Notes under the pieces: generated by a model
Told to the model about the DNA's origin: nothing
Database searches by the model: none
What the model saw: the letters and a program-made list of their open reading frames with translations, nothing else
Translations under genes and position numbers: made by a program
DNA from: Burkholderiales bacterium
Lineage (GTDB): Bacteria; Pseudomonadota; Gammaproteobacteria; Burkholderiales; Burkholderiaceae_C
Length of the DNA stretch: 64,000 nucleotides
Reading direction: 5' to 3'
Assembly (NCBI GenBank): GCA_016223165.1
Contig: JACRPO010000005.1
Coordinates: forward strand, 62,001-126,000
In this document: positions 1-64,000 of the stretch, in pieces
How positions within the stretch are numbered: position 1 is the stretch's first letter
Layout of the letters: each line of letters begins with the position of its first letter

Positions 1-9
1 CGAAACTGA

Positions 10-372
<363 letters not shown>

Positions 373-417
373 GCGCGCCGGGCCCCGCGCGGTTCTTCGT
401 TCTTCCTTCGTTCTTCT
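373..417 (+). terminator. Possible terminator between convergent glnB and LOG gene
   Basis: Directly after the glnB stop, GCGCG (373-377) can pair with CGCGC (386-390). It is followed by a pyrimidine tract (392-419) rich in TTC, in which an eleven-base unit around TTCGTTCTTCC is nearly duplicated. The stem is short and the tract is interrupted by C and G, so function as an intrinsic terminator is only plausible. Confidence 0.35.
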
Positions 418-1017
418 TCAGATGCGCGAGTAGTCCTCGGGGCCCCTGGCGCCGCGCGCGCGGGCCGCGAGTTCGAGCAGCAGCCGTTCCGGCTCGTCAT
501 CGGTGACGAGCGCCGACAAGGGCTCGGCGCCGAGAAAGCCCTCGGCGACCATCTGCCTGCACAAGTGCAGGAAGGCGTCGTAGTAGCCCTCGATGTTGAG
601 CAGGCCGATCGGCTGGTCGTGGTAGCCGAGCTGCCGCCAGGTCCACACCTCGAACAGCTCCTCCATCGTGCCGATGCCGCCGGGCAGGGCGATGAAGAGG
701 TCGGCGCGCTCGGCCATCATCTGCTTGCGCTCGTGCATCGTGCGCACCACGTGCAACTCGGTCAGGCCGCGGTGGCCGACCTCGCGCTGCATGAGCGCCT
801 CGGTGATGACGCCGACCGCGGTGCCACCGGCGGCGAGCGTGGCGTCGGCGACCTCGCCCATCAGGCCGACGTGGCCGCCGCCGTAGACGAGCTGCCAGCC
901 GCGCCGGCCGATGGCGCCGCCCAGGCGCTTCGCGGCCTGCGTGTAGGCTGGGCGCAGGCCATGTCGGGAACCGCAGTAGACGCAGATGCGCGGCGAGGGC
1001 AGGGCGTTCAGGGTCAT
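418..1017 (-). CDS. LOG family protein (TIGR00730 type nucleotide phosphoribohydrolase)
   Basis: A 199-residue protein with a Rossmann fold and the family signature PGGIGTMEELFEVWTW. LOG proteins cleave the N-glycosidic bond of nucleoside 5'-monophosphates (cytokinin precursors in plants, AMP and relatives in bacteria). The N-terminal ICVYCGSRHG loop and the YGGGHVGLMG phosphate-binding segment are also visible. Its ATG (1017) overlaps the stop of the RDD gene by four bases, making it the last gene of a five-gene coupled unit beginning with an ECF sigma factor. The family is clear; the substrate and the reason for its link to a sigma factor operon are not. Confidence 0.88.
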   Translation of the reverse strand: MTLNALPSPRICVYCGSRHGLRPAYTQAAKRLGGAIGRRGWQLVYGGGHVGLMGEVADATLAAGGTAVGVITEALMQREVGHRGLTELHVVRTMHERKQMMAERADLFIALPGGIGTMEELFEVWTWRQLGYHDQPIGLLNIEGYYDAFLHLCRQMVAEGFLGAEPLSALVTDDEPERLLLELAARARGARGPEDYSRI

Positions 1018-1544
1018 GGGGTGTGCGGGTTGCCGGTGCGTGCTTCGACGATGCAGGTGCCGCAGACTACGTCATGCAGGAACTGACGGTCGGGGCGCAG
1101 TCGCGCCAGCGCCGTATAAGCGAGCACGCCCGTGCCGACCACGCTCGTGATCGCGACGGCGCTGGTGAGGCCCGCGGCGTTCACGATGACGAGCGCAGGC
1201 AGGAACCAGAGCCAGGCGAGCAGGTATCGCGCGGCGGCGCGCAGCGGGCTCGGTGGTCGGCCGTCCTGTGCCTGCACGCGAAGCCGCCAGGTTCGCATGG
1301 CCAGCGTCTGGCCCTGGCTCGACCAGAAATAGATGAAGTACAGGCCCAGCACCACGAAGAGCGTGACCTGCAGGCCGAGTGCGCCCTTCAGCGCGTGCCG
1401 CTGGTCGGTGGCCACGCCGTAGACCAACCCGACGAACCAGACGATGCCGAAGAGCAGCACGCCCTCGTAGAGAAAGCCGGCGAGACGGCGCACGATGCTG
1501 GGCGCGCGCGGCACCGGGCGCGGTGCCGCCGAGGCGACCGTCAC
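1014..1544 (-). CDS. RDD family integral membrane protein
   Basis: A 176-residue membrane protein with an RDD-type arrangement: an N-terminal RRLAGFLYEGVLLFG segment, then hydrophobic segments at about 26-45, 55-75, 108-125 and 130-150. RDD proteins are small membrane proteins, mostly of unknown function, with some members linked to ion exchange. I take the GTG at 1544 as start because it overlaps the DUF3106 stop in a GTGA junction; the stop overlaps the LOG gene start in an ATGA junction. It sits in the sigma-factor operon, which suggests an envelope role, but the sequence shows no specific activity. Confidence 0.82.
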   Translation of the reverse strand: MTVASAAPRPVPRAPSIVRRLAGFLYEGVLLFGIVWFVGLVYGVATDQRHALKGALGLQVTLFVVLGLYFIYFWSSQGQTLAMRTWRLRVQAQDGRPPSPLRAAARYLLAWLWFLPALVIVNAAGLTSAVAITSVVGTGVLAYTALARLRPDRQFLHDVVCGTCIVEARTGNPHTP

Positions 1545-2314
1545 GGCTGTCGCGTGGGGTCGCTGGAGGCCGCCGTGCGCATGGCCGCCGCCTGCGGGCC
1601 ACGCCGCGGCAGCAGCGTCTTCGGATCAACGAAACCCGGCGTCGCCACGATCTTGGGCAGACCATGCTGGTGGTGCATCGGCGGCCTGGCCTGTGCCGCG
1701 ACGGTGTTCGTGCTGGCACCGGGCTTGGCTTGCACCACGGTGGGCGCCACGGCGCGGGGTGGAGGGGTGGGCGTGCTCGCCACGAGGTTGCGCTTGCTGC
1801 TTCCGGTCCCGGGCGTTGCCGCCGCGGAGGCCCTGGATGCAGCGCTGGCCGAAGGCGCCGCAGGCTTACCGGCGGCCTGCGCGAGGCGCTTGCGCTCGTC
1901 GTCAGGCAGCGCCTGATAGGCGAGCCAGCGCTCCTGGCGCGTCTCGGCGCCGATGCGGCGGGTCTCCTGGAACTGCACGCGTGCCCTGGCGCGTTCGGCG
2001 GGCGTCATCGCGGCCCATGCGGCCATGCGCTCCTGCACGCGGCGCCGCTCGTCGGCGGGCATACCAGGGAAGCGATTGGCGACGTCGATCCATTTCATCT
2101 TGTGGATGGGGTCGAGGGCGTCCCAGCCGGGGCGAATGGGTGCCAGCGCCTGCTGCTGGGCTGGCGCCAGGCTCGCCCATGCTGGACCCGAGACGCTGGC
2201 GACGGCGGGCGGCGTGGTCGGCGCCGGTGGCGCGGCGAGAAGCGGCATTCCGGCGGCGAATGCGCAGGAAACAACCGTCAGTGCCTGCAGGACGCGGCGT
2301 GCGCCGGGGCTCAC
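1541..2314 (-). CDS. Exported DUF3106 protein
   Basis: A 257-residue protein read from a GTG at 2314 that overlaps the DUF3619 stop (GTGA). The N-terminus (RRVLQALTVVSCAFAAGMPL followed by LLAAPPAP) looks like a signal peptide, so a periplasmic location is likely. The central part (about 40-130) is a DUF3106 domain: short amphipathic helices with recurring Trp and motifs such as LAPAQQQAL and MTPAERARAR, which loosely recall CpxP/Spy-type helical periplasmic proteins. The C-terminal third is low-complexity Ala/Pro/Thr. Longer upstream starts would run far into DUF3619. Function unknown; its position suggests a sensor or effector of the sigma factor encoded two genes upstream. Confidence 0.8.
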   Translation of the reverse strand: MSPGARRVLQALTVVSCAFAAGMPLLAAPPAPTTPPAVASVSGPAWASLAPAQQQALAPIRPGWDALDPIHKMKWIDVANRFPGMPADERRRVQERMAAWAAMTPAERARARVQFQETRRIGAETRQERWLAYQALPDDERKRLAQAAGKPAAPSASAASRASAAATPGTGSSKRNLVASTPTPPPRAVAPTVVQAKPGASTNTVAAQARPPMHHQHGLPKIVATPGFVDPKTLLPRRGPQAAAMRTAASSDPTRQP

Positions 2315-2760
2315 GGCGCGGGCTCCCTCAGGAACTCGGCGAAGCCCGGGTCGACGTAGGCGGCAGGCGGCAGATCGTCTGAAAGCAGGAGTGCGTCGAC
2401 CTCCGCTGCGGCGCGAACCTGCTCGAGCTCGCCCTGGCGCTGGATGAGGAGCAGCCCGAACACCAGCAGCAGCAGGGGCAGGACCGACGCGGCCCGCTGC
2501 CACCACGGCGCCGCGCTGCCCATCAGGGCCATGCCGCCACTCGTCACGCCGACGACGGCGACCTCGGACGCGGCACGGGACTGCGGCGCCACGCGCCGCG
2601 CATGGGCCGCGCGGGCCAGCGCCTGCTCGCGGGCGACGCGCAAGCGTTCGCCGATGTCGTGCGGCAACTGCTGCGCCCGCTCGGTCAACCCGGAACTCAG
2701 CCGGGCCGCCAACCGGGCCTCGATGGCCTGAAGGTCGGGGAGTCGGCTGCGGCGGTTCAT
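2311..2760 (-). CDS. DUF3619 single-pass membrane protein, possible anti-sigma factor
   Basis: A 149-residue protein from the ATG at 2760, which overlaps the sigma factor stop (ATGA). An N-terminal charged helical region (1-75) with the segment LTERAQQLPHDIGERLRVAR precedes one hydrophobic segment at about 88-107 (RAASVLPLLLLVFGLLLIQR) and a short acidic tail. The topology (cytoplasmic N-terminus, one TM, small outer tail) and the position directly after an ECF sigma gene are what an anti-sigma factor would show. No zinc-binding anti-sigma motif (HxxxCxxC) is present, so this role is an inference only. Confidence 0.78.
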   Translation of the reverse strand: MNRRSRLPDLQAIEARLAARLSSGLTERAQQLPHDIGERLRVAREQALARAAHARRVAPQSRAASEVAVVGVTSGGMALMGSAAPWWQRAASVLPLLLLVFGLLLIQRQGELEQVRAAAEVDALLLSDDLPPAAYVDPGFAEFLREPAP

Positions 2761-3323
2761 AGGGTGATTCCTCGGGCTCGGAGCGCCTTCGCCAACGCGT
2801 GAACTGCCCGGGAGCAATGCGTCTTAACGCTTCCCTCCGAGCAGCCCATCACCGCAGCGGTCTCGGCGACGTCGAATTCCTCCCAGTAACGCAGCAGGAA
2901 AGCCTCGCGTTGACGGGTCGGAAGCTCGGCCACCTCGGACTCCACGGCGCTCAGGATCTGGGTTCGCGACACGGTGTCCAGTGCACTTTCCGTACCCAGC
3001 GAGCCGTCCAGCGTGTGCAGCATTTCCAGGAGATCGAAGTCGCCGTCGTCGTCGGCGCCCTCGAAGTCCGAGAGGTTCTGCATCACGGCGTTGCGGACCT
3101 TTTCGCGACGGAAGAAGTCCATCGTCGCGTTGCTCAGGATGCGCTGGAACAGCAGCGGCCACTCGGCGGGTGGACGCTCGGCGTACTTCTCGGCCAGCTT
3201 GATCATGGCCTCCTGGACGATGTCCAGAGCGGCGTCGTCGCTGCGCACGGCGTACACCGTGCGCTTGAAGGCGCGCTTCTCGACGCTCTTGAGGAAGTCG
3301 GACAGGTCTTTGTCGGGTGCCAA
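2757..3323 (-). CDS. ECF-type RNA polymerase sigma factor
   Basis: A 188-residue sigma-70-family protein with region 2 (about 27-75, including DIVQEAMIKLAEKY and the -10-recognition segment MDFFRREKVRN) and region 4 (about 130-185, with LPTRQREAFLLRYWEEFDVA and the helix-turn-helix CSEGSVKTHCSRA). There is no region 3, as expected for an extracytoplasmic-function sigma. The most upstream in-frame start is a TTG at 3323; an internal start is possible. It heads a chain of five genes joined by 4-bp overlaps. Its regulon cannot be read from the sequence. Confidence 0.88.
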   Translation of the reverse strand: MAPDKDLSDFLKSVEKRAFKRTVYAVRSDDAALDIVQEAMIKLAEKYAERPPAEWPLLFQRILSNATMDFFRREKVRNAVMQNLSDFEGADDDGDFDLLEMLHTLDGSLGTESALDTVSRTQILSAVESEVAELPTRQREAFLLRYWEEFDVAETAAVMGCSEGSVKTHCSRAVHALAKALRARGITL

Positions 3324-3619
3324 CGCACGTCTGGGCGAGCGGCCCGGATCGGGCGCGCGGGATTATGTCATCGCCCCTCGGTGGAGCCCGCCGGCCGGTC
3401 GGTGCACCGCAGTGGACCAACGGCGCCGTGGCGAAGTGGCGACGGGTGCGCTACGGCCGATGCCATAATGCTGCTTCGCACAACGCTCTTTGGGTCTCCC
3501 GTCGGCCGCCTGACCCAGGCGGCGATCAGTGGACCGCGCAGGTACCGAAGCCGCCTCACGAGGGCGCGCGGAGGTGCACCGATGGATTCTCGTCAGAGAG
3601 AAATTCTCAGAGGTTCAAG
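3324..3619. promoter_or_regulatory. Divergent intergenic region between sigma operon and ilvB
   Basis: No gene is supported here. Two CATAAT hexamers, which stand out in GC-rich DNA, could be -10 elements: one on the minus strand (3367-3362), about 40 bases before the sigma start, and one on the plus strand (3464-3469), about 150 bases before ilvB. Neither has a convincing -35. The long plus-strand leader shows no run of Leu, Val or Ile codons, so a classical ilv attenuator peptide is not apparent. Confidence 0.4.
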
Positions 3620-5401
3620 ATGGAAATGTCTGCCGCGGAAGTCAAGCGTGCTGCCCAAGCACGGCCTTCCTCCCCCCAAGATCCCGCCGCGGAGCCCAAC
3701 GGTTCCGAGATCCTCGTTCGCTGCCTGCAGGCCGAAGGCGTGAAGTACCTCTGGGGCTACCCCGGCGGTGCGGTGCTGTACATCTACGACGCGCTGTACA
3801 AGCAGGACAGCATCCAGCACGTGCTCGTGCGCCACGAGCAGGCTGCCGTGCATGCGGCCGACGGCTATGCGCGCGCCACCGGCGAGGTCGGCGTCGCGCT
3901 CGTCACCTCCGGCCCCGGCGTCACCAATGCCGTCACCGGCATCGCCACGGCCTACATGGACTCGATCCCGATGGTGATCGTCACCGGCCAGGTGCCGACG
4001 CCGGCGATCGGCCTCGACGCCTTCCAGGAATGCGACACGGTCGGCATCACGCGCCCGATCGTCAAGCACAACTTCCTCGTCAAGGACGTGCGCGACCTCG
4101 CGCTGACGATGAAGAAGGCCTTCCACATCGCGCGCACCGGGCGCCCGGGGCCGGTCGTTGTCGACATCCCGAAGGATGTGTCACTGAAGACGGCGCCTTT
4201 CCACTACCCCGACAAGATCGAGATGCGCTCGTACAACCCGGTGCGCAAGGGGCATGGCGGCCAGATCCGCAAGGCGGTGCAGCTGCTGCTGGCCGCGAAG
4301 CGGCCCTATATCTACACCGGCGGCGGCGTCGTGCTCGGCAACGCCGCGCCCGAGCTGCGCCGGCTGGCCGACCTGCTCGGCTTCCCGTGCACGAACACGC
4401 TCATGGGCCTGGGCGCCATCGCCGCCAGCGACCCCAAGTTCCTCGGCATGCTCGGCATGCACGGCACCTACGAGGCGAACATGACGATGCAGCACTGCGA
4501 CGTGCTGCTCGCCGTGGGCGCGCGCTTCGACGACCGCGTCATCGGCAACCCGAAGCACTTCGCGTCGGTCGAGCGCAAGATCATCCACGTGGACATCGAT
4601 CCCTCGTCGATCTCCAAGCGCGTGAAGGTCGACGTGCCGATCGTCGGCGACGTCAAGGAAGTGCTGCTCGAGCTGATGGCGCAGATCGAGGAGGGCAAGG
4701 CCCGGCCCGATGCGCAAGCCCTTGCCGCCTGGTGGAGCCAGATCAACGAGTGGCGCAAGCGCGAGTGCCTGAGCTACCGGCGCAGCAGCGAGGTCATCAA
4801 GCCGCAGATGGTGGTCGAGAAGCTCTGGGAGATGACGCGCGGCACCGACGCCTACGTCACGAGCGACGTCGGCCAGCATCAGATGTGGGCGGCGCAGTTC
4901 TACCGCTTCGAGGAGCCGCGTCGCTGGATCAACTCCGGCGGCCTCGGCACGATGGGCGTCGGCCTGCCCTACGCCATGGGCATCAAGCTCGCCAAGCCCG
5001 ACGCCGATGTTTTCTGCATCACCGGCGAGGGCAGCATCCAGATGTGCCTGCAGGAGCTGTCGACCTGCAAGCAGTACGACACGCCGGTGAAGATCGTCTC
5101 GCTGAACAACCGCTATCTCGGCATGGTGCGGCAGTGGCAGGAGCTCGACTACGGCGGCCGCTACTCGCACAGCTACATGGACGCGCTGCCCGACTTCGTG
5201 AAGCTCGCCGAGGCCTACGGCCATGTCGGCATGCTGGTCGAGAAGCCGGCCGACGTCGAGCCGGCGCTGCGCGAGGCGATCCGGCTGAAGGACCGCACCG
5301 TCTTCATCGACGTGCGCACCGACCCCACCGAGAACGTCTGGCCCATGGTGCAGGCGGGCAAGGGCATCTCGGAGATGCTGCTCGGCAGCGAGGACCTGTA
5401 G
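3620..5401 (+). CDS. ilvB: Acetolactate synthase large subunit
   Basis: A 593-residue ThDP enzyme that condenses two pyruvates, or pyruvate and 2-ketobutyrate, in the first common step of Val, Leu and Ile synthesis. The catalytic glutamate lies in VRHEQAAVHAADGYARATG near residue 75, and the ThDP/Mg site is the GEGS...NN segment near 470-500 (GEG instead of the commoner GDG). The frame stays open upstream, but the start at 3620 is preceded by AGAGG six bases away and gives the normal N-terminus; a second ATG lies two codons in. It is followed by ilvN, ilvC, pssA and leuA on the same strand. Confidence 0.96.
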   Translation: MEMSAAEVKRAAQARPSSPQDPAAEPNGSEILVRCLQAEGVKYLWGYPGGAVLYIYDALYKQDSIQHVLVRHEQAAVHAADGYARATGEVGVALVTSGPGVTNAVTGIATAYMDSIPMVIVTGQVPTPAIGLDAFQECDTVGITRPIVKHNFLVKDVRDLALTMKKAFHIARTGRPGPVVVDIPKDVSLKTAPFHYPDKIEMRSYNPVRKGHGGQIRKAVQLLLAAKRPYIYTGGGVVLGNAAPELRRLADLLGFPCTNTLMGLGAIAASDPKFLGMLGMHGTYEANMTMQHCDVLLAVGARFDDRVIGNPKHFASVERKIIHVDIDPSSISKRVKVDVPIVGDVKEVLLELMAQIEEGKARPDAQALAAWWSQINEWRKRECLSYRRSSEVIKPQMVVEKLWEMTRGTDAYVTSDVGQHQMWAAQFYRFEEPRRWINSGGLGTMGVGLPYAMGIKLAKPDADVFCITGEGSIQMCLQELSTCKQYDTPVKIVSLNNRYLGMVRQWQELDYGGRYSHSYMDALPDFVKLAEAYGHVGMLVEKPADVEPALREAIRLKDRTVFIDVRTDPTENVWPMVQAGKGISEMLLGSEDL

Positions 5402-5421
5402 CCGGCTGTACGCCCGGGCGG

Positions 5422-5447
5422 GATGCCGGCGTTACCGCGCCGGCATC
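5422..5447 (+). other. Perfect 10-bp hairpin between ilvB and ilvN
   Basis: GATGCCGGCG (5422-5431) pairs perfectly with CGCCGGCATC (5438-5447) around a six-base loop. Flanking CCCGGG motifs could extend it as an outer stem. No T-run follows, so it is not a standard intrinsic terminator; it may be an mRNA-processing or stability element in the unusually long 172-base gap between the two subunits. Confidence 0.5.
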
Positions 5448-5573
5448 GGCGGCCCGGGTTGCGGCCGGCGCAGCCTCGTTGCGCCCTCTCCATCCACTCC
5501 ACCTTCAACAGTGCGGTCAAGGCCTCGGGGTTACCGCCCCGCCGGCCGAAGAGCCGCGCAGGACGAAGCGAAC

Positions 5574-6065
5574 ATGAAACACATCATCGCCGTGCTGCTC
5601 GAGAACGAGCCGGGCGCCCTCTCGCGCGTCGTGGCGCTCTTCTCGGCGCGCGGCTACAACATCGAAAGCCTCACCGTCGCGCCGACCGAGGACCCCTCGT
5701 TGTCGCGCATGACCATCGTCACCACTGGCAGCGACGACGTCATCGAACAGATCACCAAGCACCTGAACCGCCTGATCGAAGTGGTCAAGGTGGTCGACCT
5801 GACCGAGGGCGCCTTCATCGAGCGCGAGCTCATGCTCATCAAGGTGCGCGCGGTCGGCAAGGAGCGCGAGGAGATGAAGCGCATGGCCGACATCTTCCGC
5901 GGCCGCATCATCGACGTCACCGAAAAGAGCTACACGATCGAGCTGACGGGCGATTCGCCCAAGCTCGACGCCTTCCTCGTCGCCATCGACCGGGCGGCGA
6001 TTCTCGAAACCGTGCGCACCGGGGCCAGCGGCGTCGGGCGCGGCGAGCGCATCCTGAGGGTGTGA
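5574..6065 (+). CDS. ilvN: Acetolactate synthase small (regulatory) subunit
   Basis: A 163-residue IlvN/IlvH-type subunit. It starts with MKHIIAVLLENEPGALSRV, the beginning of an N-terminal ACT domain (about 3-77) that binds valine for feedback inhibition, followed by the conserved C-terminal domain (ERELMLIKV near 84, then a second small domain to about 160). A purine-rich AGGACGAAG stretch precedes the ATG. The upstream in-frame extension lacks homology, so 5574 is chosen. It partners the preceding large subunit. Confidence 0.96.
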   Translation: MKHIIAVLLENEPGALSRVVALFSARGYNIESLTVAPTEDPSLSRMTIVTTGSDDVIEQITKHLNRLIEVVKVVDLTEGAFIERELMLIKVRAVGKEREEMKRMADIFRGRIIDVTEKSYTIELTGDSPKLDAFLVAIDRAAILETVRTGASGVGRGERILRV

Positions 6066-6073
6066 GACGAAAA

Positions 6074-6107
6074 GCCAGCCTTTCGGGCCTGGCCAAGCAA
6101 TCTTTTT
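6074..6107 (+). terminator. Weak stem-loop and T-run between ilvN and ilvC
   Basis: CCAG (6075-6078) can pair with CTGG (6089-6092), with an inner CC/GG step and one bulge, and a run of five Ts follows at 6103-6107, after ten intervening bases. It could be a partial terminator or processing site within the operon. The stem is short and the T-run distant, so support is weak. Confidence 0.25.
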
Positions 6108-6109
6108 AG

Positions 6110-7135
<1,026 letters not shown>

Positions 7136-7199
7136 GCACGCAGCCGGGCGCGGGTCGCGGGAACCGGGGCCACCGGCGCGGCCCCGGGCGACGAGGCGT

Positions 7200-8063
7200 A
7201 TGCTTTCATCCATGAACGAACCCGCACGTCTCCCACACGGCACCGAGCCCGGTGCGCCGCTGGAGGCGGACGTGATCGAGCTGCCGCGGCCCAAGCGCCG
7301 CGGCATCTACGTGCTGCCCAACGCCATCACGCTGGCGGCGCTGTTTGCCGGCTTCTATGCCGTCGTGATGGCGATGAACGGCCGCTTCGAGGTGGCCTGC
7401 CTGGCCGTGCTCGTCGCCGCCGTGCTCGACAGCCTCGACGGCCGCGTGGCGCGCATGACGCACACGCAGAGCGCCTTCGGCGAGCAGATGGACAGCCTGT
7501 GCGACATGGTGGGCTTCGGCGCCGCACCGGCCCTCATCGTCTACGAGTGGGCGCTCAAGGGCCTGGGCAAGTCCGGCCTCATCGCCGCGTTCGTCTACTG
7601 CGCCGGCGCCGCGCTGCGCCTGGCGCGCTTCAACACCAACATCGGCATCGTCGACAAGCGCTACTTCCAGGGCCTGCCGAGCCCGGCCGCGGCGGCGCTG
7701 GTGGTGGGGCTCATATGGGTCATGGACGATGCCGGCTTCAAGGATGTGTCCAAGCTGCCGTGGCTCGCCTGGTCGGCGTTCGGCGTCACGCTGTATGCCG
7801 GGCTCACGATGGTGACCAACGCGCCTTTCTACAGCTTCAAGGTGTGGGGCGGCCGGCGCACGGTGCCGTTCGCGGTCATCGTCGGCATCGCGCTCGTCAT
7901 CGCGCTCGTCAACGTGCATCCGCCGATCGTGCTGTTCGCGATGTTCTGCCTCTACGGCCTGTCGGGTTACGCGATCTACGCCTGGCGCAAGGCCAAGGGC
8001 CAGCGCACGAGCGTGATCGCCACCTCCACCGAAGAACCGGAGGAGAAGGGGTTGCACCCGTGA
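7200..8063 (+). CDS. pssA: CDP-diacylglycerol--serine O-phosphatidyltransferase
   Basis: A 287-residue integral membrane enzyme making phosphatidylserine, the precursor of phosphatidylethanolamine. The CDP-alcohol phosphotransferase signature is complete: D-S-L-D-G-R-V-A-R near residue 80 followed by GEQMDSLCD. About seven hydrophobic segments follow the basic PKRRGIYVLPNAITL entry. The start is uncertain: GAGG at 7193-7196 is only three bases before the ATG at 7200, while an ATG at 7212 (starting MNEPARL) is 15 away. It lies between ilvC and leuA, a gene order common in Burkholderiales. Confidence 0.94.
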   Translation: MLSSMNEPARLPHGTEPGAPLEADVIELPRPKRRGIYVLPNAITLAALFAGFYAVVMAMNGRFEVACLAVLVAAVLDSLDGRVARMTHTQSAFGEQMDSLCDMVGFGAAPALIVYEWALKGLGKSGLIAAFVYCAGAALRLARFNTNIGIVDKRYFQGLPSPAAAALVVGLIWVMDDAGFKDVSKLPWLAWSAFGVTLYAGLTMVTNAPFYSFKVWGGRRTVPFAVIVGIALVIALVNVHPPIVLFAMFCLYGLSGYAIYAWRKAKGQRTSVIATSTEEPEEKGLHP

Positions 8064-8094
8064 GTTCCCGAAGGGAGGCAACGACCGAGCGTGG

Positions 8095-8100
8095 TACATT
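8095..8100 (+). promoter_or_regulatory. Candidate -10 element for leuA leader transcript
   Basis: TACATT lies eight bases before the leader-peptide ATG, so a transcript started from it would be nearly leaderless. An imperfect inverted repeat, TTCCCGAAGGGA, lies upstream at about 8065-8076. No clear -35 is seen at normal spacing, so the promoter call is tentative. Confidence 0.35.
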
Positions 8101-8107
8101 CGCCGCC

Positions 8108-8167
8108 ATGACGTTGCGCGACCTCCCGATCGGCCTGCTACTGCTAGGAGCCCTGCGGGTTCGCTGA
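8108..8167 (+). CDS. Leucine-rich leader peptide upstream of leuA (putative LeuL)
   Basis: A 19-codon frame, MTLRDLPIGLLLLGALRVR, ends in TGA 123 bases before leuA. Seven of 19 residues are Leu. Four Leu codons run in a row (8135-8146) as CTG CTA CTG CTA, and CTA is a rare codon in a genome this GC-rich. A perfect 10-bp stem follows at 8201-8231. This is the layout of a ribosome-mediated attenuator, in which stalling at Leu codons when charged tRNA-Leu is scarce would change downstream RNA folding. There is no Shine-Dalgarno sequence; the ATG may lie almost at the transcript 5' end. Confidence 0.7.
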   Translation: MTLRDLPIGLLLLGALRVR

Positions 8168-8200
8168 TCGCGCGTCTTCCACACGTCCCTTCTTCCGATC

Positions 8201-8240
8201 AACGGCCCGCCAGCGCAAGCAGCGGGCCGTTGTCCCTATT
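8201..8240 (+). terminator. Attenuator-like stem before leuA
   Basis: AACGGCCCGC (8201-8210) pairs perfectly with GCGGGCCGTT (8222-8231) around an 11-base loop. The following bases (TGTCCCTATT) are only moderately T-rich. GCGGGTT at 8155-8161, just after the Leu codons, could compete for the left arm (CCCGC plus the AA end) and so act as an antiterminator. This alternative pairing is my inference. Confidence 0.6.
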
Positions 8241-8290
8241 GCAGATCCTGCTTGCCACCTCGCCAAACCGACAAGCCCAGGGGCACGACC

Positions 8291-9832
8291 ATGACCGACA
8301 AACTGATCATCTTCGACACCACGTTGCGTGACGGCGAGCAGTCGCCCGGCGCCTCCATGACGCGCGACGAGAAGCTGCGCATCGCGCGCCAGCTCGAGCG
8401 GCTGCGTGTCGATGTCATCGAGGCCGGCTTCGCGGCCAGCTCGAACGGCGACTTCGAGTGCGTGCGCTCGATCGCGTCGCACGTCAAGGAGTCGGTGGTG
8501 TGCTCGCTGGCGCGCGCCAACGACCGCGACATCGCGCGCGCGGCCGAGGCGCTGAAGCCGGCGGCGCGGGCGCGCATCCACACCTTCATCGCGACGTCGC
8601 CGCTGCACATGGAGAAGAAGCTGCGCATGACGCCCGACCAGGTGCTCGAGCAGGCCAGGCTCTCGGTGCGGTTCGCGCGCAATCTGTGCGCCGACGTCGA
8701 GTTCTCGCCCGAGGACGGCTACCGCAGCGACCCCGAGTTCCTCTGCCGCGTGCTCGAGACGGTGATCGCCGAGGGCGCGACCACGGTCAACATCCCCGAC
8801 ACCGTGGGCTACGCGATCCCCGAGCTCTACGGCCAGTTCCTGCGTCACCTGCGCGAGCGCGTCCCCAACAGCGACAAGGCAGTGTGGTCCGTGCATTGCC
8901 ACAACGACCTCGGCATGGCCGTGGCCAACTCGCTGGCCGGCGTCAAGCTCGGTGGCGCGCGCCAGGTCGAGTGCACGATCAATGGCCTCGGCGAGCGCGC
9001 CGGCAACTGCTCGCTCGAGGAGGTGGTGATGGCGGTGCGCACGCGGCGCGACTACTTCGGCCTCGAGCTCGGCATCGACACGACGCAGATCGTGCCGGCC
9101 TCGCGCATGGTCAGCCAGACCACCGGCTTCGTCGTGCAGCCCAACAAGGCGGTGGTGGGCGCGAACGCGTTCGCGCATGCCAGCGGCATCCACCAGGACG
9201 GCGTGCTGAAGGCGCGCGACACCTACGAGATCATGCGCGCCGAGGACGTGGGCTGGAGCGCCAACAAGATCGTGCTCGGCAAGCTCTCAGGGCGCAACGC
9301 GTTCAAGCAGCGCCTGCAGGAACTCGGCATCGAGATGGAGAGCGAAGCCGACATCAACGCCGCCTTCGCGCGCTTCAAGGACCTGGCCGACCGCAAGAGC
9401 GAGATCTTCGACGAGGACATCCTCGCGCTCGTCGGCGACGAGAGCGCCACGCCCGACGAGGAGCACTACCGCCTCCTGGCACTGTCGCAGCGCAGCGAAA
9501 CCGGCGCACGGCCCTTTGCGAAGATCGCTTTCGCGATGGGTGGCCAGGAGTTCCACGCCGAGGCCCACGGCAACGGACCCGTCGATGCCAGCTTGAAGGC
9601 CATCGAGTCACAGGTGAAGAGTGGGGCCGAACTGCAGCTCTATTCGGTCAATGCGATCACCAGCGGCAGCACAGAATCCCAGGGCGAGGTGACCGTGCGC
9701 CTGCAACTCGGTGGGCGGGTCGTCAACGGCGTCGGCGCCGACCCCGACATCGTGGTGGCTTCGGCCAAGGCCTACCTGTCGGCGCTGAGCAAGCTGCACA
9801 GCAAGGTCGACCGCGTGGCGGCCCAGGGCTGA
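8291..9832 (+). CDS. leuA: 2-isopropylmalate synthase
   Basis: A 513-residue enzyme joining acetyl-CoA and 2-ketoisovalerate, the first committed step of leucine synthesis. The catalytic domain starts [18 protein letters not shown], has the metal-binding HCHNDLG segment near 205 and [14 protein letters not shown] near 235, and ends in the leucine-sensing regulatory domain (about 390-513). AGGGG at 8279-8283 sets the start at 8291 rather than the longer frame. It follows the ilv genes and a leucine-rich leader peptide, giving likely control by both feedback inhibition and attenuation. Confidence 0.96.
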
Positions 9833-9886
9833 CTCCAGGCGATGTGAGCGGAGGGCCGAGGCAGTCGGAAGACTTTACTTGAGATT

Positions 9887-9902
9887 AAACACACAAGTGT
9901 TT
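9887..9902. promoter_or_regulatory. AT-rich palindrome upstream of PBP7-type gene
   Basis: AAACAC-ACAA-GTGTTT is a perfect 6-bp inverted repeat inside a locally AT-rich stretch (9875-9925) between leuA and the endopeptidase gene. It lies about 70 bases before the GTG start, next to weak promoter-like hexamers (TTGAGA at 9879 and CCTATT at 9906). It could be an operator or a small hairpin; no regulator can be assigned. Confidence 0.35.
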
Positions 9903-9967
9903 GATCCTATTCCGTTTATTGCCCGCGGTGCCCTACACTCGGGTGTCTCGGCGAAAGGTGGGCACCG

Positions 9968-11179
9968 GTGGGGCAAGTCGTTGATTGCGTTCTCGGCGGG
10001 TGGCGCTGGCTCGGCCCGGGTCGAGCGGCGGCACCCGCCCTCCTTCTCGTTCTTGTCCTTTGCGCGGTGCTCGTCGCGACGCCGCGGCACGCGCTGGCCC
10101 AGGCCACCTCGCAGGCGGGCGAGCGCACGCAGCCCAAGGCAAGGATCGCCCCTGCCACGAGGCCGAAGGCCGCCGTGCCGACACCCAGGACGCGCGCCGT
10201 GCGCAAGGCGCCGGCGCGCCGCTTCGTGCCGGCGGTGCCATCCGTCGGCCGCTTGAACGGGTTGCATGCCACCGAGGATGCCCTGGACCTGAGGTCCGCG
10301 GTGGCGCTGGTCGTCGACAGCGAGACCGACGAGGTGCTCTTCAGCAAGAACCCGAATGCGGTGTTGCCCATCGCCTCGATCACCAAGCTGATGACGGCGC
10401 TGGTGGTCGTCGAGTCGGGGACCTCGCTCGGCGAGTCGCTCGCCGTGCTGCCCGAGGATGTGCGCGCGACCGCCGGCTCGAACACGCGCCGGCGCCTCGC
10501 GCCGGGCACGCAGCTCACACGCGGTGAGATGCTGCGGCTGGCGCTGATGGCTTCGGAGAACCGCGCCGCCTATGCGCTCGGGCGCAGCCACCCGGGCGGT
10601 GTCGGGGCCTTCGTCGAAGCGATGAATGCGAAGGCGCGCCTGCTCGGCATGCACGACACGCGCTATGTCGAGCCGACCGGTCTGTCCAGCGAGAACCGCT
10701 CGAGTGCCCAGGATCTGGCGCGGCTCGTGCGCGCCGCCTCCGAGCACCCGATCATCCGCGAGTACTCCACCTCGAGCGACGCGGTCGTCGAGATGGGGCG
10801 CCGCCAGGTGCAGTTCCGCAATACCAACAGTCTCGTGCACAACCCCGAGTGGGAGATCGCGGTGCAGAAGACGGGCTACATCGCCGCGGCCGGCCGTTGT
10901 GTCGTGATGCAGGCGCAGATGGCCGGTCGGCGCCTGATCATGGTGCTGCTCGACTCGGCCGGGCGCTATTCGCGCATCGGTGACGCCGAGCGCCTGCGCC
11001 GCTGGCTGTTCGAGATCCCCGCGCGCGCCAAGGCCGCCGTGCCAGGCGCCGCCGCGGCACGCGCGGATGCGGCAGTCGACACGACCGCGGCGGTCCCGGC
11101 CGCGGCCCCCGACGAGTCGCCGGCCACCGCCATCCCGCCCGGCCCCGAGGCCGAGCCCGCCGTCGTTCAGCCTCGGTAG
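9968..11179 (+). CDS. pbpG: D-alanyl-D-alanine endopeptidase (PBP7/PbpG type)
   Basis: A 403-residue peptidase of the S11 family that would cut DD-crosslinks in peptidoglycan. An N-terminal hydrophobic segment (AAAPALLLVLVLCAVLVA) ending near AQA directs it to the periplasm. The three serine-PBP motifs are intact: S137-I-T-K140, S196-E-N198 and K301-T-G303. It has an Ala/Pro-rich C-terminal tail from about 355, longer than usual. The GTG start at 9968 has a GAAAGG-type site a few bases upstream. Its 3' end overlaps the convergent IclR gene by 13 bases. Confidence 0.9.
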   Translation: MGQVVDCVLGGWRWLGPGRAAAPALLLVLVLCAVLVATPRHALAQATSQAGERTQPKARIAPATRPKAAVPTPRTRAVRKAPARRFVPAVPSVGRLNGLHATEDALDLRSAVALVVDSETDEVLFSKNPNAVLPIASITKLMTALVVVESGTSLGESLAVLPEDVRATAGSNTRRRLAPGTQLTRGEMLRLALMASENRAAYALGRSHPGGVGAFVEAMNAKARLLGMHDTRYVEPTGLSSENRSSAQDLARLVRAASEHPIIREYSTSSDAVVEMGRRQVQFRNTNSLVHNPEWEIAVQKTGYIAAAGRCVVMQAQMAGRRLIMVLLDSAGRYSRIGDAERLRRWLFEIPARAKAAVPGAAAARADAAVDTTAAVPAAAPDESPATAIPPGPEAEPAVVQPR

Positions 11180-11934
11180 CCGAGCGACGTCGAGATCTGC
11201 GACGCGGTCGCCTTGACGCGGTCGAGCCAGGACTCCTCGAGACGGTCGGCCGGCGCCGAGATCGACAGGCCCGCGACCAGCTTGCCCTGGTCGTCGTAGA
11301 CGCCGAAGGCCATGCAGCGCACGCCGAGTTCGAGTTCCTCGTCGTCGCGCGCATTGCCGGTGGCGCGCACGGTGGCCAGTTCGCGCTCGAGCCGCGCGAG
11401 ATCGGTGATGCTGTTGCGCGTGTGCCCCGTGAGGCCGGTGCGCACCGCGTAGGCGCGCACGCGTGCCGGGTCGTCGTGCGCCAGGAACAGCTTGCCCACC
11501 GAGGTGAGGTGCAGCGGCGCCCGGCCGCCGACGGTGCGCACCACCTGCATGCCCGAGCGCTCGCTGTAGGCGCGCTCGATGTACACGATCTCGTCGCCCT
11601 GCCGCACCGAGAGGTTGACCGGCTGATGCGTCAGCTTGTGCAGCTCCCGCATCGGGCCGATCGCCGCGTCGCGCACGTCCAGGCGCGCCTTCACGAGGTT
11701 GCCCAGTTCCAGCAGCCGCATGCCGAGGCGGTAGCTGCCCGCCTGCGGCCGGTCGACATAACGGCCGACCGTGAGGTCGTTGAGGATGCGATGCGCGGTG
11801 GACGGGTGCAGGCCGGTGCGTTCGCTGATCTCCTTCAGCGACACCGGGTCGGGCTGCGCTGCCAGCATGTCCAGCAGGGCAAAAGCTCGTTCCAGCACCT
11901 GGATGGTGGGCGTGTGCGGATCCTTGCGGCTCAT
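11167..11934 (-). CDS. IclR family transcriptional regulator
   Basis: A 255-residue regulator with an N-terminal winged helix-turn-helix (about 8-70, including SLKEISERTGLHPSTAHRIL) and a C-terminal IclR effector-binding GAF-like domain (about 80-250, with VGRYVDRPQAGSYRLG at the linker). The ATG at 11934 is used because upstream in-frame codons give a non-homologous extension. No catabolic operon lies next to it: neighbours are a PBP and, 173 bases away, the hpn genes. The target therefore cannot be inferred. Confidence 0.9.
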   Translation of the reverse strand: MSRKDPHTPTIQVLERAFALLDMLAAQPDPVSLKEISERTGLHPSTAHRILNDLTVGRYVDRPQAGSYRLGMRLLELGNLVKARLDVRDAAIGPMRELHKLTHQPVNLSVRQGDEIVYIERAYSERSGMQVVRTVGGRAPLHLTSVGKLFLAHDDPARVRAYAVRTGLTGHTRNSITDLARLERELATVRATGNARDDEELELGVRCMAFGVYDDQGKLVAGLSISAPADRLEESWLDRVKATASQISTSLGYRG

Positions 11935-12107
11935 CGTTGTGCCTGCGGCCGGAGGATTCGGCCGAGGGCGCATTCTGCATCGCGGAAAGGCAGTCTGCAT
12001 TCCGGAAGAGCCCCAAAAAGCGCGAATCAGGGCTGCTCGTGTTGGAGCCGCCCGGCAGGCGCACGCTGCGCCGGGCCCGGGTCGATCGGGCGGCCAGGGG
12101 CGACCCC

Positions 12108-13442
12108 TCAGGCAAGAGAGCGGACGGCGGCCTCGCCGGCCCGTACCGAGCCCTCCAGCGTTGCCGGATAGGGGCCGGCGACGTAATCACCCGCGGCGAC
12201 GAGGCGCGGGGCGATCTCGGCCGGAGGTCGGTCGAGTGCCGGCGTGCAGCGAAAGGTGGCACGGCGTTCGACGAGCACCTTCAGCAGCCTGGGCGTGGTC
12301 GGCCAGGTCCCTGCCGGCAGCGCCGTGCGAGCCTGGTCGAGCACGGCGGCCGCGAGCGCCCCCGTGCCGCGCTCCACCCAGGGCGCGGCGCCGCTCACCA
12401 CGAAGACGAACCGGCCGGTCGCGCCACCGAGCGCGCCATGGTCGAAGGCGAACTGCGCCGGCGCCGAGCCGCTCTCGATCAAGGCGGTCATCGGTGCCGG
12501 CAGCCGCGCGCCTGGGCACTCGAGGTAGACGGTGGCGATGGGCTCGTAGCGCAGCGCCTGCGCCCGCGCCGACCAGGCCGGTGCCAGCGTCGCGGTCAGG
12601 CGGGCCGCTTCGGTGGGCGGCACGGCGAGGACCACGCCATCGAAGGTGTCGTTGCCGATGCGCCAGCCGATCGTTCGGGTCGTGCCGGCCCCGCCGGCGT
12701 CGTCTGGATCACCAGCAGGCACCAGCGCGGCGACGCGTTGGCCGGTGCGCACGAATGCGCCGTGGCCCGAGAGCCAGCGCGCCGCCGGCTCCGGGAGCAG
12801 CTCGCCGAGGGCGCGGCGCGGCAGCAGCAGGTCGGCCGCCCCGCGGCCCCCGAAAAGGGCGTCCCGGAGCACGCGCAGCATCACCTGCGCACTCGCTTCG
12901 CGCGCCGGCGTATTGAGCGCGGCCACGCAAAGCGGATCGATCAGCAGCTCGCGCACGGCCGGCGGCAAGGCGCGGCAGAGCGCGTCCACGGTCAGCGCCG
13001 GATCGCAGCGGAAGCGGTCCAGCGCCCAGCCGGCCGCGGTGCGGATCAGCGCGGCGCGATCGGACCAGCTCCAGCCGACGCAGCCCGCGGCCGCGTGCAC
13101 GAAGGCCATCCACGACGGGACCCATCGCGAGTCTGGCAAGGCGAGACCGCGCCCGTCGGCATAACGCAGCTCGAGCGGGCTGCGGCACAGCAGCTCGGCC
13201 TCCTGGCCCCCCACGGTGCGCAGCAGGTCGAGCGTGCGCCGGTAGGCGCCGATCAGGATGTGCTGTCCGTTGTCCAGCGGCGGGCCCGCGCCGGCGCCCG
13301 GCAGCGGCACCGAGCGCGCGCGCCCGCCGAGGTGCTGCGCCATCTCGAGCAGGGTCACGCGGTGTCCGGCCTGCACGGCGCGCACGGCGGCGGCCAGGCC
13401 GGCCCAGCCGCCGCCGACGACGGCGATGCTGCGCGCCGTCAT
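12108..13442 (-). CDS. hpnE: Hydroxysqualene dehydroxylase, FAD-dependent (HpnE)
   Basis: A 444-residue FAD-dependent amine-oxidase-fold protein opening with the dinucleotide motif VVGGGWAGLAAAVRAVQAGH and the GGRARS motif. HpnE reduces hydroxysqualene to squalene, the last step of the HpnC/HpnD/HpnE route from farnesyl diphosphate. The C-terminal FAD segment (VAAGDYVAGPYPATLEGSV) is present. Its ATG (13442) overlaps the hpnD stop by four bases. The order hpnC-hpnD-hpnE is the conserved squalene operon. No squalene-hopene cyclase gene is in this window. Confidence 0.92.
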   Translation of the reverse strand: MTARSIAVVGGGWAGLAAAVRAVQAGHRVTLLEMAQHLGGRARSVPLPGAGAGPPLDNGQHILIGAYRRTLDLLRTVGGQEAELLCRSPLELRYADGRGLALPDSRWVPSWMAFVHAAAGCVGWSWSDRAALIRTAAGWALDRFRCDPALTVDALCRALPPAVRELLIDPLCVAALNTPAREASAQVMLRVLRDALFGGRGAADLLLPRRALGELLPEPAARWLSGHGAFVRTGQRVAALVPAGDPDDAGGAGTTRTIGWRIGNDTFDGVVLAVPPTEAARLTATLAPAWSARAQALRYEPIATVYLECPGARLPAPMTALIESGSAPAQFAFDHGALGGATGRFVFVVSGAAPWVERGTGALAAAVLDQARTALPAGTWPTTPRLLKVLVERRATFRCTPALDRPPAEIAPRLVAAGDYVAGPYPATLEGSVRAGEAAVRSLA

Positions 13443-14287
13443 CGCGCGCGCAGATGCGTGCGCGCCGCGATCCACAGCTTGCGCAGCGGCGTGAGCGCAA
13501 TGCGCTGGTGCAGCACCTGGAAGCCGCCGCGCTGGATCTCCTCGAGCAGCGTGCGGTAGATGTTGGCCATCATCAGGCCAGGCTTCTGCCGTTCGCGGTC
13601 GGCCTCGGGGAGCGCGGCCATGGCGGCGTCGAAGGTGGCGAGCGCCCGCTGGGCCTGGAAGCGCATCAGTGCCGTGAAGCGTTCGCTGTAGCCCCAGGGG
13701 GCGCTGCGCTGCAGGATCTCCGCGGCCTTGACCTCGAAGCGCTGCAGCTCGTCGAGCGGCAGGTAGATGCGGCCGCGGCGCGCGTCCTCGCCGACGTCGC
13801 GGATGATGTTCGTCAGCTGCATCGCGAGGCCGAGCTGGTGCGCGTAGCGGATCGTCGCCTCCTGGCTGCGCCCGAAGATGTTGCTCGCCACCTCGCCGAC
13901 GATGCCGGCGACGAGGTGGCAATAGCGCTGCAGCCCCGCGAAGTCGAGGAAGCGCGTCTGCTCGAGGTCGATCTGGCAGCCGTCGATGACGGCGAGCAGG
14001 TGTTCGGCGCGAATGCCGAAGGCCTCGTGATGGGGCTGCAGCGCGCGCATCGCCGGGTGCGTGGGTTTGCCGGCAAAGGTGGCCGCCACCTCGCCGCGCC
14101 ACCATTGCAGCTTGACCGCGGCGACGCCGGGGTCCGACACCTCGTCGACGACATCGTCGACCTCGCGGCAGAAGGCGTAGAAGGCGGTGATGGCGGCACG
14201 CCGCTGCGGCGGCAGGAACAGGAAGGCGTAGTAGAAGGACGAGCCGCTGCGTGCCGCCTTGTCCTGCACGTACTGCTCGGGCGTCAT
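13439..14287 (-). CDS. hpnD: Presqualene diphosphate synthase (HpnD)
   Basis: A 282-residue head-to-head prenyl synthase of the squalene/phytoene synthase family. It joins two farnesyl diphosphates into presqualene diphosphate. The two Asp-rich Mg-binding motifs are visible: FCREVDDVVDE near 40 and LGLAMQLTNIIRDVGED near 165. Its ATG (14287) overlaps the hpnC stop (ATGA). The longer open frame upstream is the shadow of hpnC in another frame. Confidence 0.93.
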   Translation of the reverse strand: MTPEQYVQDKAARSGSSFYYAFLFLPPQRRAAITAFYAFCREVDDVVDEVSDPGVAAVKLQWWRGEVAATFAGKPTHPAMRALQPHHEAFGIRAEHLLAVIDGCQIDLEQTRFLDFAGLQRYCHLVAGIVGEVASNIFGRSQEATIRYAHQLGLAMQLTNIIRDVGEDARRGRIYLPLDELQRFEVKAAEILQRSAPWGYSERFTALMRFQAQRALATFDAAMAALPEADRERQKPGLMMANIYRTLLEEIQRGGFQVLHQRIALTPLRKLWIAARTHLRAR

Positions 14288-15153
14288 GGCGCGGCACCCT
14301 GCGCGGTGCCGACGACGGCGCGGCGCATCGACCACGCGCGCCAAAGCAGCGGCGGCAGGTCCGGTGCGCCCAGCCGGGGCCGCTGCACGAGGCTCGCGTA
14401 CCCCAGGCGACCGATCTTCTCGAGGATGCGCAGGCCGCCTTGCACGACGAGGCGAAGCTCCCAGCCCGCGCGGCCGGGCACCTGCAGCGCCAGCGGCGCG
14501 CCGGCGCGCATCATCGAAGCGGCCCAGGCGCAAAGCTCGCGCACAAGGGCGCGCGTGCGGTCGCTGTCGCGCCGCTCGCGCAGCTCCGCGATCGAGACGC
14601 CGTGCCGTGCGCAATCCTCGGCCGGCACGTAGTGGCGCCCGCGCGGAGCGTCGACGCCGAGGTCCTGCCAGAAGTTGATGAGCTGCAGCGCGCTGCAGAT
14701 GTCGTCGGAGCGCGCGAGTGCGCCGGCATCGTCGATGCCGTGCAGGTGCAGCAGCAGCCGGCCCACCGGGTTGGCCGAGCGGCGGCAGTAGTCGAGAAGC
14801 GACTGGCGGTCGGGGTAGGGCGGGTTGCGGACGTCCTGCTCGAAAGCGTCGAGCAGCGCGTGCAGCAGGGGCGGCGGCAGGTGGAAGTCGCGGATCTGCC
14901 GCGCGAGCGGCTCGAAGACTTGCGTCCACTCGCTGAACTCCCGTGGCGGGATGCGTGGGCCGGCACAGGCCAGGTCGAGTGCCTCGCGATAGCGGTGCAG
15001 CGCACGCAGCCTCTCTTCGGGCGACGCCGTTCCTTCGTCTGCGAGGTCGTCGGCCGCGCGCGCGAAGCGATAGATAGCCACGATCGGCGGCCGCAGCCCA
15101 GGTGGGCAAAGCACCGACGCGACCGGAAAGTTCTCGTAATGGCCTACACCCAC
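14284..15153 (-). CDS. hpnC: Hydroxysqualene synthase (HpnC)
   Basis: A 289-residue squalene/phytoene synthase homologue that converts presqualene diphosphate to hydroxysqualene. The N-terminus GHYENFPVASVLCPPGLRPP is the hallmark of HpnC; the Asp-rich segments are FARAADDLADE and ALQLINFWQDLGVDA. I take the GTG at 15153, which places the start directly before the conserved region; upstream in-frame codons give no homology. It is the first gene of hpnCDE and is divergent from the RND efflux operon. Confidence 0.9.
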   Translation of the reverse strand: MGVGHYENFPVASVLCPPGLRPPIVAIYRFARAADDLADEGTASPEERLRALHRYREALDLACAGPRIPPREFSEWTQVFEPLARQIRDFHLPPPLLHALLDAFEQDVRNPPYPDRQSLLDYCRRSANPVGRLLLHLHGIDDAGALARSDDICSALQLINFWQDLGVDAPRGRHYVPAEDCARHGVSIAELRERRDSDRTRALVRELCAWAASMMRAGAPLALQVPGRAGWELRLVVQGGLRILEKIGRLGYASLVQRPRLGAPDLPPLLWRAWSMRRAVVGTAQGAAP

Positions 15154-15260
15154 GGCGCGATTGTGCAAGCGGTTACAGCCGCCACCGTCGCGGCTTGGCC
15201 ATCGACCTTCTGCAATCGCCGCGCCGGCGCACCAAAGCCCTGCCGGCACCCGGGACCTGG

Positions 15261-15290
15261 TTGACAGTCACCGGAGGCGATCACTACATT
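15261..15290 (+). promoter_or_regulatory. Near-consensus sigma-70 promoter for efflux operon
   Basis: TTGACA (15261-15266), an exact -35 consensus, is followed after 18 bases by TACATT (15285-15290), matching the -10 consensus at four of six positions. The predicted start falls inside the palindrome at 15291-15304, about 60 bases before the efflux lipoprotein ATG. This is one of the best promoter matches in the window. Confidence 0.65.
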
Positions 15291-15304
15291 ACTGACCGGT
15301 CAGT
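15291..15304. promoter_or_regulatory. Perfect 14-bp palindromic operator (TetR/AcrR-like)
   Basis: ACTGACCGGTCAGT is a perfect palindrome that begins immediately after the -10 of the efflux promoter and covers the predicted transcription start. A further CAGT follows at 15305-15307 with the last C shared. TGACCGGTCA-type dyads are typical of TetR-family repressors that control RND pumps. No tetR gene is adjacent, so the repressor would be encoded elsewhere. Confidence 0.6.
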
Positions 15305-15359
15305 CAGTAGAGTCAGAAAAGTCCCAAGGCGCCCGGGTCAGCGGCGCAGGAACCGTGCC

Positions 15360-16601
15360 ATGAACCAGCCCGCCCCCGGAAGTCACCTGCCTGCAAAGAC
15401 ACCACCACGCCGGGAGGGCGCCGGCCGGCATCGGGCAGCGGGCCTTGGAACCTTCATCGTGACGGTGGCAGGGACCGCGTTGCTTGCCGCCTGCGCTAAA
15501 CCGGCCCCGGCACCGGAGCCCGTGCGCGCCGTGCGCACGATGACCGTGGCCACCGGTGTGGCGACCGGCACGCACGACTTCGCCGCCGAGGTGCGCGCGC
15601 GCACCGAGTCGCGCCTGGGCTTTCGTGTCGCCGGCAAGATGGTCAGCCGCCAGGTCGAAGCGGGGCAGCGCGTCAAGGCCGGCCAGGTGCTGGCCCAGCT
15701 CGATGCCGGCGACCTGCGCCTCGGCCAGGAAGCCGCCGCCGCTGCCGCGCAGGCGGCATCGACGCAATACGAGCTTGCGGCCGCCGAGTTCAAGCGCTTC
15801 CAGGAGCTTCGAGCGCAGGGCTTCATCAGCGCCTGGGAGCTGGAGCGGCGCGAAACGTCGCTGAAGGCCACGAAGGCCCAGGCCGATCAGGCGCGCGCGC
15901 AATCCGAGGTGCAGCGCAACCAGGCAGGCTATGCCGCCCTCACGGCCACGGCCGCGGGCGTCATCACCGGAGTCGACGCCGAGCCGGGCACTGTGCTCGC
16001 CGCCGGCACGCCGGTGATGCGGCTCGCGCACGACGGCCCGCGCGACGCGGTGTTTGCGGTGCCGGAGGACGGCGTGGCGGCGGTGCGCTCGCTGCTCGGG
16101 CGCAAGGATGCGCTGCAGGTGCGCGCCTGGGGGTCGCCGGCGGTCATGCCGGCCACCGTGCGCGAGGTCGCCGCGGCAGCCGACCCGGCGACGCGCACGT
16201 TCCAGGTGAAGGCCGACCTCGGCGCCGCCGCGGTGCAGCTGGGGCAGACGCTGACCGTGTCGATCGAGCAGCCGCCGAAGCAGGGCATCACGAAGCTGCC
16301 GCTGACGGCCGTTATGCAGCAGCAGGGTCAGACGGCCGTCTGGCTGCTGGATCCGGCGTCGATGACGGTGAAGGTGCAGCCGGTCGTCGTCGCCGGCGCC
16401 GAAGGCAACGACGTCGTGGTCTCCTCCGGGCTCAGCGCCGGGCAGGTGGTCGTGACGGCCGGCGTGCACGTGCTGACGCCGGGGCAGAAGGTCAAGTACT
16501 ACGCCGCCGCGGCCGATCCTGGCCGAGGCGCCGTTCCCGTCGCCAGCGGTGGGGCGCCGGGGCCCGCTTCGGTGGGCGCGGCAGCGATGGCGCCGCGCTG
16601 A
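15360..16601 (+). CDS. RND efflux periplasmic adaptor lipoprotein
   Basis: A 413-residue membrane-fusion protein linking an inner-membrane RND pump to an outer-membrane channel. A long N-terminal basic stretch leads to a hydrophobic segment and the lipobox LLAAC (Cys45). The barrel-sandwich/lipoyl motif (FRVAGKMVSRQVEAGQRVKA) flanks a coiled-coil hairpin (about 130-200, Ala/Gln/Glu-rich), followed by beta-barrel and membrane-proximal domains. The permease gene follows after 64 bases. No TolC-type gene is in the cluster, so a channel from elsewhere would be shared. Substrate unknown. Confidence 0.9.
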   Translation: MNQPAPGSHLPAKTPPRREGAGRHRAAGLGTFIVTVAGTALLAACAKPAPAPEPVRAVRTMTVATGVATGTHDFAAEVRARTESRLGFRVAGKMVSRQVEAGQRVKAGQVLAQLDAGDLRLGQEAAAAAAQAASTQYELAAAEFKRFQELRAQGFISAWELERRETSLKATKAQADQARAQSEVQRNQAGYAALTATAAGVITGVDAEPGTVLAAGTPVMRLAHDGPRDAVFAVPEDGVAAVRSLLGRKDALQVRAWGSPAVMPATVREVAAAADPATRTFQVKADLGAAAVQLGQTLTVSIEQPPKQGITKLPLTAVMQQQGQTAVWLLDPASMTVKVQPVVVAGAEGNDVVVSSGLSAGQVVVTAGVHVLTPGQKVKYYAAAADPGRGAVPVASGGAPGPASVGAAAMAPR

Positions 16602-16665
16602 TGCCACGGCCGCGCCGCTCCGGACTCCGATCACGCCCCCGCCCACGCATCCGCACCACGGCCCG

Positions 16666-19600
16666 ATGAACACCGCCACCACCGCATCGCAGCCCGCGCC
16701 ATCCGAGTCGTCCGCCTCGTCTGCCGCGGCGCAGGAAGGCTCGCGCTTCAACATCTCGCGCTGGGCGCTCGAGCATCCGGCGCTCACCCGCTACCTGATG
16801 GTCGTGCTGCTGGTGCTCGGCTTCGCGGCCTACTTCCAGCTCGGGCAGGACGAGGACCCGCCCTTCACGTTCCGCGCCATGGTCGTGCAGGCGTTCTGGC
16901 CGGGCGCCAGCGCGCAGCAGATGGCCGAGCAGGTAACCGACCGCATCGAGAAGGCGCTGCAGGAGGTGCCGCACGCCGACATCCTCCGCAGCTACACGAA
17001 GCCCGGCGAAAGCCTGACCATCCTGCAGCTGAAGGACTCGGCGCCGCCCAGGGAGGTCACCAACAGCTGGTACCAGGCGCGCAAGCGAGTCGGCGATGCG
17101 CGCGCCACGCTGCCGCAGGGCGTGATCGGCCCCGTCTTCAACGACGACTTCGGCGACGTCTACGGCTCCATCTACGCGCTCTCGACCGACGGCTTCAGCC
17201 GCGAGGAGCTGCGCGTGCAGGCCGAGCGCGTGCGCCAGCTGCTGCTGCGCGTGCCCGACGTGGCCAAGGTGGAGATCTTCGGCGCGCAGGCCGAGAAGGT
17301 GTTCGTCGAGATCTCGCAGAAGCGCCTGGCGCAGCTCGGCCTCGACATGAACCAGGTCATCGCGCAGATCGGCGCGCAGAACGCCGTCGAGGGTGCCGGC
17401 GTGCTCAACGCCGGCAGCGAGAACCTGCAGGTGCGCATCGGCGGCCAGTTCAACTCGGTCGACGAGCTGCGCCGGCTGCCCATCCGCGCCATCAACCCGG
17501 CCACCGGCGTCGCCAGCACGCTGCGCCTGGCCGACATCGCCGACGTGCGGCGCGACTACGTGGACCCGCCGACGGTGAAGGTGCGCCACCAGGGCCACGA
17601 CGTCATCGCGCTCGGCGTCTCGATGACCAAGGGCGGCGACATCGTCGCCCTCGGCAAGTCGCTGCAGGCGGCGGCGAAGGCGATCCAGGCCGACCTGCCC
17701 GTCGGCCTGGAGCTCTCGCAGGTGCAGGACCAGCCGCAGGCGGTGGTGCGCTCGGTGAGCGAGTTCGTGCGCGTGCTCGTCGAGGCGGTGATCGTGGTGC
17801 TCGCGGTGAGCTTCCTCAGCCTGGGGTTGCATCGCCGCGCCGGCTTCCCGTATTTCCGCATCGACATCTGGCCCGGCCTGGTGGTGGGCATCACGATCCC
17901 GCTCGTGCTCGCGATCACCTTCGTGACCATGTTCTACTGGGGCGTCGGGCTGCACAAGATCTCGCTCGGCAGCCTGATCATCGCGCTCGGCCTGCTCGTC
18001 GACGACGCCATCATCGCGGTGGAGATGATGGTGCGAAAGCTCGAGGAGGGCTTCGACAAGGTGCGCGCGGCGACCTTCGCCTACGAGGTCACCTCGATGC
18101 CGATGCTGACCGGCACGCTCATCACGGCCGCTGGCTTCCTGCCCATCGGGCTGGCCAAGAGCGTGACCGGCGAGTACACGTTCGCGATCTTCGCCGTCAC
18201 GGCGGCCGCGCTCATCGTCTCGTGGCTCGTGTCCGTGTACTTCGTGCCCTACCTCGGCGCCAGGCTGCTGCACACGCACGCCCGCGTGGACAGCGAGCAC
18301 GGCGAGCAGCCGCACGAGCTCTTCGACACGCCCTTCTACAGCCGCTTCCGCGCGACCGTGAACTGGTGCGTGCAGCACCGCTGGATCACGATCGCCCTCA
18401 CGGTGCTGAGTTTCGCGCTCGGCATCGTCGGCATGGGGCGCGTGCAGCAGCAGTTCTTCCCGGACTCGAGCCGCCCGGAGATCCTCGTCGACCTCTGGCT
18501 GCCCGAGGGCTCGACCATCCAGCACAGCGAGGAAGCGGCGCGCCGCTTCGAGCAGCGCATGATGCGCGAGCCCGGCGTCGCTTCGGTGAGCGTGTGGATC
18601 GGCTCCGGCGTGCCGCGCTTCTACCTGCCGCTGGACCAGATCTTCCCGCAGCCCAACGTCAGCCAGACCATCGTGCTGCCCAAGGACCTGGCGACGCGCG
18701 AGACGTTGCGCGTGCGCCTGCCCGAGATCCTCGCCACCGAGTTCCCCGACCTGCGCGGCCGCGTGAAGCTGCTGCCGAACGGCCCGCCGGTGCCGTACCC
18801 GGTGCAGTTCCGCGTCATCGGCACCGATGCCAAGGAGGTGCGCGCGTGGGCCGACAAGGCGAAGGAGCTGCTGCGCGCCAACCCGAACATGCGCGGCGTC
18901 AACGACAACTGGAACGAGTCGATCAAGGTGCTGCGCCTCGCGATCGACCAGGACAAGGCGCGCGCCCTCGGCGTCACCAGCCAGGGCGTCGCGCAGGCCT
19001 CGCGCACCATCCTCTCGGGCAGCACGATCGGTCAGTACCGCGAGGGCGACAAGCTCGTCGACATCGTTCTGCGCCAGCCGCTCGAGGAGCGCAACAGCAT
19101 CACCGACCTCGGCAGCGGCTACCTGCCCACGGCGAGCGGGCGCTCGGTGCCGCTGACGCAGATCGCCCAGGTCGGCTTCACCTGGGAGCCGGGGGTGCTG
19201 TGGCGCGAAGGGCGCGACTTCGCCGTCACCGTGCAGGGCGATGTCGTCGAAGGGATCCAGGGCGCGACCGTCACGGCGCAGGTGTGGCCGGCGATGCAGG
19301 AGCTGGCGGCGAAGATGCCGCCCGGCTACAGCATCCGCATCGCCGGTGCGGTGGAGGAGAGCAGCAAGGGGCAGGGCTCGTTGCTGGCCAACGTGCCGCT
19401 CATGGCCTTCATCATGCTGACCCTGCTGATGCTGCAGCTGCAAAGCTTCAGCCGCGCGATGCTGGTGATGTTGACGGCGCCGCTCGGCATCGCGGGTGTC
19501 GCGGCGGCCTTGCTGCTGCTGAACCGGCCGTTCGGCTTCGTCGCGCTCCTGGGCTTCATCGCGCTGGTCGGCATGATCATGCGCAACTCGGTGATCCTGA

Positions 19601-19854
19601 TCGACCAGATCGAGCAGGACCGCCGGCGCGGCGTGCCGACCTGGGACGCCATCGTCGAGTCGGCGGTGCGGCGCTTCCGGCCCATCGTGCTGACGGCGGC
19701 GGCCGCCGTGCTGGCGATGGTGCCGCTCACGCGCAGCGTCTTCTGGGGGCCGATGGCGGTGGCCATCATGGGCGGCCTGATCGTGGCCACGGCGCTGACG
19801 CTGCTGGCGCTGCCGGCCATGTACGCGGCGTGGTTCCGGGTGCGGCGCGCCTGA
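16666..19854 (+). CDS. RND family efflux permease
   Basis: A 1062-residue inner-membrane proton antiporter of the AcrB/acriflavin-resistance type. Twelve TM segments are suggested: the first at about 45-65, clusters near 370-560 and 900-1050, and two large periplasmic loops. The TM4 proton-relay pair is present as D446-D447 in LGLLVDDAIIAVE. In the TM10 position where AcrB has lysine (AKN), this protein has Arg (GMIMRNSVILIDQIEQD), a form I recall from a distinct HAE1 subgroup. The start at 16666 has no clear Shine-Dalgarno site. It pairs with the upstream adaptor lipoprotein. Confidence 0.92.
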   Translation: MNTATTASQPAPSESSASSAAAQEGSRFNISRWALEHPALTRYLMVVLLVLGFAAYFQLGQDEDPPFTFRAMVVQAFWPGASAQQMAEQVTDRIEKALQEVPHADILRSYTKPGESLTILQLKDSAPPREVTNSWYQARKRVGDARATLPQGVIGPVFNDDFGDVYGSIYALSTDGFSREELRVQAERVRQLLLRVPDVAKVEIFGAQAEKVFVEISQKRLAQLGLDMNQVIAQIGAQNAVEGAGVLNAGSENLQVRIGGQFNSVDELRRLPIRAINPATGVASTLRLADIADVRRDYVDPPTVKVRHQGHDVIALGVSMTKGGDIVALGKSLQAAAKAIQADLPVGLELSQVQDQPQAVVRSVSEFVRVLVEAVIVVLAVSFLSLGLHRRAGFPYFRIDIWPGLVVGITIPLVLAITFVTMFYWGVGLHKISLGSLIIALGLLVDDAIIAVEMMVRKLEEGFDKVRAATFAYEVTSMPMLTGTLITAAGFLPIGLAKSVTGEYTFAIFAVTAAALIVSWLVSVYFVPYLGARLLHTHARVDSEHGEQPHELFDTPFYSRFRATVNWCVQHRWITIALTVLSFALGIVGMGRVQQQFFPDSSRPEILVDLWLPEGSTIQHSEEAARRFEQRMMREPGVASVSVWIGSGVPRFYLPLDQIFPQPNVSQTIVLPKDLATRETLRVRLPEILATEFPDLRGRVKLLPNGPPVPYPVQFRVIGTDAKEVRAWADKAKELLRANPNMRGVNDNWNESIKVLRLAIDQDKARALGVTSQGVAQASRTILSGSTIGQYREGDKLVDIVLRQPLEERNSITDLGSGYLPTASGRSVPLTQIAQVGFTWEPGVLWREGRDFAVTVQGDVVEGIQGATVTAQVWPAMQELAAKMPPGYSIRIAGAVEESSKGQGSLLANVPLMAFIMLTLLMLQLQSFSRAMLVMLTAPLGIAGVAAALLLLNRPFGFVALLGFIALVGMIMRNSVILIDQIEQDRRRGVPTWDAIVESAVRRFRPIVLTAAAAVLAMVPLTRSVFWGPMAVAIMGGLIVATALTLLALPAMYAAWFRVRRA

Positions 19855-20023
19855 GGCGGCCGGGCACTCGCTGCGCGCCCGGGCCGACCGGGCGGCGCGG
19901 CTAGAATCCTCGGCTCGCCGGAACTCGCCGAGCCGAGCCGGGTGCGGGCCTGCCGGGTTGGTCGGACCGGGCGGACCGGTCGGGTCGGGCGAGGGATCGA
20001 GCGGCCGATCGAGTTGCCGATTC

Positions 20024-20039
20024 GGTGAGTGGGCTCACC
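20024..20039 (+). other. Small hairpin just upstream of tRNA-Leu
   Basis: GGTGAG (20024-20029) pairs with CTCACC (20034-20039) around TGGG, ending four bases before the tRNA. It may mark the 5' end processing region of the tRNA precursor. A TAGAAT at 19902-19907 is the only -10-like hexamer upstream that I noticed, and it lacks a -35. Confidence 0.3.
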
Positions 20040-20043
20040 CACC

Positions 20044-20130
20044 GCGCGGGTGGCGAAATTGGTAGACGCACCAGGTTTAGGTCCTGACGCCCTCACAGGC
20101 GTGCCGGTTCGAGTCCGGCCCCGCGCACCA
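20044..20130 (+). tRNA. tRNA-Leu (anticodon TAG)
   Basis: An 87-base class II tRNA with CCA encoded. The acceptor GCGCGGG pairs with CCCGCGC (20120-20126), followed by discriminator A and CCA. The anticodon loop TTTAGGT gives anticodon TAG, reading CTA and other CTN codons. The variable arm and the GGTTCGAGTCC T-arm are normal. Only 37 bases separate it from the trigger factor ATG, so the two may share a transcript. It is the tRNA that would read the rare CTA codons in the leuA leader peptide. Confidence 0.96.
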
Positions 20131-20167
20131 CCCGAACTTCCTCCAACGACCTCACTGTTGACGCACC

Positions 20168-21478
20168 ATGGCTGTCCAAGTCGAAACCCTCGAAAAGCTC
20201 GAACGCCGCATCACGCTCACGCTGCCGGCGCAGACCATCAACGGCGAGATCGAGTCGCGCCTGAAGCGCCTCTCGCGCACCGTCAAGGCCGACGGCTTCC
20301 GCCCCGGCAAGGTGCCCATGAGCGTGGTGGCGCAGCGCTACGGCTACTCGGTGCAATACGAGGTGGTCAACGACAAGGTCGGCCAGGCCTTTGCCGATGC
20401 GGCGCAGGAGGCGAAGCTGCGCGTCGCCGGCCTGCCGCGCATCACGCAGAAGGACCAGTCCCCCGAGGGCCAGCTTGCCTTCGACGCCACCTTCGAGGTC
20501 TACCCCGAGGTGAAGCTGGGTGATCTCGCGACCGCCGAGGTCGAGCGCATCGCCACCGAGGTGACCGAGGCGGCGATCGACCGCACCATCGACATCCTGC
20601 GCAAGCAGCGGCGTACCTTCGCGCAGCGTCCGGCCGTCGAGGGCGCCGCCGAGGGCGACCGCGTGACCATCGACTTCGAGGGCAAGATCGACGGCGAGCC
20701 CTTCGCCGGCGGCAGGGCCGAGGCCTTCCAGTTCATCATCGGCGAAGGCCAGATGCTGGCGCAGTTCGACCAGTCGGTGCGCGGCATGAAGGTCGGCGAG
20801 AGCAAGACCTTCCCGCTGCAGTTCCCGGCCGACTACGGCGGCAAGGAGGTGGCCGGCAAGGAAGCCGACTTCCTGGTCACGGTGAAGAAGATCGAGGTGC
20901 CGCACATGCCGGCCGTCGACGACGCGTTTGCCAAGACGCTCGGCATCAAGGACGCCACCGTCGCCGGCCTGCGCGCCGACGTGAAGAAGAACCTCGACCG
21001 CGAGGTCAAGTTCCGCCTCGTGGCGCGCAACAAGAGCGCGGTGATGGAGGCGCTGTCGAAGCTCGCCGAGCTCGAGTTGCCCAAGGCCCTGGTCGACAGC
21101 GAGACCGAGCGCATGGTCGTCAATGCGCGCGCCGACCTGAAGCAGCGTGGCGTCAAGGATGCGGACAAGGCCGAAATCCCGGCCGACATCTTCAAGCCCC
21201 AGGCCGAGCGCCGCGTGCGCCTGGGCCTGGTGGTGGGCGAGCTGGTGCGCGCCAACAACCTGCAGGCCCGGCCCGAGCAGCTGCGCGCCCACATCGAGGA
21301 GATGAGCCAGAGCTACGAGAAGCCGGCCGAGGTGATGAACTGGTACCTCGGCGACCGCCAGCGCATGGCCGAGGTGGAAGCGGTGGTCATCGAAAACAAC
21401 GTGACCGAATTCGTGCTGGCGCGAGCGAAGGTCACCGACAAGGTGCTACCGTTCGACGAGCTGATGACCGCCACCTGA
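20168..21478 (+). CDS. tig: Trigger factor, ribosome-associated chaperone and PPIase
   Basis: A 436-residue three-domain chaperone that meets nascent chains at the ribosome exit tunnel. The N-terminal ribosome-binding loop has the signature [12 protein letters not shown] near residue 44. The FKBP-like PPIase domain occupies about 155-240 ([20 protein letters not shown]), and the C-terminal helical arms run to the end. It is the first protein gene of tig-clpP-clpX-lon, a conserved protein-quality-control cluster. Confidence 0.97.
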
Positions 21479-21509
21479 GGCCGGCATCGAACGAACTGGA
21501 GAGCCGAGC

Positions 21510-22118
21510 ATGAGCGTGCAGGAGACCGTGGGACTGAACTACGTCCCCATGGTGATCGAGCAGTCGGGGCGCGGCGAGCGTGCCTACGACATCTACAGCC
21601 GCCTGCTGAAGGAGCGCATCGTCTTCCTGGTGGGGCCGCTGAGCGACACCACCGCCAACGTCGTGTGTGCGCAGCTGCTGTTCCTGGAGAGCGAGAACCC
21701 CGACAAGGAGATCTTCCTCTACATCAACAGCCCGGGTGGCAGCGTCAGCGCCGGCCTGTCGATCTACGACACGATGCAGTGGATCAAGCCCGACGTGTCC
21801 ACCTTGTGCATGGGCATGGCCGCCAGCATGGGCAGCTTCCTGCTCATGGCCGGCGCCAGGGGCAAGCGCATCGCGCTGCCCAACTCGCGCATCATGATCC
21901 ACCAGCCGAGCGGCGGCGCGCAGGGCCAGGCGAGCGACATCGAGATCCAGGCGCGCGAGATCATCAAGACGCGCGAGCAGCTCAACAAGATCTACGCCGA
22001 GCGCACCGGCCAGCCCGAGGAGCGCATCGCCGCGGACATGGAGCGCGACTACTGGATGTCGCCTGGCGAGGCCAAGGAGTACGGCCTCATCGACCAGGTG
22101 CTCGACAAGCGCGTCTGA
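21510..22118 (+). CDS. clpP: ATP-dependent Clp protease proteolytic subunit
   Basis: A 202-residue serine protease that forms two stacked heptameric rings and degrades substrates fed in by ClpX or ClpA. The catalytic Ser106 lies in [14 protein letters not shown] and His131 in [10 protein letters not shown]; the third triad residue would be Asp near 180. A short N-terminal propeptide precedes the mature part. A GGAGAG site stands before the ATG, and 31 bases separate it from tig, so the two are probably co-transcribed. Confidence 0.97.
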
Positions 22119-22128
22119 ATCCGGCCCG

Positions 22129-22166
22129 GCGCCCGCCTCCAGCGGGCGCGGGTGGGGCGGTTGTTT
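22129..22166 (+). terminator. Candidate intrinsic terminator after clpP
   Basis: GCGCCCGC (22129-22136) pairs with GCGGGCGC (22142-22149) around CTCCA. The sequence continues GGGTGGGGCGG before TTGTTTT (22161-22167), so the T-rich tail is displaced by about 11 bases. It may cause partial termination between clpP and clpX. Confidence 0.4.
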
Positions 22167-22263
22167 TCACCCTCTTTTCGGCCCCTTCGGCCCCCGCGAT
22201 GCCCCGGGGCCTTGGGCTATCATGCGTCGCATCCCAAGGGCACAGCCGCGCGTACTGCACTCC

Positions 22264-23538
<1,275 letters not shown>

Positions 23539-23583
23539 CGAGTTCTCTGGGCGGTTCACACCTGCCCGTTTGACCAGGTTTCG

Positions 23584-23611
23584 CTTGCATTTCCCCAGCC
23601 GGGCCCCAGAT
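23584..23611 (+). promoter_or_regulatory. Sigma-32 (RpoH)-like heat-shock promoter for lon
   Basis: CTTGCAT (23584-23590) and CCCCAGAT (23604-23611), separated by 13 bases, closely match the sigma-32 pattern known from E. coli (CTTGAAA, about 13 bases, CCCCATNT). The predicted start would leave a leader of under 20 bases before lon, containing the AAAGAGAGG ribosome-binding site. Heat-shock control of lon is known in proteobacteria; its use here is inferred. Confidence 0.55.
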
Positions 23612-23634
23612 GCGCCGGTGAAAGAGAGGTCCCC

Positions 23635-26082
<2,448 letters not shown>

Positions 26083-26113
26083 TTGCCGACGCCCTCGTAT
26101 CGCAAGCTATAAT
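26083..26113 (+). promoter_or_regulatory. Promoter of tRNA-Gly
   Basis: TATAAT (26108-26113) is an exact -10 consensus, 11 bases before the tRNA. TTGCCG (26083-26088), 19 bases upstream, is a possible -35 and touches the lon stop codon region. Initiation would fall within a few bases of the mature tRNA 5' end. Confidence 0.55.
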
Positions 26114-26124
26114 GTCCAGCTCAT

Positions 26125-26200
26125 GCGGGAATAGCTCAGTTGGTAGAGCGCAACCTTGCCAAGGTTGAGGTCGCGAGTTCGAGACTCGTTTCCCGCTCCA
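26125..26200 (+). tRNA. tRNA-Gly (anticodon GCC)
   Basis: A 76-base tRNA with encoded CCA. The acceptor GCGGGAA pairs with TTCCCGC, the D-arm is AGCTCAGTTGGTAGAGC, and the anticodon arm CAACC-TTGCCAA-GGTTG gives GCC. The T-arm is GCGAGTTCGAGACTCGT. It lies just after lon behind an exact TATAAT box. Confidence 0.97.
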
Positions 26201-26216
26201 AGGTTTCGGCAGGTCG

Positions 26217-26240
26217 AAGGGGAAGCAGGCGCTTCCCCTT
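26217..26240 (+). other. Perfect 10-bp hairpin between tRNA-Gly and tRNA-Cys
   Basis: AAGGGGAAGC (26217-26226) pairs perfectly with GCTTCCCCTT (26231-26240) around the tetraloop AGGC. It fills the spacer between two tRNAs that appear to lie on one precursor. There is no T-run after it, so processing or partial termination are both possible. Confidence 0.6.
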
Positions 26241-26269
26241 CTGCTTGGCGGGTGGCCTTCGGATGCTCA

Positions 26270-26343
26270 GGCGCGATAGCAAAGCGGTTATGCAACGGAT
26301 TGCAAATCCGTCCAGTCCGGTTCGACTCCGGATCGCGCCTCCA
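26270..26343 (+). tRNA. tRNA-Cys (anticodon GCA)
   Basis: A 74-base tRNA with encoded CCA. The acceptor GGCGCGA pairs with TCGCGCC; the anticodon arm ACGGA-TTGCAAA-TCCGT gives GCA, and the T-arm is TCCGGTTCGACTCCGGA. It lies 69 bases after tRNA-Gly with no obvious promoter of its own, which suggests a shared precursor. Confidence 0.97.
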
Positions 26344-26424
26344 ACGCTTCCAACGCCGGCGCCCGCGCATGTCGCTTAGCGGCGGCGCGGCGTAGCAAGC
26401 CGCCACCGCCGCGCGCAAGCAGCC

Positions 26425-27651
26425 TCAGCGCTTCAAGACCTTCGGCACCGGATTGGGCCGCAGCCGGTAGGCGTCGGGCATGCGCGAGCCCAGCAGCGGC
26501 CGCAGGTACAGGCGGAAAGCGTCGGTGATGTCGGTGCCGGAGGCAGCGATGAACTCGTCCTCCATGACCCGCGTCTTGCCGGCCACCGCGGCCAGCGGCT
26601 GCAGTTCGTAGTCCACCGAATAGAAGCCCGTGCGCCGGATGGCCACCGAGCCGCTGCCCAGGCCGGCGGGGTCACCCCACATCGCGTACTGCACCGCCTT
26701 CTCGCCCACCTCGCGGGCCTCGCGCGCGTCGACGTCGCTGACGCAGCCCGCGAAGCTGCGCTGCAGGTAGCCGAAGGTGTCTCCGCGCACGCGCTTGATG
26801 CCGAGCTTGCTCTTGATCTCCTCGCACAGCAGGTCGGCCAGTGCGCCGGTGCCGGAGAGCTGCACGTTGCCGTGGGCGTCCTTCTCGATGCTCTTGGCCA
26901 GCTGCGTGATGATGGGTGCGCCGCTCGCGTCGTGGATGCCTTCGCTGACCGCGATCATGCAGCGCCCGTGGCGCTCGTAGGTGGCCTTGACGTCGGCCAG
27001 GAAGCGCGCGACGTCGAAGACGCGCTCGGGCACGTAGATCAGGTGCGGGCCGTCGTCGGGAAACTTCTTGCCGAGCGCCGAGGCCGCGGTGAGAAAGCCC
27101 GCGTGGCGCCCCATCACCACGCCGACGTAGACGCCCGGCAGCGCCGCGTTGTCGAGGTTGGCGCCGGCAAAGGCCTGCGCGACGAAACGCGCCGCCGACG
27201 GGAACCCCGGCGTGTGGTCGTTGCCGACGAGGTCGTTGTCGATCGTCTTGGGGATGTGGATGGCGCGCAGCGGGTAGCCGGCGTTCTTCGCCTCCTCGGC
27301 CACGATGCGCACCGTGTCGGCCGAGTCGTTGCCGCCGATGTAGAAGAAGTGCTCGATGGCGTGTGCCTTGAGCACTTCGAAGATCTCGTGGCAGTACTTC
27401 GCGTCGGGCTTGTCGCGTGTGCTGCCCAGGGCGGACGAGGGCGTATCGGCGACCTGCTCCAGGTTGTGGCTGGTCTCGCGCGTGAGGTCGACGAGGTCTT
27501 CGTTGATGATGCCGCGCACGCCGTGGCGCGCGCCGTAGACGAGGCGCACGCCGTGGTGGCGCCTCGCCTCGAGAACCACCCCCACCAGGGACTGGTTGAT
27601 CACGGCCGTGGGGCCGCCCCCCTGGGCGACGAGGATCTTGCCGGAAGACAT
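26425..27651 (-). CDS. pfp: 6-phosphofructokinase, probably pyrophosphate-dependent
   Basis: A 408-residue PFK-family enzyme acting on fructose 6-phosphate/fructose 1,6-bisphosphate. Two features point to PPi use: the ATP-site Gly is replaced by Asp109 in GGND (106-109), and the catalytic loop reads PKTIDND (134-140) with Lys rather than PGTIDND. MGRHAGF for substrate binding is present. The residue before Asp109 is Asn where GGDD or GGDG would have Asp, an uncommon variant. The start at 27651 has AAGGAGGTG (27667-27659) eight bases upstream; a GTG at 27660 would be buried in that site. It follows pepN on the same strand. Confidence 0.88.
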   Translation of the reverse strand: MSSGKILVAQGGGPTAVINQSLVGVVLEARRHHGVRLVYGARHGVRGIINEDLVDLTRETSHNLEQVADTPSSALGSTRDKPDAKYCHEIFEVLKAHAIEHFFYIGGNDSADTVRIVAEEAKNAGYPLRAIHIPKTIDNDLVGNDHTPGFPSAARFVAQAFAGANLDNAALPGVYVGVVMGRHAGFLTAASALGKKFPDDGPHLIYVPERVFDVARFLADVKATYERHGRCMIAVSEGIHDASGAPIITQLAKSIEKDAHGNVQLSGTGALADLLCEEIKSKLGIKRVRGDTFGYLQRSFAGCVSDVDAREAREVGEKAVQYAMWGDPAGLGSGSVAIRRTGFYSVDYELQPLAAVAGKTRVMEDEFIAASGTDITDAFRLYLRPLLGSRMPDAYRLRPNPVPKVLKR

Positions 27652-27736
27652 GGATAGCACCTCCTTGAATGCGCGAAGAGAAGTCTGATCGTGTGCGGTG
27701 ACGCCGGGGAGCTGGCGGCTCGCGCTGGCGTGGTTC

Positions 27737-30436
27737 TCAGGCCATGGACTCGTCGAGCGCGCGCGTCACCACCTCGCGCACGTCGTTGCTGAGGTCGGGC
27801 CGCGCCGCCACGCGCGCGATGGCCTCGCGCGCCGAGCTGCGCCAGGGCTCCGCCAGCGAGCGCCAGCGGTCCATGACGCGCGCAAAGCGGGCCGCGAGCT
27901 GCGGGTTGTGCGCGTCCAGCTCGAGCAGCCGCTCGACCCACAGCACATAGCCCGCGGCATCGGCGCGGTGGAAGGCGGCCGGGTTGCTGCCCGCCAGCCC
28001 GAACAGCAGGCTGCGCACCCGGTTGGGGTTCTTCATCGAGAAGTCCGCATGCTGGAGCAGCGCGCGTGCGCGCACGAAGGCGCTGCCCGCCCCGGTGCCG
28101 ACAGGCTCGGGCGCCGTCGCCTGCAACATGAACCACTTGTCGAGCACGAGTGCGTCGCCATGCGCGAGGGCGTGGAAACGTTCGATGGCCATGGCCGCCA
28201 GCGGCGACTGCGCGTCGACGAGCGCGAGCACCGCACCCAGCCGGTCGGTCATGTTGCCGGCATCCTTGAAGCGCTGGTAGGCGCGGCCGGGCCACACGTC
28301 GTCGCCCTGCTGCACGGCGTGCAGCACGAGATGGCTCAACGCCAGGTTGGCCAGCGCGCGGCGGCCGCTCTGCTCGACCGTCGGCCGGTAGCCCTCGCGC
28401 ACCTGATGCTGCTCGAACGCCCACACCCAGTCGGCGTGGAGCTGTGCAGCCATGCGGCGCCGCCAGCTCTCGCGCACGGCATGGATGCGCTGCGGGTCGA
28501 CCTCGCTGAGCTGCTCGGCGATGTAGGCCTCGTCGGGCGGCGTGAGCGCCAGCGACTTGAGCTGCGCGTCCAGCGCCGGCGCGCGCAGCAGCCCGCGCAG
28601 CGCCTGCGCGAGGCCGTCGTCCAGTTGCGGCTCGCCGCCGTCGCGAACGGCCGCGAGCAGCCGGTCGAGCATGAGGCGCTGGCCGGCCTCGAAGCGGTTG
28701 AACGCGTCGCTGTCGTGCGCCAGCAGCGTCAGGCGTGCCGATTCGGGAAGGCCGTCGTCGAGCTTCACCGGCGCCGAGAGGCCGCGCAGCAGCGAAGGTA
28801 CGGGCGCCTCGGCGATGCCTTCGAACACGAAGCTCTGTTCGGCCTCCTCGAGCACGAGCAGGCGCTCGGCGGCCAGCGTGCGGCCATCGGTGCTCAGCAG
28901 GGCCGTCAGCACCGGGATCACGAACGGCTCCTTGCTCGGTTGCCCCGGCGAGGGGGCGCAGTGCTGCGCCAGCGTGAGCGTGTAGGCCTGCGAGGCTGCA
29001 TCCCACTGCCCGCGCGCGGTGAGCCGCGGCGTGCCGGCCTGCGCATACCAGCGCTTGAAGGCCTCGAGCCGCCGCGCCAGCTCGCTGCCCGGGTTGGCAT
29101 CGGCAATGGCCTGCGCGAAGTCGTCGCAGGTGACCGCCTGGCCGTCGTGGCGCTGGAAGTACAGCGCCAGGCCACGCGCAAAGCCCTCGCGGCCGACGAG
29201 CGTCGACATCATGCGCACGACCTCGGCCCCCTTCTCGTAGACGGTGGGGGTGTAGAAGTTCTGGATCTCGAGATAGGCGTCGGGCCGCACGGGGTGCGCC
29301 ATCGGGCCGGCATCCTCGGGGTACTGCGTGCTGCGCAGCCGGCGCACGTCCTTGATGCGCTGCACCGCACGTCCCGAGCCTGCGCCCAGGGGCCCGGTGC
29401 CCGGGCCGGCCATGTCGGCGCTGAACTCCTGGTCGCGGAAGACCGTCAGGCCCTCCTTCAGCGAGAGCTGGAACCAGTCACGGCAGGTGACGCGGTTGCC
29501 GGTCCAGTTGTGGAAGTACTCGTGCGCGATGACGCTCTCGATGCCGGCGAAGTCGGCGTCGGTGGCGTTCGCCGGGCTGCCGAGCACGTACTTGGTGTTG
29601 AAGAGGTTGAGGCCCTTGTTCTCCATCGCGCCGCCGTTGTAGTCCTCGACCGCCACGACCATGAAGCGGTCGAGGTCGAGCGCGAGGCCGAAGCGCGCCT
29701 CGTCCCACACGACGCTGGCGACGAGCGAGTTCATCGCATGCTCGGTCTTCTCGAGGTCGCCCGGCCGCACGTACACCTGCAGCAGGTGGTCGCGGCCGCT
29801 GCGCGAGCGGATGCGCTGCTCGCGCGCCACGAGCTTGCCCGCCACCAGCGCGAACAGGTAGCTCGGCTTCGGGTGCGGGTCGTGCCACTTGGCGTAGTGG
29901 CGGCCGTTGTCGAGCCGGCCTTCCTCGACCAGGTTGCCGTTGGACAGCAACACCGGGTAGCGGGCGCGGTCGGCGCGCAGCGTCACCGTGTAGACGGCCA
30001 TCACGTCGGGCCGGTCGAGGTAGTAGGTGATGCGGCGGAAGCCCTCGGCCTCGCACTGCGTGAAGAAGCCGCCGCCGCTCGTGTACAGGCCCGACAGTGC
30101 CGTGTTCTTCTCGGGCGCGCAGGTGTTGCGCAGCTCGAGCGTGAAGGCATCGGCCTCGGGCGGGTTGTCGATGACGAGATCGCCGCCCTGATCACCACGT
30201 TCGTGGCGGAACGAGACGCTCTGCCCGTCGGCCAGGCAGCGCAGCAGCGTCAGATCCTCGCCGTGCAACCTGAGCGGCCCGCGCGGCGCCGCCGCATTGC
30301 GCTCGATGCGCAGGCGGCTGGCGACGATGGTCTTGGCCGGGTCGAGGTCGAAGGTGAGCTCGATCGAGCGGATGAAGAACGCCGGGGGCGCATAGTCTTC
30401 GCGCCGCACCAGCGTGGCGGTGGCTTCTCGCAGCAT
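27737..30436 (-). CDS. pepN: Aminopeptidase N (M1 zinc peptidase)
   Basis: An 899-residue cytosolic M1 aminopeptidase removing N-terminal residues from peptides. The exopeptidase motif GAMENKGLN (near 264) and the zinc motif HEYFHNWTGNRVTC (near 303) with the downstream Glu in LKEGLTVFRDQE are intact. The four-domain length is close to the E. coli enzyme. AGGAGA lies seven bases before the ATG. It follows prfB by 66 bases on the same strand. Confidence 0.96.
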   Translation of the reverse strand: MLREATATLVRREDYAPPAFFIRSIELTFDLDPAKTIVASRLRIERNAAAPRGPLRLHGEDLTLLRCLADGQSVSFRHERGDQGGDLVIDNPPEADAFTLELRNTCAPEKNTALSGLYTSGGGFFTQCEAEGFRRITYYLDRPDVMAVYTVTLRADRARYPVLLSNGNLVEEGRLDNGRHYAKWHDPHPKPSYLFALVAGKLVAREQRIRSRSGRDHLLQVYVRPGDLEKTEHAMNSLVASVVWDEARFGLALDLDRFMVVAVEDYNGGAMENKGLNLFNTKYVLGSPANATDADFAGIESVIAHEYFHNWTGNRVTCRDWFQLSLKEGLTVFRDQEFSADMAGPGTGPLGAGSGRAVQRIKDVRRLRSTQYPEDAGPMAHPVRPDAYLEIQNFYTPTVYEKGAEVVRMMSTLVGREGFARGLALYFQRHDGQAVTCDDFAQAIADANPGSELARRLEAFKRWYAQAGTPRLTARGQWDAASQAYTLTLAQHCAPSPGQPSKEPFVIPVLTALLSTDGRTLAAERLLVLEEAEQSFVFEGIAEAPVPSLLRGLSAPVKLDDGLPESARLTLLAHDSDAFNRFEAGQRLMLDRLLAAVRDGGEPQLDDGLAQALRGLLRAPALDAQLKSLALTPPDEAYIAEQLSEVDPQRIHAVRESWRRRMAAQLHADWVWAFEQHQVREGYRPTVEQSGRRALANLALSHLVLHAVQQGDDVWPGRAYQRFKDAGNMTDRLGAVLALVDAQSPLAAMAIERFHALAHGDALVLDKWFMLQATAPEPVGTGAGSAFVRARALLQHADFSMKNPNRVRSLLFGLAGSNPAAFHRADAAGYVLWVERLLELDAHNPQLAARFARVMDRWRSLAEPWRSSAREAIARVAARPDLSNDVREVVTRALDESMA

Positions 30437-30502
30437 GCCGCGGTCTCCTTGTTTGTTCTTCGGGCTGGGTCGTGGGATCGCCGGCCGGCAGTGGCGGCGA
30501 CC

Positions 30503-31607
30503 TCAGAGCCCTTGTTTCAGGCTCGCCTCGATGAAGACGTCGAGGTCGCCGTCGAGCACCTTCTGCGTGTTGCTGACCTCGACGCTGGTGCGCAAGTCCT
30601 TGATGCGGCTCTGGTCGAGCACGTAGCTGCGGATCTGGTGGCCCCAGCCGACGTCGGTCTTGCTGTCCTCGAGCTTCTGCTGCGCCTCGCGCTGCTTGCG
30701 CATCTCTTGCTCGTACAGGCGGCTCTTCAGCATCTGCCAGGCCTCGTCGCGGTTGCGGTGCTGGCTGCGGTCGTTCTGGCACTGCACGACGATGCCGGTG
30801 GGCAGGTGCGTGAGGCGCACGGCCGAGTCGGTCTTGTTGATGTGCTGGCCGCCGGCGCCGCTGGCGCGGAAGGTGTCGGTGCGCACGTCTGCCGGGTTGA
30901 TCTCGATCTCGATCGAGTCGTCGACCTCGGGGTAGACGAAGAGGCTGGCGAAGCTCGTATGCCGCCCGCCGCCGCTGTCGAACGGGCTCTTGCGAACGAG
31001 GCGGTGCACGCCGGTCTCGGTGCGCAGGTGGCCGAAGGCGTAGTCGCCTTCCACCTTCAGTGTCGCGCTGCGGATGCCGGCCACATCGCCCTCGGTCTCT
31101 TCCAGCACTTCGGCCTTGAAGCCCTTGCGCTCGCAGTACTTGAGGTACTGGCGCAGCAGCATCGCCGCCCAGTCGCAGGCTTCGGTGCCGCCGGCGCCGG
31201 CCTGGATGTCGACGAAGCAGTTGAGCGGGTCGGCCGGGTTGCCGAACATGCGCCGGAACTCGAGCTGCTCGACCTGGGCGCGCAGGCCCTCGGCCTCCTC
31301 CAGGATGTGCCTGAGGCCGGGCTCGTCGCCGTCGGCCTTGCTCATCTCGTAGAGCTCGGTGTTGTCGGCGAGGTTGCCCTGCAGGTGACCGATGGTGCCA
31401 ACCACCGTCTCCAGCGCCTTCTTCTCGCGCCCCAGTTCCTGGGCGCGCTTCGGCTCGTTCCAGACGGCCGGGTTCTCGAGCGCGGCGTTGACCTCGTTCA
31501 GCCGCAATGCCTTGCGGTCGTAGTCAAAGATACCCCCGAAGCTGCTGCGTGCGTTCGGAGAGGTCGGCCAGCAGCGTGCCGATGGCATTGATTTCTTCGG
31601 TGTCCAT
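30503..31607 (-). CDS. prfB: Peptide chain release factor 2, expressed through programmed +1 frameshift
   Basis: RF2 releases polypeptides at UGA and UAA codons. The first 27 codons (31607-31527, ending Q-Q-L-R-G-Y-L) end at an in-frame TGA (31526-31524); the remaining 340 codons continue in the +1 frame from GAC (31525) to 30503. The full product is 367 residues, close to E. coli RF2. The domain II tripeptide is in RKSPFDSGG and the catalytic GGQ in [13 protein letters not shown]. The slip site is described separately. The gene is not broken; this is autoregulation of RF2 known in most bacteria. Confidence 0.96.
31520..31540 (-). promoter_or_regulatory. prfB programmed +1 frameshift site
   Basis: On the coding strand the sequence reads CGG GGG TAT CTT TGA C. 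The G-run acts as an internal Shine-Dalgarno sequence three bases before CTT, where the peptidyl-tRNA slips one base forward when UGA termination is slow. It is essentially identical to the E. coli site. TGA is at 31526-31524. Confidence 0.95.
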
Positions 31608-31646
31608 GGGTGGCGATTGTCGCTCAGGCCGCGGGCCGGTCCGGGT

Positions 31647-32460
31647 TCAGTCCACACCGAGGAAGGCCGCGAGCCGGGCGGCGAGTGCCTGCGGCTGGTC
31701 GTGGTGCAGCATGTGGCCGCAATCGCCGAGCACGTGGCGCTCGGCCCGCGGCACCACCTGCAGGCGCTCGTGGAACTCGGCGCGGCTGTAGCGGCCGCCC
31801 CACCAGGCCTCGGGCTGCGAGTCGGCCGCCTCCACCCACAGCGTCGGCGCGATGATGAGCTTCCACGTCTCGAGGATCTCCTCGACGCGGTACAGCACCG
31901 GATTGGGCCGCTTGTGCGCCGGGTCGCCGAGGATGTGCAGGCGCTCATCGTCGGCGCGCCGCGACCAGTGCGGCGCCAGCCAGCGCGCCTTGTCCGGTGC
32001 CAGCCGCGGATTGTTCTTGCGCAGTCGAGCGGCCACCTCGTCGGCATCGGCATAGGTCTTCAGGCTCTGCGGCTCGGACGCCGGCATAGCTCATCACGAC
32101 GTTGCCGCCCATGCTGTGGCCGACGAGGTCGACCGGGGCGTCGATGGCGAGCGCGCGCAGCAGCGCATCGAGGTCGCCCAGGTAGTCGGGGAACCAGTAG
32201 CTGTCGGTGGGCCGCGGCGGCTCGGTGAGGCCGAAGCCGCGCCAGTCCGGTGCGATGACCTGCCGCCCGGCGAGCGCCGTGCCCTCCAATGCATCGACGA
32301 CGAACTGGAACGAGGCCGCCACGTCCATCCAGCCGTGCAGCATGACGATGGGCGGCGCCTTGCCGGGCTCGCCCCATTCGAGCACGTGGTATTGCAGCCC
32401 GCGCACGGGCACGAAGCTCGATCGGGCGGCGCGGATCGGCCGGTAGGTTTCGTGGGTCAT
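31647..32460 (-). pseudogene. Alpha/beta hydrolase, interrupted by frameshift and probable internal deletion
   Basis: From the ATG at 32460 the frame encodes an alpha/beta hydrolase start with the oxyanion segment VMLHGWMDVAASFQ and the nucleophile elbow GHSMGG, then loses homology after SYAGVR (about 32080). The rest (lid region, [12 protein letters not shown] and the catalytic His in GHMLHHDQP) continues in another frame (from about 32087) to the stop at 31647. Relative to the family as I recall it, roughly 35-40 residues after the elbow (VNLEGFG... to WLDEL...) are missing, so this looks like a non-triplet deletion rather than a one-base error. An assembly error cannot be excluded. Confidence 0.75.
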
Positions 32461-32560
32461 GGCGGGAGACGGTGCGGCCGCGGGAGAGGGCGCCGGCGGC
32501 TGCACGGCGGTGGCCAGGAGTATGCCGCTCGGGCCGCTCACTGGCCGAGTGGTCGCCCAG

Positions 32561-32604
32561 TGGCCGTGTGGTGGCCGCGTGGTGGCCGCGTGGTGGCCGC
32601 TCAG
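32561..32604. repeat. 11-bp tandem repeat (about four copies)
   Basis: TGGCCGTGTGG, TGGCCGCGTGG, TGGCCGCGTGG and TGGCCGCTCAG follow head to tail, with a degenerate copy just upstream (about 32541). It lies in the 257-base divergent spacer between the broken hydrolase gene and the acetyltransferase gene, with no gene of its own. Copy number could vary between strains. Confidence 0.75.
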
Positions 32605-32717
32605 TGACCGTGCCTGGCCGAGCCTCGCACGTTTCATGCAACTGGGGGAAGCCATCGGCGGTCCCCCCGGATCAGCCCCGATCGCGCCGGCGCCCCGGCT
32701 CGCGACAATCGCCGCCC

Positions 32718-33233
32718 ATGCCCACCTTGCCGATGTCCCTCGATCCCTCGACGCCCCAGCTGCGGGCCGCCGCACCGGGGGACCTCACGGCCATCGTCGG
32801 CCTCATCGGCGAGCTGGCGGAGTACGAGCGGCTCCAGCACATGGTGGTGGTCACGCCCGAGTCGCTGCACCCGCATCTCTTCGGCCCCAAGCCGGCGGTC
32901 GAGGCCGTCGTGGCCGAGCTCGATCTGGAAGGCGAGCCGCGCATCGTCGGCTTCGCGCTCTTCTTCACCAACTTCAGCACCTTCCTCGGCCGGCCCGGCA
33001 TCCACCTCGAGGACCTGTATGTGCAGCCCGCCTTCCGCAGCCTCGGCCTCGGCCGCATGCTGCTGGAGCACCTGGCCGGGCTGGCCGTCGCGCGCGGCTG
33101 CGGCCGCTTCGAGTGGACCGTGCTCGACTGGAACGAGAGCGCCATCCGCTTCTACGAGCGCATGGGCGCGCAGGTCCTGCCCGACTGGCGCATCTGCCGC
33201 CTGTCGGGCGATGCGCTCCTGCGCTACGGCTGA
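32718..33233 (+). CDS. GNAT family N-acetyltransferase
   Basis: A 171-residue acetyltransferase. The acetyl-CoA-binding motif A region is visible as LEDLYVQPAFRSLGLGRMLL (about 98-117), followed by motif B with WNESAIRFYERMGA. The EYERLQHMVVVTPESL insert near 35-50 resembles the diamine (spermidine/thialysine) acetyltransferase branch, but the substrate is not certain. The ATG at 32718 is used; a second ATG at 32733 is possible. Confidence 0.87.
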   Translation: MPTLPMSLDPSTPQLRAAAPGDLTAIVGLIGELAEYERLQHMVVVTPESLHPHLFGPKPAVEAVVAELDLEGEPRIVGFALFFTNFSTFLGRPGIHLEDLYVQPAFRSLGLGRMLLEHLAGLAVARGCGRFEWTVLDWNESAIRFYERMGAQVLPDWRICRLSGDALLRYG

Positions 33234-33263
33234 GCGCGCGGCCGGGCTCGGCCGCGCGACTCT

Positions 33264-34406
33264 TCAGCCCGCCAGCGCCGCTGCCATCACGCCGGCCGGT
33301 GGGCGCGGCGTGGCGGGGTGCAGCAGCGAGACGACACCGCGGCCCGGCTCCGAGGTCGCCACGCGGTAGGGCTGGGCGAGCGGCCGGTCGCCGGCGTCGG
33401 TGAAGCAGGCCACCACCGGCGTCGTCACCGTGGGCCCGCGCTGCACGACGATGGCCGCCTCGCCGGAGCCCAGGCGCACCAGGCAGCCCGGCGGGTAGAT
33501 GCCGAACTCCTTGACCAGCGCCTGCGTCATCGGGTGCGACGGGTCCTGCATGAAGATGGCGCGGCCGGCCACGTCGGCGGCCAGCGCCTCGCGGGTGCAA
33601 CGCGCCGAGAGCTTGGAGGTGTAGACATCGGCTCGCCGCGCCAGCGAGGCCAGCTCGCAGACATCGGTGCGGCCGCTCGGGTAGCCGCTGCCGTCCTCGA
33701 CCTCGTGGTGCTGCAGCACCGCCGTGAGCCAGTCCTTGTCGTGCACGCCGGCGCGCTGCAGCATCTGCACGCTGCGCATCGGGTGCGACTGCAGCCTGAC
33801 GCGCTGGTCGGGCGTCGGCGGCGTGCGCTGGCGCGCGAGCTCGCCCTGCAGCGCGAGCATCGAGAGGTTCATCGTCAGCGCCACCTTGAACGCACGCTCC
33901 ACCTCGCCCGGCTGCCAGGCCAGGCGCTGTGCCACCACGCAGGCGGTGATCGCCGAGTGCAGCGAGCGCCGCACGCCGTAGGCGGCGTCGACACCCGCGT
34001 CCTGGCTCAGCACCTGGAAGATCGCGAGGTCCGGGTCGCGCTCGACGAGGGTGAGCGCCGGGCCCACCGACTCGTCCAGCGCGACGGAGAAGGTCTCGGC
34101 GCGGGCCTCGGCGAGCGTGCGACCGATCTGCGTGATGGTCTCGGTCCAGATCTGGGGCAGCCGTTCGCGCGGGGCGCGCGCGGCGCGTTCGCGCGTCGTC
34201 TGCAGCTCGGCCAGGTCGACGAGCGCGCCGCGGTTCAACAAGGCGTCGAGCTGTGCCTGGTCGCCCAACAGGTGGCCGCGCGCCAGCAGCAGCGTGCGGT
34301 CGTGGTCGCGAACGTTGAAGGGCAACGGCACGCCCACCTGGATGCGGTTCCGGACGGCGGCGAGGGCGGCAAGTTGCATGGCGTGGCGTGTACTGCTGTA
34401 CTGCAT
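33264..34406 (-). CDS. Degenerate HD-GYP domain protein
   Basis: A 380-residue protein with an N-terminal module (about 20-65, PLPFNVRDHDRTLLLARGHL) common before HD-GYP domains in Burkholderiales, then an HD-GYP-like domain from about 145. HHE (233-235) and GYP (241-243) are present, as is H208 in QSHPMRSVQML. The canonical HD dyad is absent: the aligned segment reads ALTMNLSMLALQ (about 176-187). HD-GYP proteins hydrolyse cyclic-di-GMP with a metal centre that uses the HD pair, so this protein may be catalytically dead and act as a receptor or scaffold. A GTG at 34448 is an alternative start. Confidence 0.82.
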   Translation of the reverse strand: MQYSSTRHAMQLAALAAVRNRIQVGVPLPFNVRDHDRTLLLARGHLLGDQAQLDALLNRGALVDLAELQTTRERAARAPRERLPQIWTETITQIGRTLAEARAETFSVALDESVGPALTLVERDPDLAIFQVLSQDAGVDAAYGVRRSLHSAITACVVAQRLAWQPGEVERAFKVALTMNLSMLALQGELARQRTPPTPDQRVRLQSHPMRSVQMLQRAGVHDKDWLTAVLQHHEVEDGSGYPSGRTDVCELASLARRADVYTSKLSARCTREALAADVAGRAIFMQDPSHPMTQALVKEFGIYPPGCLVRLGSGEAAIVVQRGPTVTTPVVACFTDAGDRPLAQPYRVATSEPGRGVVSLLHPATPRPPAGVMAAALAG

Positions 34407-34567
34407 GGGGGCGCCGCCACGACGTGACGGAGCGGCGCCAGTGGCCACGGTTTCGGCAAACGCTCCGCGAACTTGACTTCGCGTGCGAGAAGTGACGTGA
34501 AGCTGTCCGAATTCAAGCGGGGGATGCCCCCTGCGCGGCGCGCGGCGCGGCGACTTAAGCTCCGCGC

Positions 34568-36364
34568 ATGCGCAAGAGTTCCCCTGTCGGCGCGCGGGTT
34601 GCCGCGGCCGCGGCCGATGCCTACGCCGAACTGCATGCCGGCTTCCGATGGCGCGTGCCGGCGTCCTTCAACATCGCCGAGGCGTGCTGTGGCCGCTGGG
34701 CGCGGCGGCCGGGCAGCGAGGGCCATGTCGCCATCGCCTGGCAGAACGAGGCCGGCGAGAGCGGCACGCTGAGCTACGCCGCGCTGCAGCGCGACGCCGA
34801 CCGCTTGGCGCGTGCGCTTGCCCGCCTCGGTGTCGGGCGCGGCGACCGCGTCGCCCTCATCATGCCGCAGCGGCCCGAGACGGCCGTGGCGCACATCGCC
34901 GTCTACCAGCTCGGCGCCGTGACCATGCCCTTGTCGATGCTCTTCGGCCCCGAGGCGCTCGCCTACCGGCTGCAGGACAGCGGCGCATGCGTGGCCATCG
35001 CCGACGAGTCCGCCATCGCCAACCTGCGCGCCGTGCGTGGCGAGTGCCGCGAACTGCACACGCTGGTCGCCGTCGGCGCCGCGCTGGGCCAGGGCGATGC
35101 CGACTGGCCGGCGCTGCTGGCGCGCGAGGCTGCGGCCTCCGCGCCCGAGGCCCGCCTGCGCACCGGCGCGGATGACCCGGCGGTGCTGATCTACACCAGC
35201 GGCACCACCGGGCCGCCCAAGGGTGCCCTGGTGCCGCACCGCGCGCTCATCGGCAACCTGAGCGGCTTCGTCTGCAGCCAGAACTGGTTTGGCCTGGGCG
35301 ACCCCGCACAAGCCGGCGGCAGCGACGAGGTCTTCTGGAGCCCTGCCGACTGGGCCTGGACCGGCGGCCTGATGGACGCGCTGCTGCCCACGCTCTTCTT
35401 CGGCCGGCGCATCGTCGCCTGGCAGGGCCGCTTCTCGCCCGAGCGTGCCTTCGAGCTGCTCGAGCGCCACCGCGTCACGCACAGCTTCGTCTTCCCCACG
35501 GCGCTGAAGGCGATGATGAAGGCGCTGCCCGAGCCACGGCGGCGGCACCGCATCGGCCTGCGCGCCATCATGAGCGCCGGCGAGGCGGTGGGCGACGCGG
35601 TCTTCGAGTGGTGCCGCGAGGCGCTCGGCGTCACCGTCAACGAGATGTTCGGCCAGACCGAGATCAACTACATCGTCGGCAACTGCGGCAGCTACGTCGG
35701 CGCCGACGGCCGGCGCCATGCGGCGTGGCCGGCACGCGCCGGCAGCATGGGCCGCGGCTACCCCGGGCATCGCGTGGCGGTGATCGACGACGAGGGCCGC
35801 GAGTGCGCGCCGGGCACGCCCGGCGACGTGGCCGTGCACCGCCTCGACCGGCACGGCGACCCGGACCCGGTGTTCTTCCTCGGCTATTGGCGCAACGAGG
35901 CGGCGACGCGCCTCAAGTACACAGGCGATGCCGCCTCGCCCGCGACGGCCGGCTGGTGCCGCACCGGCGACACGGCGGTCATGGACGAGCGCGGCTACCT
36001 CTGGTACCAGGGGCGCAGCGACGACATGTTCAAGAGCGCCGGCTACCGCATCGGCCCGAGCGAGATCGAGAACTGCCTCGTGAAGCATCCGGCGGTCGCC
36101 AATGCCGCTGTGGTGCCCAAGCCCGATGCCGAGCGCGGTGCACTCGTCAAGGCCTACGTCGTGCTGGCGCCGGGCCGGCACGGCGAGCCGGCGCTGATTG
36201 ACGAACTGCAGCAGCACGTGCGCGCGCGCCTCGCGCCGTACGAGTACCCCAAGGAGATCGAGTTCATCGAGAGCCTGCCGATGACGACCACCGGCAAGGT
36301 GCAGCGGCGCGTGCTGCGCCTGCAGGAAGAGGCGAGGGCGCGCGCGGCCGCGGGCGGGAAGTAG
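34568..36364 (+). CDS. Acyl-CoA synthetase (AMP-forming)
   Basis: A 598-residue ANL-superfamily ligase that activates a carboxylic acid with ATP and CoA. The P-loop-like motif YTSGTTGPPKGALV lies near 215, the aromatic motif NEMFGQTEINYI near 362, the hinge YQGRSDDMFKSAGYRIGPSE near 485-500, and the catalytic Lys in TTTGKVQRR near 577. It resembles medium-chain acyl-CoA or acetoacetate-type synthetases; the substrate is undetermined. It is divergent from the HD-GYP gene and followed by the MurA-like gene. Confidence 0.92.
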   Translation: MRKSSPVGARVAAAAADAYAELHAGFRWRVPASFNIAEACCGRWARRPGSEGHVAIAWQNEAGESGTLSYAALQRDADRLARALARLGVGRGDRVALIMPQRPETAVAHIAVYQLGAVTMPLSMLFGPEALAYRLQDSGACVAIADESAIANLRAVRGECRELHTLVAVGAALGQGDADWPALLAREAAASAPEARLRTGADDPAVLIYTSGTTGPPKGALVPHRALIGNLSGFVCSQNWFGLGDPAQAGGSDEVFWSPADWAWTGGLMDALLPTLFFGRRIVAWQGRFSPERAFELLERHRVTHSFVFPTALKAMMKALPEPRRRHRIGLRAIMSAGEAVGDAVFEWCREALGVTVNEMFGQTEINYIVGNCGSYVGADGRRHAAWPARAGSMGRGYPGHRVAVIDDEGRECAPGTPGDVAVHRLDRHGDPDPVFFLGYWRNEAATRLKYTGDAASPATAGWCRTGDTAVMDERGYLWYQGRSDDMFKSAGYRIGPSEIENCLVKHPAVANAAVVPKPDAERGALVKAYVVLAPGRHGEPALIDELQQHVRARLAPYEYPKEIEFIESLPMTTTGKVQRRVLRLQEEARARAAAGGK

Positions 36365-36492
36365 CGATCCCGTGGCGATCCCATGACGATACCCCGCAGG
36401 CCGGAGCGCTCGATGCCCCGGCCGGCGACTGCGGCCGGCGCGCCGGGTGACAATCGCCCGGCCCCCTTCGCTACCCTCGCAGCGCCCGTCGC

Positions 36493-37824
36493 ATGTCCAA
36501 TCTCATCGTCCACGGCGGCACGCCGCTCTCCGGCCGCATCGTGCCTTCGGCCAACAAGAATGCGGTGCTGCCGATCCTGTGCGCCACGCTGCTGACGCGC
36601 GAGCCGGTGCGCCTCGTCGGCATCCCCGAGATCACCGACGTGAAGAGGATCATCGAGATCTTCCGCACGCTGGGCAGCACGGTGACCGTGGACTTCGTGT
36701 CCCAGGGCCAGGGCGTGCTCGAGGTCCAGCACCGCGCCACCACCTTCGACCCCGAGCGCCACCACCTGCCCGAGGAGATGCGCAGTTCGATCATGCTGGT
36801 GCCGGGGCTGCTGGCGCGCTTCGGCGTCGCCCGCATCGAGAACGACGTGCAGGGCTGCACGCTGGGTGTGCGCGAGATCGACCCGCACGTCGAGGTGATG
36901 GAGCGCTTCGGCGCGCGCGTGCAGCGGCGTCGTGAGGCGCTCGTCATGCGCCTGGAAGGGGGCGGAGCGGGGGGGCTGCAGGCCAGCCACCACTGGCTCG
37001 ACTACGCCAGCGTCACCACGACCGAGAACTTCGTCCTCTGCGCGGCGCTGGCCACCGGCAACGGCGGCACGAGCACGCTGATGAACGCGGCCAGCGAGCC
37101 GCACGTGCAGGAGTTCTGCCGCTTCATGGTCATGCTCGGCGCGCGGATCGAGGGCATCGGCACCTCGCGCCTGACGGTGCACGCCGTGCCGCGCCTGGGC
37201 GGCGGCGAGTTCCGCTTCGCCGAGGACTTCCACGAGGCCGTCACCTTCATGGCGTTGGGCGCGATCACCGGCGGCCAGGTCGTGGTGAAGAACTCGGCGC
37301 CCGAGCAGTTCCCGCTCATCGACCGCACTTTCGCCAAGTTCGGTGTGCAGGTCGTGCACGAGCGCGGCTGGTCGCACACGGTGGTCGAAGGGCCGCTCAG
37401 GGTGAAGCCGCCCTTCACGCAGAACATCCTGCAGAAGATCGAGGCGGCGCCCTGGCCCTACCTGCCGGTGGACCTGCTGCCCATCTTCGTGGCGCTCGGC
37501 GTGCGCGCCGAGGGCAGCGCGATGTTCTGGAACAAGGTCTACGAGGGCGCGATGGGCTGGACCTCGGAACTCTCGAAGTTCGGCGCGCACGCCTTCATGG
37601 CCGACCCGCACCGCATCATCACCTTTGGCGGCAAGCCGCTCGCGCCGGCCGAGGTCGAGAGCCCGTACATCATCCGCGTCGCCATCGCGCTGCTGATGCT
37701 GGCCGCCAGCATCCCGGGCAGGTCGGTCATCAAGAACGCCGCGCCCATCCGCCGCGCGCACCCGCGCTTCGCCGAGAACATCCGTGCGCTCGGCGCGCAG
37801 ATCGAGTGGGTGGAGGGCGACTGA
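36493..37824 (+). CDS. MurA-like UDP-N-acetylglucosamine 1-carboxyvinyltransferase, divergent
   Basis: A 443-residue EPSP-synthase-fold enzyme. MurA adds enolpyruvate from PEP to UDP-GlcNAc in peptidoglycan synthesis. NKNAVLPIL (21-29) and the reactive Cys122 in QGCTLGVREIDPHVE are present, and the catalytic Asp lies in PVDLLPIFVALG. Classical signatures are altered: GARPVD appears as GVREID, and the C-terminal region with the usual ATDLRASA motif reads AEVESPYIIRVAIALLM. It is therefore a diverged paralogue or a different enolpyruvyl transferase; the housekeeping murA may be elsewhere. It overlaps the next gene by one base (TGATG). Confidence 0.85.
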   Translation: MSNLIVHGGTPLSGRIVPSANKNAVLPILCATLLTREPVRLVGIPEITDVKRIIEIFRTLGSTVTVDFVSQGQGVLEVQHRATTFDPERHHLPEEMRSSIMLVPGLLARFGVARIENDVQGCTLGVREIDPHVEVMERFGARVQRRREALVMRLEGGGAGGLQASHHWLDYASVTTTENFVLCAALATGNGGTSTLMNAASEPHVQEFCRFMVMLGARIEGIGTSRLTVHAVPRLGGGEFRFAEDFHEAVTFMALGAITGGQVVVKNSAPEQFPLIDRTFAKFGVQVVHERGWSHTVVEGPLRVKPPFTQNILQKIEAAPWPYLPVDLLPIFVALGVRAEGSAMFWNKVYEGAMGWTSELSKFGAHAFMADPHRIITFGGKPLAPAEVESPYIIRVAIALLMLAASIPGRSVIKNAAPIRRAHPRFAENIRALGAQIEWVEGD

Positions 37825-38489
37825 TGGCTGCGGCGGTGCAGATGCGGTGGGCGGCGAGGCCGCAGACGCTGGGCGAGGAGATCGCCAACGCGCTCAGCCA
37901 CGGGCTGGGGATGCTGCTGGCCGTGGCTTCGCTGCCGATCCTCGTGTGGCAGGCGGCGCGCCTGGGCGGTGCGGCCGATGTCGTCGGCGCCAGCATCTTC
38001 GCCAGCAGCGCCGTGGGGCTCTATCTCGTCTCGACGCTGTACCACGCCCTTCCCGCCGGGCGTGCGAAGCGCTGGTTCTGCCGGCTCGACCACGCGTTCA
38101 TCTACGTCTTCATCGCCGGCACCTACACGCCCTTCACGCTGGGTGTGCTGCGCGGACCGTGGGGGTGGACGCTGTTCGGCATCGTGTGGGCGCTGGCCAC
38201 CGCGGGCGTGCTGCTCAAGCTGCTCGACCGGCTGCGCCATCCATACGTCTCCACCGGCCTTTACGTGGCCATGGGCTGGGTGGTGCTGGTGGCCATCGGA
38301 CCGATGATCGAGCGCATGCCGGGTGCAGGCCTGGCCTGGCTGGTGGCCGGCGGGGCGAGCTACACGCTCGGGGCGGCGGTCTTCCTGATCGACGACCGTG
38401 TCCGCTACGCCCATGCGGCGTGGCACCTCCTCGTGCTCGGCGGCAGTGTCTGCCACTTCTTTGCCGCGCTGGGGTATGCGCGGGCCTGA
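37824..38489 (+). CDS. Hemolysin III / TrhA family (PAQR-type) membrane protein
   Basis: A 221-residue seven-TM protein. Family motifs are visible: EEIANALSHGLGMLL at the N-terminus, STLYHALP in TM2-3, RLDHAFIYVFIAGTYTPF, and the C-terminal HAAWHLLVLGGSVCHFFA. The conserved His and Asp residues form a probable metal site, as in PAQR receptors. TrhA-type proteins have been linked to membrane energetics; despite the name, haemolysis is rarely shown. Its ATG overlaps the MurA-like stop by one base, which suggests coupling. Confidence 0.9.
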   Translation: MAAAVQMRWAARPQTLGEEIANALSHGLGMLLAVASLPILVWQAARLGGAADVVGASIFASSAVGLYLVSTLYHALPAGRAKRWFCRLDHAFIYVFIAGTYTPFTLGVLRGPWGWTLFGIVWALATAGVLLKLLDRLRHPYVSTGLYVAMGWVVLVAIGPMIERMPGAGLAWLVAGGASYTLGAAVFLIDDRVRYAHAAWHLLVLGGSVCHFFAALGYARA

Positions 38490-38552
38490 ACGCGACCGGC
38501 GGCGCTCGTCTGCAGGTGCACGGGCACGCGAACGGTGAGGTAAGGACAGGCG

Positions 38553-39041
38553 ATGGCACGCAAGGACAAGCATGTCTCCGAAACGCCGGCCACCGCCTGG
38601 CTGCGCGAGCGCGGCATCGCCTTCACCGAGCACCCGTACGACTACGTCGAGCATGGTGGCACCGCCGAGAGCGCGCGCCAGCTCGGCATCGACGAGCATG
38701 CGGTGATCAAGACGCTCGTGATGCAGAACGAAAAGGGCGAGCCGCTCATCGTGCTGATGCACGGCGACCGCCAGGTGAGCACGAAGGGCCTCGCGCGCGC
38801 CATCGGCGCCAAGAGCGTCCTGCCGTGCACGCCCGAGGCGGCGCAGCGCGCCAGCGGCTACCAGGTCGGCGGCACCTCGCCCTTCGGTCTGCGCAAGGCG
38901 ATGCCGGTGTACGTGGAGGCCACGGCGCTGGCGTTGCCGCGCATCTGCATCAACGGCGGGCGGCGCGGGTACCTCGTGGGCATCGCGCCTTCGGTGTTGC
39001 TTGCTGAACTCGGCGCCAAGCCCGTGAGCTGCGCACTCTGA
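38553..39041 (+). CDS. ybaK: YbaK/EbsC family Cys-tRNA(Pro)/Cys-tRNA(Cys) deacylase
   Basis: A 162-residue trans-editing enzyme that hydrolyses mischarged Cys-tRNA(Pro). The family core is visible: EHAVIKTLVMQ with the functional Lys (about 49), STKGLARAIGAKSV and GYQVGGTSPFG. The length matches the family. GGTAAGGACAGG upstream supplies a Shine-Dalgarno sequence. No clear functional link to its neighbours. Confidence 0.92.
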   Translation: MARKDKHVSETPATAWLRERGIAFTEHPYDYVEHGGTAESARQLGIDEHAVIKTLVMQNEKGEPLIVLMHGDRQVSTKGLARAIGAKSVLPCTPEAAQRASGYQVGGTSPFGLRKAMPVYVEATALALPRICINGGRRGYLVGIAPSVLLAELGAKPVSCAL

Positions 39042-39079
39042 GCGCCGGCGCCCGGGATCAAAGGGGTTCCAAGAGCATT

Positions 39080-39979
39080 GTGTCGACCTTCGTTGTCCGC
39101 CGGCTGGCCGCGGTGCGGTGCGGCGTGGCGCGCCTTGCCGGCGCGCTGCCGCTCGGCACGCGGGTGCTGGCGCTGGTGCTGCTGTCGGCCGCCGCACCCG
39201 CCAGCGCGCAGATCGACGAGGCAGCCTCCGAGCGCCTGATGCGCAGCTCGGGCCTGTGGGAGCAGCTCGGGGCCACGGCCGCCGGCGCGCGCGCCGGCAT
39301 CGAGGCCGCGGCCAACAACCGCCTCACGCCGCTGAGCGCGGAGGAGGTGCAGCGCCTGCTGCGCGCCACCGATGCCGCCTTCGCCGCCGAGACGCTGCGC
39401 CCTGCAGTGCGCCGCGCGCTCGCGGCGCGCGTGCTGCCGGCCCATCTCGAAGCGATCGACGCCTGGCTCGGCGGCGACCTCGGGCGGCGCATCACGGCGA
39501 TCGAGGTGGCGGCGTCGAGGCCCGACCGCGACTCGGAGCGCACCATCCGCGCGGGCATCGCGCGCCTGCGCGAGGCCCCGGAGGCGAGGCGGCGGCTGAT
39601 CGAGAACCTCGTCGAGTCGACGCGCTCGGCCGAGGCCATCACCAACATGACGATCAATGTCGCCGTCGCCGTGCAGCGCGGCATGGCTTCGGTCAAGCCC
39701 GACGGACCGGCGGCGCCGGTGGCGACGCTGCGCGAGGCCTTCGCCGCGCAGCGCGCGCAGATGCAGCAGGCCTACCGCGGCATGTCGCAGGCGCTCTTCG
39801 CGGAGATGTACCAGGGCCTCGCCGAGGCCGATCTGGCGAGCTATCTCGAGTTCCTGCGCAGCGCCGCGGGGCAGCAGTTCCTCGACGCGACGATGCAAGC
39901 GATGGAGCAGGCGCTGGTCGAGGCGGCAGAGCGGCTGGGCACGCGCCTGCCCGGCGTGCGACCCGGGGCCAACACCTGA
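39080..39979 (+). CDS. Exported alpha-helical protein, DUF2059-like
   Basis: A 299-residue protein from a GTG at 39080. The N-terminus (TRVLALVLLSAAAPASAQ, cleavage after about residue 45) looks like a Sec signal peptide after a long basic lead. The rest is almost all helical, with a C-terminal part (about 215-290) resembling DUF2059 (EADLASYLEFLRSAAGQQFL, then MQAMEQALVEAAERLG). No catalytic motif can be recognised. Function unknown; likely periplasmic. Confidence 0.72.
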   Translation: MSTFVVRRLAAVRCGVARLAGALPLGTRVLALVLLSAAAPASAQIDEAASERLMRSSGLWEQLGATAAGARAGIEAAANNRLTPLSAEEVQRLLRATDAAFAAETLRPAVRRALAARVLPAHLEAIDAWLGGDLGRRITAIEVAASRPDRDSERTIRAGIARLREAPEARRRLIENLVESTRSAEAITNMTINVAVAVQRGMASVKPDGPAAPVATLREAFAAQRAQMQQAYRGMSQALFAEMYQGLAEADLASYLEFLRSAAGQQFLDATMQAMEQALVEAAERLGTRLPGVRPGANT

Positions 39980-40102
39980 AGCGCGGCCCGGCCCGCCTCG
40001 GCCGCGGAGCCGAGGCAGGCCGAGGCGCCGGCCGACGCGCACCGCCTTCCCGGGCGGACCCGGATGGGGCTGCACCGCGCGGGCGCCTAAACTGCGCGCC
40101 CG

Positions 40103-40858
40103 ATGACGAGCCCGGATCTTCTCGCCGCACCTCCCTTTCCTGTCGCCGTGGCGCTGGCCCTGCTGGCCGCCTATGCGATCGGTTCGCTCTCGTTCGCCGT
40201 GATCGTCAGCCGCTTCATGGGGCTGGCCGATCCGCGCAGCTACGGCTCGGGCAACCCCGGGGCCACCAACGTGCTGCGCTCGGGCAACAAGGCGGCCGCC
40301 GTCCTGACGCTGGTCTTCGACGCGCTCAAGGGCTTCGTGCCGGTGCTGCTGGTCGTGCTGTACGGCCCGCGCTTCGGCCTCGGCGAGGGCACGGCGGCCT
40401 TCGCCGGCCTGGCCGCCTTCATGGGCCACCTGTGGCCGGTGTTCTTCAGGTTCCAGGGCGGCAAGGGTGTCGCGACGGCGGCCGGCGTGCTGCTGGCGCT
40501 GAACCCCTGGCTCGGTGCCGCGACGCTGGCGACCTGGGTCATCATCGCCGCGTTCTTCCGCTACTCCTCGCTCGCCTCCCTGGTCGCGGCGGCGTTCGCA
40601 CCGTTCTACCAGGCGCTCATCTGGGGCGTCGAGCCGGCGCTGCTGGCCATCGCCGTCATGAGCCTGCTGCTGGTGTGGCGGCACGAGGGCAACATCCGCA
40701 AGCTGCTCGCGGGCACCGAGTCCAGGCTCGGGCAGAAGGCCGCGCCGGCGGCGGCCGCCGCCGCGGCGCACGCGCAGCACGAGCGCAAGCCGCACGACAA
40801 GCCACACGATCACAAGCAGCACGACCACAAGCATCACGTGCACAGGAAGGGACATTGA
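40103..40858 (+). CDS. plsY: Glycerol-3-phosphate acyltransferase PlsY with His-rich C-terminal tail
   Basis: A 251-residue multi-pass membrane enzyme that transfers an acyl group from acyl-phosphate to glycerol 3-phosphate, the first step of phospholipid synthesis. PlsY motifs are present: [12 protein letters not shown] (near 48), [19 protein letters not shown] (near 108) and the late [15 protein letters not shown] (near 193). The family ends at about 200 residues; here an extra tail of about 45 residues holds an Ala stretch followed by a run rich in His, Lys and Asp (repeating HDK and HDH units). The tail is followed two bases later by the RidA gene. Confidence 0.9.
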
Positions 40859-40860
40859 CC

Positions 40861-41205
40861 ATGGTTCAACGCTTCGAGGTCGGCGCACGCATGTCGGAGA
40901 TGGCCGTGCACAACGGCATCGTCTGGCTCGCCGGCCAGGTCGCCGCAGACGGCTCTCAGGACATCGGCGGCCAGACGCGCCAGGTGCTCGCCGCCGTCGA
41001 CGGCCTGCTGGCGCGCGCCGGCACCGACAAGACGAAGATCGTGATGTGCCAGATCTACCTCGCCGACATCGCCGAGTTCGCAGGCATGAACGCGGTGTGG
41101 GACGCCTGGGTCGCCGCCGGCCAGACGCCGCCGCGTGCCACCGTGCAGGCCAGGCTCGCGAAGCCGGAGTGGAAGATCGAGGTGGTGGTGACGGCGGCGC
41201 TCTAG
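40861..41205 (+). CDS. RidA/YjgF family protein
   Basis: A 114-residue protein of the Rid/YER057c/UK114 family. RidA hydrolyses reactive enamines/imines such as 2-aminoacrylate. The signature region PPRATVQARLAKPEWKIEVVV carries the Arg that binds the substrate carboxylate. It matches the shorter RutC-like or Rid2-type subgroup more than E. coli RidA. The ATG lies two bases after the plsY stop, so the two are probably translated together. Confidence 0.88.
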   Translation: MVQRFEVGARMSEMAVHNGIVWLAGQVAADGSQDIGGQTRQVLAAVDGLLARAGTDKTKIVMCQIYLADIAEFAGMNAVWDAWVAAGQTPPRATVQARLAKPEWKIEVVVTAAL

Positions 41206-41286
41206 TTCTAATCTGGTCGCTGCGCAGGGCGTGGGTGCCGGGCATGTGCCGGGCGCTGGCGGCGTGAGGCGGCGTGAGGCGACCGG

Positions 41287-42129
41287 CTACATCTGCCGGA
41301 AGACGTGCAGCCAGCTGCGGCTGACCGGCAGCACCTCGGTGCGGCCGCGCAGGTGCACCTCCGCCGTCTCGTTGCCGCTGCGCACGACGTGGCTCACGTA
41401 CGGCAGGGCCACGAGCACCGAGCGGTGGATCTGCACGAAGCGCTCGGGGTCGAGTTCGTCGGCCAGTTCGCGGATGGTCTTGCGGATCAGCGCCTCGCCG
41501 CCGGCCCAGACGACGAGCGTGTACTTCTCGTCCGAGCGCAGGAAGAACACCTCGTCCACGGGAATCAGGCGCAGGCTCGGCCCCACCGAGGCCTTGATCC
41601 ATTGCAGGTGCTTGCGCGGCGCGGCCTGGTTGCGCAGTTGTTCCGAGAGTTGCTCGAGCAGGGCACCGAGCGCCGGGTCGCCTCGAGCGGTGGTGCCGTC
41701 CGGGCCGACGCCGGCGCTGCGAGCGCGCACGCGCTCGGCCAGCCGCTCGCGCAGGCGTTGCACGGTGGCGCCGAGGCGGGCTTCGTCGAAGGGCTTGACG
41801 AGGTAGTCGAGCGCGCCGCGTTCGAAGGCCGACAGCGCATGCTGCTCGTAGGCCGTGACGAAGACGACGAGCGCACGCATGCCGATGGCGCGCGCCGCCT
41901 CGAGGCCGTTCAGCCCCGGCATGTGGATGTCGAGGAAGACGACGTCGCAGGGCTGCTCGTCGAACAGCTCCACCGCCTCGCGGCCGCTCCTGGCCTGCGC
42001 CACGACCTGCAGCTCGGGCCACAGGCGCTGCAGGTGCGCGATGAGGCGCTCGCGCAGCAGCGGCTCGTCATCGGCCACGAGTGCCGTCGGCGCGGCGGGC
42101 ATGTCCGTCTGGGTGCTGTCGGTCGGCAT
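41287..42129 (-). CDS. LytTR-type response regulator
   Basis: A 280-residue two-component regulator. The receiver domain (about 14-130) has acidic residues in VADDEP, the phospho-acceptor Asp in VVFLDIHMPGLNG and the Lys in YLVKPFDEARL. The C-terminal LytTR DNA-binding domain (about 175-280) is seen in SLRLIPVDEVFFLRSDEKYTL-like sequence and FVQIHRSVLVAL. It sits two bases downstream of its sensor kinase on the same strand. Targets of LytTR regulators often include alginate, biofilm or membrane functions; none can be assigned here. Confidence 0.93.
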   Translation of the reverse strand: MPTDSTQTDMPAAPTALVADDEPLLRERLIAHLQRLWPELQVVAQARSGREAVELFDEQPCDVVFLDIHMPGLNGLEAARAIGMRALVVFVTAYEQHALSAFERGALDYLVKPFDEARLGATVQRLRERLAERVRARSAGVGPDGTTARGDPALGALLEQLSEQLRNQAAPRKHLQWIKASVGPSLRLIPVDEVFFLRSDEKYTLVVWAGGEALIRKTIRELADELDPERFVQIHRSVLVALPYVSHVVRSGNETAEVHLRGRTEVLPVSRSWLHVFRQM

Positions 42130-42131
42130 GG

Positions 42132-43280
42132 TCAGGGGCGCACGACGATCTCGGCGCGCAGCCCGTGCGGCGCATTCTCGGTCAGCTGCAATTCCGCACG
42201 CCCGCCGTACATGCCCTGCAGCCGCTCGCGCAGGTTGGCCAGGCCCGTGCCCGGCGCCGCGTGCTCGCCGAGGCCGCAGCCGGTGTCGGCGACCCACAGA
42301 TGCAGCGCGCCTGTGGCCGCGTCGCGGCGCGTGCCGACCTCGATGTCGGCTCCGTGCTCGGAGGGGTCGGCACCGTGGCGCACGGCGTTTTCCACGAGCG
42401 TCAGCAGGGCCATTGCCGGGAACGGTTCGGCATCGAGCGCGGGGTCGGCCGCGAGCTTGTAGCGCAGGCGGTCGGGCATGCGCATGGCCATCAGCTCGAG
42501 GTAGGCGCGCACGAGCGCGAGTTCGCGCCCGAGCGTGGGCTCGCCTTCGTGCAGGCGCGGCATCGCGGCGCGCAGGTAGGCGATCAGGCTTTGCAGCACC
42601 GGTGCGGCACGCGGCGAGCCGCCTTCGACGAGCGCCTGCACGTTGGCCAGCGTGTTGAACAGGAAGTGCGGCTCGATCTGCGCCGTCAGCAGGGCCAGCC
42701 GGGCATCGAGCGCCTGGCGTTCGAGGCGGCTGCGCTCGAGCTCGAACAGCAGGGCCTGCGATCGTGCGCGCGCCTCGCGCTCGCGCACCTGCGCGGTGAG
42801 CGTGATGATGAGCCCGAGCACGAGCCCGGTGCTGGAGATGATGACGAAGCCCGACAGGCGCGGCTGGCTCTTCAGGAAGGCCTGCAGGTCGCCGCCCACC
42901 GAGACGAGGTAGATCAGGAACGTGGCCAGCGGCGCGGCCAGCGCCACCGCGAGGGCCGTGAACAGCCAGCGCGGCAGCCAGCGGGGCAGCCAGCTTTCGG
43001 GCAGGTGCTGCGCGCCCACGAAGGTGAGCAGCAGCAGCATGGCGAGGAACAGCGTGCGCCCGAGCAGGACCGGAAAGGAGACGAAGATCGGCGAGAAGAT
43101 CACCGCCGCGGTGATGCCGAAGCCGATCGCCACGCCGAGGCTGCCGACGTTCAACGAGGCGATGATGCGGCGCGTGAGCGTGGCGGCGCCGACCGCGGTG
43201 TGGCCGGCTTCGTGGCCGCCACCCGCGCGTGGCCTGTCGGATGGTTGGGCAGAGCCGCCGGTGCCCGGAGCGAGCGACAT
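42132..43280 (-). CDS. LytS/YehU-type sensor histidine kinase
   Basis: A 382-residue membrane kinase. Four hydrophobic segments occur at about 42-65, 68-90, 100-125 and 135-160, followed by a helical linker. The His_kinase domain holds the phosphorylated His in QIEPHFLFNTLANVQALV (near 210), and the HATPase domain has the N-box NAVRHG and the G-box DTGCGLG. The start at 43280 is used; a longer frame to 43316 lacks support. It forms an operon with the LytTR regulator. Confidence 0.92.
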   Translation of the reverse strand: MSLAPGTGGSAQPSDRPRAGGGHEAGHTAVGAATLTRRIIASLNVGSLGVAIGFGITAAVIFSPIFVSFPVLLGRTLFLAMLLLLTFVGAQHLPESWLPRWLPRWLFTALAVALAAPLATFLIYLVSVGGDLQAFLKSQPRLSGFVIISSTGLVLGLIITLTAQVREREARARSQALLFELERSRLERQALDARLALLTAQIEPHFLFNTLANVQALVEGGSPRAAPVLQSLIAYLRAAMPRLHEGEPTLGRELALVRAYLELMAMRMPDRLRYKLAADPALDAEPFPAMALLTLVENAVRHGADPSEHGADIEVGTRRDAATGALHLWVADTGCGLGEHAAPGTGLANLRERLQGMYGGRAELQLTENAPHGLRAEIVVRP

Positions 43281-43358
43281 GGCGTCACGATAGCAACGCC
43301 GCCCGGCGCGCACCAAGGGGCTTGCGACGAGGGCCCGGAAACCGGGCCCCAGGCACGT

Positions 43359-46334
43359 TCAGAGCCCCAGGCGCGGGAAGGGTGCGGCGAGCGCCCGCTT
43401 GAGCGTCTCGGCGCTGTCGCCGAGGTGCGCGCGCGTGTCGGCGTCGATGTCCGGGCGCCGCGCGGCCGCCTCGAGGCGCGGGATGAGCGTGCGCGCCTGG
43501 TCACGCAGCACGGCGCGCGCATCGACGCGGCTCGCGGGCCTGAGCGCCATGAAGGCGAGGCGGTTCAGGTGTTCGCGCTGCAGTTCGCGCCGCGCCGGCG
43601 TGATGGCCGTGCCCGTCTTCAGCTCGCTCCACACGTCCTGCGTCAGGCGGTCGTAGAGCTCGCGCAGCTGGAACGCCTCGGCCGGGTGGTCGAACTTGCC
43701 CACGCTGTCGAGCACGCGCTGCGCGATCCACTCGCTCATCAGGTAGCCGAGCACGGCGCGCTGCAGCTCGAACAGGCGGCCGGGCAGCGAGTAGTCGGTC
43801 GACACGCCCACTTCGGCGCGCTCGAGGTAGTCGGGCGCGAGGCGGCGCTGCAGCGGCGCGGAGAGCCTGAGGCCATCGGTGGCGAGCACGGCGTTGGCGA
43901 TGACGTCCAGCGCCGAGCGCTGCAGCGAGGCCGGCACGGGTTGCAGCGGGTCGCGGCCGCTGCCGGGATAGTCGCGCAGCGTGCGCACGCCGCCGATCTG
44001 GCGCACCAGCACGCCCACCGCGCGTGCGGCGTCGCCGAGCGCGTAGTTGAGCGAGCGGCGCAGCACCGCGTAGTCGCGCTGTGGCGAGAGCGCGCGCGTT
44101 TCCTGGCGGCGGAAGAGGTCGCGCGCGATCTCCACCCGCTTGGCGGCAAAGGCGATGGGATCGCTGCCGAGGTCGAGCTGGATGGTCTCGGGATCGATGC
44201 CGAACCAGGCGTCCTCGTCGGTGCCGTAGGCCAGCAGCGGCTCGTTGCTGCGCGCGGCGATGGCCTGCAGCATGTCGCGCTCGTCGGCGGCCGTGGCGCC
44301 GGCCGGCGCCGGCCGGTAGGCATATTCCACCGCCCAGTAATCGTAGGGGCCGAGGGTGGTCATGAACGGCGTGCCACCCTTCTGGCCCGGGCTCGGCAGG
44401 TTCACGGCGTTGTATTCCATGACGCTGCCGGTGGTGCCGTGGGCGCGTGTGAATTCGAGGTCGGACAGCTGGGCCTCGGTGTACACGCGCGAGGCACGGA
44501 AGTTGTGCCTGAGGCCGAGCGTGTGCCCGACCTCGTGCATCAGCGCGTCCTTCACGTAGTCGAGCACGAACTGATGCGCCTCGGCGCTCTCGGGTTCGAG
44601 GTCGCCGCGCGCCTCGAGCAGGTCGAGCGCGTAGCCCAGCTGTTCGGCCGCCAGCGCGCCGTACTGGCACAGGCGGTGGTCGTGCGGCGCCGCACCGGGG
44701 GCACCGGGCAGCGAGAACGGCGCGGCGAAAGTCGGCGGGGCGCCGACGCCATCGACGCCATTGGCGCCGGCGGCGGCATTCGCGCCCGGCATCTGCGGTG
44801 CCGAGGCCAGCGCGGCCAGCGAGGCGCCACCGGCCGTGGCCGCCATCGCGCCCAGCACCTGCGTGCGGATGCCGCGCACGGCGCGCGCCGACAGGCCCTC
44901 GAAGGCGATGTCGGCATCGAGGATCTCGCCGCTGCGTGGGTCGACGTGGCTCGGGCCGATGGCACCGAAGCTCGGCTCGGCGTTCATCATCCAGCGCACC
45001 GACGCGACGCCGAAGTCGAGCGTGTCGAACGTCGCGTCGTCGGGTTGCTGCTCGACGACGATGGCGTCCTTGAAGCCGACGCGCTCGAACGCCTTGTTCC
45101 ACTCGAGGATGGCTTCGCGCACCGTGCCGCGGTAACCGTGCGGCACATTGCGGTCGATCCAGAAGGTGATCGGCTTGACCGGCTCGGAGAGCGCGGCCGC
45201 CGGGTCCTTCTTCTCGAGCCGCCAGCGGTTGACCATGCGCTGGCGCGGCGAGAGCGCGAAGTCGTTGCCGAAGTCCAGCCGCGTGCTCGTGAACAGGCCC
45301 AGGCGCGGGTCGGCGGCGCGCATGGCCATCGGCTCCGCGGGCAGCGGCGCGAGCGAGAAGTGCAGCCCGACGAGCATGCTGCGCGCATCGGGCAGGAAGC
45401 GCGGTACCGAGGGCCCGTTGGCCCCGGGCGGAAGGTTGACGAAGCCGGCCGTGGCGATGTTGCCGGTGTAATAGTGGTTGACCGTCTCGAGAATCACCGC
45501 CTCCTTCGAGCTGCGGGCCACGGTGATCGTGCTGTTGCCGCGGTCGAGGCTGTAGCCCTGGCGGAAGGCGCGCTGCAGCATCATGCCCACGCCGAGCAGG
45601 TCGTTGAGGAAGTAGCTGTTGGCCTCCACCAGCACCGACTTGCGCTCGGGGTGCGGCTGGCTCGCGATGCCGGAGACGCCGAGCAGGCTGTGCGAGTAGC
45701 TGTCGGCCACGGCGCGCGCCTCCGGCGTGCCGGGGGTGGCGAGGATGTCGGTGTTGCGGGCCTGCAGGCGCACGGTGTTGTGCACGCGCACGAACTCGAC
45801 CAGCTGCGCGCCGCCGGCGCCGTTGACAGGGTAGGCCATCAGGCCGCCGAGGACCCAGCCTTCGCCGATGCCGCTCTTGATCTTCGGGCTGAGCAGGAAG
45901 GGCTTGCCGAGGTGCTGCGGCGCGAGCTCCAGCCAGACCTTGTCGTCCTTCTGCCACATGACGATCGGGCCGTCGATGCGCTTGGCGTCGCGCACGACGT
46001 TGGCGAAGGGCGGTGGGCCGCCAGGCGCTGGCCCGCCGGCACTGGACGGTCCCTGGCTGGCGCTGGGTGCGGAGGCGCCTGCGGCGGCTGGCATCGCCAT
46101 GCCTGGCCCGCGTGCCGCGGGGCCGGAGGCGGCCGCGGCCGGCGCGGTGGGCAGTGCCGGCCGCTGGGCGGGCCGCGCATCGGCGATGCGCGCTTCGCTC
46201 TGGGCGGGCTTTTCCTTGTCGGGCGCCGTTGCGGCGCAACCGCCCAGGGTGAGCAGCGCTGCTGACGCCAGCGTCAACGCCGAGGCCGCCAATGCAGGGG
46301 AGAAGAAGGTGAGTGACGGAGAAGTCGGCCGCAT
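43359..46334 (-). CDS. Zinc-dependent metalloprotease lipoprotein (DUF5117/DUF4953 type)
   Basis: A 991-residue exported protein. The N-terminal segment ends in the lipobox LGGC (Cys33), followed by an Ala/Pro/Gly-rich linker (about 35-105). A large beta-rich region precedes the metzincin-type zinc motif HEVGHTLGLRHNF (near 600), with the downstream Met-turn-like segment TGSVMEYNAVN. This arrangement fits large outer-membrane-anchored peptidases of unknown substrate. The gene stands alone between the LytTR pair and ettA. Confidence 0.88.
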   Translation of the reverse strand: MRPTSPSLTFFSPALAASALTLASAALLTLGGCAATAPDKEKPAQSEARIADARPAQRPALPTAPAAAASGPAARGPGMAMPAAAGASAPSASQGPSSAGGPAPGGPPPFANVVRDAKRIDGPIVMWQKDDKVWLELAPQHLGKPFLLSPKIKSGIGEGWVLGGLMAYPVNGAGGAQLVEFVRVHNTVRLQARNTDILATPGTPEARAVADSYSHSLLGVSGIASQPHPERKSVLVEANSYFLNDLLGVGMMLQRAFRQGYSLDRGNSTITVARSSKEAVILETVNHYYTGNIATAGFVNLPPGANGPSVPRFLPDARSMLVGLHFSLAPLPAEPMAMRAADPRLGLFTSTRLDFGNDFALSPRQRMVNRWRLEKKDPAAALSEPVKPITFWIDRNVPHGYRGTVREAILEWNKAFERVGFKDAIVVEQQPDDATFDTLDFGVASVRWMMNAEPSFGAIGPSHVDPRSGEILDADIAFEGLSARAVRGIRTQVLGAMAATAGGASLAALASAPQMPGANAAAGANGVDGVGAPPTFAAPFSLPGAPGAAPHDHRLCQYGALAAEQLGYALDLLEARGDLEPESAEAHQFVLDYVKDALMHEVGHTLGLRHNFRASRVYTEAQLSDLEFTRAHGTTGSVMEYNAVNLPSPGQKGGTPFMTTLGPYDYWAVEYAYRPAPAGATAADERDMLQAIAARSNEPLLAYGTDEDAWFGIDPETIQLDLGSDPIAFAAKRVEIARDLFRRQETRALSPQRDYAVLRRSLNYALGDAARAVGVLVRQIGGVRTLRDYPGSGRDPLQPVPASLQRSALDVIANAVLATDGLRLSAPLQRRLAPDYLERAEVGVSTDYSLPGRLFELQRAVLGYLMSEWIAQRVLDSVGKFDHPAEAFQLRELYDRLTQDVWSELKTGTAITPARRELQREHLNRLAFMALRPASRVDARAVLRDQARTLIPRLEAAARRPDIDADTRAHLGDSAETLKRALAAPFPRLGL

Positions 46335-46517
46335 GACGCTCGCTCGGGCCCGCGCGGGCCGTAGCGGCCATTGTTGATCAATGGCGGTGCCACCGGGGCG
46401 GGCGCGGAGTTACGGCGCGCAAGAGCGCACAGGTGCCGGCACCCTCGAGCAGAGGGGGCGAGCCGAGGAGAGCAGACGGGCGCCCGCGGCCGCGGCGTCC
46501 CGCGCCGCGGCCGATGT

Positions 46518-48182
<1,665 letters not shown>

Positions 48183-48262
48183 GGCTGCAGAATGGGTGAG
48201 AAAGGGTGGCGGACCGCCGTGCCCGAGGCGCCGGCGAGGCCTGGTGCGAGCGGCATCAGGCG

Positions 48263-48285
48263 CGAGGTCAGGCACGAGGTCAGGC
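48263..48285. repeat. Two tandem copies of an 11-bp unit upstream of ettA
   Basis: CGAGGTCAGGC occurs at 48263-48273 and 48275-48285, a 12-base period close to one helical turn. It lies about 80-100 bases before the ettA start, in the 212-base gap to the tandem-receiver gene. A regulator site is possible; chance is also possible. Confidence 0.3.
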
Positions 48286-48394
48286 GGAACGAGGCAGAAG
48301 GCATCCGGTACCGCGCCGCGAAGGGCGCCGGGGCCGGGAAACCCCGCATTATCCAACGGCGGCGGCAGGCGCCGCCCTCATGGAGCCCGCGCCG

Positions 48395-49231
48395 CTACCG
48401 GTCAGTGCCGTGCTCCGAGGCCAGGCAGCGCCGGATGTGCGCCAGGAGTTCGTGCGCCGGCAGCGGCCGGATCAGGTAGTCGTCGGCGCCGAGCCCGAGC
48501 CCGCGCTGGCGCGACGGCTCGTCGCGTGCCGAGGCCGTGAGGAAGATGAACGGCAGGTCGCGTGTCGCGGCGTCGGCGCGCAGGCGGCGCAGCAACTCGA
48601 AGCCGCCGCCGTCCGGCATGACGACGTCCGACAGCACGAGGTCGACGGTTCGCGACTGCAGCAGGCGCAGGGCTTCGGCCACGCCGCGCGTGGGCACGAG
48701 CTCGTAGCCCGCCGCGTGGAACAGATCGATCTTGTACTCGACGTTGACCGGCCCGTCGTCCACCGTCAGTAGCACGCAGGGCCGGCGCGGCGCCATCAGG
48801 TGCGCGGGCACGCCGGCTGCAGTGCCCTCGGGCGGACCCTTGTGCGGCATCGGTGGCGCCGCGCGCCCGGGCAGCAGCGCCTGGATGACCGCCATGAAGC
48901 CCGCCGGATCGATGGGCTTGGGCACGTGCATGTCGAAGCCGGCGGCGATCGCCTTCTCGTGGTCGCCGACCATCGCGTAGGCCGTCACGGCGATGAGCGG
49001 CACCTTGCGCAATGCCGGATCGGCGCGCAGGCGCCTGGCGACCTCGTAGCCGTCCATGCCGGGCATCTGGATGTCGCAGATGATGAGATCCGGGGTCTGG
49101 GCGCGAGCGAGCGCGAGGCCCTCGTCGCCGTCGCGGGCCGGCACCACCTCGTGGTTCAGAGCCTGCAGCAGGTAGGTCTTCAACTCCAGGTTGATCGGGT
49201 TGTCCTCGATGACGAGGATGCGCGCGCCCAT
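48395..49231 (-). CDS. Tandem-receiver response regulator
   Basis: A 278-residue protein with two receiver domains and no output domain. REC1 (about 3-120) has VIEDN, phospho-acceptor Asp in IICDIQMPGMDG, Thr in AVTAYA and Lys in HVPKPIDP. REC2 (about 147-270) has VDDGP, Asp in LVLSDVVMPDGGG and Thr in FLTASA, but the conserved Lys is Arg (DDYLIRPLPA). A Pro/Gly-rich linker joins them. It lies 41 bases downstream of a PAS histidine kinase with no HPt or DNA-binding partner visible, suggesting a phosphorelay sink or protein-protein output. Confidence 0.9.
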   Translation of the reverse strand: MGARILVIEDNPINLELKTYLLQALNHEVVPARDGDEGLALARAQTPDLIICDIQMPGMDGYEVARRLRADPALRKVPLIAVTAYAMVGDHEKAIAAGFDMHVPKPIDPAGFMAVIQALLPGRAAPPMPHKGPPEGTAAGVPAHLMAPRRPCVLLTVDDGPVNVEYKIDLFHAAGYELVPTRGVAEALRLLQSRTVDLVLSDVVMPDGGGFELLRRLRADAATRDLPFIFLTASARDEPSRQRGLGLGADDYLIRPLPAHELLAHIRRCLASEHGTDR

Positions 49232-49272
49232 GGTTCAGTGTCCCCTTGCGGTGTCGCCGAGGTGGGCGTGCG

Positions 49273-50796
49273 TCATGCCTCGGCCCCCGGCTCGGCCCGC
49301 GCCAGCAGCAGGCTGAAGCGGCTGCCGCGCCCGAGTTCGCTGACGACCCGCAGGTCTCCGTTCATCAGCTCGGCGAGCTTGCGCGACAGGTGCAGACCGA
49401 GGCCCGTGCCTTCGGCAGGCCGGCCGCTGCGCTGGCCGACCTGCGTGAAGGCCTGGAACAGGCGCGCCTGGTCCTCGGCGCTGATGCCGATGCCGTTGTC
49501 GACGACCGCCAGTTCCACCTTGGAGATGCCTGCGGCGTCGACGGCGCGCACCTGCAACTGCACGGCCCCCTGGGTGCTGAACTTGACCGCGTTCGATCCG
49601 AGGTTGAGGACGATCTGGTGCAGCGCGCGGTGGTCCGCGTGCACGCCCAGCGCGGGGTCGTCGGCGTCGATGTGGATGCGCAGGCCCTTGGCCGCCGCCG
49701 CCGGCCGCAGCGTGGCGGCCACCTCCTCCAGCACGGGCACGCAGCGCACCGGCTCGAGTTGCAGCTCGACGCGGCCCGACTCGATCTTGGCCAGGTCGAG
49801 CAGGTCGTTGATCAGCGAGAGCAGGTGCTGGCCGCTCGACTGCACCAGCGTCAGCTGCCGCTCCTGCGCCGCCGTCAGCGGGCCGGGCAGCTTCATCAGC
49901 ATGAGCCCGGTGAAGCCGATGATGGCGTTCAGTGGCGTGCGCAGCTCGTGGCTCATCGTGGCCAGGAACAGGTCCTTGCCGCGGATCGCCCGCTCGAGCT
50001 CGACGTTCTTCTCCTGCAGGGCCTGCTCGAAGCGCTTGCGTTCGCTGGTGTCGCGGATGGCGCTCATCACGAGTCGCCCGCCATCGGAGTCGATCGGGCT
50101 CAGGCTGATCTCGACCGGGAACTCCTCGCCGTTGCGGCGCATGCCGTGCAGCTCGAGGCCCTCGCCCATCGGCCGCATGCGCGGCGCGCCGAGGTAGCCG
50201 TTGCGGTGCCGCACATGCCCGCCGCGCAGGCGCTCGGGCAGCAGCACCTCGATCGGCTCGCCGATGATCTCGGCCGACTCGTGGCCGAACATGTCGCGCG
50301 CGCGGCCGTTGAAGAGCACGATGCGGCCGATGTCGTTGACGATGACGATGGCGTCCGGCGCGAACTCGAGCACGCCCTGGTAGCGCGCGTGCACGAGTTG
50401 CGTGTCGCGCTGCACGCGCAGCGCCGTCACGTCGGACAGCGAGGCGATGAAGTGCATCGCGCCGCCCTCGTCGCGCCGGCAGCGCAGCGACTCGTTGACG
50501 TGCACGAGCAGCCCGTCGCGCCGGCGGCAGATGCGTTCGCGCAGCACCGTCTGCCCCATGCGGGCGCGCTCGAAGGCCACGGCCGAGTCGCGGCCAGCAT
50601 GTGCGCCACCCGCCTGCACGAGTTCGTCGAGCGGGCAGTCGAGCGCCTCCGCCGCCGGATAGCCGAAGACCTCTTCGGCACCCGCATTCCACAGTTTCAC
50701 TCGCGTCTGCTCGTCGAGCACGACGATCGCGCCCGGCGCGGCCTCGAGCGCCAGGTCGGCCAATGGCCGGACGGTCGGTGCGACTCGTTCCTGCAT
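49273..50796 (-). CDS. PAS domain-containing hybrid-type sensor histidine kinase
   Basis: A 507-residue soluble kinase without TM segments. Two PAS domains are seen, at about 12-120 (APGAIVVLDEQTRVKLWNAG) and 135-250 (APDAIVIVNDIGRIVLFNG), followed by a HisKA domain with the phosphorylated His in MSHELRTPLNAIIGF (near 280) and a HATPase domain ending in GTGLGLHLSRKLAELM and the final RFSLLL. There is no attached receiver; the tandem-receiver protein downstream is its likely partner. The start at 50796 follows a GGGGGGAA stretch. Confidence 0.92.
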   Translation of the reverse strand: MQERVAPTVRPLADLALEAAPGAIVVLDEQTRVKLWNAGAEEVFGYPAAEALDCPLDELVQAGGAHAGRDSAVAFERARMGQTVLRERICRRRDGLLVHVNESLRCRRDEGGAMHFIASLSDVTALRVQRDTQLVHARYQGVLEFAPDAIVIVNDIGRIVLFNGRARDMFGHESAEIIGEPIEVLLPERLRGGHVRHRNGYLGAPRMRPMGEGLELHGMRRNGEEFPVEISLSPIDSDGGRLVMSAIRDTSERKRFEQALQEKNVELERAIRGKDLFLATMSHELRTPLNAIIGFTGLMLMKLPGPLTAAQERQLTLVQSSGQHLLSLINDLLDLAKIESGRVELQLEPVRCVPVLEEVAATLRPAAAAKGLRIHIDADDPALGVHADHRALHQIVLNLGSNAVKFSTQGAVQLQVRAVDAAGISKVELAVVDNGIGISAEDQARLFQAFTQVGQRSGRPAEGTGLGLHLSRKLAELMNGDLRVVSELGRGSRFSLLLARAEPGAEA

Positions 50797-51302
50797 CACT
50801 TTCCCCCCAACCCCGGAACTGCGCGCTGCTGCGCGGAAGTTCGGGCGACCAAACACCTTCGCGATGCGCCGGCCAAGCGTGACACGCGAGGATCCTCCAC
50901 GCGGCCGTGTTCGGTGTCAATCGAGCCCGGTGCCGAGCGCGTGCGCGCGTGTCTCGCAATTCGCACGATCCGGCTCCAGATGCGTGGCCGGAAATGACGA
51001 TGAGCGACATGAACTCACACCGCGCCACGTGTGGGGCGGCGTGGCCATCGGGCATGGCATTGGCGGTTCCGTCTGCGCCCGAATGCACGCATGCCCAGGC
51101 CGGCCGAGAGGGGCCGGCCGCCAAACAGGGTAGACTTCGCACCGCGCCGCAGCTCTCCAGTCGTTGCGGCGCAGTCGCTTCCGACCTGTCGTACGGCTCC
51201 CGTACATCCTTCGCGCCTTCGAGACTGGTTCACCTGCAACGGGTGACCGCAGGCAGCGAGCATGGCCCTCAGATTTCCAATCGGGGCCGCGATCGAACCT
51301 CA
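50797..51302. promoter_or_regulatory. 506-base intergenic region before rhlE
   Basis: I see no convincing gene. Two hairpins are notable. GGCCGGCC (51099-51106) pairs with a second GGCCGGCC (51112-51119) about 180 bases before rhlE. GTACGG-CTC-CCGTAC (51191-51205) is a perfect 6-bp stem with three-base loop about 100 bases before the start. TAGACT at 51131-51136 could be a -10, which would give a leader of about 160 bases carrying the second hairpin. Long structured leaders are known to control some cold-shock DEAD-box helicases. Confidence 0.4.
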
Positions 51303-52829
51303 ATGAACTTCTCCGACCTCGGCCTGGCCGAGCCGCTCCTGCGTGCCGTGCACGAACAGGGCTACGAAACCCCCACGCCCATCCAGGCACAAGCCATTCC
51401 GGCCGTGCTCAAGGGCGGCGACCTGATGGGCGGCGCACAGACCGGCACCGGCAAGACCGCCGGCTTCACGCTGCCGATGCTGCACCGGCTGGCGCACGAG
51501 GCGCCGGCGCGCGACCCGCGCACCAACCGCATCAAGATCCGCGCCTTGATCCTCACGCCGACGCGTGAACTCGCCGCGCAGGTGGAAGAGAGCGTGCAGA
51601 CCTACGGCAAGTACCTCACGCTCAAGAGCATGGTCATGTTCGGCGGCGTGGGCATGCAGCCGCAGGTGGACAAGCTGCGTCGCGGTGTGGACATCCTCGT
51701 CGCCACGCCGGGCCGCCTGCTCGACCACCAGCAGCAGGGCACGCTCGACCTCTCGGCCGTGCAGATCTTCGTCCTCGACGAAGCCGACCGCATGCTCGAC
51801 ATGGGCTTCATCCACGACATCAAGAAGGTGATGGCGCTGCTGCCGGCCAGGCGCCAGAACCTGCTCTTCAGCGCCACCTTCAGCGAAGAGATCAAGGAGC
51901 TGGCCGATCGCCTGCTCAACCAGCCGGCGCTCATCGAGGTGGCGCGCCGCAACTCGACGGTCGAGGCCATCACCCAGGTGGCGCACCCGGTGGGCCGCGA
52001 CCGCAAGAAGGACCTGCTGAAGGAGCTCATCGAACGCGGCGACTGGCACCAGGTGCTCGTCTTCACGCGCACCAAGCACGGCGCGAACAAGCTCACCGAC
52101 TGGCTCAACGACAACCGCGTCAGCGCGATGGCGATCCACGGCAACAAGAGCCAGAGCGCGCGCACCAAGGCGCTGGCCGACTTCAAGACCGGCGACCTGC
52201 GCGTGCTGGTGGCCACCGACATCGCCGCGCGCGGCATCGACATCGACCAGCTGCCGCACGTCGTGAACTACGAGCTGCCGAACGTGCCCGAGGACTACGT
52301 GCACCGCATCGGCCGCACCGGCCGCGCCGGCGCCACGGGCGAGGCGATCTCGCTCGTGTGCCTGGACGAAGAGGACTTCCTGCGCGACATCGAACGCCTC
52401 GTCAAGCGGCCGATCAAGCGCGTGACGATTCCCGGCTTCGAGCCGCCCGCGGGCGAGCGGGCCGAACCCATCGTGCTCGGCCATCGCATGACGATCGGCG
52501 CCGGCGCACGTGGTGGTCGCGGCGGTGGCGGTGGCGGCGGTGGCCGCGGCCGGCCCGGGCCCACGAATCGTCCCGGCCATGCGCCGCACGGTGCGCGCCG
52601 TGACGCACCGCGCGAGCGGTCGCAGGTGGATGTGCCGCTGGACTTCGGCTCGGCGCCCCGCCGCGACGGCGGCCGCCACGCAGCGCCCGCGCGCGGCGCG
52701 CACGGCGCCGGCGCACCGCACGGTGGCGGCGGGCATGGCGCGCACAGCCCGCGTGGCAGTTCGGGGCGTGGCGGCGGCGAGCCGGGCCGGCGCGGCCCCG
52801 GCGGCCCGCGCCCTCCGCGCCCTCGCTGA
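51303..52829 (+). CDS. rhlE: DEAD-box RNA helicase, RhlE type
   Basis: A 508-residue RNA helicase acting in ribosome assembly and RNA turnover. Motifs: Q-motif [11 protein letters not shown] (near 25), Walker A AQTGTGKT (near 45), DEAD (near 160), SAT (near 191), and [10 protein letters not shown] (near 340). The core ends near 390, followed by a basic Gly/Arg/His/Pro-rich tail of about 110 residues (GGRGGG-type runs) typical of RhlE RNA-binding extensions. The longer upstream frame lacks homology, so 51303 is chosen. It is convergent with the Sua5/YciO gene at 12 bases. Confidence 0.94.
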
Positions 52830-52841
52830 GGGCCACTCTCC

Positions 52842-53492
52842 TCAGTCCGCGGCGGACTCGGCAGCGGGCATCAGCCCGAGCCGCGATGGATCGCCGCGCC
52901 CGAGCCGCGAGACGACGGGCTCGTCAGCGCTGAGGTCCACCACCGTCGTCGGCTCCGCCGGGCACGCGCCGGCGTCGAGCACGGCCTGCAGCGTCTTCTG
53001 GAAGCGCTCGCGGATCTCGTGCGCGTCGTTCATCGGCCGCTGTTCGCCGGGCGGGATGAGCGTCGTCGCCAGCAGCGGCGCGCCGAAGGCCTCCAGCAGG
53101 CCCTGCGTGACGCGATGCGCCGGCACGCGCAGGCCGATGGTGCGGCGCGAAGGGTGCGAGACGCGCCGCGGCACCTCCTTCGTCGCCTCGAGGATGAAGG
53201 TGAAAGGCCCGGGCGTGCCGAGCTTCAGGATGCGGTACTGGCGGTTGTCCACGCGCGCATAGCTCGCCAGTTCGCTGAGGTCGCGGCACAGCAGCGTCAG
53301 GTGGTGCTTGTCGTCGACCTGCCTGATGCGGCGCAGATGCTCCACCGCCGCCTTGTCGTCGAGGTGGCAGACGAGCGCGTAGCTCGAGTCGGTGGGGATC
53401 GCCGCGACGCCGCCTTCGTGCAGGATCTGCGCGGCCTGCTTCAGCAGCCGGGGCTGCGGGTTGTCGGGGTGGACTTCGAAGAACTGCGACAC
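52842..53492 (-). CDS. Sua5/YciO/YrdC family protein
   Basis: A 216-residue protein of the family containing threonylcarbamoyl-AMP synthases for tRNA t6A37. PTDSSYALVCHLDDKAA (near 33), the PGPFTFILEATKEVPRRV segment and the TIGLRVPAHRV motif are present. The variant residues and length fit the YciO-like branch, whose role is less certain than TsaC. It starts at a GTG (53492). It is encoded alone, between convergent rhlE and the IclR gene. Confidence 0.88.
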   Translation of the reverse strand: MSQFFEVHPDNPQPRLLKQAAQILHEGGVAAIPTDSSYALVCHLDDKAAVEHLRRIRQVDDKHHLTLLCRDLSELASYARVDNRQYRILKLGTPGPFTFILEATKEVPRRVSHPSRRTIGLRVPAHRVTQGLLEAFGAPLLATTLIPPGEQRPMNDAHEIRERFQKTLQAVLDAGACPAEPTTVVDLSADEPVVSRLGRGDPSRLGLMPAAESAAD

Positions 53493-53544
53493 GCCCGGAT
53501 TGTCGCTGCGCCCGGACGCCGCCGCTGCCGCCCACGCTCCTGGT

Positions 53545-54318
53545 CTAGAGAAGCGGCCGCAGTGTCTGCATCGCCTCCTGCAGCAGCGGCAGCATGCGTT
53601 CGACCATGGCCTCGCGGCTCTGCGGCCGCACGGGCACCGTCATGCCGACGGCGCCGACGCACTCGCCGCGGCGGTCGCGCAACGCCACGGCGATGCCTCG
53701 CAGCCCGGGGTCGAGCAGTTGTTCGGTCACCCAGTAGCCCTGCGCCCGCGCGGCCAGCACGTTCTCGCGGAACTGCGCGCCGCCGCGCACCGCATCGGCG
53801 GTGAAGGCGGTGAACTCGTGCGCGGCGATCCAGCGGTCCAGCGCCTCGTCGGTGAAGGTGGACAGGATGACGTAGCCGGGCGTCACCACGTGGGCGGGCG
53901 CGCGCGCGCCCGGGTGAAAGCCGATGCTGACCAGGCGCGGGCTGTTGCTGCGCGCGACGTACACCACCTCGTGGCCGTCGAGCACGCTCACGTTCACGGT
54001 CTCGCCGCTGGCCATCGAGGCGCGCTGGATGAAGGGCTGCACCAGGCGCGGCAGGCGCGCGGCGCCAAGGTAGCTCTGACCCAGGCGCAGCACGCGCGGC
54101 ATGAGCCAGAACTGCCGCCCGTCGGTCATCGCGTAGCCGTAGTGCACAAGGCTCAGCAGGTAACGGCGCGCCGCGGTCCGCGTCAGGCCGGTCCGCGCGG
54201 CGGCGTCGCTCGGCGTCAGGCGAGGGTGGTCGTCGTCGAAGGCCTCGATGACGCGCAGGCCCTTGCCCAGGCCTTCGATCAGATCCTTGCGGTCGATCTC
54301 GATCGCAGGGGCGTCCAT
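53545..54318 (-). CDS. IclR family regulator, PcaR/PobR-like
   Basis: A 257-residue regulator: a winged helix-turn-helix at about 14-75 (IEGLGKGLRVIEAFDDDHPR, then SDAAARTGLTRTAARRYLL) and an IclR effector domain (about 85-255). This N-terminus and the DGRQFWLMPRVLRLG linker resemble PcaR/PobR/CatR-type regulators of aromatic-acid catabolism. It is divergent from the ABC transporter below, so it probably controls that operon. The direct repeat CCGGTGAT-CCGGTGAC at 54521-54536, 40 bases before the binding-protein gene, could be part of its site. Confidence 0.9.
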   Translation of the reverse strand: MDAPAIEIDRKDLIEGLGKGLRVIEAFDDDHPRLTPSDAAARTGLTRTAARRYLLSLVHYGYAMTDGRQFWLMPRVLRLGQSYLGAARLPRLVQPFIQRASMASGETVNVSVLDGHEVVYVARSNSPRLVSIGFHPGARAPAHVVTPGYVILSTFTDEALDRWIAAHEFTAFTADAVRGGAQFRENVLAARAQGYWVTEQLLDPGLRGIAVALRDRRGECVGAVGMTVPVRPQSREAMVERMLPLLQEAMQTLRPLL

Positions 54319-54576
54319 GGCTCGGGTGCTTGCATCGTCTAGGGGAAACCCGCGAAGCGTTCGATCTCCGCGCGCGCCGAGCGATGATCGCGCAAAGGCC
54401 GGGGCCAGTGCCTTGCGGGCAACCCGCAGCCTGCCTATCGTCGCGCCGCTTCGCAGCGCCGCGCCGGATCGGCCGCCCAGGAAATGCACGCCAACGGCCC
54501 CGCCCGCGTCGACCTGATCCCCGGTGATCCGGTGACCAGGGATGACCCGCAGACCAACCCACCGAGGAGACCCGCC

Positions 54577-55734
54577 ATGACCGCCCAACGTCACCCCATC
54601 CGCCGCCTGGCCACCGCCCTGGCTGCCGCCGGCCTGCTCGGCCTGGCGGCCACGGCGCAGGCGCAGATCAAGATCGCCATCCTGCAGGAACTCTCGGGCG
54701 CCGGGGCGACGGCGGGCACGAACGCGAAGAACGGGGCGCTGCTGGCGATCAAGGAGATCAACGCCGCCGGCGGCATCCTGGGCAAGAAGATCGAGGCCAC
54801 GGTGTCGGACACGCAGTCCAACCCGGGCGTCGCCAAGGGCCTGGCGTCGAAGGCCGTCGACGACGACGTCTTCGCGGTCATCGGCCCGACGTTCTCGGGC
54901 TCGATCATGGTCAGCATGGCCGAGACGAAGCGCGCGCAGATCCCCAACTTCACGGGCGGCGAGGCGGCGGCCATCACGCAGCAGGGCAACCCCTTCATCT
55001 TCCGCACGAGCTTCACGCAGACCACCGCGATGCCCAAGGTGGCGCGCTACATCGCCGGTGGCCTCAAGGCGAAGACGGTGGCGGTGATCTACGTCAACAA
55101 CGACTTCGGCAAGGGCGGGCGCGACTCCTTCGCCAAGGCCGCCGAGGCCGCCGGCCTGAAGGTGGTGGCCGACATCTCCACCGAGTCGGGCCAGCTGGAC
55201 TGGTCGGCCCCGGTGCTGAAGGCCAAGGGGGCCAATGCCGACGTCGTCTTCGTCTACACGAACGAGGAGGAGTCGGCGCGCGCGCTGCGCGAACTGCGCA
55301 AGCAGGGCTGGACGAAGCCCGTCGTCGGCGAGACCACGCTCACCGGGCAGAAGGTGATCGAGCTGGCCGGCGACGCCGCCAACGGCGCGGTCGCCCACGT
55401 CGGCCTGACGGTGGACGCGCCGAACCCGCTGATGCTGAAGTTCAAGGCCAAGTTCTACGAGGAGTACAAGGTCATCTCGGACCACAACGGCATCAAGGGC
55501 TACACCGGCGTGTACCTGCTGAAGGCCGGCATCGAGAAGGTCGGCAAGCTCGACCGCGTCGCCGTGGCGAAGGCCCTGCACGGCCTGACGGTCGCGGCCG
55601 CCAAGCAGCCCGGTGTGCTGATGGACGTGAGCGTGGACGCCAACGGCGACCTCGACCGCGAGAGCTACATCGTCGAGGTCAAGGGCGGCCGGCAGGTGGT
55701 GAAGGAGGTGCTGCCCGCGCTGGGCAAGAAGTGA
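54577..55734 (+). CDS. ABC transporter substrate-binding protein (Leu/Ile/Val-type)
   Basis: A 385-residue periplasmic binding protein of the LivJ/LivK type I fold. A signal peptide (RRLATALAAAGLLGLAATAQAQ, split here as RRLATALAAAGL and LGLAATAQAQ) ends near residue 28. The mature protein begins IKIAILQELSGAGATAG. Family segments such as FAVIGPTFSGS and GYTGVYLLKAGIEKVG are visible. GAGGAGA precedes the ATG. The ligand could be a branched-chain amino acid, an amide or an aromatic acid; the PcaR-like neighbour favours the last, by inference only. Confidence 0.92.
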   Translation: MTAQRHPIRRLATALAAAGLLGLAATAQAQIKIAILQELSGAGATAGTNAKNGALLAIKEINAAGGILGKKIEATVSDTQSNPGVAKGLASKAVDDDVFAVIGPTFSGSIMVSMAETKRAQIPNFTGGEAAAITQQGNPFIFRTSFTQTTAMPKVARYIAGGLKAKTVAVIYVNNDFGKGGRDSFAKAAEAAGLKVVADISTESGQLDWSAPVLKAKGANADVVFVYTNEEESARALRELRKQGWTKPVVGETTLTGQKVIELAGDAANGAVAHVGLTVDAPNPLMLKFKAKFYEEYKVISDHNGIKGYTGVYLLKAGIEKVGKLDRVAVAKALHGLTVAAAKQPGVLMDVSVDANGDLDRESYIVEVKGGRQVVKEVLPALGKK

Positions 55735-55777
55735 CCGGGCCGCTCCCTCGCACCGGGATGCACGCCGCGGCGGCCGC

Positions 55778-56653
55778 ATGACCGACCTTCTCCAACTCGT
55801 CGTCGGCGGCCTCGCCACCGGCGGCATCTACGGGCTGGCCGCGCTCGGCTTCACGCTGCTCTGGCAGGCCAGCGGCACCATCAACTTCGCGCAGGGCGAG
55901 TTCGTCATGCTGCCGGCTTTCGCCATGCTCGGCTTCATGGCCGCCGGAGCGCCGCTCGCACTCGCGTTCCTGCTCACCTGCTTCGTGGCGGTGGCCGTGC
56001 TCGGCTGGGCCTTCAAGCGCGGCATCGCCGACCCGTTGCTGCGTTTCGGCATGATGCCCATCGTCGTGGCCACCATCGGCCTGGCGATCGCGATGCGCAA
56101 CGGCGTGCGCGCCGGCTACAGCGCCGAGGCGCATCCGTTCCCGAGCCTCTTCGCGGACAAGCTGCTCAACATCGCCGGCGTGACGCTGACGCTGGCCGAT
56201 GTCGGCACGCTGCTTTTCGCGCTCGTCCTGGTCTTCGCCACCCAGGCCTTCCTGCAGAAGACGGTGACCGGCCGCGCCATGCAGGCTGTGGCGCAGAACA
56301 CCGACAGCGCCACCGTGCTCGGCATCGACGTGCCGCGCATGATCTTCTACACCTTCGCCATCAACGCCGTGCTCGCCTGCGCCGCGGCGCTGCTGGTGAC
56401 GCCCACCTACCTGGCCAAGTTCGACATGGGCGAGTCGCTGGGCACCAAGGCCTTCTTCGCGGCCATCATCGGCGGCTTCAACAACAGCCGCGGGGCGCTT
56501 CTCGGCGGCCTGATCGTGGGCGTCAGCGAGAACCTGGCGGCCGCCTACATCTCGCCGACCTACAAGGACGCGGTGGCGCTGGTGGTGTTCATGCTCGTCA
56601 TCCTGTTCAAGCCGCAAGGGCTCCTGGGCAGGAAGGTCGAGCGCAAGGTGTGA
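55778..56653 (+). CDS. livH: Branched-chain-type ABC transporter permease, LivH family
   Basis: A 291-residue inner-membrane permease with about eight TM segments. The N-terminus GGLATGGIYGLAALGFTLLW and the SGTINFAQGEFVML motif mark the LivH family. The cytoplasmic coupling region (TGRAMQAVAQNTDSATVLGI) near 165-185 contacts the ATPases. Second gene of the five-gene transporter, 43 bases after the binding protein. Confidence 0.93.
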   Translation: MTDLLQLVVGGLATGGIYGLAALGFTLLWQASGTINFAQGEFVMLPAFAMLGFMAAGAPLALAFLLTCFVAVAVLGWAFKRGIADPLLRFGMMPIVVATIGLAIAMRNGVRAGYSAEAHPFPSLFADKLLNIAGVTLTLADVGTLLFALVLVFATQAFLQKTVTGRAMQAVAQNTDSATVLGIDVPRMIFYTFAINAVLACAAALLVTPTYLAKFDMGESLGTKAFFAAIIGGFNNSRGALLGGLIVGVSENLAAAYISPTYKDAVALVVFMLVILFKPQGLLGRKVERKV

Positions 56654-56657
56654 TGCC

Positions 56658-57650
56658 ATGACACGCAAGCCCCTCCACCTCGCCGGGATGGCCGTCGCGG
56701 CCCTCGTGCTGCTGGCCGTACCGCCGTTCCTGAAGAACTACGGCGTCTATCTCTTCAGCTACTGGCTCGTCTTCGTCATCGCGACGATGGGCCTCAACCT
56801 GACCGTGGGCTACGCCGGGCAGAAGAGCCTGGGACACGCGGCCTTCTTCGGCATCGGTGCCTACACGGTGGCCATCCTGCTGAAGGCCGGCGTCAGCTTC
56901 TGGCTCGGGCTGCCGCTGGCGATGCTCGGCTGTTTCGTCATCGGCCTGGCGCTGGGCTTCCCGGCGCTGCGCGTGCAGACGATCTACCTCGCTTTCGCCA
57001 CGCTCGGCTTCAATACCGCGGTGTGGCTCGTCATGCGCAACGAGGAGTGGCTCACCGGCGGCACCTTCGGCATCAACGACATCGCGCGGCCGAGCCTGCT
57101 CGGCATCAGCCTCGACGGCAACCTCGCCTACTACTACTTCATCCTCGGCATGACGGTGCTGCTGTCGGCGCTGCTGTGGGGGCTCCTGCGTTCACCGTGG
57201 GGCAAGGCCTTCACGGCCCTGCGCGACAACCCCATCCGCGCCGAGAGCCTGGGCGTGAACATCCAGGCCTACACGCTGCTCGCCTTCGCCATCGGCGCCG
57301 TGTATGCCGGCATCGCCGGAGCCCTCTTTGCGAGCCTGGTGCAGTTCATCGAGCCCGCGCCGTTCACGGTGGGCTCGTCGATCATGATGTACCTGATGGT
57401 CGTGCTCGGTGGGCCGGGCTACTTCTTCGGCCCGCTGCTCGGCTCGGCGGTGGGCGTGCTGCTGCCGGAGTGGCTGCGCTTCGCCCAGGCCTGGTACCTG
57501 TTCGTCTTCGGCGCCGCCGTGGTGCTGCTGATGCTCTGGTTGCCCGACGGCCTGCTGAGCATCCCCGAGCGGCTGCGCGCCAGGCGCGCCGCACGCGAGG
57601 CTTCCGCGGCGCGCGCCGCGGCCGCGGCAAGGGTCGGAACGGCGTCATGA
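56658..57650 (+). CDS. livM: Branched-chain-type ABC transporter permease, LivM family
   Basis: A 330-residue permease, partner of LivH. LivM motifs include GLNLTVGYAGQKSLGHAAFF near 52 and the coupling segment GKAFTALRDNPIRAESLGVN near 178. The C-terminus is an Arg/Ala-rich cytosolic tail. Four bases separate it from livH, and its stop overlaps the livG start (ATGA). Confidence 0.93.
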   Translation: MTRKPLHLAGMAVAALVLLAVPPFLKNYGVYLFSYWLVFVIATMGLNLTVGYAGQKSLGHAAFFGIGAYTVAILLKAGVSFWLGLPLAMLGCFVIGLALGFPALRVQTIYLAFATLGFNTAVWLVMRNEEWLTGGTFGINDIARPSLLGISLDGNLAYYYFILGMTVLLSALLWGLLRSPWGKAFTALRDNPIRAESLGVNIQAYTLLAFAIGAVYAGIAGALFASLVQFIEPAPFTVGSSIMMYLMVVLGGPGYFFGPLLGSAVGVLLPEWLRFAQAWYLFVFGAAVVLLMLWLPDGLLSIPERLRARRAAREASAARAAAAARVGTAS

Positions 57651-58390
57651 CGGCGGTATTGAAGGTCAGCGACCTCGCCAAGAGCTACGGCGCCATCAAG
57701 GCCGTGGCCGGCGTCAGCTTCGAGGTCATGCCGGGCGAGATCTTCGGCGTGATCGGCCCCAACGGCTCGGGCAAGACGACGATGTTCAACAGCGTGCTCG
57801 GCCAGATCACGCCGGACGCCGGCCGCATCGAGCTGAACGGCCGCGACATCACCGGCGAGAGCCCGATGCGGCTCAACCGCCTGGGCGTCGGCCGCACCTT
57901 CCAGACGCTGCAGGTGTTCGGCAAGATGACGGTGCGCGACAACCTGCTCGTGGCGGCGCAGGAGCACCGGGGCACGATGTTCGGCCGCATGTTCGCGCCC
58001 GGCGACTCGGGCCTCGGCGAGCGCGCCGACGCGCTGATCGAGCAGTTCCGCATCCGCCACGTGGCCGACAAGAAGGCCGGGGAGCTGAGCTACGGCCAGC
58101 AGAAGCTCGTCGACATCGCGATGGCCTTCATGAGCGAGCCGGCGCTGGTGCTGCTCGACGAGCCTTGCGCCGGCGTCAACCCGAGCCTCGTGGGCGGCAT
58201 CAGCACGCTGCTCAAGGCGCTGAACAGGAGCCGCCAGGGCAGCTTCATCGTCATCGAGCACAACATGGACTTCGTGATGGACCTGTGCCACCGCATCATG
58301 GTGATGGTCGAAGGCACGGTGATGGCCATCGGCACGCCGGCCGAGATCCGCGGCAACAAGCAGGTGCTCGACGCCTACCTGGGGAACTGA
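57647..58390 (+). CDS. livG: Branched-chain-type ABC transporter ATPase, LivG family
   Basis: A 247-residue ATPase. Walker A is GPNGSGKTTMFN near 40, the Q-loop lies in RTFQTLQVFG, the signature reads LSYGQQKLVDIA (Tyr-Gly in place of the usual Gly-Gly, common in LivG), and Walker B is ALVLLDEPCAGVNP. It starts within the livM stop (ATGA), so translation is coupled. It pairs with LivF. Confidence 0.94.
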   Translation: MTAVLKVSDLAKSYGAIKAVAGVSFEVMPGEIFGVIGPNGSGKTTMFNSVLGQITPDAGRIELNGRDITGESPMRLNRLGVGRTFQTLQVFGKMTVRDNLLVAAQEHRGTMFGRMFAPGDSGLGERADALIEQFRIRHVADKKAGELSYGQQKLVDIAMAFMSEPALVLLDEPCAGVNPSLVGGISTLLKALNRSRQGSFIVIEHNMDFVMDLCHRIMVMVEGTVMAIGTPAEIRGNKQVLDAYLGN

Positions 58391-58402
58391 GGGGCCCATG
58401 CG

Positions 58403-59170
58403 GTGAACGGCAGCGACATCTGCATCGAATTCGACGACGTGGTCGCCGGCTACGGCGAGTTCATGATCCTCAACAACCTCAGCTTCAAGGCCGGGCGTGG
58501 CAAGGTCACGCTGCTGCTCGGGCCCAACGGCGCCGGCAAGAGCACGGTGCTGAAGACGCTCTTCGGCATGCTCGAGGTGCGCCAGGGCAAGGTCAGGCTC
58601 TTCGGCCAGGACATCACCGGCACCGGCGCGAAGGATCTGCTCGTCAAGCAGGGCATCGCCTTCGTGCCGCAGGGGCGCAACCTGTTCGGGCAGCTCAGCG
58701 TCTACGAGAACCTCGAGCTCGGCGGCATCACGCTCGGCATGAAGGCCACGCGCGAGCGCATCCCGGAGATCCTGGCGCGCTTTCCGCGCGTGAAGGAGCG
58801 GCTGCACAGCGCCGCGTCGTCGCTTTCGGGTGGCGAGCAGAAGCAGCTCGAGATCGGCCGCGCGTTGCTGCTGCGCCCGCGCGTGCTGCTCATCGACGAG
58901 CCTTCGATCGGCCTGTCGCCCCTGGTGGTGGCTGATGTCTTCATGCTGTTGCGCGAGCTGGCGCGGCAGGGCACGACCATCCTGATGGTCGAGCAGAACG
59001 TGAAGAGCGCGCTCAAGATGGCCGACGACGCCATCGCGCTGGAGTCCGGCCGCCTGGTGCTGCACAAGCCGGCCGACGAACTGCTCGCCGACCCGCACAT
59101 CGAGCGGCTGTTCCTGGGCAGCGCGCACGCGGCGGCGATGCCCGAGGATGCTGGGGAGGGCGTGCCGTGA
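58403..59170 (+). CDS. livF: Branched-chain-type ABC transporter ATPase, LivF family
   Basis: A 255-residue ATPase from a GTG at 58403. Walker A is GPNGAGKSTVLK near 42, signature LSGGEQKQLEIGRAL near 137, Walker B VLLIDEPSIGLSP near 157, and the H-loop is replaced by Gln in MVEQNV, typical of LivF. It closes the complete set of binding protein, two permeases and two ATPases. The C-terminal tail extends past the usual length by about 15 residues. Confidence 0.94.
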   Translation: MNGSDICIEFDDVVAGYGEFMILNNLSFKAGRGKVTLLLGPNGAGKSTVLKTLFGMLEVRQGKVRLFGQDITGTGAKDLLVKQGIAFVPQGRNLFGQLSVYENLELGGITLGMKATRERIPEILARFPRVKERLHSAASSLSGGEQKQLEIGRALLLRPRVLLIDEPSIGLSPLVVADVFMLLRELARQGTTILMVEQNVKSALKMADDAIALESGRLVLHKPADELLADPHIERLFLGSAHAAAMPEDAGEGVP

Positions 59171-59225
59171 GGTGCTGGGCCGCCCCGAGGAGACCGCCGG
59201 AGCGCTTGCGCGCGAAGGTGCTCCG

Positions 59226-60341
59226 ATGAGCGCGGGGGGTGCCCGCCTGCCCGTGGCGCTGCTGGGCGGCGGCGGCATCGGCCGCATGCATGCGCAGCGC
59301 ATGCTCGTGCATGCCGACGTGCGCTTGGCCGGCGTGGCCGACCCGAGCCCGGCGGCGCGTGCCTGGGCCGAAGGCCTGGGCGTGCCCTGGGCCGCCGAGC
59401 CGGCCGACCTGCTCGACCGCGTGCGCCCTGGCGCCGCCATCGTCGCCACGCCCAACGCCACGCACACGGCCGTCGGCCTGGCCTGCGTCGAGCGGCACAT
59501 TCCGGTTCTCGTCGAAAAGCCGATCGCCGACACGGTGGCCGAGGCACGCCGCCTCGCCGATGCGGCACGCGCGGCCGGCGTGCCGGTGCTCGTGGGGCAC
59601 CAGCGCCGCCACGGCGTGGCCGTGCAGCGGGCGCGCCGGATGATCGCCGAGGGCGCCGTCGGTCGCGTCGTGGCGGCCACGGTGCTCGCGACATGGCTCA
59701 AGCCGGCGAGCTACTTCGTTGCCGGTCAGTGGCGGCGCCTGAAGGGTGGCGGCCCGGTGCTGATCAACGCCATCCACGACATCGACCTGCTGCGTCATCT
59801 CGTCGGCGAGGTGGCCAGCGTGCACGCCGTCACCTCGCACGCCGAGCGCGGCTTCGAGGTCGAGGACACGGCGGCGGCCGTGTTGCGCCTGGCCGGCGGT
59901 GCGCTGGCGACGCTGCTCGTCTCCGATGCCGCCGTCTCGCCGTGGAACTACGACCTCGCGTCGGGCGAGTCGGAGCTCTATGCGCCGCAGCGCGCCGACG
60001 CGATCTACCTCGCCGGCACCGAAGGCGCGCTGACGGTGCCGCAACTGCTGCACTGGCGCTACCGCGCCGAGGCGCGCGAGCAGCGGCACTGGCATGCCGA
60101 GCTGACGTGCGAGCAGACGACGCTGCACCAGCACGACCCCTATGCCGAACAGCTGCGCCACCTGCGCGCGGTGGTCGAAGGCCGCGAGGCGCCGCTGTGC
60201 AGCGCCGAAGAAGGCATCGCCACGCTGCGCGCGACGCAGGCGGTGCTCGAGTCGGCCGAGAGCGGGCGCACGGTGCTGATCGAAGGCGCGGGCGCGGCCG
60301 GATCGAGCGGAGGTCCTGCGGGTGAGAGGCCCGCCGCCTGA
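59226..60341 (+). CDS. Gfo/Idh/MocA family oxidoreductase
   Basis: A 371-residue NAD(P)-dependent dehydrogenase of the inositol/glucose-fructose oxidoreductase family. The N-terminal Rossmann domain has GGGGIGRMHAQRM near 15, VATPNATHTA near 75 and the catalytic VEKPIADT near 96. The C-terminal domain contains INAIHDIDLLRHLVG, with the conserved HD. GAAGGTG supplies a ribosome-binding site, 55 bases after livF. It is followed by a sugar isomerase-like gene, suggesting a small sugar or inositol catabolic pair. Confidence 0.9.
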   Translation: MSAGGARLPVALLGGGGIGRMHAQRMLVHADVRLAGVADPSPAARAWAEGLGVPWAAEPADLLDRVRPGAAIVATPNATHTAVGLACVERHIPVLVEKPIADTVAEARRLADAARAAGVPVLVGHQRRHGVAVQRARRMIAEGAVGRVVAATVLATWLKPASYFVAGQWRRLKGGGPVLINAIHDIDLLRHLVGEVASVHAVTSHAERGFEVEDTAAAVLRLAGGALATLLVSDAAVSPWNYDLASGESELYAPQRADAIYLAGTEGALTVPQLLHWRYRAEAREQRHWHAELTCEQTTLHQHDPYAEQLRHLRAVVEGREAPLCSAEEGIATLRATQAVLESAESGRTVLIEGAGAAGSSGGPAGERPAA

Positions 60342-60390
60342 CGCGCCACGAGACGCCAACTCCGAGCCCATCGTCCATCGTGCATCGCCC

Positions 60391-61224
60391 ATGACCGGCC
60401 GCCTGCTGTCCATCGCCCAGCTCACGGCGCTGCCGCTGGCGACGCCGGACCTCGTGCAACTCGCCGCCGATGCCGGCTGCCGCGCCTGCGGCCTGCGCCT
60501 GCTGCCGGCCTCGCCCGGGGGCGCGCACTATCCGTTGATGCACAGTGCCACGCGGCTTGCGGAAACGCTGGCGCGCATGCAGGCGCTCGACGTGGCGGTG
60601 TTCGACCTCGAGATCATCCGCATCGGCGCAGGCTTCGACCCGCTGGCCTACGGGCCGTTCTTCGAGGCCGGGCAGCGGCTCGGCGCACGCGCCGTGCTCG
60701 TCGCCGGCGACGATGCCGACGAGGCCCGCCTGACCGCGCACTTCGCGCGGCTTTGCGAAGCTGCGGCGCCGTACGGGCTGTCGTGCGACCTCGAGTTCAT
60801 GCCGTGGACGGCGGTGGGAGACGCCCGCACCGCCGCGCGCATCGTGCAGAGTGCCGGCCAGCGCAACGGCGGCGTGCTCGTCGACGCGCTGCACTTCGCG
60901 CGCTCGGGCACGACGCTCGACGACGTTGCGGCCTTGCCCCGTTCGGCCCTGCACTATGCGCAGATCTGCGACGGCAAGGTGCCGGGGCCCGAGACCACCG
61001 AGGGCCTGATCCACGACGCCCGCTGCGAGCGCCTGCTGCCAGGCGAGGGCGGCATTGCGCTCGCCGAGCTCTTCGCGCGGTTGCCGGCCGACCTGCCGGT
61101 CTCGATCGAGACCCCGAGCGACACGCGGGCACCGAAGATGGGCTATCTCGCCTGGGCGCGTGCGGCGGTCGCGGCGACGAGGCAGGTGCTCGGGCTACAC
61201 CCTCTCAGCTCGCAACCTTCATGA
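60391..61224 (+). CDS. Sugar phosphate isomerase/epimerase (AP endonuclease 2-like TIM barrel)
   Basis: A 277-residue TIM-barrel protein of the xylose-isomerase-like/IolE family. Metal-binding candidates are visible in DLEIIRIGAG, CDLEFMPWTAV, LVDALHFARSG and the C-terminal VSIETPSDTR. The start is uncertain: the ATG at 60391 lacks a Shine-Dalgarno sequence but gives the family N-terminus, whereas a GTG at 60322, overlapping the dehydrogenase, has GGAGG upstream. It converges with the ROK gene, overlapping its 3' end by 20 bases. Confidence 0.86.
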   Translation: MTGRLLSIAQLTALPLATPDLVQLAADAGCRACGLRLLPASPGGAHYPLMHSATRLAETLARMQALDVAVFDLEIIRIGAGFDPLAYGPFFEAGQRLGARAVLVAGDDADEARLTAHFARLCEAAAPYGLSCDLEFMPWTAVGDARTAARIVQSAGQRNGGVLVDALHFARSGTTLDDVAALPRSALHYAQICDGKVPGPETTEGLIHDARCERLLPGEGGIALAELFARLPADLPVSIETPSDTRAPKMGYLAWARAAVAATRQVLGLHPLSSQPS

Positions 61225-62470
61225 AGAGCTCGCGGTCCGGCGCGAAGTTGGCGTACAGCGGCAGCAGCGCGCCGCCGAGGGCGCGCGCGTCGGAGCCGAT
61301 CGTGCCCGGCAGCAGCGGCGGCTGCGCCACGCCTTCCCAGCTGTAGCGCGGCAGCGCCGCCTGCGTGGAGGCGAGCAGGGCGGCGAGCAGCTCGCGGCTG
61401 AAGGAGCCATCGACAATGACGCCGTCGAGGTCGAGCAGGCAGGTGGCGCTGTTGACGGCCTGCGCGATGGCCGCTCCGGCCTGCGCCAGCCAGCGCTCGG
61501 TCTGCTCGCGCCACGGCGGGGCGAGCGCCAGGCCGCGCGCATCGGCGCCGATGTCGAGGCCGGCACCGGCCCAGGCCTGCTCGAGGTTCAGCAGCGAGGC
61601 CACGCTCAGCAGTTGCGCCGGCATCGGGTCGTTGACATTGCGCGCCAGCCACAGGGGCAGCGAGCCGACCGCGCCGGCGTTGCCGCTGGCGCCGGCGCGC
61701 AGCTGGCTGTCGAGCACGAGGCCGCCGCCGATGAAGGTATCGACGAAGACATAGAGAAAGCTCTTCACGCTGCGCCCGCGCCCGGCCACGAGCTCGGCGA
61801 TGCAGGCGGCGGCGGTGTCCTTCATCAGCGACACCGGCCACGGCGACAGTGCCTGCACGGCGGCCTGCAGGTCGAGCGCATTCCAGCGCGCCGCCAGCGC
61901 CGGCGGAAAGCCGAGCAGCTGCCGCCAGCCGCCGATCGACAGGGGCGCGGCGATGCCCACGCCCTGCACCAGCTGGCGCTTGCCGGGCCCGAGCTTGCGG
62001 CGCAGCGCCGCGAGGCGGCGGCCGATCTCGGCCAGCAGCAGGTCGGGGTCGGGCAGGCGGTACTCGAGCGTCGAGCGCTCGCGCACGGCGCCGGTGAAGT
62101 CGATGAGCAGCACGTCCATGCTGCGCCGGCCGACCTTGATGCCGACGGCGAAGGCGCCATCGGGGTTGAGCGACAGCGGCACCGAGGGCTGCCCGACCTT
62201 GCCGCGCAGCGGCGCGCCTTTCACGAGCAGGCCGTCGTCGAGCAGGCGCTTGCTGATGAGCGAGATGGTCTGCGCCGTCAGGTGCGTGAGGCGCGCGATG
62301 TCGGCCGAGGGCAGCGCGCCGTGCAGACGCACGGCCTGCAGCACGACGCGCTCGTTGTACTGGCGCAGGCCGCCCTGGCTGCTGCCGCGCGGGCGCAGGT
62401 GGGCCACATCACTGGCGCTGCCGCTGCAGCCGCCGCGAGCGTCGCCGGAGGCACCGTCGCGGGCATTCAC
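61205..62470 (-). CDS. ROK family transcriptional regulator (FrcR-like)
   Basis: A 421-residue regulator: an N-terminal winged helix-turn-helix at about 35-95 (NERVVLQAVRLHGALPSADI, then LTHLTAQTISLISKRLL) joined to a ROK sugar-kinase-fold domain. The kinase features are altered: there is no DxGGT phosphate loop (GIKVGRRSMDVLL instead) and no CxCGxxGC zinc motif, so it should bind a sugar without phosphorylating it. Start ambiguous: GTG at 62470 used, TTG at 62530 possible. It follows an ABC transporter of the Frc type, like frcR beside frcBCA in rhizobia as I recall it. Confidence 0.87.
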   Translation of the reverse strand: MNARDGASGDARGGCSGSASDVAHLRPRGSSQGGLRQYNERVVLQAVRLHGALPSADIARLTHLTAQTISLISKRLLDDGLLVKGAPLRGKVGQPSVPLSLNPDGAFAVGIKVGRRSMDVLLIDFTGAVRERSTLEYRLPDPDLLLAEIGRRLAALRRKLGPGKRQLVQGVGIAAPLSIGGWRQLLGFPPALAARWNALDLQAAVQALSPWPVSLMKDTAAACIAELVAGRGRSVKSFLYVFVDTFIGGGLVLDSQLRAGASGNAGAVGSLPLWLARNVNDPMPAQLLSVASLLNLEQAWAGAGLDIGADARGLALAPPWREQTERWLAQAGAAIAQAVNSATCLLDLDGVIVDGSFSRELLAALLASTQAALPRYSWEGVAQPPLLPGTIGSDARALGGALLPLYANFAPDRELFMKVAS

Positions 62471-62534
62471 GGTGAGATCTTCTTCGGCGGCAAGGTCATC
62501 GGCGGCGAGGCGCGGGCCATCACTAGGCAACCAC

Positions 62535-63335
<801 letters not shown>

Positions 63336-63337
63336 GA

Positions 63338-64000
63338 TCAACGGCCTCCCTTGCGCGAGAGCTGGTCGGCCGCCACCGCGAGGATGACGAGGATGCCGGT
63401 CACCAGCACCTGGTAGATGCTGGAAACGCCCATCAGCGTGAGCCCGTTGCGGAACACCCCGACGACGAGCGCGCCGACCAGCGAGCCGATGACCATGCCG
63501 CGGCCGCCGAAGAGACTGGTGCCGCCCAGCACCACGGCGGTGATGGCGTCGAGGTTCTCGGTCTGCCCCGCGTTGGGGTCGCCGACACCGGTGCGCGCCA
63601 CCGAGAGCAGCGCGGCGATGCCGTAGAAGAAGCCGGCGAGCACGTACACGCCGAGCAGCACCTTCATCGTCGGGATGCCGACGAGGCGCGTCGCCTCGGG
63701 GTTGTTGCCCACCGCATAGACATGGCGGCCGGCGGCCGTCTCGCGCAGCACGAACCAGGCGAGCCCGTACAGCGCCAGCATCAGCACCGTGCCCCACGCG
63801 ACCTGCGTGCCGCCCACGGTGAACGTCTCGCCCAGCGCGGTCATGAACGGTGGCAGGTCGGTCACGGTCTGCGAGTTCGAGTACAGCTGCGTGATCGCGA
63901 AGGCGATGTTCAAGGTGCCGAGCGTGACGATGAACGGCGGCAGCTTCACGCGTGTGACGAGCAGCCCGTTGGCGAGGCCGAAGAGGCTCGTGACGCCGAT
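63338..64000 (-). CDS. Sugar ABC transporter permease (FrcC-like), partial at right edge
   Basis: A CUT2-family inner-membrane permease whose 5' part lies beyond the window; 220 codons are seen. The open frame continues to 64000 (GLANGLLVTRVKLPPFIVTL), so the GTG near 63949 is internal. The family loop AVGNNPEATRLVGIP and the C-terminal GGTSLFGGRGMVIGSLVGAL are present, with five or six TM segments in view. A binding-protein gene is expected just outside the window. Confidence 0.92.
   Translation of the reverse strand: MGVTSLFGLANGLLVTRVKLPPFIVTLGTLNIAFAITQLYSNSQTVTDLPPFMTALGETFTVGGTQVAWGTVLMLALYGLAWFVLRETAAGRHVYAVGNNPEATRLVGIPTMKVLLGVYVLAGFFYGIAALLSVARTGVGDPNAGQTENLDAITAVVLGGTSLFGGRGMVIGSLVGALVVGVFRNGLTLMGVSSIYQVLVTGILVILAVAADQLSRKGGR

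Follow-up and report, generated by a model that had tools for sequence, protein, structure and literature searches.

The window, that is, the whole stretch of 64,000 nucleotides that was analysed, carries the gene order ilvB-ilvH-ilvC-pssA-leuA according to profile searches, the name pssA resting on a score marginally below its cut-off (106.3 bits vs 107 bits). The pssA frame ends at 8063 and leuA starts at 8291, and a short leader frame and a hairpin occupy the gap between them. Among the loci returned from named records the nearest LeuA proteins were those of Piscinibacter, Rubrivivax and Ideonella, with 88-89% identity. A tRNA-Leu(TAG), placed about 12 kb away in the preliminary description of this DNA, was located at 20044-20130. 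By eye, a separate hairpin without a U-run (GCCGCCTG-ACC-CAGGCGGC, 3505-3523) was seen upstream of ilvB, about 35 nt past a TGCCATAAT box at 3461-3469. The features assigned around the pssA-leuA gap were the following.

8092 to 8100, plus strand: extended -10 box TGGTACATT (consensus TGTGNTACATT in 130 distinct relatives), without a recognisable -35 box
8108, plus strand: predicted transcription start at the A of the leader ATG (leaderless), from the spacing to the -10 box
8108 to 8167, plus strand: putative leuL-like leader peptide MTLRDLPIGLLLLGALRVR, 19 codons with 7 Leu, followed by a stop codon; arrangement detected in 140 of 218 regions
8116 to 8175, plus strand: segments 1:2, core of the protector hairpin predicted to form without a stalled ribosome (fold of 8108-8212, -31.0 kcal/mol)
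8135 to 8146, plus strand: putative regulatory codons CTG CTA CTG CTA, read in the sequence and in line with the CTA bias of the relatives' leaders
8155 to 8170, plus strand: segment 2, predicted 5' arm of the antiterminator (GCGGG ... TGATCG), from pairing
8196 to 8210, plus strand: segment 3, predicted 3' arm of the antiterminator (CGATCA ... CCCGC), overlapping the left arm of the terminator, from pairing
8200 to 8232, plus strand: segments 3:4, predicted terminator hairpin of 11 bp followed by a weak T-run, from folding and covariation in relatives
8291 to 9832, plus strand: leuA, 2-isopropylmalate synthase of the TIGR00973 type (698.7 bits vs a cut-off of 598.7; profile query from the second codon, 8294)

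The frame of 19 codons with seven Leu that had been claimed ahead of leuA is present at 8108-8167, as is the run CTG CTA CTG CTA at 8135-8146. A short frame with codons for the amino acid of the pathway is thereby found ahead of the operon; it is easily missed because it has fewer than 20 codons. The preliminary description proposed a comparison across relatives as a check, and the leuA-upstream regions compared here showed both the frame and its Leu codons, most of all CTA, to be conserved in many genera. The 218 leuA-upstream regions comprised 30 same-genus loci (the own genome among them), the locus L134, 80 loci from named records and 107 family genomes, each of the latter from a different genus; the sample sets partly overlap. 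The detector demanded an extended -10 box, a start codon 4-9 nt further on, a frame of 12-45 codons with at least 2 Leu and a GC-rich stem after it. Its tie-break preferred ATG, a G at -8 and many Leu, so the tallies of these three lean upward. The arrangement was detected in 140 of the 218 regions, in none of their 218 reverse complements and in 17 of 1090 shuffled sequences. After 8 identical sequences and 2 odd ones (L019, L223) were dropped, 130 distinct leaders were left.

In the family set 59 of 107 genomes were positive, one of them odd, and L153, L218 and L243 were added by eye; these three and L005 carry leaders that are visible by eye yet were missed by the detector. For the 80 named loci the leader was found immediately before leuA in 56 and 1.83-2.05 kb upstream of it, with another gene between, in 15. 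By eye, the frame that ends immediately ahead of leuA has a tail like that of an isopropylmalate synthase in 12 of the 15. Three more (L045, L051, L056) had too little flank, and no leader was detected in the remaining six of the 80 (L046, L085, L091, L100, L109, L110); a tree could serve to date when the attenuator was lost or replaced in them. L091, L109 and L110 are Variovorax records. In L028 and L036 an extra short ATG frame (ATGCCGATGCTC and ATGCCCATGTTG, respectively) was noticed downstream of the terminator and ahead of the matched leuA start; it may be a start further upstream or a different small frame.

The codon usage of the leaders was extreme. CTA made up 274 of the 598 Leu codons (46%) across the 130 distinct leaders, and every one of the 130 contained at least one CTA, a codon that the detector did not require. 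For 77 of these loci leuA itself was counted, and CTA amounted to 18 of 2951 Leu codons (0.6%) in leuA and to 164 of 348 in the leaders of the same loci. In the window ilvC, pssA and leuA contained no CTA among 26, 31 and 43 Leu codons, respectively.

The TACATT reported at 8095 is present at 8095-8100 and is followed by 7 nt and then the ATG. Among the 130 leaders the spacing between the -10 box and the start codon was 6 nt in 63, 7 nt in 55, 8 nt in 4 and 9 nt in 8, hence 6-7 nt in 118 although the detector allowed 4-9 nt. Transcription usually starts about 6-7 nt downstream of a -10 box, and therefore the message should begin at the leader ATG. We infer that it starts at or beside the A of this codon, and the fixed spacing among relatives supports the nearly leaderless start that had been suggested. 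A G at -10 was found in 90% and a T at -11 in 62% of the 130 boxes, neither of them demanded by the search, and a G at -8, favoured by the tie-break, in all of them. The start codons were 125 ATG and 5 GTG, with ATG favoured in the same way. A -35 box was sought and rejected, as the best match (2.71 of 6 positions vs 2.65 in shuffles) was at chance level. An SD-like sequence was detected ahead of 1 of the 130 leaders vs 110 of 130 leuA starts, and the scarcity before the leaders is partly forced because the required -10 box occupies the SD position. Simple scanning for promoters and terminators gave no call at the leader, and no promoter site anywhere in 7900-8400.

When the own genome (7.3 Mb) was searched for CGTGNTANANT followed by 5-8 nt and ATG, three matches were obtained, and one in the reversed control; the pattern TGTGNTANANT with ATG gave none in this genome. 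The three matches were the leuA leader, a leader before aroG and one gene start. The last one (own genome C20:24272-24290, minus strand) precedes a full-length gene, presumably for a MarR-type regulator, and this gene may also be leaderless.

The preliminary description further claimed a perfect stem of 10 bp before leuA. The stem was confirmed, with a length of 11 bp instead (8200-8210 with 8222-8232). Its predicted energy was -26.4 kcal/mol, and none of 200 shuffles was equally stable; the stability of the whole 201-nt leader region was ordinary (z -0.82, 37 of 200 shuffles as good). The competitor of the left arm that had been proposed after the Leu run was likewise recovered, since GCGGG (8155-8159) complements the left arm of the terminator, and a second antiterminator helix can be drawn between TGATCG (8165-8170) and CGATCA (8196-8201). 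The duplex of segments 1:2 had an energy of -25.1.

Folding was calculated for different positions of the ribosome, with its edge assumed to lie 16 nt past the first P-site base. For RNA ending at 8212 the protector hairpin was predicted without a ribosome (-31.0), the antiterminator with the A site on the CUA at 8138 (-20.0, constrained fold) and a weak antiterminator with a stall at the CUA at 8144 (-11.8, constrained fold). With the ribosome at the stop codon nothing notable was predicted (-1.6), neither protector nor antiterminator. For RNA extended to 8240 the terminator (-26.4) beat the antiterminator (-20.0) in every ribosome state. The antiterminator must therefore form first and hold, i.e. 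the stalled state would be a kinetic one.

Two leader types were distinguished among the relatives. In group A (n=49, own genome included) the peptide ends mostly in R-x-R before a TGA stop, and in group B (n=81) it has ends such as HGRRR and the stop is mostly TAG. Base pairs were counted in alignments of 43 of the 49 group A leaders (A1) and 62 of the 81 group B leaders (A2), long or odd leaders being omitted. In the terminator columns 95.6% (A1) and 98.2% (A2) of the cells were paired, and in neither alignment did any shuffle or slid version reach the covariation score; the count of pairs with two-sided changes was not above shuffles in A2 (416 of 500). The protector 1:2 in A2 had 7 pairs with two-sided changes vs a shuffled mean of 2.7, a number reached by 0 of 500 shuffles, and a score of 0.162 vs at most 0.100 in slid versions, although two slid versions exceeded it in two-sided cells (20 and 27 vs 16). 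For the antiterminator 2:3 the paired cells amounted to 78% (A1) and 96% (A2) vs 17-50% and 6-50% in slid versions. Its column covariation was not above shuffles (262 of 500 in A1, 500 of 500 in A2); the core is common to the terminator and hardly varies. RNAalifold returned the terminator alone unless constrained, and no consensus for 1:2.

In addition, the pairing of each genome's own segments was compared with that of mixed ones in 5000 permutations. Own segments paired better for 1:2 (permutations as good: 7 in group A, 0 in group B), for 2:3 (0 in both groups) and for 3:4 (0 in both groups), the last being favoured by the way the segments were cut. The control 2:4 showed no such advantage (1206 in A, 1834 in B), nor did the control 1:3 in A (1578); in B, however, 1:3 gave 22 of 5000. 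Kinship among the sequences inflates all these pairing statistics, and the p-values are too small for this reason. We concluded that the terminator pairing covaries, and that the support for protector and antiterminator is weaker and mixed. Mutually exclusive 1:2, 2:3 and 3:4 hairpins were thus found as pairing potential and as its conservation.

Taking these observations together, we consider it very likely that leuA is controlled by a ribosome-mediated attenuator that senses charged tRNA-Leu and is run from a leaderless leader peptide. The leucine attenuator of the preliminary description is in this way borne out by frame, codon bias, spacing, pairing potential and conservation, all of them read from sequence, and the steps from transcription start through translation, stalling and termination to a leucine response are put forward as a model. 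An extended -10 promoter in the pssA-leuA gap would start the RNA at the A of the leader ATG or right beside it, and the ribosome would therefore load on a bare 5' end. When leucine is ample, the ribosome would reach the stop codon and cover segment 2, or 1:2 would form; segment 3 would then be free to pair with segment 4, and transcription would end before leuA. Under leucine shortage, the ribosome would halt at the CUA codons and block 1:2, so that segment 2 (GCGGG...UGAUCG) could pair with segment 3 (CGAUCA...CCCGC) as soon as this is made. With the antiterminator formed, RNA polymerase would read into leuA. The rare CUA codons may make the switch sensitive to a mild leucine shortage.

The weak T-run noted in the preliminary description holds for this genome, where 5 of the 12 nt that follow the stem core are T, and not for the system, as 126 of the 130 leaders have 6-11 T in this interval. 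Only 4 of 130, the window included, have 5 T, which is the lowest value among them. One alternative is that the family has a genuine attenuator whose copy in this genome leaks or is decaying, leaving leuA nearly constitutive here. We regard this as unlikely, because the window retains the frame with its CTA run, the -10 box and the predicted protector and antiterminator, and has a stem of 11 bp.

Less likely still is that the released leader RNA or its peptide acts in trans, with attenuation being only part of its function. A precedent exists in rnTrpL/peTrpL of Sinorhizobium, as described in the portion of the source consulted (PMC7298713), and the short, leaderless-looking message predicted to end at a hairpin speaks for this reading. 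Arg-rich peptide ends (RVR, RAR or GRRR before the stop) also recur among the leaders; the C-terminal codons overlap segment 2, however, and RNA pairing alone could therefore explain their conservation. A plain intergenic terminator of the ilv-pssA message, with a leuA promoter and the short frame as a bystander, is suggested by the position of the hairpin just after pssA, by its weak T-run and by L046, L085 and L100, which have leuA after pssA and no leader found, but seems very improbable, since the promoter-like box is conserved upstream of the hairpin, so that its message must cross the hairpin, CTA is present in 130 of 130 frames, and in 15 named loci the leader lies beyond an upstream gene with none adjoining leuA.

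An RNA model of group A gave one strong match on the own genome (99.1 bits; the next 16.3 bits). Searched order-wide, the group B model matched 59 of 200 genomes at E <=0.01, many by the hairpin part only, and we trusted no more than the top six, each of full length and with E 4.2e-11 or better. In 5 of 7 RNA-model matches examined the leader immediately precedes a gene with a start like that of L255. The L255 protein, itself one of these, scores as an isopropylmalate synthase of another subclass, the TIGR00970 type (698.5 bits vs a cut-off of 697.4), and its genome, G078, gave no leuA match at E 1e-150. With a leader standing before this alternative gene, the leader therefore seems to accompany whichever isopropylmalate synthase gene stands first. 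No Rfam (release 15) leader family was detected at gathering threshold in the window, where only three tRNAs were returned, or in 20 other loci. One candidate, BjrC68, was rejected: with 18.2 bits, below the cut-off of 39 bits, and E 0.012-0.017, it looks like a chance match via a common GC-rich hairpin.

The second leader found in the own genome (C18:610153-610171, plus strand; L244:1501-1519 onward) precedes aroG, whose product is a DAHP synthase (TIGR00034, 529.0 bits vs a cut-off of 173.2). It encodes the leaderless-looking peptide MRFAASFYFAYFWFSPLTAAGEAQASK up to its stop, and then come a GC hairpin and T6. Of 30 family loci (40 genomes searched), 26 gave a Phe/Tyr/Trp leader of this type, with a detector run without a shuffled control. 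The aroG leader is probably a Phe/Tyr/Trp attenuator.

Each ingredient of the proposed leuA attenuator is known already, namely a Leu leader bearing CUA in enteric bacteria and leaderless leader frames elsewhere. The enteric leuL consists of a Leu-rich peptide, alternative hairpins and a terminator before leuA. The leuL of Salmonella and E. coli resembles the present leader in its CUA control codons; the predicted leaderless start and the lack of an Rfam leader family at gathering threshold here set the two apart. In Salmonella, CUA is the control codon of the leu leader and its replacement by CUG lowered the sensitivity, as far as the part of the report consulted goes (PMC1183508). The excerpts on Sinorhizobium meliloti rnTrpL describe an RNA equivalent to the attenuator, the 5' end of which is the ATG of the leader frame (PMC7298713, PMC10117765). 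This trpL has its leader frame at the RNA 5' end, as is predicted from spacing here, but senses Trp, precedes another operon and belongs to an alphaproteobacterium. For Streptomyces lividans, Leu-run leader peptides before leuA and leuS were reported to be transcribed leaderless, and one of the two leaders, apparently that of leuA, to be without a typical terminator, in the sections consulted (PMC8079986); Streptomyces leuL, trpL and ilvL are likewise given as leaderless leader frames in the extracts consulted. The actinobacterial LEU element before leuA was modelled as a pseudoknot in which the Leu run pairs with the leuA SD, according to the portion consulted (PMC1262725). These actinobacterial systems differ from the present one, in which an antiterminator is predicted and a terminator hairpin is present, whereas the LEU element has no obvious terminator. 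In the ilvBNC attenuator of Corynebacterium glutamicum the leader start codon lies one nucleotide from +1, and protector, antiterminator and terminator hairpins are described, again in the text consulted (PMC11857589). The near-+1 start and the three alternative hairpins have predicted counterparts here, but that leader has codons for all three branched-chain amino acids and belongs to another operon and phylum.

In the open-access literature, in so far as its text was covered, we did not find this leader described for these bacteria, nor a leaderless, terminator-type leu attenuator for Proteobacteria, and an earlier description is possible. The leader would add a regulated start for leuA. It also allows a question that is mostly approached gene by gene to be compared over a large set, namely whether a leaderless message can support the tight timing between ribosome and polymerase needed for attenuation. 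The leuA and aroG leaders and the extreme CUA bias make this question of timing directly testable.

Outside the family, a leaderless-looking peptide with a CTG run was found before leuA in 12 of 23 regions, one per genome (L113, L114, L116-L120, L122-L124, L127 and L128), by a detector run without a shuffled control. A 13th leader (L133) and a 14th (L132, terminator type) stand before what appears to be the other isopropylmalate synthase gene, and no leader was found in the other 9 of the 23 regions. The leaders of other families often end in LLLRPAR or similar before the stop, contain few or no CTA and show no clear U-run terminator. Pairing of the Leu run with the leuA SD was not above the shuffled control in the 12 terminator-poor leaders.

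A joint reading of all these leaders is tentative, and our doubts slightly outweigh our trust in it: leaderless initiation may be a standing design of ribosome-mediated attenuation in this betaproteobacterial lineage, with an extended -10 promoter 6-9 nt before the leader ATG. With the -10 promoter fused to the leader ATG in this way, a 70S ribosome could load once the 5' end leaves RNA polymerase. The design would serve leucine, before leuA or another isopropylmalate synthase gene standing first, and the aromatic amino acids, before aroG. The CUA run of group B would double as starvation-sensitive codons and as a protector arm pairing with the UAG stop region. The sister families would have kept a leaderless-looking, LLLRPAR-type leader that lacks a clear U-run terminator and may be an older form whose output differs. 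By eye, the codons that follow the Leu run could in several families fold into a short hairpin (GCGC-NNN-GCGC or GCGCC-NNN-GGCGC, loop of 3 nt), and this was placed at the last codons of the LLLRPAR-type leaders L114, L118, L119, L120, L123, L124 and L128.
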